Source of the DNA: an uncultured Faecalibacterium sp.
GTDB lineage: Bacteria; Bacillota; Clostridia; Oscillospirales; Ruminococcaceae
Direction: 5' to 3'
Length of the DNA: 41,796 nucleotides
NCBI GenBank assembly: GCA_944385995.1
Contig: CALWZL010000014.1
Coordinates: forward strand, 1 to 41,796
A model generated the notes under the pieces. It did not search any database, had not been told where the DNA came from, and was given only the letters and a program-made list of their open reading frames with translations. A program made the translations under genes and the position numbers. Shown here piece after piece: positions 1 to 41,796 of this stretch (the first letter of the stretch is position 1; each line of letters starts with the position of its first letter).

Positions 1-887
1 TCGATCAGGCCCTTGTCGATGAACTTGTTGAAGAAGTCCATCTCGTCGGGGCAGTTGTCCAGCACATAGCGGATGACGTACTTGGTCATGGCCTCGGCCA
101 CGTCCATATAGCCGGCCAGGTCGCAGAAGGCCATTTCCGGCTCGATCATCCAGAATTCGGCGGCGTGGCGGGTGGTGAAGCTCTTTTCAGCCCGGAAGGT
201 GGGTCCGAAGGTGTACACCTTGCCGAAGGCCATGGCCATGGCCTCGGCTTCCAGCTGGCCCGACACCGTCAGGTTGACCGGCTTGCCGAAGAAGTCCTTG
301 CTGTAGTCGGCCTTCCCGTCCTCGGTGGTGGGCAGGTTGTCCAGGTCCAGGGTGGTGACCCGGAACATCTCGCCGGCGCCCTCGCAGTCGGAGGCGGTCA
401 GGATGGGCGAATGGGAGTAGACAAAGCCGTTCTCCTGGAAGAACCGGTGGATGGCGTAGGCCGCCACGCTGCGGACCCGGAAAGCGGCGTTGAAGGTGTT
501 GGTGCGGGGGCGCAGGGTGGGCATGGTGCGCAGGTACTCCATGCTCATCTTCTTTTTCTGGAGGGGGTACTCCTCCGAGGGGCAGGCGCCCAGAATCTCG
601 ATGGTGTCGGCGTTCAGCTCAAAGGGCTGCTTGGCCTGGGGGGTCAGGATCAGGCGGCCGGTGACCTGCATGCTGGTGTAGAGGCCAGCGTGGGCCACCT
701 CGTCGTAGTTCGGCAGCTTGGCGGCCTCAAAGACCACCTGCAGGGTCTTGAAGCAGCCGCCGTCCGACAGGGCGATGAAGCCGATGTTCTTGCTGTCGCG
801 GATGTTTTTGGCCCAGCCGCAGACCGTCAATACGGTGCCGTCGGCGGGGGTTTCCCGGTAGAGGGATGCGATTTCGGTGCGTTCCAT
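1..887 (-). CDS. asnS: Asparaginyl-tRNA synthetase, partial (C-terminal part beyond window edge)
   Basis: Charges tRNA-Asn with asparagine in the cytoplasm. The ATG at 887 opens a frame beginning [10 protein letters not shown]; an N-terminal OB-fold anticodon-binding part covers roughly residues 15-110. It is followed by the class II synthetase core, with the AsnRS-typical block [18 protein letters not shown] and, near residue 230, a class II motif 2 region (FRAEKS, then FWMIEPE). The last 150 or so residues, including motif 3, lie outside the window, so the gene is partial only because of the cut. It is preceded by a complete T-box leader and a strong promoter, so expression should respond to uncharged tRNA-Asn. 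AspRS is the main alternative, but the leader specifier (AAC) and the motif wording favour AsnRS. Confidence 0.95.
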
Positions 888-911
888 GAAACAATACCTC
901 CCAAAAAGTAA

Positions 912-1195
912 AAGACAGCTTTCTCCCCGTACTCCAGGGCGAACAAGCTGTCTTGTAATGTCCGCGGTGCCACCTGAATTCACCGGCCGGCGGCCGGTCT
1001 CTATGCTCATGCTGCCCGAAGGCGGCGAAGCACTCCCCTTCTAACGCTGGGGTGGGCGGCGCACCTACTGCCCGCGGGGCGGGGTTCAGCTTGCAGCTCC
1101 CGGGTGTTCGTTCCCTCCTCCTGCGGGCAGGCTCTCAGCAAACGCCTGCTCTCTGTGCCGTCGCGGGGGAGGTACTTTTCCCGATCAAGGCTTTT
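912..1195 (-). promoter_or_regulatory. T-box leader (tRNA-Asn responsive) of asnS
   Basis: On the minus strand the hallmark T-box sequence AGGTGGCACCGCGG lies at about 962-975. Just downstream is an intrinsic terminator with stem arms 945-954 and 912-921 followed by a T-rich run. The 3' part of the T-box overlaps the terminator's 5' arm, as expected for antiterminator/terminator switching. Upstream, a Stem I-like region contains AGAGAGCAGGCG and GCTGAGAGCCTGC. A candidate specifier AAC (Asn) sits in GGGAACGAACACCC near 1107-1117. The exact specifier register is inference; the T-box call itself is secure. Confidence 0.93.
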
Positions 1196-1206
1196 CAGAT
1201 AGTGGC

Positions 1207-1235
1207 ACTATAGCATAACTGCGTCTGTTTGTCAA
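1207..1235 (-). promoter_or_regulatory. Sigma-A promoter of the asnS T-box transcript
   Basis: Reading the minus strand, TTGACA (1235-1230), a 17-base spacer and TATAGT (1212-1207). It is placed directly upstream of the T-box Stem I and just past the spoIIP stop. Confidence 0.85.
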
Positions 1236-2344
1236 CCCGCGCCCCCAAAAAGGGAAACCAGGGCATTGGCGGCCAGCTGGCCGGCGTAGAGGGCCTCGTT
1301 CAGATTGTTGCCGTGGGTGCCGATCTCAATCAACAGGCTGCCGGTGGTCAGGTCCTGGTTGTAAAACCGGTAGCTGAACAGCACCGGCCGGGTGAACCCG
1401 GGGTACATCCCCTCCATGGCGCTCTCCCAGGCGGCGGCAAACCGGAGATTCTGCCGCCAGTTGGGCAGCGAGACGGTGGAGCCGTTGTCACAGCCGCAGA
1501 TCAGCATGACCTGGGCGGCCTTGCGGCCGTTGACCTCCACCACAGGGGCCATCCGGGCCCCGGCGTCGTTTTCGATGGCGTCCCGGTGGACATCCAGCAC
1601 CACCTTGATGCTGGGGTACTGGGCCAGATACTGCTGGACCACCGCCCGGCTGTTGGCATAACTGCCTGTATAACTGGGGTAGTCGTTGAGGGTCTCGTCG
1701 TGGAGGGTGTTGATGCCGGCGGCGTTGAGGGTGTCGGCCATCACCCGGCCCACCGCGCACATGTTCAAAGCCCGGTCGGTGGTGCGGGCCCCGTCCCCCG
1801 GCGCAAACCACAGACCCGACGCCGACCGGAAGCACTCGGTGGCGTGGGTGTGCATGATGAGGACCTGGGGCTCGGCGCTGTTCAGTTCCACATGGAAGGG
1901 CAGCGGGCTCTGGATCTCGGCGGCCACTTCGGCAGAGGAAACGCTGGTGTTGTTCTTGATGGTGCCGGCGTCGCAGGCGATGTACTTTTCGCCGCTGCCC
2001 TGGCCGTAGGATGTCTCGATGACGGTGCCGGCGTCGGCGGGTTTCTGGTCGTCGGGGGTCAGCTCCACCAGATACCGCTCGATGCCGGAAACGGCGGCGG
2101 AGGAGGCCGCTTCAGAAGAAGCCGCCGTGCTGTCAGACGCGCTGTCCGCCTGGACGGATTCGGTCAGGCAGGAAAAGGCGGTCCGCAGGGCGGGCACCGG
2201 CCCCACCAGGGCCCCCGCCAGGGTGAGGGCAATCCCCCGGCCCCAGACCGTCAGGGCCAGCATCACCGCGGCCGCTCCCAGCGCCGCCCAGCCTGTCCCC
2301 GAACCGGCGCGGCCGGCCGGGGTATCCCGGTGATTTTCCTGCAT
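1232..2344 (-). CDS. spoIIP: Stage II sporulation protein P (SpoIIP), peptidoglycan amidase/endopeptidase
   Basis: Family role: cell-wall hydrolase that works with SpoIID to thin and degrade septal peptidoglycan and drive forespore engulfment. The ATG at 2344 is preferred over upstream in-frame codons because it follows AAAGGGGCGAGAGG; this gives 370 residues. An N-terminal hydrophobic segment (about residues 20-45) should anchor it in the mother-cell membrane. A low-complexity Ser/Ala linker follows. The hydrolase domain shows the zinc-ligand pattern of the family: VLIMHTHATE (His165/167, Glu170), VLDVHRDA (His253) and IEIGTHGNNLNEA (Glu340 region). It lies 56 bases downstream of gpr on the same strand and probably shares its transcript, as gpr-spoIIP does in Bacilli. 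Its stop nearly touches the asnS promoter. Confidence 0.93.
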   Translation of the reverse strand: MQENHRDTPAGRAGSGTGWAALGAAAVMLALTVWGRGIALTLAGALVGPVPALRTAFSCLTESVQADSASDSTAASSEAASSAAVSGIERYLVELTPDDQKPADAGTVIETSYGQGSGEKYIACDAGTIKNNTSVSSAEVAAEIQSPLPFHVELNSAEPQVLIMHTHATECFRSASGLWFAPGDGARTTDRALNMCAVGRVMADTLNAAGINTLHDETLNDYPSYTGSYANSRAVVQQYLAQYPSIKVVLDVHRDAIENDAGARMAPVVEVNGRKAAQVMLICGCDNGSTVSLPNWRQNLRFAAAWESAMEGMYPGFTRPVLFSYRFYNQDLTTGSLLIEIGTHGNNLNEALYAGQLAANALVSLFGGAG

Positions 2345-2400
2345 CCTCTCGCCCCTTTCCCACAGACTTACTACCTGTTTTATGCGGGGGGCGGGGCCTT

Positions 2401-3195
2401 TTATGCCTGGCTGGCCAGCCAGCACAGCTGATTCACCGTCAGACGGGGCTGCAAAGCCCGGTTGATGGCGGTCCCCAGCAAAGCCGCCCCGTGGGCAATG
2501 ACGCTGTCCAGGGCCCGGGGGGTGACAATCAGGTCTTTCCCCTCCTCCGCCTCCATCAGGGTGGGAATCCCCGCCGCAATCACCGGCAGACCCAGGGCGG
2601 CGGCGTCCAGATGCCGGGGGTTGTCCGGGTTGGCGGGGGCCAGCCCGGTGTCGGAAAATTGCAGGGTCCGGCCCAGCCGCTCCGGCTCGGAGGAACAGAG
2701 GCTGTCCACGCAGATCAGGGCGGCGGGCCGCACCGCCTGGACCAGGGCCGCCGCCAGGGCCTGGAGGCTGATGCCCGCCGCCTGGGACACCCCCGGGGCC
2801 ATGGCCGCCACCGGCCGGATGCCCCGGATGGGCAGGCCGTGGCCCGCCCCCATGGTCACCAGGATGTGCTGAACGGTGCGGGGGCCCAGGGCGTCGGCGG
2901 TGACCCGGCGATTTCCAATCCCCAGCACCAGCACCGGCCCCGCCGCCGGCAGCAGGGCGGCCAGCTCCGCCGCGGCCAGCTCGATGACGGCGTTGTCCCG
3001 CTCGTCCAGCAGGCTGACGCTGGGGGTCTCCAGGGTGACATACCGCCCCCGGGGCCGGGCCAGATCATCCCGGGACACCTCCACCCGGGTCACCACCACC
3101 CCGCCCTGACGGATGGATGCCAGCCGCACCCCGGCGGCGCCGGCCGCCGCGTTGTCCGGCCCGAATAATTCGTCTGCCATGTCGGTAGATCGCAT
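2401..3195 (-). CDS. gpr: Germination protease GPR (peptidase family A25), short form
   Basis: Family role: cleaves small acid-soluble spore proteins when spores germinate. The start at 3195 follows AGGAGGG with a 6-base gap. The family core is clear: GVVVTRVEV, GRYVTLETPS, then VLVLGIGNRRVTADALGPRTV with Asp101, and ICVDSLCSS with Asp164. These align with the two catalytic aspartates described for Bacillus GPR. The C-terminal block TPRALDSVIAHGAALLGTAIN is also family-typical. At 264 residues it is well short of the roughly 320-370 of characterised members, with a compressed N-terminal propeptide region and little after the core. It is followed by spoIIP. The upstream region carries a small stem (GGCCTT/AAGGCC) immediately before the ribosome-binding site, of unknown meaning. 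Confidence 0.92.
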   Translation of the reverse strand: MRSTDMADELFGPDNAAAGAAGVRLASIRQGGVVVTRVEVSRDDLARPRGRYVTLETPSVSLLDERDNAVIELAAAELAALLPAAGPVLVLGIGNRRVTADALGPRTVQHILVTMGAGHGLPIRGIRPVAAMAPGVSQAAGISLQALAAALVQAVRPAALICVDSLCSSEPERLGRTLQFSDTGLAPANPDNPRHLDAAALGLPVIAAGIPTLMEAEEGKDLIVTPRALDSVIAHGAALLGTAINRALQPRLTVNQLCWLASQA

Positions 3196-3284
3196 ATTGT
3201 CCCTCCTTTGGCCTTTGGCAAGGCCCGTGTTTTGGCCAAAGTGTGGGCAAAAAAATTTTTTTCAAACAAAATTTCAAAAAAAGC

Positions 3285-3313
3285 TTGCGCAGATGCGGCG
3301 AATATGGTATCAT
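3285..3313 (+). promoter_or_regulatory. Promoter of rpsT
   Basis: TTGCGC (3285-3290), 17-base spacer, TATCAT (3308-3313), about 30 bases upstream of the rpsT ribosome-binding site. The AT-rich stretch 3250-3280 just upstream could act as an UP-like element. Confidence 0.65.
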
Positions 3314-3352
3314 AAGATGCGCTGTTATAGGTAGCCAAGGAGGTGGAACGAA

Positions 3353-3613
3353 TTGCCTAACATCAAATCTCAGAAGGACCGCGTTGTCCAGTCTGCTGCA
3401 GAGCGGGCCCACAACAAGGCCATTAAGACCAACCTGAAAACAGTCGTCAAGAAGGCAAACGCTGCCATCGATGCCAAAGCCGCTGACAAGGACGCAACTG
3501 TCCTGGCTGCTGTTTCCGCGATCGACAAGGCCCGCGCCAAGGGCGTGCTGAAGAAAAACACCGCGTCCCGGAAGATCAGCCGTCTGGCCAAGCACGCCAA
3601 CAAGGCAGTCTAA
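3353..3613 (+). CDS. rpsT: 30S ribosomal protein S20
   Basis: Primary 16S rRNA-binding protein of the small subunit. The 86-residue product begins PNIKSQKDRV after the initiator and ends ISRLAKHANKAV, the usual length and wording for S20. Translation starts at TTG (3353), fixed by AAGGAGGT (3337-3344) eight bases upstream and by lack of any in-frame ATG. Lysine/alanine-rich helices fit the three-helix bundle of the family. It stands alone between divergent gpr and convergent spoVA genes, with its own promoter and terminator. Its codons (many GCT, GTT, CGC) are those of a highly expressed gene. The TTG start is consistent with the non-AUG starts known for rpsT in other bacteria. Confidence 0.97.
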   Translation: MPNIKSQKDRVVQSAAERAHNKAIKTNLKTVVKKANAAIDAKAADKDATVLAAVSAIDKARAKGVLKKNTASRKISRLAKHANKAV

Positions 3614-3619
3614 AGCCGT

Positions 3620-3916
3620 TCACGACTGGTTCGATACGATTGACGAGCAAAGCTCTCCGCGCCATCCAACGGGCAGGAGGGCTTTTGTTGTATCTGGAGG
3701 TTCCAGAAGGCCGTCGGGGCCGGGGTCCGGCAGGGGCAGCCAGAGCCAGCCCAGGGCATAGCCCAGGCAGACGGCGCCGGCCAGCAGCAGGGCCGCGGGG
3801 CCGAAGCCGGGGCCCAAACCCAGAAAGGTCCCCGCGATTCCCCGGACAGCCCAATAGAAGGAGGGCAGGCCCGCCAGGGCCCAGGCGGTCAGAAAGCAGA
3901 ACAGACAGATGGTCAT
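3620..3916 (-). CDS. Small hypothetical membrane protein at the end of the spoVA operon
   Basis: A 98-residue product I do not recognise. It starts at ATG 3916 behind a GGGGG-rich site 10 bases upstream. Two hydrophobic segments are visible (about residues 1-20 and 38-60), separated by a Gly/Pro-rich turn. Codon use changes within the frame. The first 73 or so codons have strongly G/C-ending codons like their neighbours; the last 23 (from PPDTTK on) do not, and lie on top of the rpsT terminator. It is the fourth frame in line after spoVAC, spoVAD and spoVAE, so it may be a spore-membrane accessory protein, but only position supports that. It could also be a truncated remnant whose original 3' end was lost. 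Confidence 0.45.
   Translation of the reverse strand: MTICLFCFLTAWALAGLPSFYWAVRGIAGTFLGLGPGFGPAALLLAGAVCLGYALGWLWLPLPDPGPDGLLEPPDTTKALLPVGWRGELCSSIVSNQS
3649..3690 (+). terminator. Intrinsic terminator of rpsT
   Basis: Stem AAAGCTCTCC (3649-3658) pairs with GGAGGGCTTT (3676-3685), extended by GCC/GGC inside, and is followed by TTTTGTTGT. It overlaps the 3' end of the convergent small membrane-protein frame on the other strand. Confidence 0.75.
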
Positions 3917-3992
3917 GGTATGTAACCCCCTTTGGGTTCAGGATACGATACCGAAGGCGCAAAGAGGGGCGCTGTATGTCGATGGGTCCGGG

Positions 3993-4355
3993 TTAATTCT
4001 GGTCGTGGCTTCTGCCCACCAGGGAGAAGAACACGCCGCACAAAAGGCTGGCGGCGATGCCGGCGGCCCCGGCCGTCAGGCCGCCGGTGAGGCAGCCCAG
4101 CAGGCCCTGTTCTTCCACCGCCTGCCGGACCCCCTGGGCCAGCAGGTGGCCAAAGCCCAGCAGCGGCACCGAAGCGCCGCTGCCCGCAAAGTCGGCCAGG
4201 GGCCCGTAGAGGCCCAGGGCCGACAGCACCACCCCGGCCACCACATAGCCGGTGAGAATCCGGGCGGGGGTGAGGCTGGTCTTGTCGATCAGAATCTGGC
4301 CGATGAGACAGAGCAGTCCCCCCACCAGAAAGGCCGAGACGTATTGCATCTTCAT
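3993..4355 (-). CDS. spoVAE: Stage V sporulation protein AE (SpoVAE/SpoVAEb family)
   Basis: Family role: membrane part of the SpoVA channel that moves Ca-dipicolinate into the developing spore and out during germination. The 120-residue product has several hydrophobic segments (about 6-22, 33-52, 62-72, 88-113) and the family phrases CLIGQILIDKTSLTPARIL and SVPLLGFGHLLAQGV. Its ATG (4355) overlaps the spoVAD stop in an ATGA arrangement, so translation is probably coupled to spoVAD. Length matches SpoVAEb-type proteins (about 115-120). The larger open frame extending upstream of it is an out-of-frame reading of spoVAD. Confidence 0.92.
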   Translation of the reverse strand: MKMQYVSAFLVGGLLCLIGQILIDKTSLTPARILTGYVVAGVVLSALGLYGPLADFAGSGASVPLLGFGHLLAQGVRQAVEEQGLLGCLTGGLTAGAAGIAASLLCGVFFSLVGRSHDQN

Positions 4356-5371
4356 TCCTCCTCTGTGACGGCGGGGGCGGTCAGCTCCACCAGATGGGCG
4401 ATGGCCGGGATGCTCTCCCTTTGCAGGAAGGTGGACTGGCTCATCAGGGCGCCGGTGGCAATGAACACCACCCGGCGCAGTTCCCCCGCTTCCAGCCGGG
4501 GCAGGATGTGGGCCGAGAGGACGCTGGCACAGCAGCCGGGCCCCGAGCCGCCGCTGTGGACCTGGGGATCGGACCCGTAGAGCAGGCAGCCGCAGTCCTC
4601 GTGGTGATAGGGGCCGATGCCCTCGGCTTCCAGCAGTTCGGCCAAAAGGCCGCTGCCCACCCGGCCCAGATCGCCGGTGTAAATGCAGTCCAGGGCGCCG
4701 GGGGGCGTGTTGGTGTCGGCCAGATAGTGCAGCAGGGTGGCGGCGGCCGCCGGGGCCATGGCGGCCCCCATGTTGTTGATGTCCTTGACCCGGTAGTCCA
4801 GAACCCGGCCGAAGGTCACCGCCCGGACCTGGACCCCCTGCCCTGCCGGCCGCAGGAGGCAGCAGCCGGCGGCGGTGGCGGTCCACTGGGAAGTGGGGGT
4901 GCGGACGGCGCCGTAGCTCAGAGGGGTGCGGAACTGCCGCTCGGCGGCGCAGAAGTGCCCCGAGGCCATGGCCAGCACCCCTTCGGCCATCCCGCCGGCG
5001 CAGAGGGCGGCCCCCAGGCCCAGGGCCTCGGCCATGGTGCTGCATGCCCCGAACACCCCCGCAAAGGGGATGTCCAGCTCCCGCATGGTGTAGTTGGAGG
5101 CGGTGCACTGGGCCTGCAGGTCCCCCGACAGGACCAGGCTCACCGACCGCTCGGGAGCGCCCGCCTTCTGGAGACAGAGCCGGGCCGCCCGGAGCTGGAG
5201 GACCTTTTCGGCGGCCTCCCAGGTCTTCTGACCCAGCCAGTTGTCCCGGCTCAGCTGGTCAAATCCGGCTGCCAGAGGGCTTTGGCTCTCCTTTTTGCCG
5301 CCCACCGCCGCATGGGCCGCGATGACCGGCGGCGCGGGAAAAATCAGGGTGTCGCCATGCCGCAGCGCCAT
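4352..5371 (-). CDS. spoVAD: Stage V sporulation protein AD (SpoVAD)
   Basis: Peripheral SpoVA protein that binds dipicolinic acid on the inner spore membrane. It has a thiolase-like fold without known thiolase activity. The product is 339 residues, the usual length. Recognisable blocks are DNWLGQKTWEAAE, LVLSGDLQAQCTASNYTMR, FGACSTMAEALGLGA (the Cys in the thiolase nucleophile position), YRVKDINNMGAAMAPAAA, and the C-terminal HHEDCGCLLYG and FIATGALMSQ. The start at 5371 gives MALRHGDTLIF. It is the middle gene of spoVAC-AD-AE; 96 bases separate it from spoVAC and four bases overlap spoVAE. Confidence 0.95.
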   Translation of the reverse strand: MALRHGDTLIFPAPPVIAAHAAVGGKKESQSPLAAGFDQLSRDNWLGQKTWEAAEKVLQLRAARLCLQKAGAPERSVSLVLSGDLQAQCTASNYTMRELDIPFAGVFGACSTMAEALGLGAALCAGGMAEGVLAMASGHFCAAERQFRTPLSYGAVRTPTSQWTATAAGCCLLRPAGQGVQVRAVTFGRVLDYRVKDINNMGAAMAPAAAATLLHYLADTNTPPGALDCIYTGDLGRVGSGLLAELLEAEGIGPYHHEDCGCLLYGSDPQVHSGGSGPGCCASVLSAHILPRLEAGELRRVVFIATGALMSQSTFLQRESIPAIAHLVELTAPAVTEEE

Positions 5372-5467
5372 GGATGCCCCACTCCTTTCCGATGATTTCC
5401 CACAGGGCCGGGAAATTTCCTTTCCTGCCCTGTTTTTGCAATATTTTCTGTCTGGCGGGCGTATCCT

Positions 5468-5911
5468 CTATATGAGGCCCGCCAGCCACCACACAAACCC
5501 GTAGACCGCAGCGGCCAGGGTGCCGTAGACGATGACCGGCCCGGCAATGGTGAACATCTTGGCGCCGGTGCCGGTGATGCGGCCCTCGGACTGAAACTCA
5601 ATGGCCGCGCTGACCACCGAATTGGCAAAGCCGGTGATGGGCACCAGGCTGCCGGCGCCGGCTTTGGAGGCCAGCTTCTGATACCATCCCAGGGTGGTCA
5701 GAATCCCCGACAGCAAAATCAGGGTACAGCTGGTGAGGGTGCCCGCCGTCTCGGGGTCGGCCCCGGCGGCCAGATACCGCTGCCGGAACAGTTCCCCCAG
5801 CAGGCAGATGCTTCCCCCGACGCAGAAGGCCCACAGACCGTCCCTGACGATGGGGGAAGGAGGTCCCGCCTGCCGGACCCGGCGGGCGTATTCCTCGATG
5901 GACACAACCAT
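5468..5911 (-). CDS. spoVAC: Stage V sporulation protein AC (SpoVAC)
   Basis: Integral membrane subunit of the SpoVA dipicolinate channel; the B. subtilis protein behaves as a mechanosensitive channel. The 147-residue product carries family phrases WAFCVGGSICLLGELF, LTTLGWYQKLASKAGAGSLVPITGFANSVVSAAIE and GRITGTGAKMFTIAGPVIVYG. About four membrane segments are predicted by eye. It is the first gene of the operon. A sequence resembling a sigma-G promoter lies 30-60 bases upstream, in agreement with forespore expression of spoVA genes. Confidence 0.95.
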   Translation of the reverse strand: MVVSIEEYARRVRQAGPPSPIVRDGLWAFCVGGSICLLGELFRQRYLAAGADPETAGTLTSCTLILLSGILTTLGWYQKLASKAGAGSLVPITGFANSVVSAAIEFQSEGRITGTGAKMFTIAGPVIVYGTLAAAVYGFVWWLAGLI

Positions 5912-5942
5912 AAATCTTCGCCTCGCTCCCTTGTTTGGCAGA

Positions 5943-5971
5943 TAGTCTGCCCAGGGGCGGCGGGATTATAC
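5943..5971 (-). promoter_or_regulatory. Possible sigma-G promoter of the spoVA operon
   Basis: On the minus strand GTATA (5971-5967), 17 bases, CAGACTA (5949-5943). Compared with the sigma-G pattern GMATR-N17/18-CATWMTA, each box has one mismatch. A 15-base hairpin GGCAGATAGTCTGCC (5937-5951) overlaps the -10. A TATAAT also occurs on this strand at about 5966-5971 without a good -35. Confidence 0.42.
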
Positions 5972-6006
5972 CCGATCCAAGATGAAGGAACAGAGAGGTC
6001 TTTTGT

Positions 6007-6927
6007 ATGCAGCAGCCTATGCCCCATGATCCGTCCCGCCGCCCGGTCCACCGCAAGATGACCCGGGCCGAGATCCGCCGCCGTCGCCGCCGCCGTGCCG
6101 CCCGGCGGCTGGCCGTCTTGTTCTGTGCCCTGGCCCTGGTGGCCGGGGGCGTTTCCTTTGCGGTGACCCGGATGCAGGCCGCCCCCGGCGCGTCGGCCGC
6201 CTCGGGGGCCGACAGCAGTCCCGCTTCTTCCGGGACCGGCGGCACCGCGTCCAGCGCGGCCTCCCAGGCCCCGGCGGCGCCCCAGAATGCCCTGGGCCTC
6301 ACCGCCGCCCAGGCCCAGGCCATGCTGGATGACCCGCTGATGGTCCTGGTCAACCACAGCACCCCCATGCCGGAGGACTATACCTTCGAGACCAAGGAGT
6401 GCGGCTCGGCCACCGCCATCAACAAGACCCTTCAGACCGGGGCCGCCGACGCCTTTTTGGAAATGCAGGCCGCGGCAGCCGCCGACGGCATCACCATCTG
6501 GATGCAGAGCGGCTACCGGAGCGTGGAGTACCAGACCACCCTCTATACCAACAAGACCCAGCAGTTTTTGAACCAGGGCTATGACGAGGCCACCGCCAAG
6601 GAGATGGCCGCCGGGATTGTGAATCCCCCGGGCTATTCCGAGCACAACTGCGGCCTGGCCGCCGACCTGAACTGTCCCGACTTCACCGACCTGGACACCG
6701 GCTTTGAGAACACCACCGCCTTCACCTGGCTGTGTGAGCACGCCGGGGAGTATGGCTTCATCCTCCGCTACCCCAAGGGAGAGGAGGCCGAGGCCATCAC
6801 CGAGATCACCTATGAGCCCTGGCACTGGCGGTATGTGGGCCCCGAAAACGCCGCCCGGATCAACGCCAGCGGCCTGGTATTCGAGGACTATATCGCCCAG
6901 CTGCAGCAGATCGCCGCGGCTGGGTGA
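6007..6927 (+). CDS. VanY/DdcY-type D-Ala-D-Ala carboxypeptidase (peptidase M15B), membrane anchored
   Basis: Likely removes the terminal D-alanine from peptidoglycan stem peptides outside the cell. The 306-residue product has a short cytoplasmic Arg-rich N-terminus, one membrane segment (about residues 34-55) and an Ala/Ser/Gly linker to about residue 100. A LAS-type zinc peptidase domain follows: SEHNCGLAAD (His213, Asp220 as zinc ligands) and EPWHWRY (Glu270 catalytic, His273 zinc ligand). The block MQSGYRSVEYQTTLY before it is also typical of VanY/DacY. No vanR/S or vanX lies nearby, so this is an ordinary wall-maintenance enzyme rather than a resistance cassette. It is divergent from spoVAC. 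I chose ATG 6007 with AGAGAGG upstream. Confidence 0.9.
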   Translation: MQQPMPHDPSRRPVHRKMTRAEIRRRRRRRAARRLAVLFCALALVAGGVSFAVTRMQAAPGASAASGADSSPASSGTGGTASSAASQAPAAPQNALGLTAAQAQAMLDDPLMVLVNHSTPMPEDYTFETKECGSATAINKTLQTGAADAFLEMQAAAAADGITIWMQSGYRSVEYQTTLYTNKTQQFLNQGYDEATAKEMAAGIVNPPGYSEHNCGLAADLNCPDFTDLDTGFENTTAFTWLCEHAGEYGFILRYPKGEEAEAITEITYEPWHWRYVGPENAARINASGLVFEDYIAQLQQIAAAG

Positions 6928-6964
6928 CGAAACTGTAAACGGGGTGTGAAAGTTTCGGCCCTGA

Positions 6965-6993
6965 TTGCTTTTTGAGGCCCGATATGATAAAAT
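6965..6993 (+). promoter_or_regulatory. Promoter of the lipoprotein/MBOAT/DHHW operon
   Basis: TTGCTT (6965-6970), 17 bases, TAAAAT (6988-6993). The roughly 75-base leader contains a small stem TGCGCC/GGCGCA at 7029-7045. Confidence 0.7.
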
Positions 6994-7074
6994 AAGCATG
7001 GTTTGCAACAAACCGATTTGTGCATGGCTGCGCCCCTTCGGCGCACAAAGATACCATCGAGAGAAGGAAAAAGA

Positions 7075-7665
7075 ATGGATATGATGAAACGCAATGTTTT
7101 GGTTTCGCTGACCGCTGTGATGCTCTGTGCTGCCCTGCTGGCAGGCTGCGGCAGCTCGTCCTCCGGTTCCAGCAGCACCGCTGCCAGTGAGCCGGCTTCC
7201 TCGGCTGCTTCTGCCGCCAGTGAAGCCGGCACTGAGACCAGCGCAGAGGAAAACGGCTCCTCCGATCTGGACGCCGCCGTCTCCCAGCTGCTGGAGGCCA
7301 ACCCGATTTCCAATCAGTTTGAGATCACGGCCATGAACATCGAGTACGATTTCGGCCTGGCCGCCGAGGACGTGGTGACCTACAAGGGCGTCAAGAGCAA
7401 CGACAACGGCGACGCCGGCCTGGTGCTGGTGATTCAGCCCGCCGAGGGCAAGGCCGAGACCATCTGCCAGCAGCTGGAGACCTACAAGGAAGATCAGGTG
7501 GCCTTCTACGGCAACTATGCCGAGTTCGCCCAGGCCCAGAGCAACGTGGAAAACGCTGTGATTTCGGGCCGGGACAACCTGGTGGTGATGGTCATCGCAT
7601 CCAACGAGGCCTCGGGCGACCTGAGCCAGGCGGTGGATGAGGTCATCAACGACTACGCAAACTAA
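7075..7665 (+). CDS. DUF4358-like secreted lipoprotein
   Basis: A 196-residue product starting at ATG 7075, fixed by GAGAAGGA upstream; upstream in-frame codons have no such site. It has a lipoprotein signal peptide with the lipobox LLAGC (Cys25 would be lipidated), then a Ser/Ala/Glu-rich linker to about residue 65. The folded domain resembles DUF4358: it contains EITAMNIEYDFGLAAEDVV and an ending ASGDLSQAVDEVINDYAN. I know of no biochemical function. Proteins like this commonly sit beside MBOAT and DHHW genes in clostridia, as here, suggesting a role in modifying surface polymers. An intrinsic-terminator-like hairpin lies between it and the MBOAT gene. Confidence 0.8.
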   Translation: MDMMKRNVLVSLTAVMLCAALLAGCGSSSSGSSSTAASEPASSAASAASEAGTETSAEENGSSDLDAAVSQLLEANPISNQFEITAMNIEYDFGLAAEDVVTYKGVKSNDNGDAGLVLVIQPAEGKAETICQQLETYKEDQVAFYGNYAEFAQAQSNVENAVISGRDNLVVMVIASNEASGDLSQAVDEVINDYAN

Positions 7666-7669
7666 TCCT

Positions 7670-7735
7670 GGAATCCCCCACCATGAGCCAATGCCCCTGC
7701 CGGCATCGGCTCTTCTTTGACCATGGGAGGGATTC
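7670..7735 (+). terminator. Nested hairpin/terminator between lipoprotein and MBOAT genes
   Basis: Inner stem GAGCCAATGCC (7685-7695) pairs with GGCATCGGCTC (7702-7712), followed by TTCTTT. An outer arm GGAATCCC (7670-7677) pairs with GGGATTCC (about 7728-7735). The inner part alone would be a leaky terminator; the outer pairing would compete with it or enclose it. Confidence 0.6.
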
Positions 7736-7766
7736 CGCATCTGCCCCGTAAGAAGGAGATACGGCC

Positions 7767-9185
7767 TTGATCTTCAGTTCGATTATCTTCCTGTTCCACT
7801 TTTTGCCCTTCACCCTGGCGGCCTATTATATCGCCCCCGCCAAAGCCAAGAATACCGTCCTGTTCCTGTGCAGCCTGGTATTCTACTGCTGGGGCGAGGT
7901 CCGCTTTTTCCCGGTGATGCTGGCTCTGATCCTCATCAATTACCTCTGCGGTCTGGGGATCGCCTGGATGGACGCCCGCCCGGCGGGCCGCAAAATCCTC
8001 CTGGCGGCGGCGCTGATCGGCAGCCTGGGGATGCTGTTCTATTTCAAGTACGCCAACTTTGTGCTCAACAGCGCCAACGCCCTGCTGGGGACAAGCTTTG
8101 CCCCCATCGAGGGGATCAGCGTCCTTCCCCTGGGCATCAGCTTCTATACCTTCCAGACCCTGTCCTATACCATCGATGTCTACCGGCGGAACGTCCCGGC
8201 CGAAAAGAACATCATCGATTTCGGCGCTTATGTGGTCATGTTCCCCCAGCTGATCGCCGGCCCCATCGTCAAATACCGGGATGTGGCCGCCCAGCTCCAC
8301 GTCTACAAACACCGCTATTCCCTGGCCCAGATCGAGGAAGGCATGACCATCTTTACCTTCGGCCTGGCCAAAAAGGTCCTGCTGGCCGACGCGGTGGGCG
8401 CCCTCTGGACCGACATCATCGGGGTGGCGGACGACGCTTCCATCACCTTTGTGGGTCTGGCCAACGCCTCCACCGCCCTGGTCTGGCTGGGCATTCTGGC
8501 CTACAGCTTCCAGCTCTACTTTGACTTTTCGGGCTATTCCATGATGGCCATCGGGATGGGCAAGATGATGGGCTTTGAGTTCCCCCAGAACTTCAACTAT
8601 CCGTATATTTCCGCCTCCATCACCGAGTTCTGGCGGCGGTGGCACATGACCCTTTCGGGCTGGTTCCGGGAGTATGTCTATATCCCCCTGGGCGGCAACC
8701 GCAAGGGCCTGCGCCGTCAGATTCTCAACCTGTTCATCGTGGAACTGCTCACCGGCATCTGGCACGGCGCCAACTGGAATTTCATCTGCTGGGGCCTGTA
8801 CTACTTCGTTCTGCTGGCGGTGGAAAAGCTGTTCCTGCTGAACTACCTGCAAAAGGGCAAAATCTGGCCCCACATCTACACCCTGTTCTTTGTGGTGGTG
8901 GGCTGGGCCATGTTTGTGGGCAACGACGCCGGCGTCCAGTTCGGGCTGTTGTTCCGCAAGCTGTTCATCCCCTCGGGGGGCGTGTCGCCGGTTTATTTCC
9001 TGCGGAATTACGGGGTCCTGCTGGCGGTGTCGGCCATCTGCTGCACCCCCCTCATCGGGAAGGTCTGGGACCTGCTGAAACGGCGGAACTGGTCAAGGGT
9101 GCTGACGGTGGCCCTGCTGCTGGTGGTCTCCACCGCCTATGTGGTGGGCAGCACCAACAGCCCCTTCCTCTACTTCAATTTCTAA
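7767..9185 (+). CDS. MBOAT-family O-acyltransferase (AlgI/DltB/PatA-like)
   Basis: Membrane-bound acyltransferase expected to move acyl groups across the membrane onto an extracytoplasmic acceptor. The 472-residue length is typical. Many membrane helices are visible. The conserved MBOAT blocks are PLGISFYTFQTLSYTIDVYR, FPQLIAGPIVKY, YFDFSGYSMMAIGMGKMMGF, ITEFWRRWHMTLSGWFREYVY and GIWHGANWNF with the catalytic-type His333. Translation starts at TTG (7767), set by AAGGAG (7753-7758). The product then begins IFSSIIFLFHFLP, which matches the usual AlgI-type N-terminus. The DHHW gene follows by 12 bases. The substrate cannot be told from sequence; wall polysaccharide or teichoic-type polymer acetylation is the usual guess. 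Confidence 0.93.
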   Translation: MIFSSIIFLFHFLPFTLAAYYIAPAKAKNTVLFLCSLVFYCWGEVRFFPVMLALILINYLCGLGIAWMDARPAGRKILLAAALIGSLGMLFYFKYANFVLNSANALLGTSFAPIEGISVLPLGISFYTFQTLSYTIDVYRRNVPAEKNIIDFGAYVVMFPQLIAGPIVKYRDVAAQLHVYKHRYSLAQIEEGMTIFTFGLAKKVLLADAVGALWTDIIGVADDASITFVGLANASTALVWLGILAYSFQLYFDFSGYSMMAIGMGKMMGFEFPQNFNYPYISASITEFWRRWHMTLSGWFREYVYIPLGGNRKGLRRQILNLFIVELLTGIWHGANWNFICWGLYYFVLLAVEKLFLLNYLQKGKIWPHIYTLFFVVVGWAMFVGNDAGVQFGLLFRKLFIPSGGVSPVYFLRNYGVLLAVSAICCTPLIGKVWDLLKRRNWSRVLTVALLLVVSTAYVVGSTNSPFLYFNF

Positions 9186-9197
9186 GGAGGCTGCGCC

Positions 9198-10373
9198 ATG
9201 GAACGCGACGAAAAACGGGGCGGTCTGCTCCGGTATCCGGTGCTGATCCTGTTCAGCGTCTTTTTCGTGGGGGTCTTTGTGCTGGACTGCCTGACCCCTG
9301 ACCGGGAAATCAGCGAGCTTGAAAATACCACCTTGACCCAGCGGCCCGCCATCACCGCCCAGATTTTGACGGCCAAGGGCCTGAACAACTTTTTCAGCAG
9401 CTACACCCAGTACACCAAGGACCAGATCCCCGGCCGGGACGGCTGGATCAGCCTCCAGAGCTTTGTGGAGACGGCCCTGTTCCAGAAAACCCAGAGCGGC
9501 GGGGTCCTGCTGGGCAGCGAGGGCCAGATGTTCAACCGGACCTTTGGCCTGGTGTCCAGCGAGGAAAAGACCTTTCCCCGGAACGTGGCGGCGGTGACTT
9601 CCCTGTCCGCCCGGTATCCCGGCAAGGTCTACGCCATGGTGGTGCCGGCGGCGTCGGTGATCTATCCCGAGCGGGTGCCGGCGGCGGCCCCGATTCTGGA
9701 CGAAACCGTCTATCTGAACCAGATTCAGACGGCGGTGGAGGAGTCGGGGGGCACCTTTGTGTCGGTGGAACAGACCCTGGCCGACCACAAGGACGAGTAT
9801 ATTTACTACCGCACCGACCACCACTGGACCACCCTGGGGGCGTATTACGCCTACAGCCAGTTGTGCGACCTGCTGGGCCTGACCCCCTTTGACCTGGACA
9901 GCCATCAGGCGGTGGAAATCCCCGACTTTTACGGCACCTTCTATTCCCGGGCCAGGACCTGGAACGCCCGGCCCGACACCCTCACCTATTACGATCTGGA
10001 TAACCCCATGACCATCTACACCGTCACCGGGGCCGGGATGCCGGATGCGGGGGAGACGACGGGTCTGTACGACTTGGCCAAACTGGGGGTCTATGACAAA
10101 TACGCGGTGTTCCTCCACGGCAACAACGGCCTGAGCCAGGTGGAGGGAGACGGCGAGGGCCGCATCCTGGTCATCAAGGACAGCTATGCCAACTCCCTGG
10201 TCCCCTTCCTGACGGCCAACTACGCCGAGATCGACGTGGTGGACCTGCGGAATTACAACTACGGCCTGGATACCCTGATTGCCGACAACGACTACGATCA
10301 GATTCTGGTGCTGTACAGCTTCGACAGCTTCAAGAGCGACCCCTATCTGTACCGGGCGGGCATCGAGGGCTGA
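9198..10373 (+). CDS. DHHW-family protein (AlgJ/AlgX-like SGNH partner of MBOAT)
   Basis: Probable periplasm-side partner that receives the acyl group from the MBOAT protein and passes it to the polymer. The 391-residue product starts at ATG 9198 behind AAGGAGG (9184-9190). One N-terminal membrane segment (about 12-32) should anchor an external domain. The family signature YYRTDHHWTTLGAYYAY is present (Asp207-His208-His209-Trp210). The C-terminal ILVIKDSYANSLVPFL resembles the Ser-containing SGNH block of AlgX/AlgJ relatives, and YNYGLDTLIADNDYDQILVLYS follows. It closes the lipoprotein-MBOAT-DHHW transcript. No terminator is obvious after it, although a new promoter follows. Confidence 0.9.
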   Translation: MERDEKRGGLLRYPVLILFSVFFVGVFVLDCLTPDREISELENTTLTQRPAITAQILTAKGLNNFFSSYTQYTKDQIPGRDGWISLQSFVETALFQKTQSGGVLLGSEGQMFNRTFGLVSSEEKTFPRNVAAVTSLSARYPGKVYAMVVPAASVIYPERVPAAAPILDETVYLNQIQTAVEESGGTFVSVEQTLADHKDEYIYYRTDHHWTTLGAYYAYSQLCDLLGLTPFDLDSHQAVEIPDFYGTFYSRARTWNARPDTLTYYDLDNPMTIYTVTGAGMPDAGETTGLYDLAKLGVYDKYAVFLHGNNGLSQVEGDGEGRILVIKDSYANSLVPFLTANYAEIDVVDLRNYNYGLDTLIADNDYDQILVLYSFDSFKSDPYLYRAGIEG

Positions 10374-10459
10374 GGCCGGCCGCGGGATGGAACTCCACAA
10401 AGTTGCGTGGCGAATCTTATAAGAATAGCATAAATTTCACACTTTTTTCAAGGAAACTC

Positions 10460-10488
10460 TTGAGCATTCTCTCACAATGTGGTACAAT
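10460..10488 (+). promoter_or_regulatory. Promoter of the double-glycine protein pair
   Basis: TTGAGC (10460-10465), 17 bases, TACAAT (10483-10488). The near-palindrome GAATCTTATAAGAATA with core CTTATAAG (about 10412-10428) lies 30-50 bases upstream and could be an operator. The leader of about 80 bases contains GGCGAAAGCC, a GAAA-capped hairpin, before the AAAGGAG site. Confidence 0.7.
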
Positions 10489-10575
10489 GGAACTGAACCC
10501 AAAAGGTGTGGGAGAATCTGTTTTGCAGGCAGGCGAAAGCCGGCCGTGCCCTGATGAGCAAAGGAGATTTGACCT

Positions 10576-10968
10576 ATGGAAAACAAAATCCGTTACCCTG
10601 AGCATTTCGCCCCGGTTGCACAGGACGAAATGGTCTATCTGACAGGCGGCAGCATTCTGGATGATGTGGGCGATGCCGTGGACGGCGCCGTCCATGCCAC
10701 TTCCACTGCCATCAATGTCGTGGGCGTCGTGGCCACTGTGGTGGGCGTCTGCGTCCTGGGCGCGAGTTACATTTGGGGCATCCAGCAGTGCAAGCAGTGG
10801 CTGGATGACAACGCGGAAGGCAATGTTTTCACCATTTTGGGCAAGGCTGTCGACGATCTGGGGGCCGATATGTCCCAGTCGCTGTCCTACTTTACCCGCG
10901 ATCTGGTGGCGACGTTTGCAGTTGTGGGCCTGTGGCCCCTGAGCATCCCGCTGCTGATCTTCACCTGA
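10576..10968 (+). CDS. Small protein with double-glycine leader, paralog 1 (bacteriocin-like candidate)
   Basis: A 130-residue product I cannot assign to a named family. The first 25 residues look like a double-glycine leader: R6, P8, D17-E18-M19, Y21 and T23-G24-G25 are shared at the same positions with the next gene, and cleavage would follow G25. The predicted 105-residue core has a hydrophobic Gly-rich helix (about 46-65), an amphipathic middle and a hydrophobic C-terminus (about 110-130). The pattern W75-x3-N-x2-G-N-x6-K-x-V-D93 is repeated with exact spacing in the neighbour. ATG 10576 follows AAAGGAG. Its own promoter precedes it, and it shares a terminator with the downstream paralog. 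Two cysteines in the core (Cys58, Cys72) are not shared. Export by a C39-peptidase ABC transporter would be expected, but none is in this window. Confidence 0.75.
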   Translation: MENKIRYPEHFAPVAQDEMVYLTGGSILDDVGDAVDGAVHATSTAINVVGVVATVVGVCVLGASYIWGIQQCKQWLDDNAEGNVFTILGKAVDDLGADMSQSLSYFTRDLVATFAVVGLWPLSIPLLIFT

Positions 10969-11073
10969 TTTGGTTTGCAAACGGCTGCATTTCTGCTGGA
11001 ACTGTCATCCAGTCGAAAGCTGGAATGTACCGTTCACAATAGCCTCATCTTTGCAAAGAAAAGGAGCATCATT

Positions 11074-11433
11074 ATGGAAATGACCGTTCGTATGCCCGCG
11101 AATTACAACCTTATGACCGAAGACGAGATGACCTACACCACCGGCGGCGCTGACGCTGGCAGCGTTGCTGCTCTGGTCAGTGGCGGTGTCTCCCTGGCTG
11201 TCGGCGGCCTGCTTCTGTACAACTGGATCGATCAGCTGCTGGGCGCTCGTCGTTGGTATGCAGCCAACAAGAGCGGCAACATCGGCACCGATCTGGAGAA
11301 GGGCGTTGACACCTGGCTGAACTACACCACCACCTCTGTCCTGAACTGCGTCCGCAGCGTTCTGGCCACTGCCGCTTCCATCGGCAGCCCCCTGGGCTGG
11401 GTTGTGTCGGCTGTCGCTTTCGCCACCGTCTAA
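11074..11433 (+). CDS. Small protein with double-glycine leader, paralog 2 (bacteriocin-like candidate)
   Basis: A 119-residue product, homologous by eye to the gene 105 bases upstream. ATG 11074 is set by AAGGAG (11061-11066). The leader has the same length, with GG at 24-25 and the shared residues R6, P8, D17, E18, M19, Y21, T23. The core (94 residues) opens with a Gly/Ala/Val-rich helix (about 30-50), then has W61-x3-N-x2-G-N-x6-K-x-V-D79 in the same spacing as paralog 1, and ends in a hydrophobic segment. Codon choice (CGT, GTT, GCT) resembles rpsT and dnaK, which suggests high expression. A strong terminator follows. A class II bacteriocin-like or secreted signalling role is inference; a membrane protein that merely has a GG motif is the alternative. 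Confidence 0.75.
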   Translation: MEMTVRMPANYNLMTEDEMTYTTGGADAGSVAALVSGGVSLAVGGLLLYNWIDQLLGARRWYAANKSGNIGTDLEKGVDTWLNYTTTSVLNCVRSVLATAASIGSPLGWVVSAVAFATV

Positions 11434-11462
11434 CCTCTGAGGTTCCACCAAAGACCCAAACA

Positions 11463-11505
11463 GGCGGCGGTCCTCCCTTCGGGGTGGGGCCGCCGCCCTC
11501 TTTTT
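11463..11505 (+). terminator. Terminator of the double-glycine protein pair
   Basis: GGCGGCGG (11463-11470) pairs with CCGCCGCC (11490-11497), with further pairing in TCCTCCC/GGGGTGGGG around a TTC loop, followed by CTCTTTTT. Confidence 0.9.
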
Positions 11506-11521
11506 GTCTCCAGACACAGAG

Positions 11522-11560
11522 AAACCCCGAAGGGCCATCGGATGCCCTTCGGGGTTTTTT
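11522..11560 (-). terminator. Terminator of dnaJ, probably bidirectional
   Basis: AAACCCCGAAGGG (11522-11534) pairs perfectly with CCCTTCGGGGTTT (11545-11557). On the minus strand (dnaJ side) it is followed by TTTCTCTG; on the plus strand by TTTTTTG. It therefore also backs up the terminator of the preceding plus-strand genes. Confidence 0.8.
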
Positions 11561-11569
11561 GAATGGAGA

Positions 11570-12742
11570 TTATTTGTTATTGAGGATATCCTTCAGCTTG
11601 CGAAAAAATCCCTTCCGCTTTTCGTAGTTCTCCTCCTTCAGGGTGCCCTCGAATTTCTTCAGGGCCTCCCGCTGGGTCTTGTTCAGCTTCTTGGGGATTT
11701 CCACGTCGCACTTGACGTACATGTCGCCCCGGCCGCGGCCGTTCAGGTACTGAATGCCCTTGCCCCGCAGACGGAAGGTGGTGCCGCTCTGGGTGCCCTC
11801 GGGCAGGGTGTATTCCACCTTGCCGTCGATGGTGGGGACGGTGATGTTGTCGCCCAGCACCGCCTGGCTGAAGGTGATGGGGATGGTGACCCAGACATCG
11901 TAGCCGTCCCGCTGGAACAGCTCGTCGGGCCGGACGGTGACCATCACGATGACATCGCCGGCGGGGCCGCCGTTGGTGCCGGCATCGCCCATCCCGCGGA
12001 GTGCAAAGCTCTGATCGTCGTCAATGCCCATGGGGATATTGACTTCCAGGGTCTTTTTGGTGGCCACCCGGCCGCTGCCGTGGCAGACCTTGCAGGGGGT
12101 TTTAATCAGCTTGCCCTTGCCGCCGCAGCGGGTGCAGGGCTGCTGGCTCTGCATGACGCCGAAGGGGGTCCGCTGCTGCTGGATGGTGTAGCCCCGGCCG
12201 TTGCAGTCGGGGCAGACCTCCGGGCTGGTGCCGGGGGCCGCGCCGGTGCCGTTGCACTCGGTACAGGTCTGCTGCCGGGTGATGGTGATGTTCTTCTTGC
12301 AGCCGTGGACCGCCTCGTCAAAGGTCAGGGTGATCCGCACCCGGATGTCCTGGCCCTTGCGGGGGGCGTTGGGGTTGGCCCGGGTGCTGCCGCCGGCGAA
12401 CCCGCCGAAGCCGCCCCCAAAGATATCCCCGAAAATGTCTCCCAGGTCCACACCGCCGAAGCCGCCGCCGAACCCGCCGGCGCCGGCGCCCTGGCTGGCC
12501 GCGTAGTTGGGGTCAACCCCTGCAAAACCGAACTGGTCGTAGCGCTTGCGCTTTTCAGGGTCTGACAGAACCTCGTGGGCCTCGTTGATCTCCTTGAATT
12601 TCTCCTCGGCGGTCTTGTCGCCGGGGTTGTAGTCCGGGTGGTATTTCAGCGCCAGCTTACGGTAGGCCTTCTTGATCTCCTCATCCGTGGCTGTCTTGGA
12701 CACACCCAGGACCTCGTAGTAATCACGTTTCTCCTGTGCCAT
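11570..12742 (-). CDS. dnaJ: Chaperone DnaJ (Hsp40)
   Basis: Co-chaperone that delivers clients to DnaK and stimulates its ATPase. Starting at ATG 12742 (AGGTGA upstream; the in-frame GTG two codons earlier is too close to that site) the product is 390 residues. It has a J-domain (about 1-70) with His35-Pro36-Asp37, a Gly/Phe-rich linker (about 78-120), and a zinc domain with four CxxCxGxG repeats ([32 protein letters not shown]). The C-terminal substrate-binding domains follow. It is therefore a full type I DnaJ. It is the last gene of hrcA-grpE-dnaK-dnaJ, 173 bases after dnaK. That gap folds into GC-rich hairpins but has no clear T-run. Confidence 0.98.
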
Positions 12743-12915
12743 TTCCACTCACCTCTCGCCTGCCAGCCGCGCTGGCTCCAAAACCGGCAAATGCCGCCCC
12801 GGGAAAAACCGGAGCGGCTTTGCCATCTGTACAAGGGCTGAGGCCCTGGGGCCTTGCCCTCTTTCAGCCGGTGCCTCCCGCCGGTTTGGCCGGGGGGCGC
12901 GGGCTGTCTGATTCT

Positions 12916-14751
<1,836 letters not shown>

Positions 14752-14852
14752 AAAAATGGCTCCTCTCTCAAAGCTCTGTTTATTGTGATCGCAATTGTTG
14801 CTTACGGATGTTTCTTATTTGGACTCCCGCCGGGGGCGGAAGTTGGGGCAGA

Positions 14853-15509
14853 CTATTCGGCCACCACCACGGTGGCGTGACGGACGATCTTGTCGCCCAG
14901 CTTGTAGCCCTTCTGGTAGACGGTGACCACCGTGCCGCTCTCCTGCCCTTCCTGGGCGGGAACCTGCTGGACGGCGTTCATCAGGTTGGGGTCGAAGGGC
15001 TTGCCCAGCACCTCGATTTCCTCCACCCGGAGGGTCTGGAAAGCTTTGGCGGCCTTATCCAGGGTCATGGTCACGCCCTTCTTGTAGTTCTCATCGGCAC
15101 AGGGGGCGTTGGCGGCCATCTCCAGGGTGTCCAGAATCGGGATGATCTGGTTGACGGCGTAGGAAATGCCGTCGTTGAACTTCTGGTCGGCTTCCCGGGT
15201 GGAGCGCTTGCGGTAGTTGTCGTACTCGGCAGCCACCCGCAGCAGCTGATCCTTGGCCTGGGCGGCGGCCTTTTCAGCGGCCTCCACCTTGGCTTTCAGG
15301 GCCTCGGCGTCCCGGTTCTTCTTGCCGAACCAGCCGTCTTTCTTTTTGGGCTCCTCTTTGGAGCTGTCGGACTCGGCCGCAGGGGCGGTATCCTCTGCGC
15401 CGGGAGCAGCGGTTTCCTGGGCCGCTGTCTCCTCGCCCGCCGGCTGTCCGGCCGCCTGCTCGGGAGCAGGGGTTTCGGCCTCGGGGGCTTTCTTGGTTTC
15501 TTCGCTCAT
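14853..15509 (-). CDS. grpE: Nucleotide exchange factor GrpE
   Basis: Releases ADP from DnaK. The 218-residue product has a long acidic/Ala-Pro-rich disordered N-terminus (about 1-60) and a lysine-rich stretch. A coiled-coil helix (about 68-110, DQLLRVAAEYDNYRKRSTRE is the family hallmark) leads to the beta-domain with LGKPFDPNLMNAVQQVP and the end GYKLGDKIVRHATVVVAE. It lies 12 bases downstream of hrcA, so the two are surely co-transcribed. The N-terminal extension is longer than in Bacillus. Confidence 0.97.
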   Translation of the reverse strand: MSEETKKAPEAETPAPEQAAGQPAGEETAAQETAAPGAEDTAPAAESDSSKEEPKKKDGWFGKKNRDAEALKAKVEAAEKAAAQAKDQLLRVAAEYDNYRKRSTREADQKFNDGISYAVNQIIPILDTLEMAANAPCADENYKKGVTMTLDKAAKAFQTLRVEEIEVLGKPFDPNLMNAVQQVPAQEGQESGTVVTVYQKGYKLGDKIVRHATVVVAE

Positions 15510-15521
15510 CTGGGCGCCTCC

Positions 15522-16577
15522 TTATAGTTTACGGCCGGCCCGTGGTACGGCGGCCTGGGGTGTATCTTTTCGTTTGCCGGCCATCCCTTCGCCCAGCTCA
15601 TCGGCAAAGGCTTCCAGCAGGGGAATCACCTTGCTGAAGGGCATCCGGGTGGGACCGACCAGGGCCACTGAGCCGTACAGTCCGCCGCCCACCAAATACC
15701 GGCAGCTGACCACCGACAGGCCCGGGATCTGGGGCTCCATGTCCTCGCCCAGCAGAACGCTTGTGCTCTCGGCAGGGGCGGCAATGATCCGGGCCGCCGC
15801 GGCCTCATCGTTCAGGAGGGTCAGGATGGTCTGGACTTTGCCATCCAGCTGGGGCCAGTTCAGGAGGAAGGGCTCGCCGCCCAGGTAAACCCGGGGGGTG
15901 GCGGATTCCTGCAGAATGGCCGCCGCGGCACTGATGACCGGCACCAGGGAGGGGCTGATCTGACTGCACAGGTCAGCCAGCATCCGGCGGTTGAGGTCCA
16001 CGGCCGCTACAAAGGTCAGGTGGTGATTGAGGAGGGCGGCCAGCTCGGCGGCCTTCTCGCGGGTCAAACCGTCCCGCACCCGGGCCACCCGGGTCCGCAC
16101 ATAGCCGGCGGATGTGACCGCCAGCACTGCTGCGGCGCTCCGGCCCACCTGCACCACCTCGAAGTGTGCAATGCACAGGTCCTCGGCGCAGGGGGTGCTG
16201 ATGGCGGCGGTATAGCCGCTCATCTGGGCCAGGGCCTTGACGGCGCCCTGGGCCAGCCGGTCGGGCTCGTGGTCCAGGCTGGCGAACACGCTGTCCACCC
16301 GCGCCCGGGTCACACGGTCCAGAGGCTGGCTGTCATCCAGGAGATGGTCCAGATAGTACCGGTAGCCCTTGGCACTGGGTACCCGCCCGGCGCTGGTGTG
16401 GGGCTGCTCCAGCAGTCCCAGCCGCGTCAGGGCCGCCATCTCGTTGCGCAGTGTCGCGCTGGACACTGCCATATCAAAGTAGTTGGCAAGGACGCTGCTG
16501 CCCACTGGTTCGCCCTCGACGCTGTAGAGGGACACGATTGCCCGCAGCACCCGCTGCTTGCGCTCATCCATTGCCAT
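15522..16577 (-). CDS. hrcA: Heat-inducible transcription repressor HrcA
   Basis: Binds CIRCE operators and represses chaperone genes; its folding depends on GroEL. The ATG at 16577 (AAGGAGG nine bases upstream) gives 351 residues starting MAMDERKQRVLRAIVSLY. The winged-helix domain contains GEPVGSSVLANYF and SSATLRNEMAALTRLGLLEQPHTSAGRVPSAKGY, diagnostic of HrcA. The ending GSVALVGPTRMPFSKVIPLLE is also family-typical. It is the first gene of the operon, preceded by promoter and CIRCE, and so is autoregulated. Confidence 0.98.
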   Translation of the reverse strand: MAMDERKQRVLRAIVSLYSVEGEPVGSSVLANYFDMAVSSATLRNEMAALTRLGLLEQPHTSAGRVPSAKGYRYYLDHLLDDSQPLDRVTRARVDSVFASLDHEPDRLAQGAVKALAQMSGYTAAISTPCAEDLCIAHFEVVQVGRSAAAVLAVTSAGYVRTRVARVRDGLTREKAAELAALLNHHLTFVAAVDLNRRMLADLCSQISPSLVPVISAAAAILQESATPRVYLGGEPFLLNWPQLDGKVQTILTLLNDEAAAARIIAAPAESTSVLLGEDMEPQIPGLSVVSCRYLVGGGLYGSVALVGPTRMPFSKVIPLLEAFADELGEGMAGKRKDTPQAAVPRAGRKL

Positions 16578-16609
16578 GCTGTCCTGCCTCCTTGCTTTTG
16601 CTGGATTGC

Positions 16610-16636
16610 TTAGCACTCTTTATCTCCGAGTGCTAA
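16610..16636 (-). promoter_or_regulatory. CIRCE operator (HrcA binding site)
   Basis: Perfect TTAGCACTC-N9-GAGTGCTAA (arms 16610-16618 and 16628-16636), located between the promoter and the hrcA ribosome-binding site. Confidence 0.98.
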
Positions 16637-16640
16637 GTTT

Positions 16641-16668
16641 ATTATATGCAAATCCGGCGCGGTGTCAA
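16641..16668 (-). promoter_or_regulatory. Sigma-A promoter of hrcA-grpE-dnaK-dnaJ
   Basis: On the minus strand TTGACA (16668-16663), 16-base spacer, TATAAT (16646-16641): both boxes match consensus. The -10 ends four bases upstream of the CIRCE, so HrcA would block initiation or escape. Confidence 0.92.
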
Positions 16669-16710
16669 GAGGCTGGGAAAAAAGTTTTCAATTCTGTCAT
16701 AAACTCCATC

Positions 16711-16745
16711 AAAAAAGGCTGCATACCCTGACAAGGTACACAGCC
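16711..16745 (-). terminator. Terminator of spoVT
   Basis: On the minus strand GGCTG-TG-TACC / GGTA-TG-CAGCC (16745-16717) followed by six T (16716-16711). Confidence 0.85.
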
Positions 16746-16771
16746 AAAGACAGAGCGGGCGGGCTTGTCCG

Positions 16772-17314
16772 TCACTCTTCCATCTGCTTTGCGAGGAAGG
16801 CCGCCGCCACCGATACCGCCTTTTGATGGGCGGCGTCGGGCTTTTCGGTCCGGTCGTCGGTGAGCAGGCCCACCGACCCGGTGACATCGCCGGCGGCCAC
16901 AATGGGCCAGGCGCAGAGGATGGCGCGGTCGGCGCCCTCACAGGGCAGGACGGCCTGTTCCGGGATGCCCTCGCTGAGGTAGGGTTTGCGGCTTTCCATC
17001 AGCTTCTCCAGGGGCTGGCTGATGCTGCGGTCGGCAATCTCCCGCTTGCCGGCGCCGCTGATGGCAATGATATGGTCCCGGTCCGACACAAAAGCCGTCA
17101 TGGCAAAGCTCTTGTTCAGCACGTCGGTGTACTGGCTGGCGGTGCTGTGAAGCTCACCGATGGGAGAATACTTTTTGAAAATCACTTCGCCGTCGCCGGT
17201 GGTGAAGATTTCCAGCGGGTCGCCCCGCCGGATGCGCTGGGTGCGGCGGATCTCCTTGGGGATGACCACCCGGCCCAGCTCATCGATGCGGCGGACAATG
17301 CCGGTTGCTTTCAT
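16772..17314 (-). CDS. spoVT: Stage V sporulation protein T, forespore transcription regulator
   Basis: DNA-binding regulator that tunes sigma-G-dependent genes in the forespore. The 180-residue product has an AbrB/swapped-hairpin domain at the N-terminus (MKATGIVRRIDELGRVVIPKE followed by RRTQRIRRGDPLEIF), nearly identical in wording to SpoVT. The C-terminal part is GAF-like (about 60-178). Length matches SpoVT (about 178) rather than AbrB (about 95). It has its own upstream region with a sigma-G-like promoter and a terminator. Confidence 0.96.
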   Translation of the reverse strand: MKATGIVRRIDELGRVVIPKEIRRTQRIRRGDPLEIFTTGDGEVIFKKYSPIGELHSTASQYTDVLNKSFAMTAFVSDRDHIIAISGAGKREIADRSISQPLEKLMESRKPYLSEGIPEQAVLPCEGADRAILCAWPIVAAGDVTGSVGLLTDDRTEKPDAAHQKAVSVAAAFLAKQMEE

Positions 17315-17354
17315 GATAATTCCCTCGCTTTCCTGTTGATTGGGTTCTGCTGGA

Positions 17355-17383
17355 TAGTATTTGTAATCCCGGGGGATTTATTC
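17355..17383 (-). promoter_or_regulatory. Sigma-G-like promoter of spoVT
   Basis: On the minus strand GAATA (17383-17379), 17 bases, AATACTA (17361-17355). Against the sigma-G pattern GMATR-N17/18-CATWMTA only the first base of the -10 differs. spoVT is a sigma-G target in B. subtilis, which supports the reading. Confidence 0.65.
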
Positions 17384-17560
17384 TCAAAACCCGCCCGCCC
17401 ACCCTTCAGCGGTGCCCCCGCGGCTGCGCCGCCGCCCCCTGGGGCTGGGTACCGGAAAAAAGGAGGCCGTGGGATGGGCTGGACCGGTACCGCATGGTTT
17501 AGAGGAGTCCCCCCGGCCCTGCGGGCCCGCCCCCGATGGGGGCTTTGCCTGCCGTTGGAC
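17384..17560. other. GC-rich intergenic stretch between spoVT and the DJ-1 gene
   Basis: No gene is supported here. The stretch holds inverted repeats: GGTACCGG (near 17447) with CCGGTACC (near 17483), and the hairpin GCCCCCGATGGGGGC followed by TTTG near 17531-17545. Open frames across it have no ribosome-binding site and atypical codons. Confidence 0.5.
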
Positions 17561-17592
17561 AAAAAAGAGGCAGGCCCCGAAGGGTCTGCCTC
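17561..17592 (-). terminator. Terminator of the YerC/DJ-1 operon
   Basis: GAGGCAG...CTGCCTC stem with a TTCG-type loop (17592-17567) followed by six T on the minus strand (17566-17561). Confidence 0.9.
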
Positions 17593-17618
17593 GAAGGATT
17601 CCTTATAATAAAGGGAAA

Positions 17619-18194
17619 TCAGCGGTGGGTCTTGTAGAGCAGGCTGTGCTTGTAGGCGATGGCCTTCTGGACGCGGGCTGCCTCGTCGGGACCAACCAGC
17701 TGACGGACCAGCTCCAGGCCGAAGGGGATGGCGCCGCCCAGGCCGTAACTGGTAGTGATGTTGCCGTCTACCACCACTTCCTGATCCAGCACGGTGGCGC
17801 CGGCCAGTTTGTCCTGGAAGGAGGCGTGAGAAGTGGCCTTCCTGCCCTCCAGCAGGCCCAGATCGGCCAGAATGCTGGGTGCGGCGCAGATGGCGGCCAC
17901 CTTCTTGCCGGCGGCGGCGAAGGCCTTGACGGTGTCGGTGACGGTCTGGTTGGCGGCCAGGTTGGGAGTGCCGGGGATACCGCCGGGCAGGACCACCAGA
18001 TCCACATCGCTGTAGTCGATGTCCTCGGCCAGGGCGTCAGCGGTGATGGTGACCTTGTGGCTGCCGGTGACGGTCAGGCTGCCGGATGCAGAAGCCACCG
18101 TGACATCCACCTTGGCCCGCCGCAGCAGATCCACCACCAGAAGTGCCTCGCACTCCTCGGTACCCGCGGCAAAAAATACAACTGCTTTGCTCAT
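17619..18194 (-). CDS. DJ-1/PfpI family protein (YajL/ThiJ-like)
   Basis: DJ-1 superfamily protein, the group containing Park7, YajL and glyoxalase III/deglycase-type activities; substrate not determinable. The 191-residue product starts SKAVVFFAAGTEECEA with Glu16 in the DJ-1 position. It has VVLPGGIPGTPNL and the nucleophile elbow KKVAAICAAPSIL (Cys103), and a C-terminal SYGLGGAIPFGLELV where family members carry the conserved glycines. It is 21 bases downstream of the YerC/TrpR-like gene on the same strand, so the two form an operon with a terminator after it. A chaperone-type or redox-stress role is plausible but inferred. Confidence 0.9.
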   Translation of the reverse strand: MSKAVVFFAAGTEECEALLVVDLLRRAKVDVTVASASGSLTVTGSHKVTITADALAEDIDYSDVDLVVLPGGIPGTPNLAANQTVTDTVKAFAAAGKKVAAICAAPSILADLGLLEGRKATSHASFQDKLAGATVLDQEVVVDGNITTSYGLGGAIPFGLELVRQLVGPDEAARVQKAIAYKHSLLYKTHR

Positions 18195-18215
18195 TGGTCT
18201 TACCTCCGTTTGTTG

Positions 18216-18521
18216 TTAGGTTTGGGCATCAGGGCCGTCGGCGCGCTCTTCCTCGACGAACTGCCGCAGGATGCTTCCGTCCGCGGACAGCACCCGGTTG
18301 ACCCGGCTGATGATCGCGCTGGATGCGCCGGTCTTTTCCTTGATGTCAGCATAAATACGTTTGTCCACAAGCATTTCGGCGATGTCGTAGCGCTGTTCCA
18401 TCGCGCTCAGCTCGGAGTAGCTGCACACGTCCTGAAAAAAACGGTAGCACTGCTCCGGCGTCTCCAGCTTGAGGATGGCCTGATACAGGCCGGATTTGCC
18501 GGTTGGATGATCTTTTCCCAT
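18216..18521 (-). CDS. YerC/YecD family TrpR-like transcription regulator
   Basis: A 101-residue product beginning MGKDHPTGKSGLYQAIL from ATG 18521 (GAGGA site about 8 bases upstream). The longer frame upstream has no ribosome-binding site and would run through the promoter. The TrpR-like helix-turn-helix is visible in AMEQRYDIAEMLVDKRIYAD and TGASSAIISRVNRVL. The family phrase LETPEQCYRFFQDVCSYSEL marks the YerC group, not the tryptophan repressor, so no tryptophan response is implied. It leads the two-gene unit with the DJ-1 gene; they may share an inducing stress. Confidence 0.92.
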   Translation of the reverse strand: MGKDHPTGKSGLYQAILKLETPEQCYRFFQDVCSYSELSAMEQRYDIAEMLVDKRIYADIKEKTGASSAIISRVNRVLSADGSILRQFVEEERADGPDAQT

Positions 18522-18567
18522 GCTGTTATCCTCATTGACTGCAAGTGCACGTGCCTGATTGAGTGTA

Positions 18568-18596
18568 AGTGTATACCATGCCGGGCGGAATTGCAA
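18568..18596 (-). promoter_or_regulatory. Promoter of the YerC/DJ-1 operon
   Basis: On the minus strand TTGCAA (18596-18591), 17 bases, TACACT (18573-18568). A second TACACT follows nine bases downstream as part of the direct repeat ACACTTACACT. Confidence 0.5.
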
Positions 18597-18621
18597 TCAT
18601 CAAATGGTAAATGGGCTGAAA

Positions 18622-19113
18622 TCAGAGAAATTTTTCCATCGGGGTCAGGTCCATCAGAATGCCGTCCACATCGTTCTGGACCGGCGCGCCGGGACGGTAG
18701 CCCCGTTCCTTGAAGAAGGCCAGGACCGGCAGGGCTTTGGTGTGGACCTCGGTATAAAGCCGGCCCTTGCCGTCGCTGCGGGCCAGCCGCTCACAGGCGC
18801 TGAGAATGTCCCGGCCCAGGGCCTTGCCCCGCCATGCGGGCAGCAGATAGATGTGAAGCAGATGCAGGGCGGTGTTGTCCATCTTCCAGGCAAAATAGCC
18901 GATGGGCTTGCCGCCCATCTGGACCACAAAATAATTGACATCGTTGTCGATGTCCTCCTCGATGGCGTCGGCGCTCTGGAGCTTTTGGATCAGAGCGGAC
19001 AGCTGCTTGGGGGGATAGTATTTCTTGTAGCACTCCTGCCACAGTTCAGCGGCCAGGTCTGCGGTCAGATGGATATATTTGGCCTTGGCGACCAGCTTGT
19101 AATCAGGCTTCAT
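18622..19113 (-). CDS. GNAT-family N-acetyltransferase
   Basis: A 163-residue acyl-CoA-dependent acetyltransferase of unknown substrate. The GNAT fold is indicated by VNYFVVQMGGKPIGYFAWK (beta-strands 2-4), LHLLHIYLLPAWRGKALG (strand 4 and the Arg/Gly-x-Gly acetyl-CoA loop, here RGKALGRDIL) and VLAFFKERGYR (strand 6-7 hallmark). It is the last gene of nitroreductase-pentapeptide-GNAT on the minus strand, 27 bases after the pentapeptide gene. No convincing T-run hairpin follows within the short gap. Confidence 0.88.
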   Translation of the reverse strand: MKPDYKLVAKAKYIHLTADLAAELWQECYKKYYPPKQLSALIQKLQSADAIEEDIDNDVNYFVVQMGGKPIGYFAWKMDNTALHLLHIYLLPAWRGKALGRDILSACERLARSDGKGRLYTEVHTKALPVLAFFKERGYRPGAPVQNDVDGILMDLTPMEKFL

Positions 19114-19140
19114 AGCGTTCCTTTCAGGGTGGGATTTGGT

Positions 19141-19809
19141 TCAGCGGATGTCGAGGCCCAGCAGACGGGCCAGTTCGGCGGCCTGGATGGGGTCCACGAT
19201 GGCGCCCCGCAGTTCCCGGAGGGAGTCGCCGGCGGCCAGGCCCTCCAGGCAGCAGGACCGGAGATCCAGCCCCTTCAGGGCGGTGCCGGTCACGCTGGCC
19301 CCCGACAGATTGACCTGGGTCAGCTCCAGCTGTTTCCAGCGCAGGCCCCCGAGATTGGCCCCGGCCAGATTGCAGCCGGCAAACCGCACCCCCTCCAGAC
19401 TGGCCCCGTCCAGCCGGATGGCGTCCAGACGGCAGTCGGTGCAGCTCCAGTCCCGGGCATGCAGGCCGGATAAATTGCAGCCCAGGGCCTTGTTCTCCTG
19501 CCAGCGGCAGCGGTGAAAGCCGCCGTCATAGCTCTGGGCTCCTGACAGGTCGCAGCGGGACAGGATGCAGTCGGTCAGGGAGAGGCGGCGCAGTCCGGCG
19601 CCGGTGAAGCGGCAGCCCTCCAGCAGGCAGCGGGAAAGGGTCAGGCCCTCCAGGTCCTCACCGGTCAGATCGGCGCCCCGGACCCAGAGCCCGGCGCCTT
19701 CCTCCTGGCGGATGGCCAGCTCGTAGAGCTGCGCCGCGCCCTCGGAACCTTCCAGACGGACCAGCCCGGCTCCGTCCGGGGAAATCAGGGGAAGGTGTTC
19801 CCGGCCCAT
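19141..19809 (-). CDS. Pentapeptide-repeat protein
   Basis: A 222-residue product. From about residue 45 to 205 it consists of tandem five-residue units of the A(D/N)LXX type, for example GADLT, GEDLE, GLTLS, RCDLS, GCNLS, AGANL, VNLSG and GLDLR. These should fold as a right-handed quadrilateral beta-helix. Some relatives bind DNA gyrase (Qnr/MfpA type), but many have no known role, and nothing here singles out gyrase protection. Cysteines are unusually frequent in the repeats (about nine). Its ATG overlaps the nitroreductase stop by one base (TGATG), so translation is coupled. The first 40 residues are not repeats and may be a cap. Confidence 0.88.
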   Translation of the reverse strand: MGREHLPLISPDGAGLVRLEGSEGAAQLYELAIRQEEGAGLWVRGADLTGEDLEGLTLSRCLLEGCRFTGAGLRRLSLTDCILSRCDLSGAQSYDGGFHRCRWQENKALGCNLSGLHARDWSCTDCRLDAIRLDGASLEGVRFAGCNLAGANLGGLRWKQLELTQVNLSGASVTGTALKGLDLRSCCLEGLAAGDSLRELRGAIVDPIQAAELARLLGLDIR

Positions 19810-20333
19810 CAGACCCGGACGATATAGTCGGCCTTGCGGGGTGCGGCGGGCTTGGGATCAGCGGCAGGATAGCCCAGAATGCAGAAGCCGACCCCCTGCC
19901 AGTCCCCGGCGATGCCCCATTTGGCCAGCAGGGCCTTGCCCTCGGCGCTGTCGAACATCTCCCGGGCGCGGTTGATCCAGCAGCTGCCCAGGCCGATGCT
20001 GGCGGCGGCGTTCATCAGGTTGCCCATCACCAGGCTGCCGTCCTGCTGGGCGGTGGGACGGGCGGCGTCCGCCAGCACCAGAAGGTAGGTGGGGGCGCCG
20101 TACATGGGGTCGGCCCCCTCTCGGCCCATCACCGCGGCATTCATCCGGGAGAGCAGGGCCCGGGTCTCGGGGTCCTGAATCACCACGATCTTGGGACTCT
20201 GGAGTCCCATGGCCGTGGGCGCATAGGTGCCGGCCTCCAGAACGGCGGACAGCTCCTCCTCGGAGATCTGTTCCGGCTTGTAGGCGCGGCAGCTGCGGCG
20301 GCTTTTCAGCGTTTCGAGTGTTGCATTGGTCAT
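19809..20333 (-). CDS. Nitroreductase-family flavoprotein
   Basis: FMN-dependent NAD(P)H oxidoreductase-type protein; substrate unknown. The 174-residue product begins with TLETLKSRRSCRAYKPEQIS (phosphate-binding RRSxRxY motif). It has YAPTAMGLQSPKIVVI and IGLGSCWINRARE, then a C-terminal GFCILGYPAADPKPAAPRK, all standard for the small nitroreductases. ATG 20333 follows AAAGGAGGG. A good promoter and an 80-base leader with a short hairpin precede it. The downstream pentapeptide gene is translationally coupled and a GNAT gene follows. Confidence 0.93.
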   Translation of the reverse strand: MTNATLETLKSRRSCRAYKPEQISEEELSAVLEAGTYAPTAMGLQSPKIVVIQDPETRALLSRMNAAVMGREGADPMYGAPTYLLVLADAARPTAQQDGSLVMGNLMNAAASIGLGSCWINRAREMFDSAEGKALLAKWGIAGDWQGVGFCILGYPAADPKPAAPRKADYIVRV

Positions 20334-20416
20334 AACGTAAACCCTCCTTTGGTTCCTTCCGGCCCCTGCAAACGGAAGGGCAGAAGGAAAATGCGGCAGA
20401 TGATTCCATTAGGTTC

Positions 20417-20445
20417 AGTATACCGCATAAATGGGTAGAAAGCAA
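20417..20445 (-). promoter_or_regulatory. Promoter of nitroreductase-pentapeptide-GNAT operon
   Basis: On the minus strand TTGCTT (20445-20440), 17 bases, TATACT (20422-20417). Confidence 0.75.
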
Positions 20446-20473
20446 TCCGGGACCTGTCCCCCGCCCCCCGAAA

Positions 20474-20515
20474 ATCAAAAAGGAGCCCGGCTGCTTTTGG
20501 GCGCAGCGGCTCCTT
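20474..20515 (-). terminator. Terminator of the TreR-like gene
   Basis: On the minus strand AAGGAGCC-GCTGC / GCAGC-CGG-GCTCCTT followed by TTTTGATTTT. Confidence 0.88.
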
Positions 20516-20537
20516 GGTGCGGTGATGCAAAGACAGA

Positions 20538-21272
20538 TCAATCGGTCTGCTTGGTGCGGCGGCAGGCCGTGTCCTGAAAGCGGAAGTACTCGGGGTGATA
20601 GTGGGACACGGTGTATTCGAACAGGATGCCGTCGGCGTTGAAGGCCTGGTTGGTGACCACGGCCAGGCAGTCAAAGCTGCCCATGTCCAGGTAGAGGCGG
20701 TCGTCGGCGGTGGCCCGCTCCACCGTGATGGTCCGCTTGCTGGTCATGATCTGGATGCCCAGCTGTTTTTCCAGATAGGCATAAATCGACTGTTCGGCGG
20801 CCTCAGGGGTGAGGGTGGTGACCACCGACCGGAGAAAGTAACTGACATCCAGGATCAGGGCCCGGCCCTCCACAATCCGTACCCGTTCAATGTGATAGAC
20901 ATCCACCCGGGCCGGGAAGCCGCTGGCGGCGGCCAGGGCGTTGTCGGTCTGGGTCATCGAGAAATGGACGACCTTTGTCTGATAATTGGTGCGGCAGCGG
21001 ACCGCTGTTTCGTGAAAGCTCTCCATCCGCCCCAGGGTAAAGGGAGCTTTGCCTGCGGGGCGATAGAGCACCCGCACCCCCTTGCCCTGGATGGGCTGAA
21101 CATAGCCGGCCTCGATCAGTCCGGCCAGAGCGCGGCGCACGGTGTTGCGTGAGCATCCGTACACGGTGACCAGGGTGTTCTCGGAGGGAACAAGGGACTG
21201 ATAGGGATACTCACCATCTTCAATTTTGGTCTTTAAATCGCGGTAGATATCACCAAATTTGGAACGGGGCAT
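20538..21272 (-). CDS. GntR-family regulator with UTRA domain, TreR-like
   Basis: Transcription regulator of the HutC/UTRA group, most similar by eye to the trehalose-operon repressor TreR of Bacillus. From ATG 21272 (AGAGGAAG upstream) the product is 244 residues. The winged-helix DNA-binding domain spans about 1-70 (FGDIYRDLKTKIEDGEYPY; SLVPSENTLVTVYGCSRNTV). The UTRA ligand domain spans about 95-240 (SIYAYLEKQLGIQI, the end YHPEYFRFQDTACRR). In B. subtilis TreR senses trehalose-6-phosphate; whether this one does is inference, since no PTS or phosphotrehalase gene is in the window. A palindrome sits inside its own promoter, pointing to autoregulation. Confidence 0.87.
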   Translation of the reverse strand: MPRSKFGDIYRDLKTKIEDGEYPYQSLVPSENTLVTVYGCSRNTVRRALAGLIEAGYVQPIQGKGVRVLYRPAGKAPFTLGRMESFHETAVRCRTNYQTKVVHFSMTQTDNALAAASGFPARVDVYHIERVRIVEGRALILDVSYFLRSVVTTLTPEAAEQSIYAYLEKQLGIQIMTSKRTITVERATADDRLYLDMGSFDCLAVVTNQAFNADGILFEYTVSHYHPEYFRFQDTACRRTKQTD

Positions 21273-21381
21273 AAAGGTCTTCCTCTCTGCTGCCTGCCTG
21301 GGGCACCGGCGAACAGGCTTTTTTGATCCGCCGGACATTTCAAAAAGCGGATGAGGCGTCGAACCCGCTAGTTTACTGTTA

Positions 21382-21412
21382 CAAGTTTACAGCAAAAACT
21401 TGCAAAAATCAA
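21382..21412 (-). promoter_or_regulatory. Promoter of the TreR-like gene with embedded palindromic operator
   Basis: On the minus strand TTGATT (21412-21407), 17 bases, TAAACT (21389-21384). The inverted repeat CAAGTTT-N7-AAACTTG (21382-21402) covers the spacer and -10, so a bound repressor would block RNA polymerase. Confidence 0.65.
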
Positions 21413-21463
21413 CCCACAATTTTGTGCGCCATGCCAAAAAGTGAGAAAAAATCGCATTTAGAC

Positions 21464-21492
21464 TTGACTTGTGTGCACATGCGTGCTATATA
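21464..21492 (+). promoter_or_regulatory. Promoter upstream of trxA (leader or short RNA)
   Basis: TTGACT (21464-21469), 17 bases, TATATA (21487-21492). The spacer contains TGTGCACA, an 8-base palindrome. Transcripts would start near 21499, 180 bases before trxA, and meet a terminator-like hairpin first. Confidence 0.7.
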
Positions 21493-21525
21493 TAACTTTA
21501 TATCGTTGTATAAACAAGAAACACC

Positions 21526-21562
21526 GCGCCAGGCCTTTTGACGGCAAGGCGCTTGTTTTTTT
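21526..21562 (+). terminator. Terminator-like hairpin in the trxA leader
   Basis: GCGCC (21526-21530) pairs with GGCGC (21548-21552), with an inner GCC/GGC, followed by TTG and seven T (21556-21562). It lies 60 bases after the promoter at 21464-21492. A second -10-like TATACT (21614-21619) occurs between it and trxA. Confidence 0.6.
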
Positions 21563-21678
21563 GCGTGCGGGATTTTTCGTGACGCAGTTACGGAAAGGCG
21601 GGCCCCTTTGGGCTATACTAATCCCAGAAAAAACAACGAGCCGCGCACAGCGCGCCAGAAATGTGGGAGGTAGAAGAA

Positions 21679-21990
21679 ATGTCTGTTGTAACCATTACCA
21701 AGGATAATTTTAACAATGAAGTGCTCCAGAGCGACAAGCCTGTCCTGCTGGACTTCTGGGCAACCTGGTGCGGACCCTGCCGGATGCTGTCCCCGATTGT
21801 AGACCAGGTGGCCGACGAGCGGACCGATGTCAAGGTGGGCAAGGTAAACGTGGATGAGCAGCCCGAGCTGGCCGCCAAATTCGGCGTCATGAGCATCCCC
21901 ACCCTGCTGGTGTTCAAGAATGGCAAGCTGGTGAACCAGTCGGTGGGCTCCCGTCCCAAGGCCGGCGTGCTGGCTCTGCTGGACGTATAA
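21679..21990 (+). CDS. trxA: Thioredoxin
   Basis: Cytoplasmic dithiol reductant. The 103-residue product from ATG 21679 (GGGAGGT eight bases upstream) has the normal thioredoxin length. It has the active site FWATWCGPCRM and the cis-proline block MSIPTLLVFKNGK. A longer in-frame start at 21661 lacks a site and adds six residues. No thioredoxin reductase gene is beside it. Its leader holds a promoter and a terminator-like hairpin, and a strong terminator follows the gene. Confidence 0.97.
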   Translation: MSVVTITKDNFNNEVLQSDKPVLLDFWATWCGPCRMLSPIVDQVADERTDVKVGKVNVDEQPELAAKFGVMSIPTLLVFKNGKLVNQSVGSRPKAGVLALLDV

Positions 21991-22019
21991 AAGAGTGACC
22001 CCAAACCCCAAAACCCCTC

Positions 22020-22055
22020 AGCGGCGCGCCCTGACCCCGGGCGCGCCGCTTTTTT
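22020..22055 (+). terminator. Terminator of trxA
   Basis: AGCGGCGCGCCC pairs with GGGCGCGCCGCT, followed by TTTTTT. Confidence 0.92.
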
Positions 22056-22069
22056 GGTGCGGGAAAACG

Positions 22070-22099
22070 AAAAAGAGCCGCTGCGATAGCAGCGGCTCT
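22070..22099 (-). terminator. Terminator of the transketolase pair
   Basis: On the minus strand AGAGCCGCTGC (22099-22089) pairs with GCAGCGGCTCT (22084-22074), four-base loop, then TTTTCGTTTT. Confidence 0.92.
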
Positions 22100-22126
22100 C
22101 ATTGTGCCTTTGATTCCGAAGGAAAA

Positions 22127-23071
22127 TCAGTAGCCCAGCATCTCGTGGGCGGTCTTTTCGATGGTAGCTGCATCCAGGCCAAAGGCGTGGATCAGGTCCC
22201 ATGCGGGAGCGGAGCAGGCGAAGCGGTCCTGGACGCCGATGCGGCGGACAGGGACCGGCATCTTTTCGCTGAGGAGGGAGCAGACAGCCTCGCCCAGGCC
22301 GCCGATGACGCTGTGTTCCTCGCAGGTGATGACCATCCGGCAGTCGCGGGCGGCGTCGAGGATCAAATCCTCGTCCAGGGGCTTGATGGTGTGGATGTTC
22401 AGCACCCGGGCGCCGATGCCCTGGGCTGCCAGGTGCTCGGCGGCAATGCGGGCCTCGTTGACCTCCAGGCCGGTGGCGATGATGGCGATATCGTTGCCCT
22501 CGGTGACCTTCTCGCCCTTGCCGATGGTGAAGGTGTAGTGGTCGGGGTCATGGAACACGGGGACAGCCAGACGGCCGAACCGCAGATAGACCGGGCCTTC
22601 CATCTCGTAGGCGGCGCGGACAGCGGCCCGGGCCTCGATGTCATCGGAGGGGCAAATCACGGTCATGCCGGGCAGGGAGCGCATCAGGGCGAAATCTTCA
22701 CAGCACTGATGGGATGCGCCGTCCTCGCCCACCGAGATGCCGCCGTGGGAAGCGCCGATCTTGACGTTCAGATGGGGATAGGCGATGGAGTTCAGGATCT
22801 GCTCATAGGCGCGGGCAGCGGCGAACATGGCAAAGCTGGACACAAAGGGGGTCAGACCCATGGTGGACAAGCCGGCTGCCACCCCGATCATGTTGGCTTC
22901 GGCAATGCCGCAGTCAAAGAAGCGCTCGGGGGCCACAGCCTGGAACATGGAGGTGCGGGTAGCGGCCGACAGGTCGGCGTCCAGCACCACCAGTTCGGGG
23001 TGCTCGGCAGCCAGTTCCCGGAGGGTGGCGCCGTAACTGTCGCGGGTCGCGATCTTTTTCACTTCTGCCAT
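22127..23071 (-). CDS. Transketolase, C-terminal section
   Basis: Second half of a split transketolase, which moves two-carbon units between sugar phosphates in the pentose phosphate pathway. The 314-residue product holds the pyrimidine-binding domain (about 1-175; SRTSMFQAVAPERFFDCGIAEANMIGVAAGL with the catalytic-type Glu, and ASHGGISVGEDGASHQCCED). A C-terminal domain follows (about 190-314; VLNIHTIKPLDEDLI, ITCEEHSVIGGLG). It starts one base after the stop of the N-terminal section, so the two are made together and act as a heterocomplex, the common clostridial arrangement. The alternative, DXS, is excluded by size and split form. Confidence 0.95.
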   Translation of the reverse strand: MAEVKKIATRDSYGATLRELAAEHPELVVLDADLSAATRTSMFQAVAPERFFDCGIAEANMIGVAAGLSTMGLTPFVSSFAMFAAARAYEQILNSIAYPHLNVKIGASHGGISVGEDGASHQCCEDFALMRSLPGMTVICPSDDIEARAAVRAAYEMEGPVYLRFGRLAVPVFHDPDHYTFTIGKGEKVTEGNDIAIIATGLEVNEARIAAEHLAAQGIGARVLNIHTIKPLDEDLILDAARDCRMVITCEEHSVIGGLGEAVCSLLSEKMPVPVRRIGVQDRFACSAPAWDLIHAFGLDAATIEKTAHEMLGY

Positions 23072-23072
23072 C

Positions 23073-23927
23073 TTAGCCCTCCTCCTTTTCCAGCTGGGCC
23101 AGGGCGGCCTTCAGCTCGTCCATGGCGGTGGCGTAGTCGGCATCACCGGGGGCTTTGCCGTGCCAATCCACGGCGTTCTCCATATAGGAGACACCCTTGC
23201 CCTTGGTGGTATTGAGAATGATAAAGGTGGGGCGGCCCTTTTCGGCGTGGAAAGCCTCCACGGCGGCCTCGATCTGGTCGTAGTCGTGGCCGTCGATGGA
23301 CAGCACCTTGAAGCCGAAGGCCTCCAGTTTCTTGTCCTGGGGCGCGCTGTTCATGACCTGCTCGATGCTGCCGTCGATCTGCAGGTGGTTCAGGTCCAGA
23401 AAGACACAGAGGTTATCCAGCTTGTAGTGGGATGCAAACATGAATGCCTCCCAGCACTCGCCTTCCTCGATCTCGCCGTCGCCGACGATGGCGTAGACCC
23501 GCACGTCGTCCAGGCCCTTGACCTTGGCGCCCAGGGCCATGCCGCAGGCGGCGGAAATGCCCTGGCCCAGGCTGCCGGTGGACATATCGACGCCGGGAAC
23601 GGTGTTCATATTGGGATGACCCTGGAGGCGGCTGCCCATCTGGCGCAGGGTCAAAAGCTCTTCGGTGGGGAAGAAGCCGCGCTCGGCCAGGGCTGCATAG
23701 AGGGCCGGCGCTGCGTGGCCCTTGGACAGGACCAGCCGGTCCCGCTCGGGCCAGTCGGGATGGGCGGGGTCTACCCGCATTTCCCGGAAGTACAAAAAGG
23801 ACAGCACCTCTGCGATGGACAGGCTGCCGCCGGGATGGCCGCATTTGGCGCTGTGGGTGCTCTCAATCACGCCGATGCGAATGCGGCAGGCGTGTTTTTG
23901 CAGGGCAAGTTTTTCTGCGTTTGTCAT
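23073..23927 (-). CDS. Transketolase, N-terminal section
   Basis: First half of the split transketolase, carrying the thiamine-diphosphate pyrophosphate-binding domain. From ATG 23927 (GGAAGG site) it is 284 residues. Visible motifs are STHSAKCGHPGGSLSIAEVLS and LSKGHAAPALYAALAERG, with GSLGQGISAACGMALGAK further on. The ThDP motif VYAIVGDGEIEEGECWEA-N follows, ending near LNHLQIDG. The carbohydrate-type His residues of transketolases are present. A good promoter is about 100 bases upstream. Two earlier in-frame Met codons have weaker ribosome-binding sites. Confidence 0.95.
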   Translation of the reverse strand: MTNAEKLALQKHACRIRIGVIESTHSAKCGHPGGSLSIAEVLSFLYFREMRVDPAHPDWPERDRLVLSKGHAAPALYAALAERGFFPTEELLTLRQMGSRLQGHPNMNTVPGVDMSTGSLGQGISAACGMALGAKVKGLDDVRVYAIVGDGEIEEGECWEAFMFASHYKLDNLCVFLDLNHLQIDGSIEQVMNSAPQDKKLEAFGFKVLSIDGHDYDQIEAAVEAFHAEKGRPTFIILNTTKGKGVSYMENAVDWHGKAPGDADYATAMDELKAALAQLEKEEG

Positions 23928-24025
23928 AGATCGTCCTTCCATTTGCACTGGTTCGTCTCCTGGATGAGCTCACGCATGATGAGCGCTGATGCCGGAATGC
24001 CGGAGACACGCTGTATTCCAACTTA

Positions 24026-24054
24026 ATATTATCTATTCTGCCCTGAAAGGTCAA
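24026..24054 (-). promoter_or_regulatory. Promoter of the transketolase pair
   Basis: On the minus strand TTGACC (24054-24049), 17 bases, TAATAT (24031-24026). Confidence 0.75.
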
Positions 24055-24712
24055 GATGATTTTGTCAAAATGTACAGCAGAGGGGAATTTTGTGCCGCAG
24101 CGGCGCCTTTTTTGTGGAAAATGCCCGGCAAAAACCGGGAATATTTCCTCACAATTCAGGCCCGTTTGGTCGCTCCGCTGGGCCAGAGGGCCAGGGAGGG
24201 GGTTTCGATTCCCCCTCCCTAGGTCCGGGTTGCGGTGCCCTGTTTTTGCTTCGGGCGGCACAGCGCCCTCGCAAAAAGCAGACCGCGGCCCCTGCTCCGC
24301 CTCGGCTGTTTCTGCCGCAGGCAGCGCCTCGACTTCGCAGCCTCTGGACTCCCTACCCTCCCTAACGACCAGGGCAGCAGCGGCGACCGCGTCCAGTGGA
24401 CGAAACAGGGAGCCGCCGCTGGCGCAGCGCTCCGGTTTTTGCAAGCGCCCGCCGCGGCGCGAAGCAAAAATCGGCTAAGCGCAAGAGGATGGAATCCTGG
24501 ACCCAGATGAGGAAGTCGCAGCGTTCAAAGGCCGGAAAAAACAATCGTTCTTGGCCCGTAGAAACTTTCAGGGCATCCAATGGCGAACGTGTTTTTTCTG
24601 ATCGGCCTTTGCCCGCCGCTCCGATTCTATATGCGCCCGCTGTTCGCGGGCGCCGCGCGTCTGCTGCATCCTCTATAGGGCATCAGAGACTCCAAAGGAC
24701 CAGAGGGAGCGG
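24055..24712. other. Gene-free GC-rich stretch between transketolase and epimerase
   Basis: About 660 bases with no supportable gene. It holds a perfect 10-bp hairpin (24193-24202 with 24211-24220, AGGGAGGGGG/CCCCCTCCCT), a 228-base element with terminal inverted repeats (24243-24470), and a GCGCCCGC/GCGGGCGC hairpin near 24630-24652. Short open frames in several phases lack ribosome-binding sites. Confidence 0.6.
24243..24470. repeat. 228-base element with terminal inverted repeats, MITE-like
   Basis: The left end reads TTTTTGCTTCGGGC; the right end, reverse complemented, reads TTTTTGCTTCGCGC (13 of 14 identical). Each end is itself a hairpin: TTTTTGC...GCAAAAA at 24243-24277 and again at 24436-24470. 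No transposase frame lies inside, and no clear target-site duplication is seen. Confidence 0.45.
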
Positions 24713-25810
24713 TCAGGGTTCTTCCGAAAAGTAGCCGGGATAGATGCCGCGGATGCCCAGGCCGGGGGCGTCCGAGACGGTGATTTCCCGCTCGTTGAAC
24801 CGGGCGCCGCCCCGGATGGGGTCCACGCTGCACAGGACGGGGCCGTCCAGGTCCACCCGGGTGATGATGCTGCGGGCGCAGGCCAGCTCCACCGCGGCAT
24901 TGACCGCAATTTTTGCCTCCAGCATACAGCCGATCATGCACTCCACCCCGTAGACTTCCGCCGCGGAGGCGATGCGGAGGGCGTTGGTGAGGCCGCCGCA
25001 CTTCATCAGTTTGATGTTGATGTAGTCGGCCGCCCGGTTCTGGAAGATTTTCATGGCGTCGGCGGGGCTGAAAACGCTCTCGTCGGCCATCACCGGTACC
25101 CAGCTGTTCCGGGTGACATAGGCCAGGCCTTCCAGGTCGGCGGCCGGGACCGGCTGTTCCACCAGTTCCAGGGCCAGGCCCCGGTCCTGCATCTCGTTCA
25201 GGATGCGGACCGCCTGCCGGGGGGTCCAGGCCTGATTGGCGTCGATGCGGATGCAGACCTTGTCCCCCACCGCCTTGCGGACGGCGGCCAGACGGGCGGT
25301 GTCCAGGGCCGGGTCGACGCCGACTTTCACTTTCAGACAGTCGTAGCCCCGGGCCACCGCGTCCAGGGCGTCCCGGGCCATCTGCTCGGGCGGGTTGACG
25401 CTGATGGTGATGTCGGTCACCAGGGTGCGGCGGGCGCCGCCCAGCAGTTTGTAGACCGGAATCCGGTGCAGCTGGCCGTACAGGTCCCACAGGGCCATGT
25501 CCACCGCGGCCTTGGCGCTGGAGTTGTGGACGCCGGCCTTCTGGACCCTGGCGGTGAGGGTCTCAAAGTGGTCCACGTCCTGGTTCAGAATCACCGGGGC
25601 GATCAGCTCCCGGATGGCCCCCAGGATGCCGCCGGCGGTGTCGCCGGTGATGGGGCCGGTGGGGGGCGCTTCGCCATAGCCCACTTCGCCGGTGTCGGTG
25701 TGGAGTTCCACCACAATGTCCTCCACCCGGTTCACCGTCCGCAGGGCCGTCTTGAAGGGCACCCGCAGGGGGACCGACAGTCGGCCCAAACGAATCTCTG
25801 TAATTTTCAT
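24713..25810 (-). CDS. Dipeptide epimerase (L-Ala-D/L-Glu epimerase-like, enolase superfamily)
   Basis: Probably converts L-Ala-D-Glu from recycled peptidoglycan to L-Ala-L-Glu, allowing murein dipeptides to be used. From ATG 25810 the product is 365 residues. The enolase-superfamily capping domain spans about 1-125. The barrel carries the KxK acid/base motif (Lys160-Val-Lys162), Mg ligands Asp190 (RIDANQAW), Glu218 (ELVEQPV) and Asp243 (MADES), and Lys267 (INIKLMKCGG) opposite. This set defines the AEE/muconate-lactonizing group, and RVEDIVVELHTDTGEVGYGEA is typical of AEE. Another dipeptide may be the true substrate. It lies downstream of a GNAT gene but is separated by a terminator hairpin, so it may be expressed by readthrough. 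Confidence 0.9.
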   Translation of the reverse strand: MKITEIRLGRLSVPLRVPFKTALRTVNRVEDIVVELHTDTGEVGYGEAPPTGPITGDTAGGILGAIRELIAPVILNQDVDHFETLTARVQKAGVHNSSAKAAVDMALWDLYGQLHRIPVYKLLGGARRTLVTDITISVNPPEQMARDALDAVARGYDCLKVKVGVDPALDTARLAAVRKAVGDKVCIRIDANQAWTPRQAVRILNEMQDRGLALELVEQPVPAADLEGLAYVTRNSWVPVMADESVFSPADAMKIFQNRAADYINIKLMKCGGLTNALRIASAAEVYGVECMIGCMLEAKIAVNAAVELACARSIITRVDLDGPVLCSVDPIRGGARFNEREITVSDAPGLGIRGIYPGYFSEEP

Positions 25811-25826
25811 GACCTCTCCCTTCTTT

Positions 25827-25850
25827 CCAAACAAAAAGCCAAACAAAAAG
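25827..25850. repeat. Short tandem duplication CCAAACAAAAAG x2
   Basis: Two exact 12-base units (25827-25838, 25839-25850) between the epimerase start and the terminator of the GNAT gene. The second unit supplies the T-run of the terminator on the minus strand. Confidence 0.85.
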
Positions 25851-25874
25851 GGGACGGCGCGGGCCGTCCCCTTT
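25845..25874 (-). terminator. Terminator between GNAT gene and epimerase
   Basis: On the minus strand AAAGGGGACGG (25874-25864) pairs perfectly with CCGTCCCCTTT (25857-25847), followed by TTGTTTGG. Confidence 0.8.
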
Positions 25875-25903
25875 GGAATGCGTTCTGGTCTGCCGTCCGG
25901 CGG

Positions 25904-26407
25904 TCACTCCCGCAGGGACTGGCGAATGCCCAGCTTCTGATAGGCGATGCGGGGCGAGCCGTCTGCCAGATGGATGATGCCGCAGCGGGAGAAGCCGTTG
26001 GACTCCAGCACGTGCTGCATAATCTTGTTGTCGGCATGGGTGTCGGCCCGCAGGCTCTCGCAGTGCTCCAGGCACCACTCGATGACCAGACGGCCCACCC
26101 CGGTGCGGTGGCCGGCGGATGCCAGCCGGTGCAGGGTGCCGTAGGGCCCATTGCTGAGCCACTGGCCGTCCTCGATGACTTTATAAGTAGGGTCTTCGCC
26201 CAGAACAAAGGCGAAGACCGCTTCCAGCTCGCCGTTGATGACACAGACAAACAATCGGTTGGACAGAATGTCCTCCTCGATCAGTTCCCGCGAAGGGTAT
26301 TCGTCTCCCCACTGGCTCGGGTTTCCGTTTTCGGCCATGAATGCCCGGGCCCGGGCATAGACCTCCATAATCTGATCCAGTTCAAACCGGTTTGCTCCAC
26401 GAAACAT
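25904..26407 (-). CDS. GNAT-family N-acetyltransferase
   Basis: A 167-residue acetyltransferase starting at ATG 26407, placed by GGAGG five to nine bases upstream; longer in-frame starts have none. The N-terminal MFRGANRFELDQIMEVYARARAF, the phrase NPSQWGDEYP and the central GELEAVFAFVLGEDPTY are typical of a clostridial GNAT group. The acetyl-CoA region is HRTGVGRLVIEWCLEH and the C-terminal strand block is HVLESNGFSRCGII. Substrate unknown. A TATACT -10 lies at 26524-26529 without a convincing -35. A strong terminator follows before the epimerase. Confidence 0.9.
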   Translation of the reverse strand: MFRGANRFELDQIMEVYARARAFMAENGNPSQWGDEYPSRELIEEDILSNRLFVCVINGELEAVFAFVLGEDPTYKVIEDGQWLSNGPYGTLHRLASAGHRTGVGRLVIEWCLEHCESLRADTHADNKIMQHVLESNGFSRCGIIHLADGSPRIAYQKLGIRQSLRE

Positions 26408-26648
26408 GAATCCTCCACCTTCTCTGTCAAACTTGCGTTGCGTATTCTGTTCCCTCTTCTGTCTGTCTTTCCCTGCTGGGGCCAACGGGTGCCGCGCCTG
26501 CCAGCGAGCGATGGGATAGATTCAGTATACTACATTTTTACTGAAAATTCTATATTTTTGTGTCAGAAGTTGGACAGAAACGAATGATTTTCCCAGCATC
26601 GCCGTTTTTGTGGCGGCTGTCTGCAAGGACAGAGACCCGGCGGGGACC

Positions 26649-27569
26649 TTACTTCAGGAAGCCCTGGATGATCTGTTCCTCGGCCTCTTCCTCGGTCAGA
26701 CCCAGGGTCAGCAGCTTGGTGATCTGGTCGCCGGCGATCTTGCCGATGGCGGCCTCGTGAATCAGGGCGGCGTCCAGGTCGTTGGCGTCCAGCTGGGGGA
26801 CCGCCAGCACCCGGGCCTGGTCCATGATGATGGCGTCGCACTCGGAGTGGCCCGAGCAGGGTGCATTGCCGGTGATGAGGGCGTCAAACTTCTGATAGGA
26901 GTGATCCCGGGCCACCGAGCGGGACACCACGTCGGCGCTGGAACCAGCCCCGTCCAGGGTGACCTGATAGCCGCTGATGGCCACCTGACGGCCGTGGGTC
27001 ATCAGGCGTTCCCGGACCACCAGCCGGGCGCCGGCGGCCAGGTCGGCCACCGTCTTGCGGTTGGTGGAGTCGACGCCCTTGATCTGGACCATCTCCATCT
27101 CCATCGAGCTGCCCTCCTGGAGATGGACTTCGGTGACGGGGTTGAGGATGCGCATCCCCATGCCATCGCCCTGGCCGTAATGCTTTTCCACATAGCGGAC
27201 GCGGGCGTTTTTGCCCACCTGGAACCGGTGGATGCCGTCGTGCTCCGAATCCTGGTTGCCGCAGTTGTCAATGCCGCAGCCCGCCACGATCAGCACGTCG
27301 CAGTCGTCCCCGATGAAAAAGTCGTTGTAGACCGTCTCCTTCAGGCCGCTCTCGCTGAGGACCACCGGAATGTGGACGCTCTCGTGACGGGTGCCCGGCT
27401 TGATGTGGATGTCGATGCCGGTGCCGTCGGCCTTGGGGATGATGTCGATGTTGGCCGTCGAATTGCGGGCGACGGCCTGTCCATTGGCGCGGATGTTGTA
27501 GGCGCCCTCGGGTATGCCGTGCAGATCGGCCACCTCGGCCAGAATCTGCTTTTCAATATTGTCCAACAT
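26649..27569 (-). CDS. SufB/SufD-family Fe-S cluster scaffold (minimal SUF-like, SmsB type)
   Basis: Core beta-helix scaffold for Fe-S cluster assembly, here as a single SufB/D-like protein. The 306-residue product is shorter than SufB (about 465) or SufD (about 420). It keeps the central beta-helix (about 60-255) and C-terminal helices (HEAAIGKIAGDQITKLLTLGL, the SufB/D ending). Candidate cluster cysteines are Cys90, Cys98, Cys103, Cys238 and Cys244. Its ATG overlaps the ATPase stop in TAATG, so translation is coupled. No sufS, sufU, iscU or sufD is adjacent, which matches the two-gene SMS (SUF-like minimal system) described in anaerobes. It could alternatively be annotated SufD. Confidence 0.88.
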   Translation of the reverse strand: MLDNIEKQILAEVADLHGIPEGAYNIRANGQAVARNSTANIDIIPKADGTGIDIHIKPGTRHESVHIPVVLSESGLKETVYNDFFIGDDCDVLIVAGCGIDNCGNQDSEHDGIHRFQVGKNARVRYVEKHYGQGDGMGMRILNPVTEVHLQEGSSMEMEMVQIKGVDSTNRKTVADLAAGARLVVRERLMTHGRQVAISGYQVTLDGAGSSADVVSRSVARDHSYQKFDALITGNAPCSGHSECDAIIMDQARVLAVPQLDANDLDAALIHEAAIGKIAGDQITKLLTLGLTEEEAEEQIIQGFLK

Positions 27570-28321
27570 TATGCGTCTCTGCCTCCCTGTTCCAGTGCGG
27601 TGCAGGCGGTCACGGCCGAAGTGGTGCCCAGCAGCCCGGGCAGAATCTCGGCCCGCGGGCCCTGCTGGGTGACCTTGCCGGCCGCCAGCACGACGATTTC
27701 ATCGGCGATGTTCAGGATGCGTTCCTGGTGCGAAATGACCACAATGGAGCCGTCGGTGTTCTTCTGCTGCATCCGCTCGAACACCTGAATCAGGTTCTGG
27801 AAGCTCCACAGGTCGATGCCGGCCTCCGGCTCGTCAAAGACCGACAGTTTCTGGCCCCGGGCCAGGACGGTGGCAATCTCAATCCGCTTCAGCTCGCCGC
27901 CTGACAGGCTGGCGTTGACCTCGCGGTTGACGTAATCCTTGGCGCACAGGCCCACCTCGGACAGGTAGGCGCAGGCGTCGGTGATGCTGAGGGGGCGGTC
28001 TTTGCCCGCTGCGATCCGCAGCAGGTCCAGCACCTGGATGCCCTTGAACCGGACCGGCTGCTGGAAGGCATAGCTGATGCCCATATTGGCCCGCTCGGTG
28101 ATGGTCTTGCGGGTGATATCCTCTCCGTCAAAGAGGATGCGGCCCGACGTGGGCTGTTCGATGCCGGCGATCAGCTTGGCCAGGGTGGACTTGCCGCCGC
28201 CGTTGGGGCCGGTGATGGCTACGAAAGACCGGTCGGGGATGGTGAGAGAGATATCCCGGATGATCTCTTTCTGACCAGATTCGCCCGGGACATCAAAAGA
28301 TATATGCTCGAGTTCCAGCAT
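27569..28321 (-). CDS. SufC-like Fe-S assembly ATPase (ABC type, SmsC)
   Basis: Cytosolic ABC ATPase that powers Fe-S assembly on its SufB-like partner. From ATG 28321 (GAGGTG site) the product is 250 residues. Walker A is GPNGGGKST (38-46), Q-loop YAFQQPVRFKG, signature LSGGE (139-143), Walker B plus catalytic Glu VFDEPEAGID (161-170), H-loop His198 (VISHQ). The DEPEAGID wording and GISYAFQQPV are SufC-like rather than transporter-like, and no membrane permease accompanies it. It is the first gene of the operon, behind a near-consensus promoter with a palindrome upstream and a leader of about 110 bases. Confidence 0.9.
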   Translation of the reverse strand: MLELEHISFDVPGESGQKEIIRDISLTIPDRSFVAITGPNGGGKSTLAKLIAGIEQPTSGRILFDGEDITRKTITERANMGISYAFQQPVRFKGIQVLDLLRIAAGKDRPLSITDACAYLSEVGLCAKDYVNREVNASLSGGELKRIEIATVLARGQKLSVFDEPEAGIDLWSFQNLIQVFERMQQKNTDGSIVVISHQERILNIADEIVVLAAGKVTQQGPRAEILPGLLGTTSAVTACTALEQGGRDA

Positions 28322-28436
28322 GGAATGACACCTCGTTGAAGCTGCGCCCCTCTTGAGAAAAAAGGAGCTCGTGTGGAATATGGTTTGCATGGAGGGAGTA
28401 TGGGCCCTTTTGAGGGCTTTTTTTCCTCGCAAGGGA

Positions 28437-28465
28437 ATTATACCTGAAAAGATACAGGGTGTCAA
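28437..28465 (-). promoter_or_regulatory. Consensus sigma-A promoter of the minimal SUF operon
   Basis: On the minus strand TTGACA (28465-28460), 17 bases, TATAAT (28442-28437): both boxes perfect. The leader then contains a GCCCT/AGGGC hairpin near 28405-28419. Confidence 0.92.
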
Positions 28466-28466
28466 T

Positions 28467-28483
28467 CCTATAATTTAACTAGG
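28467..28483 (-). promoter_or_regulatory. Palindrome upstream of the SUF-like promoter, possible operator
   Basis: CCTATAATTTAACTAGG: CCTA and TAGG arms around an AT-rich centre, ending one base upstream of the -35. Position fits an Rrf2/IscR-type Fe-S regulator, but no such gene is in the window and the match is short. Confidence 0.3.
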
Positions 28484-28855
28484 AAATAAAAAGTCTGTGT
28501 GAAAAAAGAGAAAAGTTTTCCACACGCAGAAAAGAGGGGGTGGGAAAAAGCCGGTGTTGAAAAGTGTGATTTTTCCTATTCCGAATCGGAAAACCTGGGA
28601 AAGAAATAGGATTTGGCGCATTTTGAAAGAAACAGAAACAGACGGTCAAACTTACAAAATTTTAGCAGCAGGCGGGGGAATGATGGGCCTTTGGGGCGGC
28701 AGAAGGGTGGAAAGCTTTACCTCAGGTATAAAGGATTGGAAATTGGAGATGTTGAAAACTCCGTTGAAAGAGTGGAAAAGGGGCGGAAAAATCCTCCCCT
28801 TGCCAGTAAAAACGGTGGAAAACCCGGTGGAAAGAGTGAAAAACTCCCCGCCCGG
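28484..28855. repeat. AT-richer gene-free stretch with duplicated iteron-like array
   Basis: No gene supported. It carries about ten copies of a nonamer like (T/G)GT(T/G)GAAAA, i.e. TTTTC(C/A)AC(A/C) on the minus strand. Three form a unit at 28750, 28762 and 28771; the same trio with identical 12- and 9-base spacing recurs at 28814, 28826 and 28835, a 30-base direct repeat at offset 64. Others are at 28555 and 28706. One TTTTCCACA (28516-28524) faces the other way. The motif is one mismatch from the DnaA box TTATCCACA. Confidence 0.6.
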
Positions 28856-28884
28856 TTGAATGGCCCGCCCAAACATGATACAAT
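28856..28884 (+). promoter_or_regulatory. Promoter of rhomboid-like/holB operon
   Basis: TTGAAT (28856-28861), 17 bases, TACAAT (28879-28884). Confidence 0.7.
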
Positions 28885-28956
28885 AAAAGTCAACCATGGC
28901 CCCGGTTTTTCACAACCCCCGGGCCGCAATCCTGTATGTCAAGTGGGAGGCGTCCT

Positions 28957-29595
28957 ATGAACTGGCTGACCAAGCTCGAGCGGAAATTTGGCCGCTACTG
29001 CATTCCGAACCTGATCGCGTTTTTGGTGGGCGGGCAAATCGTCGTCTACGCGGTGGAACTGTTTGTCAACCGCTATATTGCCCTCTCCCTCACCCTGAAC
29101 CGCGCGGCCCTCTTTGCGGGGGAGATCTGGCGGCTGGTGACCTTTTTGTTTGTGCCCTTCTCCTCGGGGAGCATCCTGAACTTTGTGATTGCAGCCTATT
29201 TTTTGTGGTTTGTGGGGTCGGCCCTGGAGGCGGCCTGGGGCGATTTCCGGTTCAACCTCTATATTCTGGCGGGGATGCTGGGGGCGATTCTGGCCTGTCT
29301 GGTGACCGGCAGCGCCGACACCTACTGTCTGGAGCTGTCGCTCCTGCTGGCCTTTGCCATCCTCTACCCTGAAATGCAGGTGCTGTTGTTCTTCTTTATT
29401 CCCCTGCGGGTCAAGTACCTGGGGATTTTTGCCGGCGCCATCTGGGTGCTGAGCTTTTTGTCGGCCGGCTGGATGGGCAAGCTGAACTATCTGCTGTCCA
29501 TGGTGGGCTTTGTGCTGTTCTTTGCGCCGCTGCTCTGGTCCAATCTCCGGGCCTGGTATCGCCGGCGGCAGTGGAAAAAGATGAACCGGAGATAA
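28957..29595 (+). CDS. Rhomboid-fold membrane protein lacking catalytic Ser/His
   Basis: A 212-residue product with about six membrane segments. ATG 28957 follows GGGAGG. The rhomboid L1 block is present (GEIWRLVTFLFVP, like the WR motif of the family), as is the helix AYFLWFVGSALEAAWGDFRF. The GxSG nucleophile motif expected in helix 4 is replaced by ELSLLLAFAILYPE, and the helix-6 region (MGKLNYLLSMVGF) has no His. It should therefore be a pseudoprotease. Related proteins in clostridia are annotated as rhomboid-like without known substrate. It is followed 47 bases later by holB and shares its promoter. Confidence 0.82.
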   Translation: MNWLTKLERKFGRYCIPNLIAFLVGGQIVVYAVELFVNRYIALSLTLNRAALFAGEIWRLVTFLFVPFSSGSILNFVIAAYFLWFVGSALEAAWGDFRFNLYILAGMLGAILACLVTGSADTYCLELSLLLAFAILYPEMQVLLFFFIPLRVKYLGIFAGAIWVLSFLSAGWMGKLNYLLSMVGFVLFFAPLLWSNLRAWYRRRQWKKMNRR

Positions 29596-29642
29596 AGCCC
29601 GGGACCGATGGAAAAGGGATGTTGGAAAAGGAGGCGGCTGGG

Positions 29643-30599
29643 ATGATGCTGGACCGGCTTGCGGGCAACGAGGCCCTGAAACAGGAGGTCAGCCGGATGC
29701 TGGCGGGCCGGCGGCTGAGCCACAGCCTGCTTTTGATCGGGGAACAGGGCCTGGGCACAGGCTTTGCAGCCCGGTGCATGGCGGCGGATTATCTCTACCC
29801 GGCAGGCGGCCCGGCGGCGGAAGCCCTGCTGCGGGGAGAATGCTGCAAAGCGGTGGCCAAAGCCGGCGACCGGACCAGCGGCCGGGTGGAAACCGGGGTG
29901 GTCCGGGAGGCCATCTCGGTGGAAGGGATGGGCAGCGGCGGCCGGTACCTGGTGGGCCAGGTGACCGCCATGCGGAGCGAAATTTTCAACACCAGCCTTT
30001 CGGCCGAAGGCCGGGCGGTGCTGCTGTACCATGCCGAGCGGATGAACGGCGAATCGGCCAACGCCCTCCTGAAGGTGATGGAGGAGCCCCCCGAAGGGGT
30101 GCTGTTTGTCCTGACGGCCCAGTCTCTGGCGGGGGTGCTCCCCACCATTCGGAGCCGGTGCGTCAGTTTTGCCCTGGCGCCGGTGCCGGTTCAGGAATGC
30201 GCCGCCTTCTGTGCCGGCCAGGGGGTGGACAAAAAGACCGCCGCCCGGCTGTCCGACCTCTTTGAGGGGCGGATCGGCGCGGTGCTGGCGGCGGCCCGGG
30301 ACCCGGCCCGGCGGAAACAGCTGGAGGCCGCCGAGGCCCTGGCCAAAGCCGCGGCCGCCTCGGATAACTACGCCGCCTCGGTCCTGCTAGCGGGCTATGA
30401 AAAGGATAAGGCGGGGGCGTCGGCCCTGCTGCGGGATTTCTGCGCCTATGGGGCGGCGGGCCTGCGGGGCAGCAGTGTGACCCCCCTCCAGGGAGAAAAA
30501 GCGGCCCAGGCCATCCAGGCGGCCGGGGAGGCCGTCTGGCAGCTGGACCGCCAGGTGAATGTGAAAATTGTATTGCAGGTGTTGGCTGCCAGATTGTGA
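29643..30599 (+). CDS. holB: DNA polymerase III delta-prime subunit
   Basis: Clamp-loader stator subunit. From ATG 29643 (AAGGAGG upstream) the product is 318 residues. Delta-prime hallmarks: a degenerate P-loop GEQGLGTGF, AEGRAVLLYHAERMNGESANALLKVMEEPP (the box around the former Walker B/sensor), and PTIRSRC with the SRC motif. The zinc-module cysteines of gamma/tau-type subunits are not clearly kept. The C-terminal helical domain is Ala-rich. A larger open frame upstream overlaps the rhomboid gene but has no site. In B. subtilis holB lies next to yaaT/ricT and rsmI; here they are within about 7 kb. Confidence 0.9.
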   Translation: MMLDRLAGNEALKQEVSRMLAGRRLSHSLLLIGEQGLGTGFAARCMAADYLYPAGGPAAEALLRGECCKAVAKAGDRTSGRVETGVVREAISVEGMGSGGRYLVGQVTAMRSEIFNTSLSAEGRAVLLYHAERMNGESANALLKVMEEPPEGVLFVLTAQSLAGVLPTIRSRCVSFALAPVPVQECAAFCAGQGVDKKTAARLSDLFEGRIGAVLAAARDPARRKQLEAAEALAKAAAASDNYAASVLLAGYEKDKAGASALLRDFCAYGAAGLRGSSVTPLQGEKAAQAIQAAGEAVWQLDRQVNVKIVLQVLAARL

Positions 30600-30726
30600 C
30601 AACAATGCGCAGGGCCCCCGGACAGACGCTTGCGGTACGCCTGAACGAGGGCCCTGTGTGGGGTATTACTTTGGGTGTGAGGAGGAATCATGTGCAAGTC
30701 AGCGGTTGCGGCCCCGCTGGCTTGTG

Positions 30727-30755
30727 ATTGTAGTATACCCAGTCTTTGCGTGAAA
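30727..30755 (-). promoter_or_regulatory. Promoter-like sequence facing the holB/gamma-CA intergenic region
   Basis: On the minus strand TTTCAC (30755-30750), 17 bases, TACAAT (30732-30727). A transcript would run from about 30720 toward holB's 3' end through two strong hairpins (see findings); no protein frame follows it. Confidence 0.45.
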
Positions 30756-30769
30756 ATGGTTACAAACCT

Positions 30770-30806
30770 GTGAAGAAACTGTAAAAAGGTCCGTGCCTTT
30801 TTACAG
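30770..30806 (-). terminator. Terminator of the gamma-carbonic-anhydrase-like gene
   Basis: On the minus strand CTGTAAAAAGG (30806-30796) pairs perfectly with CCTTTTTACAG (30789-30779), followed by TTTCTTC, 28 bases after the stop codon. Confidence 0.65.
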
Positions 30807-30833
30807 GACTGCGTTTGATGCTGAAAACCCGCG

Positions 30834-31370
30834 TCATTCCTCAGTTTTCACATTTTTCAGCGGGACGGCTGCGGCGTGCGCGGCCCCCAGTTCGGCATAA
30901 GATGCGGCGTTTTGACGGGAGAAAGCCAGCTGCTGGGGACTGATCTCTTTCACCACCCGGGCCGGCACTCCCACCGCCACCGAATGGTCGGGGATTTCCT
31001 TGCCTTCCGGCACCAGGGCCCCGGCCCCGATGATGCAGCCCTTGCCCACCTTGCAGCCGTTGAGAAGGGTGGCGTGCATCCCGATCAGGGTGCCTTCCCC
31101 CACCTCGGCCCCGTGGACGATGGCCCCGTGGCCCACCGTCACATCCCGGTGAAGGACAATCCGGCTGCCGGTGTCGCAGTGGAGGACGGCGTTGTCCTGC
31201 ACATTGGTGTTTTCTCCGATATAGATGGACCCCTCGTCCCCCCGCACCACGGCGCCATACCAGACGGTGGAGCCGGGGGCCAGGGTCACATCCCCCACCA
31301 CCACGGCGCTGTCGGCCACAAAGGCTGCCCCCTGGTCCCGGGGTGTTTTTCCGCATACAGAAGCGAACAT
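30834..31370 (-). CDS. Gamma-carbonic-anhydrase-like hexapeptide-repeat protein
   Basis: A 178-residue left-handed beta-helix protein of the gamma-CA/PaaY/YrdA group. ATG 31370 follows AAGGTGG. Hexapeptide repeats span about 15-150 (FVADSAVVVGDVTLAPGSTV...). The conserved RGDEGSIYIGENTNVQDNAVLH and the metal-ligand histidines in VLHCDT, VTVGHGAIVHG and LIGMHATLL are present. The full ligand set makes hydratase activity possible, but many such proteins have no shown activity. It is divergent from dacA. A perfect inverted repeat after the stop is its likely terminator. Confidence 0.92.
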   Translation of the reverse strand: MFASVCGKTPRDQGAAFVADSAVVVGDVTLAPGSTVWYGAVVRGDEGSIYIGENTNVQDNAVLHCDTGSRIVLHRDVTVGHGAIVHGAEVGEGTLIGMHATLLNGCKVGKGCIIGAGALVPEGKEIPDHSVAVGVPARVVKEISPQQLAFSRQNAASYAELGAAHAAAVPLKNVKTEE

Positions 31371-31465
31371 TGTCAAAACCACCTTTCTCTTTTTCCTGTT
31401 TTGTGGTATCTTTGTAATGATAACAAAAAAAGGACCCGTTTGTCCCGCTCCAAAGGAGGCCTGTT

Positions 31466-32764
31466 ATGAACAAACTTTTCCGCCCGGTGCTGCGCCGGGC
31501 TGCCGCGCTGACGGCGGTGCTGGTGCTGGCCGTCTGGCTGGCGCTGCCCGGTCTGGCGGCCTATCCGATGCCCATCCAGACCACCTACCCGGAGGAGTCG
31601 GTCTATCTGTTCGACCTGGACACCGGCAAGACGATTCTGGAGCAGAACGCCGATCAGCCCCGGTACATTGCCAGCCTGACCAAGATGATGACCGCCCTGC
31701 TCTATCTGGAGAGCGGGCTGGACCTGGAACAGGAGATCACCATCCCGGACAGTCTGACCCAGGAATTCACCGATATCCAGAACGCCAACGGTTCCACCAT
31801 CGGCCTGGAGACCGGCGAGACCATCCGGCGGATGGATTTGTTGTACGGGCTGTTGGTGGCCAGCGCCAACGATGCGGCCAGCGTGATTGCCAGCGATGTC
31901 AGCGGCGGGGATCTGACCGCCTTTCTGGCCGAGATGAATGCCCGGGCGGTGGAGCTGGGCTGCACCGACACCAATTTCACCTGCGTCCACGGCCTCTATG
32001 ACTACGGCAACGTGTCCACGGCCAAAGACCTGGCCAAAATTGCGGCGGCCTGCTATGCCAACGAAACTTATATGACGGTGGCCCAGACGGTGGAGTATAC
32101 CATTCCGGCCACCAACCTCCACGCCAACGAACGGGTTCTCACCACCACCAACCTGATGCTGGACCCCAGTTATCCCTACTATCGGGATTACATCCGGGGG
32201 ATGAAAACCGGTTTCACCACCCTGGCGGGGCGGTGCTATGTGACCTTTGCCGAGCAGGACGGCCACACCTACGGCCTGGTGGTGCTGGGGTCGGACCTGG
32301 ACAATATCTATCGGGAATGCGCCGAAATGCTGGACTGGACCTTCTCCACCTTCCAGGAGCGGCAGCTGGTGGACACCGAAACCATGCTGGCCACCGTCCC
32401 CCTGACCCAGTGCCGGACCGAGTCCGAGGTGGAGCTGTACGCCGCCAACACCGTCAACGGCTACGGCCACCCGGAGGACGCCGTCACCTACACCTTTGAC
32501 CTGCCCGAGAGCATCCGGGCCACCGTCCAGGAGGGCCAGGTGGTGGGCACCGCCACCGTCTGGCTGGACGGGTACGAGGTGGGAACGGTGGACCTGGTGA
32601 CCCATCAGGAGTACATCTCGAATTTTCGCACCGACGGCATTGCGACCCTCAAGCTGATGCCGGTGCTGCTGGTGATTCTGCTGGTGCTGGCCTTGCTGAG
32701 CGTTCTGACCGGCGGCGGGCCGGGCCTGTTCCGCCGCAGAGGCCGGCGGAGAAGACGGCGCTGA
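31466..32764 (+). CDS. D-alanyl-D-alanine carboxypeptidase (PBP5/DacF type, peptidase S11)
   Basis: Low-molecular-mass penicillin-binding protein that trims the D-Ala from peptidoglycan stem peptides. The 432-residue product has a signal segment (about 10-31). The S11 active-site motifs are SLTK (Ser70-Lys73), SAN (133-135) and KTG (247-249). A C-terminal beta-domain follows (about 285-390), then a hydrophobic helix (about 396-415) and a poly-Arg tail as cytoplasmic stop. It is thus anchored by a real membrane helix rather than an amphipathic one. In this family DacB and DacF act in spores, DacA in vegetative cells; the sequence does not decide. ATG 31466 follows AAGGAGG. Confidence 0.94.
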   Translation: MNKLFRPVLRRAAALTAVLVLAVWLALPGLAAYPMPIQTTYPEESVYLFDLDTGKTILEQNADQPRYIASLTKMMTALLYLESGLDLEQEITIPDSLTQEFTDIQNANGSTIGLETGETIRRMDLLYGLLVASANDAASVIASDVSGGDLTAFLAEMNARAVELGCTDTNFTCVHGLYDYGNVSTAKDLAKIAAACYANETYMTVAQTVEYTIPATNLHANERVLTTTNLMLDPSYPYYRDYIRGMKTGFTTLAGRCYVTFAEQDGHTYGLVVLGSDLDNIYRECAEMLDWTFSTFQERQLVDTETMLATVPLTQCRTESEVELYAANTVNGYGHPEDAVTYTFDLPESIRATVQEGQVVGTATVWLDGYEVGTVDLVTHQEYISNFRTDGIATLKLMPVLLVILLVLALLSVLTGGGPGLFRRRGRRRRRR

Positions 32765-32785
32765 AATCCACAACCACAAACGTCT

Positions 32786-32824
32786 CCGGCCCGGAAGTGC
32801 TGTGCACGCCGGGCCGGTTGTTTT
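32786..32824 (+). terminator. Terminator of the carboxypeptidase gene
   Basis: CCGGCCCGG (32786-32794) pairs with CCGGGCCGG (32809-32817), followed by TTGTTTT. Confidence 0.85.
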
Positions 32825-32860
32825 GCCGATTGATTCTACAGATGGGATAAAAGCTGCTTT

Positions 32861-33625
32861 TTATACATGCCCATAGATCCCGCTGACCGAGACTTCCCCG
32901 GTGAACACATGCTCTTGGCCGGCGTCGGTGCGGACCAGCAGCCGGCCCTGATCGTCGATGCCGGTGGCGATTCCCGCGCCGGTGCCGCCGGGCAGGTCAA
33001 AGGTGACCCGGCGTCCCAGATTGACGCAGGCCGCCGCGTATTCTTCCCGGTAGGGCGCAAAGCCCTCGGGGCCGAAGGTGTACAGTTCCCGGTCAAAGCC
33101 GAAGTCGGTGAGGCCTTCCGCCAGCCAGGAAGGGTCGGCGTCCAGGTCCACCTTGACCCCCTGGAGGGCCAGAGAGGTGCCGTAGGGCAGGCCGGCCCCG
33201 TCAAAATAGCTCTGGGGCTGGGCCAGATTGATGCCGATCCCGCACAGGTAGGCCCGGCCCTCGCTGTTGGTGCCGTAGGAGACCGACTCGCAGAGGATGC
33301 CCACCAGTTTTTTGCCCCCCAGCAGGAGGTCGTTGGGCCACTTGATGGCGCAGTCCACCCCATAGCGGAGGGCCAGCTGTTTGCGGACTGCCAGGCTGGA
33401 CAGCAGGGGTAGGGTTTCGGGCTGGACCACCGGCACCTTGATGACGACGGTATAATAGAGGGCCAGGCCGGCGGCATTGACCCAGGTGTGGCCCCGGCGG
33501 CCCCGGCCGGCGGTCTGGCTGGTGGCATAGACGGCGGCCACCGGGCCGAATTCCTCGATGTGTTCCTTGGCGTAGGTGTTGGTGCTGTCACATTCCCGCA
33601 GGAACCGGACCTCGTTGATGCTCAC
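32861..33625 (-). CDS. birA: Biotin--[acetyl-CoA-carboxylase] ligase, no DNA-binding domain
   Basis: Attaches biotin to carboxylase carrier domains. Starting at GTG 33625 the product is 254 residues; the GTG overlaps the stop of the upstream phosphoesterase (GTGA) and GGAGGT lies 10 bases before it. Catalytic features: ECDSTNTYAKEH, ATSQTAGRGRRGHTWVN (biotinoyl-AMP loop) and IKWPNDLLLGGKKLVGIL. The C-terminal SH3-like part is IATGIDDQGRLLV. The helix-turn-helix of bifunctional BirA is absent, so it cannot repress biotin genes. Longer in-frame frames overlap the upstream gene. Confidence 0.94.
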   Translation of the reverse strand: MSINEVRFLRECDSTNTYAKEHIEEFGPVAAVYATSQTAGRGRRGHTWVNAAGLALYYTVVIKVPVVQPETLPLLSSLAVRKQLALRYGVDCAIKWPNDLLLGGKKLVGILCESVSYGTNSEGRAYLCGIGINLAQPQSYFDGAGLPYGTSLALQGVKVDLDADPSWLAEGLTDFGFDRELYTFGPEGFAPYREEYAAACVNLGRRVTFDLPGGTGAGIATGIDDQGRLLVRTDAGQEHVFTGEVSVSGIYGHV

Positions 33626-34110
33626 CGCTTGGGCACCTCCTTGTGTTCGGCCCGGACCACCCGGCCATTGGCCAGAACCATGATGCCGTAGGTGTCGGGG
33701 CCCACATAACACCGGCCGCAGGAGCCGGGGTTAAAGAGGAGGACGGTGCCCCGCTGTTCGGACAGGGGGACATGGGTGTGGCCGAACAGGGCCACTTCGG
33801 CGCCCCGGGCGGCGGCAGCCTCGGCCAGGGTGTCCAGATCGTACTTGACACCGTACATATGTCCGTGGGTATAGAACAGCACCACGCTGTCAAAGGCGGC
33901 CAGGCCGTCCAGCGGTTCCAGGGCGCCGAAATCGCAGTTGCCGGCCACCGAGTAAACCCGCATTTTGGGGGTGGCGGTCAGGGCTTTTTCCAGGTCGTGG
34001 AGACCGTCGCCCAGAAAGATGACAGCGTCGGCATCGCTTTCGGCGGTCAGGATGCGGCGGACGGCATCGGTGCTGCCATGGCTGTCGCTCAGGATCAAAA
34101 GCTTTGTCAT
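33622..34110 (-). CDS. YfcE/MJ0936-family metallophosphoesterase
   Basis: A 162-residue calcineurin-like phosphodiesterase. All metal-binding blocks are present: ILSDSHG, IFLGDGLHD, VAGNCD, FYTHGHMYG and LFGHTHVP, with the ending NPGSCGRCY typical of the family. Physiological substrate unknown; relatives act on artificial phosphodiesters. It sits in rsmI-phosphoesterase-birA, with 15 bases to rsmI and a four-base overlap with birA, so the three are one translation-coupled unit. Confidence 0.93.
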   Translation of the reverse strand: MTKLLILSDSHGSTDAVRRILTAESDADAVIFLGDGLHDLEKALTATPKMRVYSVAGNCDFGALEPLDGLAAFDSVVLFYTHGHMYGVKYDLDTLAEAAAARGAEVALFGHTHVPLSEQRGTVLLFNPGSCGRCYVGPDTYGIMVLANGRVVRAEHKEVPKR

Positions 34111-34125
34111 GAAGATAATGCTCCT

Positions 34126-34986
34126 TTATTCTGCGCCGCTGTCCTGTTCCTGCAGGGCCAGCAGCAGCTTATAGATCTCGCTCTTCCCGTAAGGGGTGCC
34201 TTGGGCGGCAGCTTTGGCTGCGGCCGAGGGGGACAGGCCTTCCTCCCGCATCAGAGCCAGGGCCCGGGCGGCGGCTTGTTCGGGGGTGGGGGCGTTTTCG
34301 GCGGGGTCGGCCTCAGGGGCCCCGGCCATCACCAGGACGTATTCGCCCCGGGGCTCGTTCTGGCTGTAATGGGCGGCGGCCTCGGCCAGGGTGGTCTTCC
34401 AGATCTCCTCGTGGAGTTTGGTCAGTTCCCGACAGAGGGTGACGCTGCGGTCCCCGCCAAAGACGGCGGCCAGCTCCTCCAGGGTGCCCCGCAGCCGGTG
34501 GGGCGCCTCGTAAAAGATGACGGTCCGCAGTTCTCCTTCCAGCGCCGCCAGCCGTTTCCGGCGGAGGCGGCGTTCGGTGGGCAGAAAGCCCTCGAACACC
34601 CACCGGGCGGTGTCCTGGCCCGAGACGGCCAGGGCGGTGACGCAGGCCGAAGCTCCCGGCACCGGGGTGACGGTGATTCCCCGGGCCAGTGCGTCCCGTA
34701 CGATGACGGCCCCGGGGTCCGAGATGCAGGGCATCCCGGCGTCGGAACAGAGGGCGCAGGTCTCCCCCGCCTCAATCCGGCGCAAAATCCCTTCTCCCCG
34801 GTTCAATGCGTGCTCGTGGTAGCTGACCATCGGCTTTTTCAATCCCAGATGGTTCAGCAGCCGCATGGTGACCCGGGTGTCCTCGGCGGCCACAAAATCG
34901 GCGGCGCCAAAGGCGGCGGCAGCCCGGGGGGTCATGTCGTCCAGGTTGCCGATGGGGGTGGCAACGATATAGAGTGTTCCGGCCAT
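34126..34986 (-). CDS. rsmI: 16S rRNA (cytidine-1402-2'-O)-methyltransferase
   Basis: Methylates C1402 of 16S rRNA at the decoding centre using S-adenosylmethionine. From ATG 34986 (GGGAGGA site) it is 286 residues. The tetrapyrrole-methylase fold is shown by GTLYIVATPIGNLDDMTPRA, AAEDTRVTMRLLNHLGL, LCSDAGMPCISDPGAVIVR and VPGASACVTALAVSG. FYEAPHRLRGTLEEL and LTKLHEEIWK complete the RsmI signature. A C-terminal extension (about 225-286) carries the helical KSEIYKLLLAL region usual in RsmI. It heads the unit with the phosphoesterase and birA. Confidence 0.97.
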   Translation of the reverse strand: MAGTLYIVATPIGNLDDMTPRAAAAFGAADFVAAEDTRVTMRLLNHLGLKKPMVSYHEHALNRGEGILRRIEAGETCALCSDAGMPCISDPGAVIVRDALARGITVTPVPGASACVTALAVSGQDTARWVFEGFLPTERRLRRKRLAALEGELRTVIFYEAPHRLRGTLEELAAVFGGDRSVTLCRELTKLHEEIWKTTLAEAAAHYSQNEPRGEYVLVMAGAPEADPAENAPTPEQAAARALALMREEGLSPSAAAKAAAQGTPYGKSEIYKLLLALQEQDSGAE

Positions 34987-35028
34987 AGGGTCCTCCCACA
35001 AGATCAAGGGTTAAAAAACGCAGCGTCC

Positions 35029-35138
35029 AAAACCATTGGTTTCGGCATCGAAAACCGATGGTTTCCCGGTGCCGGCGGGTGGTTTTCACCCGGTGCAAAG
35101 AGGTTTGCCCGGGCAAAACCTGCAAAATCCATGGTTTT
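35029..35138. repeat. Cluster of related palindromes between rsmI and methyltransferase
   Basis: Three variants of one palindrome: AAAACCATTGGTTT (35029-35042), AAAACCGATGGTTT (35051-35064), AAAATCCATGGTTTT (35124-35138), and GGTTTGCCCGGGCAAAACC (35102-35120). The first two also pair with each other to form one long hairpin. Confidence 0.7.
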
Positions 35139-35153
35139 GAAAAAGCGTTAACA

Positions 35154-35179
35154 ATGAAGATGAAAATGAAGATGAAGAT
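35154..35179. repeat. Six-base microsatellite (ATGAAR)n
   Basis: ATGAAG-ATGAAA-ATGAAG-ATGAAG-AT: four tandem hexamers just before the methyltransferase stop. On the minus strand it lies in the 3' region of the methyltransferase transcript and upstream of rsmI. Confidence 0.85.
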
Positions 35180-35206
35180 ATCTAATAAAGGCAGCTGCGG
35201 CAGCAT

Positions 35207-35902
35207 TCATCCCTCATGGCCGGCGCCGTAGAGGGCCGCCCCGGCGCTGATGAGGATATCCGGCTCCAGCCGCAGCCCGGTGCGGCGGTTTTTCTGGCCT
35301 TCCACCAGGAACAGCCAGGGGGCGGCGCCGGGACGGCTGCGGACAAAGGCCAGCCGCTTGGGCTCCAGCCGGTGTTCCCGGAGGGTGGCCAGCACCTCGG
35401 CCATCCGTTCGGGGCGGTGGCAGAGGGTCAGTTTGCCCCCGTCCCGCAGCAGCCGGAAGGCGCAGTCACAGACATCCGCCAGGGTGCAGCTGCCCTCGTG
35501 GCGGGCGGCGGCCCGGGCCGGGTCGGGGCTGGCAGGTCCGGCGGTGAAATAGGGCGGGTTGCAGGCCGCCAGGTCGTAGTGCCCCGCCTCCTCAGGGTCA
35601 GGGGTCCAGGTCCGCAGGTCGGCGCAGACCGGGCGGATGTGGCTGATTTCCTGGTCGGCGGCCGCCTGGGCCAGCAGGGCGCTGGCCTCGGGCTGAAGCT
35701 CCAGGGCCAGACAGGGGCCCCGGTGGCCCTTGTCGTGCCATTCCAGGGCCACCACCCCGCAGCCCGAACACAAATCGGCGGCCCGCTGGCCGCGCCCCGG
35801 CAGGGCGAACCGGGCCAGAAGCAGGGCGTCGGTGCCGAACCGGTGGACCGGGGTGCAATAGATGGTGGTCCTATTATACAAAATTTCAGTTGAATGTTCC
35901 AT
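35207..35902 (-). CDS. TrmN6/YabB-like tRNA adenine-N6 methyltransferase
   Basis: SAM-dependent methyltransferase of the tRNA1(Val) A37 N6-methyltransferase family. From ATG 35902 it is 231 residues; the start is set by homology (MEHSTEILYNRTTIYCTPVHRFGTDALLLARF) because no clear ribosome-binding site precedes it. The SAM motif is AADLCSGCGVVALEW and the catalytic NPPY is in LAACNPPYFTAGP. The C-terminal block LTLCHRPERMAEVLATLREHRLEPK is also typical. Longer upstream frames run into the ferredoxin terminator region and are not credible. In Bacillus the homolog yabB sits close to rsmI, as here. Confidence 0.9.
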   Translation of the reverse strand: MEHSTEILYNRTTIYCTPVHRFGTDALLLARFALPGRGQRAADLCSGCGVVALEWHDKGHRGPCLALELQPEASALLAQAAADQEISHIRPVCADLRTWTPDPEEAGHYDLAACNPPYFTAGPASPDPARAAARHEGSCTLADVCDCAFRLLRDGGKLTLCHRPERMAEVLATLREHRLEPKRLAFVRSRPGAAPWLFLVEGQKNRRTGLRLEPDILISAGAALYGAGHEG

Positions 35903-36023
35903 AGGCAGGCGCAGCTTTGCTTGTAAAATTGTGGCTCGGGTTTTGGTTGAAAAAGAAAAGAGATGTCTGGACGCCTTGGAGGCCGGATGTACAGACAAGC
36001 TGCGCTTTCCGGCCGGAAGGGGC

Positions 36024-36055
36024 AAAAAACGGCGGACCCTCTCGGGCCCGCCGCT
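36024..36055 (-). terminator. Terminator of the ferredoxin gene
   Basis: On the minus strand GCGGCGGGCCC pairs with GGGTCCGCCGT, followed by six T. Confidence 0.88.
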
Positions 36056-36080
36056 TCGGTCTGCTTTGTGGCGAAACCGC

Positions 36081-36251
36081 TTATTCAGCGGTGATAGCGC
36101 CGGTGGGGCAAGCGCCCTCGCAAGCGCCGCAGTCGATGCAAGCGCCAGCGTCGACGACAGCCACGCCGTCCTCAACCTTCACAGCGCCAACAGGGCAAGC
36201 GCCCTCGCAGGCGCCGCAGCCGATACATGCGTCACTAACCTTATGTGCCAT
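36081..36251 (-). CDS. 2[4Fe-4S] ferredoxin
   Basis: A 56-residue clostridial-type electron carrier. ATG 36251 follows AAAGGAGA by eight bases. Both cluster motifs are complete: C9-x2-C12-x2-C15-x3-C19-P and C38-x2-C41-x2-C44-x3-C48-P, with the internal duplication of the family obvious (CGACEGACP in both halves). The gene stands alone with a good promoter 135 bases upstream and its own terminator. Likely partners are pyruvate:ferredoxin oxidoreductase and hydrogenase, neither of which is in the window. Confidence 0.97.
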   Translation of the reverse strand: MAHKVSDACIGCGACEGACPVGAVKVEDGVAVVDAGACIDCGACEGACPTGAITAE

Positions 36252-36381
36252 AATAGAACTCTCCTTTCGACCCGTGCGTCAAGAACTTATGTCGCGGGGA
36301 ACCACCCCCCAGAGGTTTGCTCCTGCACGGCCGCAGCCAGCCTCTCTCAGGAAACGCCGTCGAAACAGGCGTCCGTTCCTG
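36252..36381 (-). other. Long structured 5' leader of the ferredoxin gene
   Basis: About 130 bases between the start point and the AUG. Pairing segments include GGAACGGACGCC with GGCGTTTCC, and GGGGGG with CCCC near the 3' end. I could not match it to a known riboswitch class. Confidence 0.4.
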
Positions 36382-36386
36382 TGCCG

Positions 36387-36415
36387 ATTGTAGCAAAGAC
36401 AAACCGAAAAGGCAA
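36387..36415 (-). promoter_or_regulatory. Promoter of the ferredoxin gene
   Basis: On the minus strand TTGCCT (36415-36410), 17 bases, TACAAT (36392-36387). Confidence 0.75.
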
Positions 36416-36562
36416 GACTAACTGCACGCCTGCGAAACACAAACCAGCGTTTTTGGCTGAATGCACAAAACCATCCGCTCATTTTCGGGGAGTTTCCATC
36501 GTACTTTTTGTTCAAGATTACAATTGCTGGGACTACTGCAAGGAGCTGCCTTTACAGGGAGA

Positions 36563-37477
36563 TTATCCCTCCTGATCCGGCACGGCCTCGGCGCTGGCCA
36601 CCACCGGGGCGGGATCCCGCATCCCGGAGTAGTCGTCGTCGGGATCGGGGCGGCGGGGCGCCCGCTTGCCCCCCGAAATATACTGGCACTGGCTGGCCTT
36701 GTAATACTTGGGGGCCAGGGCCTCCGACACCAGCCGGACCCGCAGATAGCCCGAGATGGGGTTGGTCTCCACCACGGTGCCGGTGCCGTCGGGGGTGCGG
36801 ACGGTGCTGCCCACCATGGGAAGGATGCTGTTCAGATACTCATAGGCCGACTGTTCATAGCCCAGACAGCACATCAGACGGCCGCAGCAGCCGCTGATCT
36901 TGGTGGGGTTGAGGGACAGGCCCTGTTCCTTGGCCATGCGGATGGACACCGGCTGAAAATCCTTCAGAAACCGGCTGCAGCAGAAGGTCTGGCCGCACAG
37001 GCCGATGCCGCCCATCATCTTGCTCTCGTCCCGGACGCCGATTTGCCGCAGCTCAATCCGCATGTGGAAGGTGCTGGCCAGGTCCTTGACCAGTTCCCGG
37101 AAATCCACCCGGCCGTCGGCGGTGAAATAAAAGGTTACCTTGGAGTGATCGGGGGCATACTCCACCTTGACCAGCTTCATTTCCAGGCCGTGGCGCTCGA
37201 TGCACTCCCGGCAGATCCGCCATGCCTTCTTGTCCTCGTTCTGGCGCTGGTGCATCCGGCGGATGTCCACGCTGTCGGCCATCCGCACCAGACTGCGCAG
37301 CGGATGGGGGAGCAGATAGTCGGGGGTGGGGCCGGGCTCCCGGGAGACCTGGCCGCAGGCCGGCCCGTGTTCGGTGTCGGCCATCACATAATCCCCTGCG
37401 TGGGCGTCCACCCCCGCAGGGTCAAAATAGGTTTCTTTTCCGTTTTCTTCAAAACGGACGGCAACTGCCTGTTTCAT
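36563..37477 (-). CDS. ricT: RicT/YaaT family protein (PSP1 domain)
   Basis: Member of the YaaT/RicT family. In B. subtilis RicT works with RicA (YmcA) and RicF (YlbF) to assist RNase Y mRNA maturation and affects sporulation and biofilm timing. The 304-residue product has the PSP1 core (about 60-150), VRMADSVDIRRMHQRQNEDKKAW and HMRIELRQIGVRDESKMMGGIGLCG. The cysteine clusters are C161/C166/C167 and C197/C198/C203/C204 (SGCCGRLMCCLGYE); the latter type binds Fe-S in the Ric complex. The C-terminus is Pro/Asp-rich. ATG 37477 follows GAGG by ten bases. ylbF/ymcA are not in the window. Confidence 0.95.
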   Translation of the reverse strand: MKQAVAVRFEENGKETYFDPAGVDAHAGDYVMADTEHGPACGQVSREPGPTPDYLLPHPLRSLVRMADSVDIRRMHQRQNEDKKAWRICRECIERHGLEMKLVKVEYAPDHSKVTFYFTADGRVDFRELVKDLASTFHMRIELRQIGVRDESKMMGGIGLCGQTFCCSRFLKDFQPVSIRMAKEQGLSLNPTKISGCCGRLMCCLGYEQSAYEYLNSILPMVGSTVRTPDGTGTVVETNPISGYLRVRLVSEALAPKYYKASQCQYISGGKRAPRRPDPDDDYSGMRDPAPVVASAEAVPDQEG

Positions 37478-37673
37478 GCTATATAAACCTCACTGTAGTG
37501 TGAATTCGATTGCAGCCCGCCGGGCTGTCCCGGGGGATCTGTCTGCACAGGGCGGACAGGCGGGAAAGACGGCCTGCCGGGCCGGGTTCTCCCCGCGGAT
37601 GCCGGGGAAGAAAGGCCTGCCGCAGGGCGCGGACAGAACAGAGAGCCCCGGCACCTGCCACTGCTATCTTAAC

Positions 37674-37682
37674 AGTATATCA
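37674..37682 (-). promoter_or_regulatory. Extended -10 promoter of ricT
   Basis: On the minus strand TGATATACT (TGn plus TATACT) with no good -35, giving a leader of about 190 bases that is rich in GC stems. Confidence 0.45.
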
Positions 37683-37765
37683 CAATATTTTGGGCTTTTC
37701 CATCAGAAAATCATGCCATGGAGGAAAAAGTGGAGTCTATCCCCAAAAAAATCACATTTTGGCTC

Positions 37766-37793
37766 TTGCATGCGCCCGTCTTTCGTGTATAAT
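37766..37793 (+). promoter_or_regulatory. Promoter of the RND permease transcript
   Basis: TTGCAT (37766-37771), 16 bases, TATAAT (37788-37793). It starts a leader of nearly 400 bases before the RND start codon. Confidence 0.78.
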
Positions 37794-37847
37794 TAGGGCA
37801 TAAGGGCAGATATCGACAGCCAAAATAACGACGGGAGAAAGTGTAAA

Positions 37848-38006
37848 ATGGAGCTTTGCGGCGATCTGTGGAGATGGACGCGGGCCGTTTTGCGCTGGCT
37901 CCCGGTTTTCGACCCCGGCCGCTGTTGGGGAGGGTTCCCGGCGGAACGGTGCACCGGCTTTCCGGCTCTTTGCACCGACGCCGGACCTTTCTTTGTCAGG
38001 GGGTGA
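37848..38006 (+). CDS. Possible 52-residue leader ORF upstream of the RND gene
   Basis: ATG 37848 has GGGAGA nine bases upstream and is the first start codon of the transcript. It encodes MELCGDLWRWTRAVLRWLP and continues Cys/Trp-rich to a TGA at 38006. It has no recognisable domain. The stop lies at the base of a long hairpin (38000-38054), so translation could influence leader folding. Codon use is not that of the neighbouring genes, so this is a weak call. Confidence 0.25.
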   Translation: MELCGDLWRWTRAVLRWLPVFDPGRCWGGFPAERCTGFPALCTDAGPFFVRG

Positions 38007-38054
38007 AACAACAGTTTTTGCAGATTGAAAAATATGACTGCAATAAACTGCCCC
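38000..38054 (+). other. Hairpin in the RND leader
   Basis: GGGG (38000-38003) and CAGTTTTTGCAG (38012-38023) pair with CTGCAATAAACTG (38038-38050) and CCCC (38051-38054). Further GC-rich stems, GCCGGC/GCCGGC and GCGCCGC/GCGGCGC, follow before the start codon. Confidence 0.5.
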
Positions 38055-38196
38055 GGCTGTCCGTTTTTAAATATGCACGGGGCGCAAAGACCCCGCCGGC
38101 GGCCTTCGATTGGCCGCATCTGCCGGCATCCAGCTACGTTCGGCCCGCGCCGCCGCGGTACTGCGGCGCAGGGCGCAAGTCAAAAAGGGAAGATTC

Positions 38197-41100
38197 ATGG
38201 AAAAATACAGTGTTAAGAAGCCATTCACCGTACTGGTCGCGGTCCTGATCGTGTTCCTGATGGGTTTTGTGTCGGTGACCAACCTGCGCACCGACCTGCT
38301 GCCGGACCTGAGTACCCCCTACCTGATGGTGGTGACGGTCTATCCCGGCGCCAGCCCCGAAAAGGTGGAGAGCGAGGTGTCCGAGGTGCTGGAAAGCGCC
38401 CTGGGCACGGTGGCGGGCGTATCCAGCATCACATCCACTTCGGCGGAGAACTACAGCATTGTACAGCTGAGCTTCGGCGCCGATACCGATATGAACAGCG
38501 CCCTGGTCAAGGTGTCCAACACCCTGGACCAGAACAAGGACAGCCTGCCCGACATCTGCCTGACCCCCTCCATCTTTGAGCTGAGCATGGACATGAGCTC
38601 GATGATGACGGTGGCCGTGGGCCGGGAGGGCGCCGACATCTATGAATTGAGCGACTTCCTGGAAGAGAGCGTCATCCCCGAGCTGGAGCGTCAGGAAGGT
38701 GTGTCCAGCATTTCCACCACCGGTCTGGTGAGCAAATACATCCAGGTCCAGCTGAACGAGAGCAAGATTGAGGACCTGAACGTCCTGCTGCTGGAGCAGG
38801 TGGATGCCCAGCTGGCCCTGGCCAAGGATCAGCTGGATGCAGCCGCCGCCCAGCTGGCCGACGGCAAAGCCCAGCTGCAGGAGGCCATTGACACCTTCGG
38901 CAACGTCTTTGCATCGGGTGTGGTGGACCGGGTGGCCGGCATGGTGTCGGACGCCACCCTGGAGATCCGTGAGAAGGTCCAGACCCTGATGAACGCCATC
39001 GACAACCTGATTGCCTTTGTCAATGAGCCCGAGATCAAGGAGGCCCTGACCCGGGTGCGGGACGGCCTGGCCGAGATCATGGACGAAATTTCCGCCACCG
39101 GCCTGCGGGACATCGACGACCTGATCGACGTGGTGTCCAAGATCCGGGACCTGACCGACGAGCTGACGGTGGCCCTGCAGCAGCTGCAGCAGCGGCTGGA
39201 CCAGGAGACCGGCGGGGACGGTTCCACCGCCGGCGACCTGATGGACACGCTGCAGATTCAGCAGAGCCTGGATGTGGTCTACTCCACCATGCAGGACGTG
39301 CTGGATTCCCTGAACCGGGTTCCCCAGCTGCTGGATCAGTTTGAGTCGGTCTACGCCGAGATGAGCCAGACCCAGCTGGAGGCCTACCTCCAGATCACCG
39401 AGGCCCAGCGCCAGGTGGAGGAGGGCCAGAAGCTCTACGACCAGTACAAGGAAGAATTTGAAACCGCCAAGGCCAGCGCCTTCGCCAACGCCGATGTCAA
39501 CAACCTGCTGACCATCGACGTGCTGTCCCAGCTGATCTACGCCCAGAACTTCTCGATGCCCGCCGGCTACATCGACGACAAGGACGACAATTCCTGGCTG
39601 TTGAAGGTGGGCGAGGAATACGACAGCATCGAGGACCTGGAGGGCGCCCTGCTGCTCCACATCGAGGGCGTCACCGACATCTACCTGAAGGACGTGGCCG
39701 ACGTGGCGGTGGTGGACAACGCCGCCGAGTCCTTCACCCGGCTGAACGACGAGCGGGCCGTGGTCCTGAATATCTACAAGAGCACTTCTGCCAGCGCCAA
39801 CGCAGTGTCGGATGCCTGCCTGGCCGCCTTCGATGAGCTGGGGGCGCGGTACGACGGACTGAATTTCAGTGTCCTTTCCAACCAGGGCAACTACATCACC
39901 GTCCTGATTTCCAGCATCCTCAGCAGTATGGCCATCGGCGCGGCTCTGGCCATCCTGATTCTGTCCCTCTTCCTGAAGGACATCAAGCCCACCCTGGTGG
40001 TCGGCATCAGCATTCCCCTGTCGGTGCTGTTCGCCGTGGTCCTGATGTATTTCACCGGCATCAACCTGAACATCATGAGCCTGGCCGGCCTGTCCCTGGG
40101 CATCGGCATGCTGGTGGACAACTCCATCGTCGTCATCGAAAACATCTACCGCCTGCGGGCCCGGGGCGTGGCTGCCCCCCGTGCAGCCGTCCAGGGCACC
40201 CGCCAGGTGTTCGGCTCCATTGTTTCTTCCACCCTCACCTCGGTGTGCGTCTTCCTGCCGGTGGTCTTTACCGAGCAGATCACCCGGGAGCTGATGCTCC
40301 CCATGTGCCTGACCATCGGCTACTGCCTGATGGCCTCCCTGCTGGTGGCCATCACGGTGGTGCCGGCCTCGGCTTCCACCATCCTGCGGGAAGCCAAAGT
40401 GAAACCCATGCCCTGGTTTGAGAAGGTCCAGGCCAGGTACGCCGCCAGCCTGGAATGGTGCCTGGACCACAAGCTGGCTCCCCTGGGGGCCGTGGTGGTG
40501 CTGTTCGCATTCTGCGTGTGGCGTGTGACCCTGATGGGCATGGTCATGCTGCCCAACGTCTCCAGCACTGAGATCAGCATGAGCGTCACCACCCCCAGCG
40601 ACATGACCCGGGAGCAGTCCTATGAGATGGCGGGCCAGATTTTGGAGACCGCCATGGGCCTGGATATGGTGGAGGAAGTGGGCGTCACCACCGACACCAC
40701 CATCTACGGGGTGGACGTGGGCATGCTGGGCAGCACCATCAGCAATTTGCTGTCCACCACCTCCACCGGCTACGGCACCTATGCCTATAACATCAAGCTG
40801 GAGGCCGGCGCCAGCGCTTCGGACGCCGAACAGGTGGGCGCAGCCCTGGAAGAGGCCATGACCCAGTACGATTGTACCAGCAAGGTGACCATCGACGGCA
40901 TCTCGGAGATCACCAGCATGCTGGGCAGCGGCCTGTCCGTCACCATCTACGGCAACGACTTCGAGACCCTCCAGAGCCTCAGCGACCAGGTGGTGGAGAT
41001 GGTCAACGGCACCGAGGGCTTTGCCAACGCCACCACCGGCCTGGGCAAAGGCGACCAGACCATCGAACTCCACATCGACAAGGATAAGGCCCGCGCCGCC

Positions 41101-41796
41101 GGCCTGACGGTGGCCCAGGCCTACCAGGCCATCGCGGCCAAGCTCACCACCTCCACCGACTCCACCACCATCAGCATCAACGGCGAGAGCATGACGGTGA
41201 AGGTGGTCAACGACACCGATCCCCTGACCGTGGAAAACCTGATGGATATGACCTTCAACACCACCAACTATGCCGCCGACGGCAGCCAGGTGGCGGAGGT
41301 CCACACCCTGGGCGAGTTTGCCGAGATCACCTACGGCACCACCCCCGACTCCATCACCCGCCAGGATCAGACCCGGTGCATCACCGTCACCGCCCAGACC
41401 CTGGACGGCTACAACACCACCGTCCAGGCCCGCCAGCTCCAGGACAAGCTGGACCAGTGGCAGGCCGAGGGCGGCCTGCCCGAGGGCTACAGCGTGGCCC
41501 TCAGCGGTGAGACCAGCAACGTCAACGACATCATGGGCCAGATGGCCCAGTGGCTGGCCCTGGCCCTGCCCTTCGTCTACCTGGTGATGGTGGCCCAGTT
41601 CCAGAGCCTGCTGAGCCCCTTCATCGTCCTGTTCACCATCCCCCTGGCCTTCACCGGCGGCATGGTGGGCCTGCTGGCCCTGGGCGAGCAGCTGAGCCTG
41701 ATGAGTCTGATGGGCTTCGTCGTCCTGATGGGCACCGTCGTCAACAACGGCATCCTCTTCGTGGACTACACCAACCAGCTCCGCCTGGGCGGGATG
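38197..41796 (+). CDS. RND-family efflux permease with coiled-coil insertion, partial (3' end beyond window)
   Basis: Proton-driven exporter of the HAE/SwrC type in the cytoplasmic membrane. ATG 38197 follows AAGGGAAG; the frame is open for all 1,200 codons to the window end. N-terminal helix 1 (about 9-28, LVAVLIVFLMGFVSVTNL), then porter subdomains. An unusual long helical, Gln/Leu/Asp-rich insertion (about residues 200-425) carries coiled-coil heptads such as AQLALAKDQLDAAAAQLADG. Membrane helices 2-6 begin near residue 568. The proton-relay helix reads GMLVDNSIVVIENIYRLR with one Asp (Asp641) where AcrB has two. The second porter half and the helix YLVMVAQFQSLLSPFIVLF follow. Cargo is unknown; SwrC relatives export lipopeptides. 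The 1,056-codon frame opposite it is a codon-bias shadow. Confidence 0.93.
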   Translation, partial: MEKYSVKKPFTVLVAVLIVFLMGFVSVTNLRTDLLPDLSTPYLMVVTVYPGASPEKVESEVSEVLESALGTVAGVSSITSTSAENYSIVQLSFGADTDMNSALVKVSNTLDQNKDSLPDICLTPSIFELSMDMSSMMTVAVGREGADIYELSDFLEESVIPELERQEGVSSISTTGLVSKYIQVQLNESKIEDLNVLLLEQVDAQLALAKDQLDAAAAQLADGKAQLQEAIDTFGNVFASGVVDRVAGMVSDATLEIREKVQTLMNAIDNLIAFVNEPEIKEALTRVRDGLAEIMDEISATGLRDIDDLIDVVSKIRDLTDELTVALQQLQQRLDQETGGDGSTAGDLMDTLQIQQSLDVVYSTMQDVLDSLNRVPQLLDQFESVYAEMSQTQLEAYLQITEAQRQVEEGQKLYDQYKEEFETAKASAFANADVNNLLTIDVLSQLIYAQNFSMPAGYIDDKDDNSWLLKVGEEYDSIEDLEGALLLHIEGVTDIYLKDVADVAVVDNAAESFTRLNDERAVVLNIYKSTSASANAVSDACLAAFDELGARYDGLNFSVLSNQGNYITVLISSILSSMAIGAALAILILSLFLKDIKPTLVVGISIPLSVLFAVVLMYFTGINLNIMSLAGLSLGIGMLVDNSIVVIENIYRLRARGVAAPRAAVQGTRQVFGSIVSSTLTSVCVFLPVVFTEQITRELMLPMCLTIGYCLMASLLVAITVVPASASTILREAKVKPMPWFEKVQARYAASLEWCLDHKLAPLGAVVVLFAFCVWRVTLMGMVMLPNVSSTEISMSVTTPSDMTREQSYEMAGQILETAMGLDMVEEVGVTTDTTIYGVDVGMLGSTISNLLSTTSTGYGTYAYNIKLEAGASASDAEQVGAALEEAMTQYDCTSKVTIDGISEITSMLGSGLSVTIYGNDFETLQSLSDQVVEMVNGTEGFANATTGLGKGDQTIELHIDKDKARAAGLTVAQAYQAIAAKLTTSTDSTTISINGESMTVKVVNDTDPLTVENLMDMTFNTTNYAADGSQVAEVHTLGEFAEITYGTTPDSITRQDQTRCITVTAQTLDGYNTTVQARQLQDKLDQWQAEGGLPEGYSVALSGETSNVNDIMGQMAQWLALALPFVYLVMVAQFQSLLSPFIVLFTIPLAFTGGMVGLLALGEQLSLMSLMGFVVLMGTVVNNGILFVDYTNQLRLGGM

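Follow-up and report, generated by a model that had tools for sequence, protein, structure and literature searches.

What are the products of two small neighbouring genes that carry double-glycine leaders and lie away from any matching exporter, and by which route would they leave the cell? The genes are found in a 41,796-nucleotide stretch of an uncultured Faecalibacterium sp., called here the window, which is contig C14 of a 2.25 Mb assembly that is 87.7% complete. The first gene, P0001, occupies 10576-10968 (+) and encodes 130 amino acids; the second, P0002, occupies 11074-11433 (+) and encodes 119, with 105 bases between them. They are paralogous (BLASTP E = 1e-11, 39/121 identical). We propose that both are probably exported, leader-cleaved cargo of PCAT, the peptidase-containing ABC transporter proposed to export MAM (microbial anti-inflammatory molecule, a known surface protein), and are destined for the envelope; within this proposal, export by PCAT is likely and the role in the envelope is a reasoned guess. 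The features of the locus are listed below, the leader scores coming from an HMM of 30 rows that include the leaders of P0001 and P0002 themselves.

7767..9185, + strand: MBOAT O-acyltransferase gene, conserved neighbour upstream of the array
9198..10373, + strand: DHHW/AlgX-like gene, conserved neighbour upstream of the array
10460..10488, + strand: promoter-like site TTGAGC-17-TACAAT with TG extension (consensus scan, upstream alignment)
10560..10566, + strand: ribosome-binding site AAAGGAG of P0001 (sequence; kept in the upstream alignment)
10576..10650, + strand: double-glycine leader of P0001, 25 residues, A type (leader HMM 42.4 bits, E 2.7e-10)
10651..10968, + strand: core and stop of P0001, the A-type cargo that opens the array
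11060..11066, + strand: ribosome-binding site AAAGGAG of P0002 (sequence)
11074..11148, + strand: double-glycine leader of P0002, 25 residues, B type (leader HMM 49.2 bits, E 2.0e-12)
11149..11433, + strand: core and stop of P0002, B-type cargo
11463..11505, + strand: intrinsic terminator 3' of both genes, hairpin 11463-11497 followed by T5 (-32.5 kcal/mol, z -4.6)
11519..11560, no strand assigned: second hairpin, containing a perfect inverted repeat of 14 bp whose ends are A/T, in the interval that separates the array from convergent dnaJ
11570..12748, - strand: dnaJ, convergent neighbour downstream of the array

Signals for the promoter and the terminator that a preliminary description of this DNA had proposed are both in place. 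When the window was aligned with 13 of the 18 A-gene loci from a collection of named genomes, the TTG and TAnAAT elements were kept throughout the 14 rows, and 11 rows also had the TG extension. The second hairpin is probably a bidirectional terminator. The same description had also read the codon usage as that of highly expressed genes, which was not borne out for P0001 (0.47) and is a weak claim for P0002 (0.59), against 0.79 for DnaK and 0.52 for the MBOAT gene; this test is coarse because its reference consisted of DnaK and GrpE only, and ribosomal protein L3, sought as a codon reference, was not found in the incomplete assembly. The genes dnaJ, dnaK and grpE are presumptive names, given from the look of the sequences, and we take the MBOAT and DHHW/AlgX-like pair (7767-10373, +) to be perhaps a unit for O-acetylation of a surface polymer. 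Elsewhere in the window we observed a T-box leader (932-1197, -; 101.5 bits) and two D-Ala-D-Ala carboxypeptidase genes, of the VanY type (6007-6927, +) and of the S11 type (31466-32764, +). An open reading frame at 38134-41304 (-) was set aside as a shadow ORF by its look, its codon-table score being meaningless.

The two leaders are as first described, with GG at residues 24-25, the shared residues R6, P8, D17-E18-M19, Y21 and T23, and a gap-free alignment of all 25 residues that holds in every detail; the coordinates and protein lengths were also correct. Over their last 19 residues the leaders are alike at 8 positions, a number that none of 100,000 shuffles reached. They had been assigned to the type cleaved by C39 peptidases, which is right, and a transporter encoded elsewhere in the genome had been suggested. 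Our search of the host genome found one C39 transporter (G000:C2:72301-72795; 776 aa), with C39, ABC membrane and ABC ATPase domains, on another contig than the pair (C2 and C14, respectively). Its best match among solved structures is 4ry2 (E 5.8e-165), which we take to be PCAT1, and Gln8, Cys14 and His92 are aligned. These are the numbers published for the PCAT of F. duncaniae. According to the same paper, leaders of PCAT cargo have a hydrophobic residue at -12, E at -8, L or M at -7, V at -4 and GG at -2/-1 (PMC12184118). The window leaders largely follow this rule, P0001 with V14, E18, M19, L22 and G24-G25 and P0002 with M14, E18, M19, T22 and G24-G25; Met at -12 and Thr at -4 in P0002 and Leu at -4 in P0001 deviate from the consensus. 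The PCAT1/CtA system of Acetivibrio (Clostridium) thermocellus (named in PMC12184118) is similar in transporter architecture, in the catalytic Cys and His and in the leader positions that are recognized, and differs in that the cargo genes of the window are not beside the transporter.

The leader and the transporter occur together across the genus. The leader HMM matched in 27 of 31 Faecalibacterium genomes, and 26 of these 27 have a strong C39 match, the exception being G025, which is 77% complete. None of the four genomes without leader proteins (G019, G020, G021 and G026) has a strong match, G021 showing a weak one in a 293-aa frame, and these four may represent one lineage. The association is significant by Fisher's test (p 1.6e-4), as is that between C39 and the family of the window genes, where C39 is present in 25 of 26 genomes having the family and in one of five without it (G024; p 7.7e-4); both p-values overstate independence, because the genomes share ancestry and the species are not independent. 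Each of the 26 C39-bearing genomes has one such frame, of 776-846 aa in 25 genomes; that of G028 has 203 aa and is broken or cut.

The window genes are not peculiar to the source genome. Matches to P0001 were found in 23 of the 31 Faecalibacterium genomes and matches to P0002 in 26, so that 26 of 31 have the family. Core homologues without a double-glycine leader were sought, and the P0001-matching gene bears the leader in all 23 genomes having one (22 by regular expression, G015 by the leader HMM). From the loci, 93 leader-bearing proteins were collected with the leader pattern, and BLAST of their leader-less cores at 1e-5 gave one component of 57 for the window family, one of 34 for MAM, and two singletons. 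The window family comprises 22 A-type, 19 C-type, 12 B-type and 4 other (D-type) members, the A-type gene of G015 having been missed by the regular expression and lying outside both the 22 and the 57. By hhalign, the A, B, C and D types are related to each other with probabilities of 86-98%. In a tree of 53 cores over 98 columns, in which 18 of 49 inner branches are open, 19 first genes of arrays fall on one side of a branch with support of 85, and the cores group by type and not by species; therefore, the types seem older than the sampled species.

The core signature W-x3-N-x2-G-N-x6-K-x-V-D of the preliminary description stands in part. Its spacing is exact in the pair (W75/N79/G82-N83/K90/V92-D93 in P0001; W61/N65/G68-N69/K76/V78-D79 in P0002), but it is no signature of the family: among the 22 A-type cores, three have the exact motif and all 22 a relaxed form; among the 12 B-type cores these numbers are two and seven; and the 19 C-type and 4 D-type cores have neither form. 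The conserved alignment columns of the A type are WL....N..GN..T..G...D....DM..S.....RD.V, and a conserved cysteine column was found in neither the A nor the B type and once in the C type. Hydropathy marks residues 38-70 and 112-130 of P0001 and 28-49 of P0002, and the cores might form a helical hairpin, as judged from the hydropathy of these two proteins. The preliminary description had considered that the family may be undescribed. Neither P0001 nor P0002 matched a Pfam or NCBIfam model at the model cut-off, and nothing convincing emerged when the pair and 43 relatives were searched against family models and PDB sequences. The weak model matches among the 43 relatives were to QslA (12 members, best E 0.0018), Bacteriocin_IIc (10, 0.0092), Mersacidin (2, 0.001), lantibiotic (5, 0.0013), cerein (2, 0.034) and lactococcin G-alpha (1, 0.0049).

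The family also has a chromosomal place that is shared by the species examined. The named collection returned 25 loci, all from Faecalibacterium, of which 18 (L093-L110) contain an A gene and seven (L111-L117) are relatives by leader only. In each of the 18 A-gene loci the array is preceded by the MBOAT and DHHW genes, and dnaJ lies downstream in 15; L101 ends with its contig, and L104 and L106 have no dnaJ within the flank. The arrays have two genes in 11 loci, three in six and one in one (contig end). In G026, which has neither leader proteins nor C39, the interval between DHHW and dnaJ is 214 bp and contains no family gene (L252); the same site is occupied by other ORFs in G019 (1.9 kb) and G020 (1.4 kb), and the stretch from G021 has no dnaJ. 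Two loci have genes inserted between array and dnaJ, which by eye resemble a toxin-antitoxin pair in L105 and a Fic-like protein in L107. A mobile origin of the genes was considered and found unsupported, as query A1 gave eight pattern matches in viral contigs, none confirmed, and P0002 against phages and P0001 against plasmids gave nothing.

Outside the genus, a search of the family with the A-type alignment gave matches in 8 of 297 genomes, four of them full-length in Faecalibacterium and four in other genera restricted to leader-end stretches. The A-B-C alignment, run on 394 genomes of the order, matched nine, again four Faecalibacterium in full length and five others in partial, weak stretches. 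No full-length member was found outside Faecalibacterium in these sampled genomes (297 of the family, 394 of the order). Among 247 genomes of the family, the leader model alone found matches in six, of which three are Faecalibacterium. G021, which is placed in the genus, gave no match in these samples. Proteins with a similar leader were observed in other genera (L122-L125, in G086, G273, G209 and G321), with cores that have no BLAST link to the Faecalibacterium cores.

The nearest known relative by leader, absent from the preliminary description, is MAM. In the excerpts consulted, PCAT is the proposed exporter of MAM, which is treated as its cargo, with one leader motif (PMC8836110, PMC12184118). 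MAM and the window pair are alike in leader type, GG site, size, the single C39 transporter of the genome and a genus restriction, which for MAM is a reported one. In the source genome, the P0002 leader and the MAM1 leader are identical at 12 of the last 19 residues, which was reached in 0 of 100,000 shuffles. We rejected an identification of the pair as the MAM genes of the species, since two MAM-cluster genes adjoin PCAT on contig C2 (L003 5989-6360 and 5575-5949). SpoIIGA-like and sigma-factor genes are also near PCAT and the MAM genes there, the kind of setting that has been described for mam, close to a sporulation cluster and, in certain strains, to PCAT as well (PMC8836110). The pair, in contrast, lies between MBOAT-DHHW and dnaJ on C14. 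The array is also present in G003, the MAM of which has the published N-terminus over 42 residues.

Could the window proteins nevertheless be distant members of the MAM fold, beyond recognition by sequence and built into the same hexagonal lattice? Leader type, inferred exporter and size would agree with this, and the published model of MAM is helical (PMC12184118). However, the cores form separate BLAST components (57 and 34 members), also at 1e-3, and hhalign assigned 0.2-1.3% to the comparisons of the A-D types with MAM cores and 0.1% to that of the whole family, a profile comparison without homology. Moreover, a 19-residue window at KD >= 1.6 is present in P0001 and P0002 and absent from both MAM proteins of the source genome. 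We therefore regard a shared fold as unlikely. The published motif MMMPANx(8,11)VxGG was found in 25 of 35 proteins of the MAM cluster and in none of the other collected proteins (0 of 115 in all, 0 of 58 in the window family). Because the cores are non-homologous by profile comparison, the surface role of MAM is not transferable to the pair. The location of its products can be likened to that of MAM only through leader and exporter, and not through the core. According to PMC12184118, MAM is the most abundant envelope protein, its leader was absent from the peptides of supernatant and LiCl extract, and of the four insoluble replicates one gave a single observation of a leader-containing peptide.

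The preliminary description had itself favoured a two-component bacteriocin or a signalling system. Class IIb bacteriocins have GG leaders, paired genes and hydrophobic Gly/Ala-rich segments, and the window pair shares these traits with the lactococcin G and cerein families; some relatives also match class II bacteriocin and lantibiotic models weakly. The mature peptides would then insert together in the membranes of competitors, with immunity encoded elsewhere. Against this, 15 loci showed no conserved immunity-sized ORF between array and dnaJ. In nine of these 15 arrays the last gene and dnaJ are at most 170 bp apart, and the sole ORF of at least 30 aa common to such gaps has 30-37 aa and occurs in three near relatives (L105, L107 and L108), the scan covering the gaps on the dnaJ side; on the other side, DHHW and the first gene are ~200 bp apart in the window. 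The mature cores are longer, at about 83-109 residues, the chromosomal site is common to the species examined, and six of the 18 named arrays are three-membered. All 12 comparisons of core dN/dS, from six of the 18 named loci, gave values below 1 (0.14 to 0.66), while one leader comparison, based on few sites, exceeded 1. P0001 and P0002 had no match to a class II bacteriocin model in Pfam or NCBIfam, and viral contigs, phages and plasmids, with one query each, yielded no match that was confirmed. A LanC-like lanthipeptide cyclase (PF05147) was also absent from the source genome, which is 88% complete, the control having matched in 1 of 14 genomes. The bacteriocin interpretation is thus lowered, and we consider it improbable.

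Signalling fares worse. GG leaders also serve pheromones, as PMC8836110 states, but the neighbours are MBOAT, DHHW and dnaJ with no sensor or regulator, and the core is long and conserved, not a short variable peptide, which makes secreted pheromone precursors of a regulatory circuit very improbable. That the leader resemblance is incidental and the pair are small membrane proteins kept in the cell is least credible of all: the cores are hydrophobic and export is deduced, but P8, E18, M19, Y21, G24 and G25 are invariant in 43 aligned members (partly by construction, because members were gathered with the leader pattern), other cores without a BLAST link carry the same leader, and the leader tracks the C39 protein.

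The presence of the MAM leader type on an unrelated body suggests that one exporter serves several kinds of surface proteins. After 40 more stretches had been added, the leader model was run on every locus from L004 onwards with a threshold of 15 bits. It gave 150 proteins, the cores of which fell at BLAST 1e-4 into components of 58 (window family), 35 (MAM), 23, 10, 4, 4, 3, 3 and 2 members and eight singletons; the first eight components are all from Faecalibacterium. The whole leader reaches at least 20 bits in six of these eight (members printed), the leader model having been built on leaders from three groups (the window family, MAM and the family of 23), so that matches in these are partly by construction. 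The two weaker components are one with four members and GGG (16-24 bits) and one of the three-member components (16-20 bits). Unrelatedness of the components refers to BLAST, and to profile comparison for the window family and MAM. There would thus be six, perhaps eight, unlinked cargo families with a common leader, and the window family is one of the two largest in this seed-biased collection. Further leader groups were observed at G000:C19 (L140, L180), G000:C3 (L134, L181), L111-L117 and L183-L219, with a family of 133-159 aa and one of 73-80 aa containing IARxFS.xSSI.NN as examples. In L058, L116, L183 and L200, a protein of 87-109 aa with a partial leader and GGG shares its locus with a gene of the 23-member family, a possible cargo pair.

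According to our model of PCAT-dependent export, P0001 and P0002 would be made as precursors, probably from one promoter as a cotranscribed unit. The C39 domain of PCAT would read the leader at the hydrophobic residue at -12, E-M at -8/-7, Tyr at -5 and G-G at -2/-1, and cleavage after the second glycine (G25) together with export would release mature proteins of 105 and 94 residues. These would have hydrophobic stretches (two in P0001 and, at the threshold used, one in P0002) around a conserved polar region, and would probably stay with the membrane or envelope. There, one may speculate, they could work alongside MAM, as a structural part or in interactions. In its broader form, on which we are evenly divided, the model is that of a single PCAT with an interchangeable leader and at least six families of small proteins with unrelated cores, MAM being the first one noticed and the window pair a second component of the coat. 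No description of a second leader-bearing family of Faecalibacterium was seen in the titles and abstract openings among the matches listed, and the published MAM lists of 108 and 257 sequences may hold the window family.

MAM is investigated as an effector in a leading genus of next-generation probiotics, and the motif published for it misses the window family as well as the other leader groups. Constant leaders on variable cargo provide putative substrates with which a single PCAT can be tested. If these proteins are co-exported, mutants or knock-downs of PCAT would affect numerous proteins together, and lattices or envelope fractions now attributed to MAM would need re-examination. Moreover, if a single exporter does serve them all, effects ascribed to MAM alone could partly stem from its co-exported partners.
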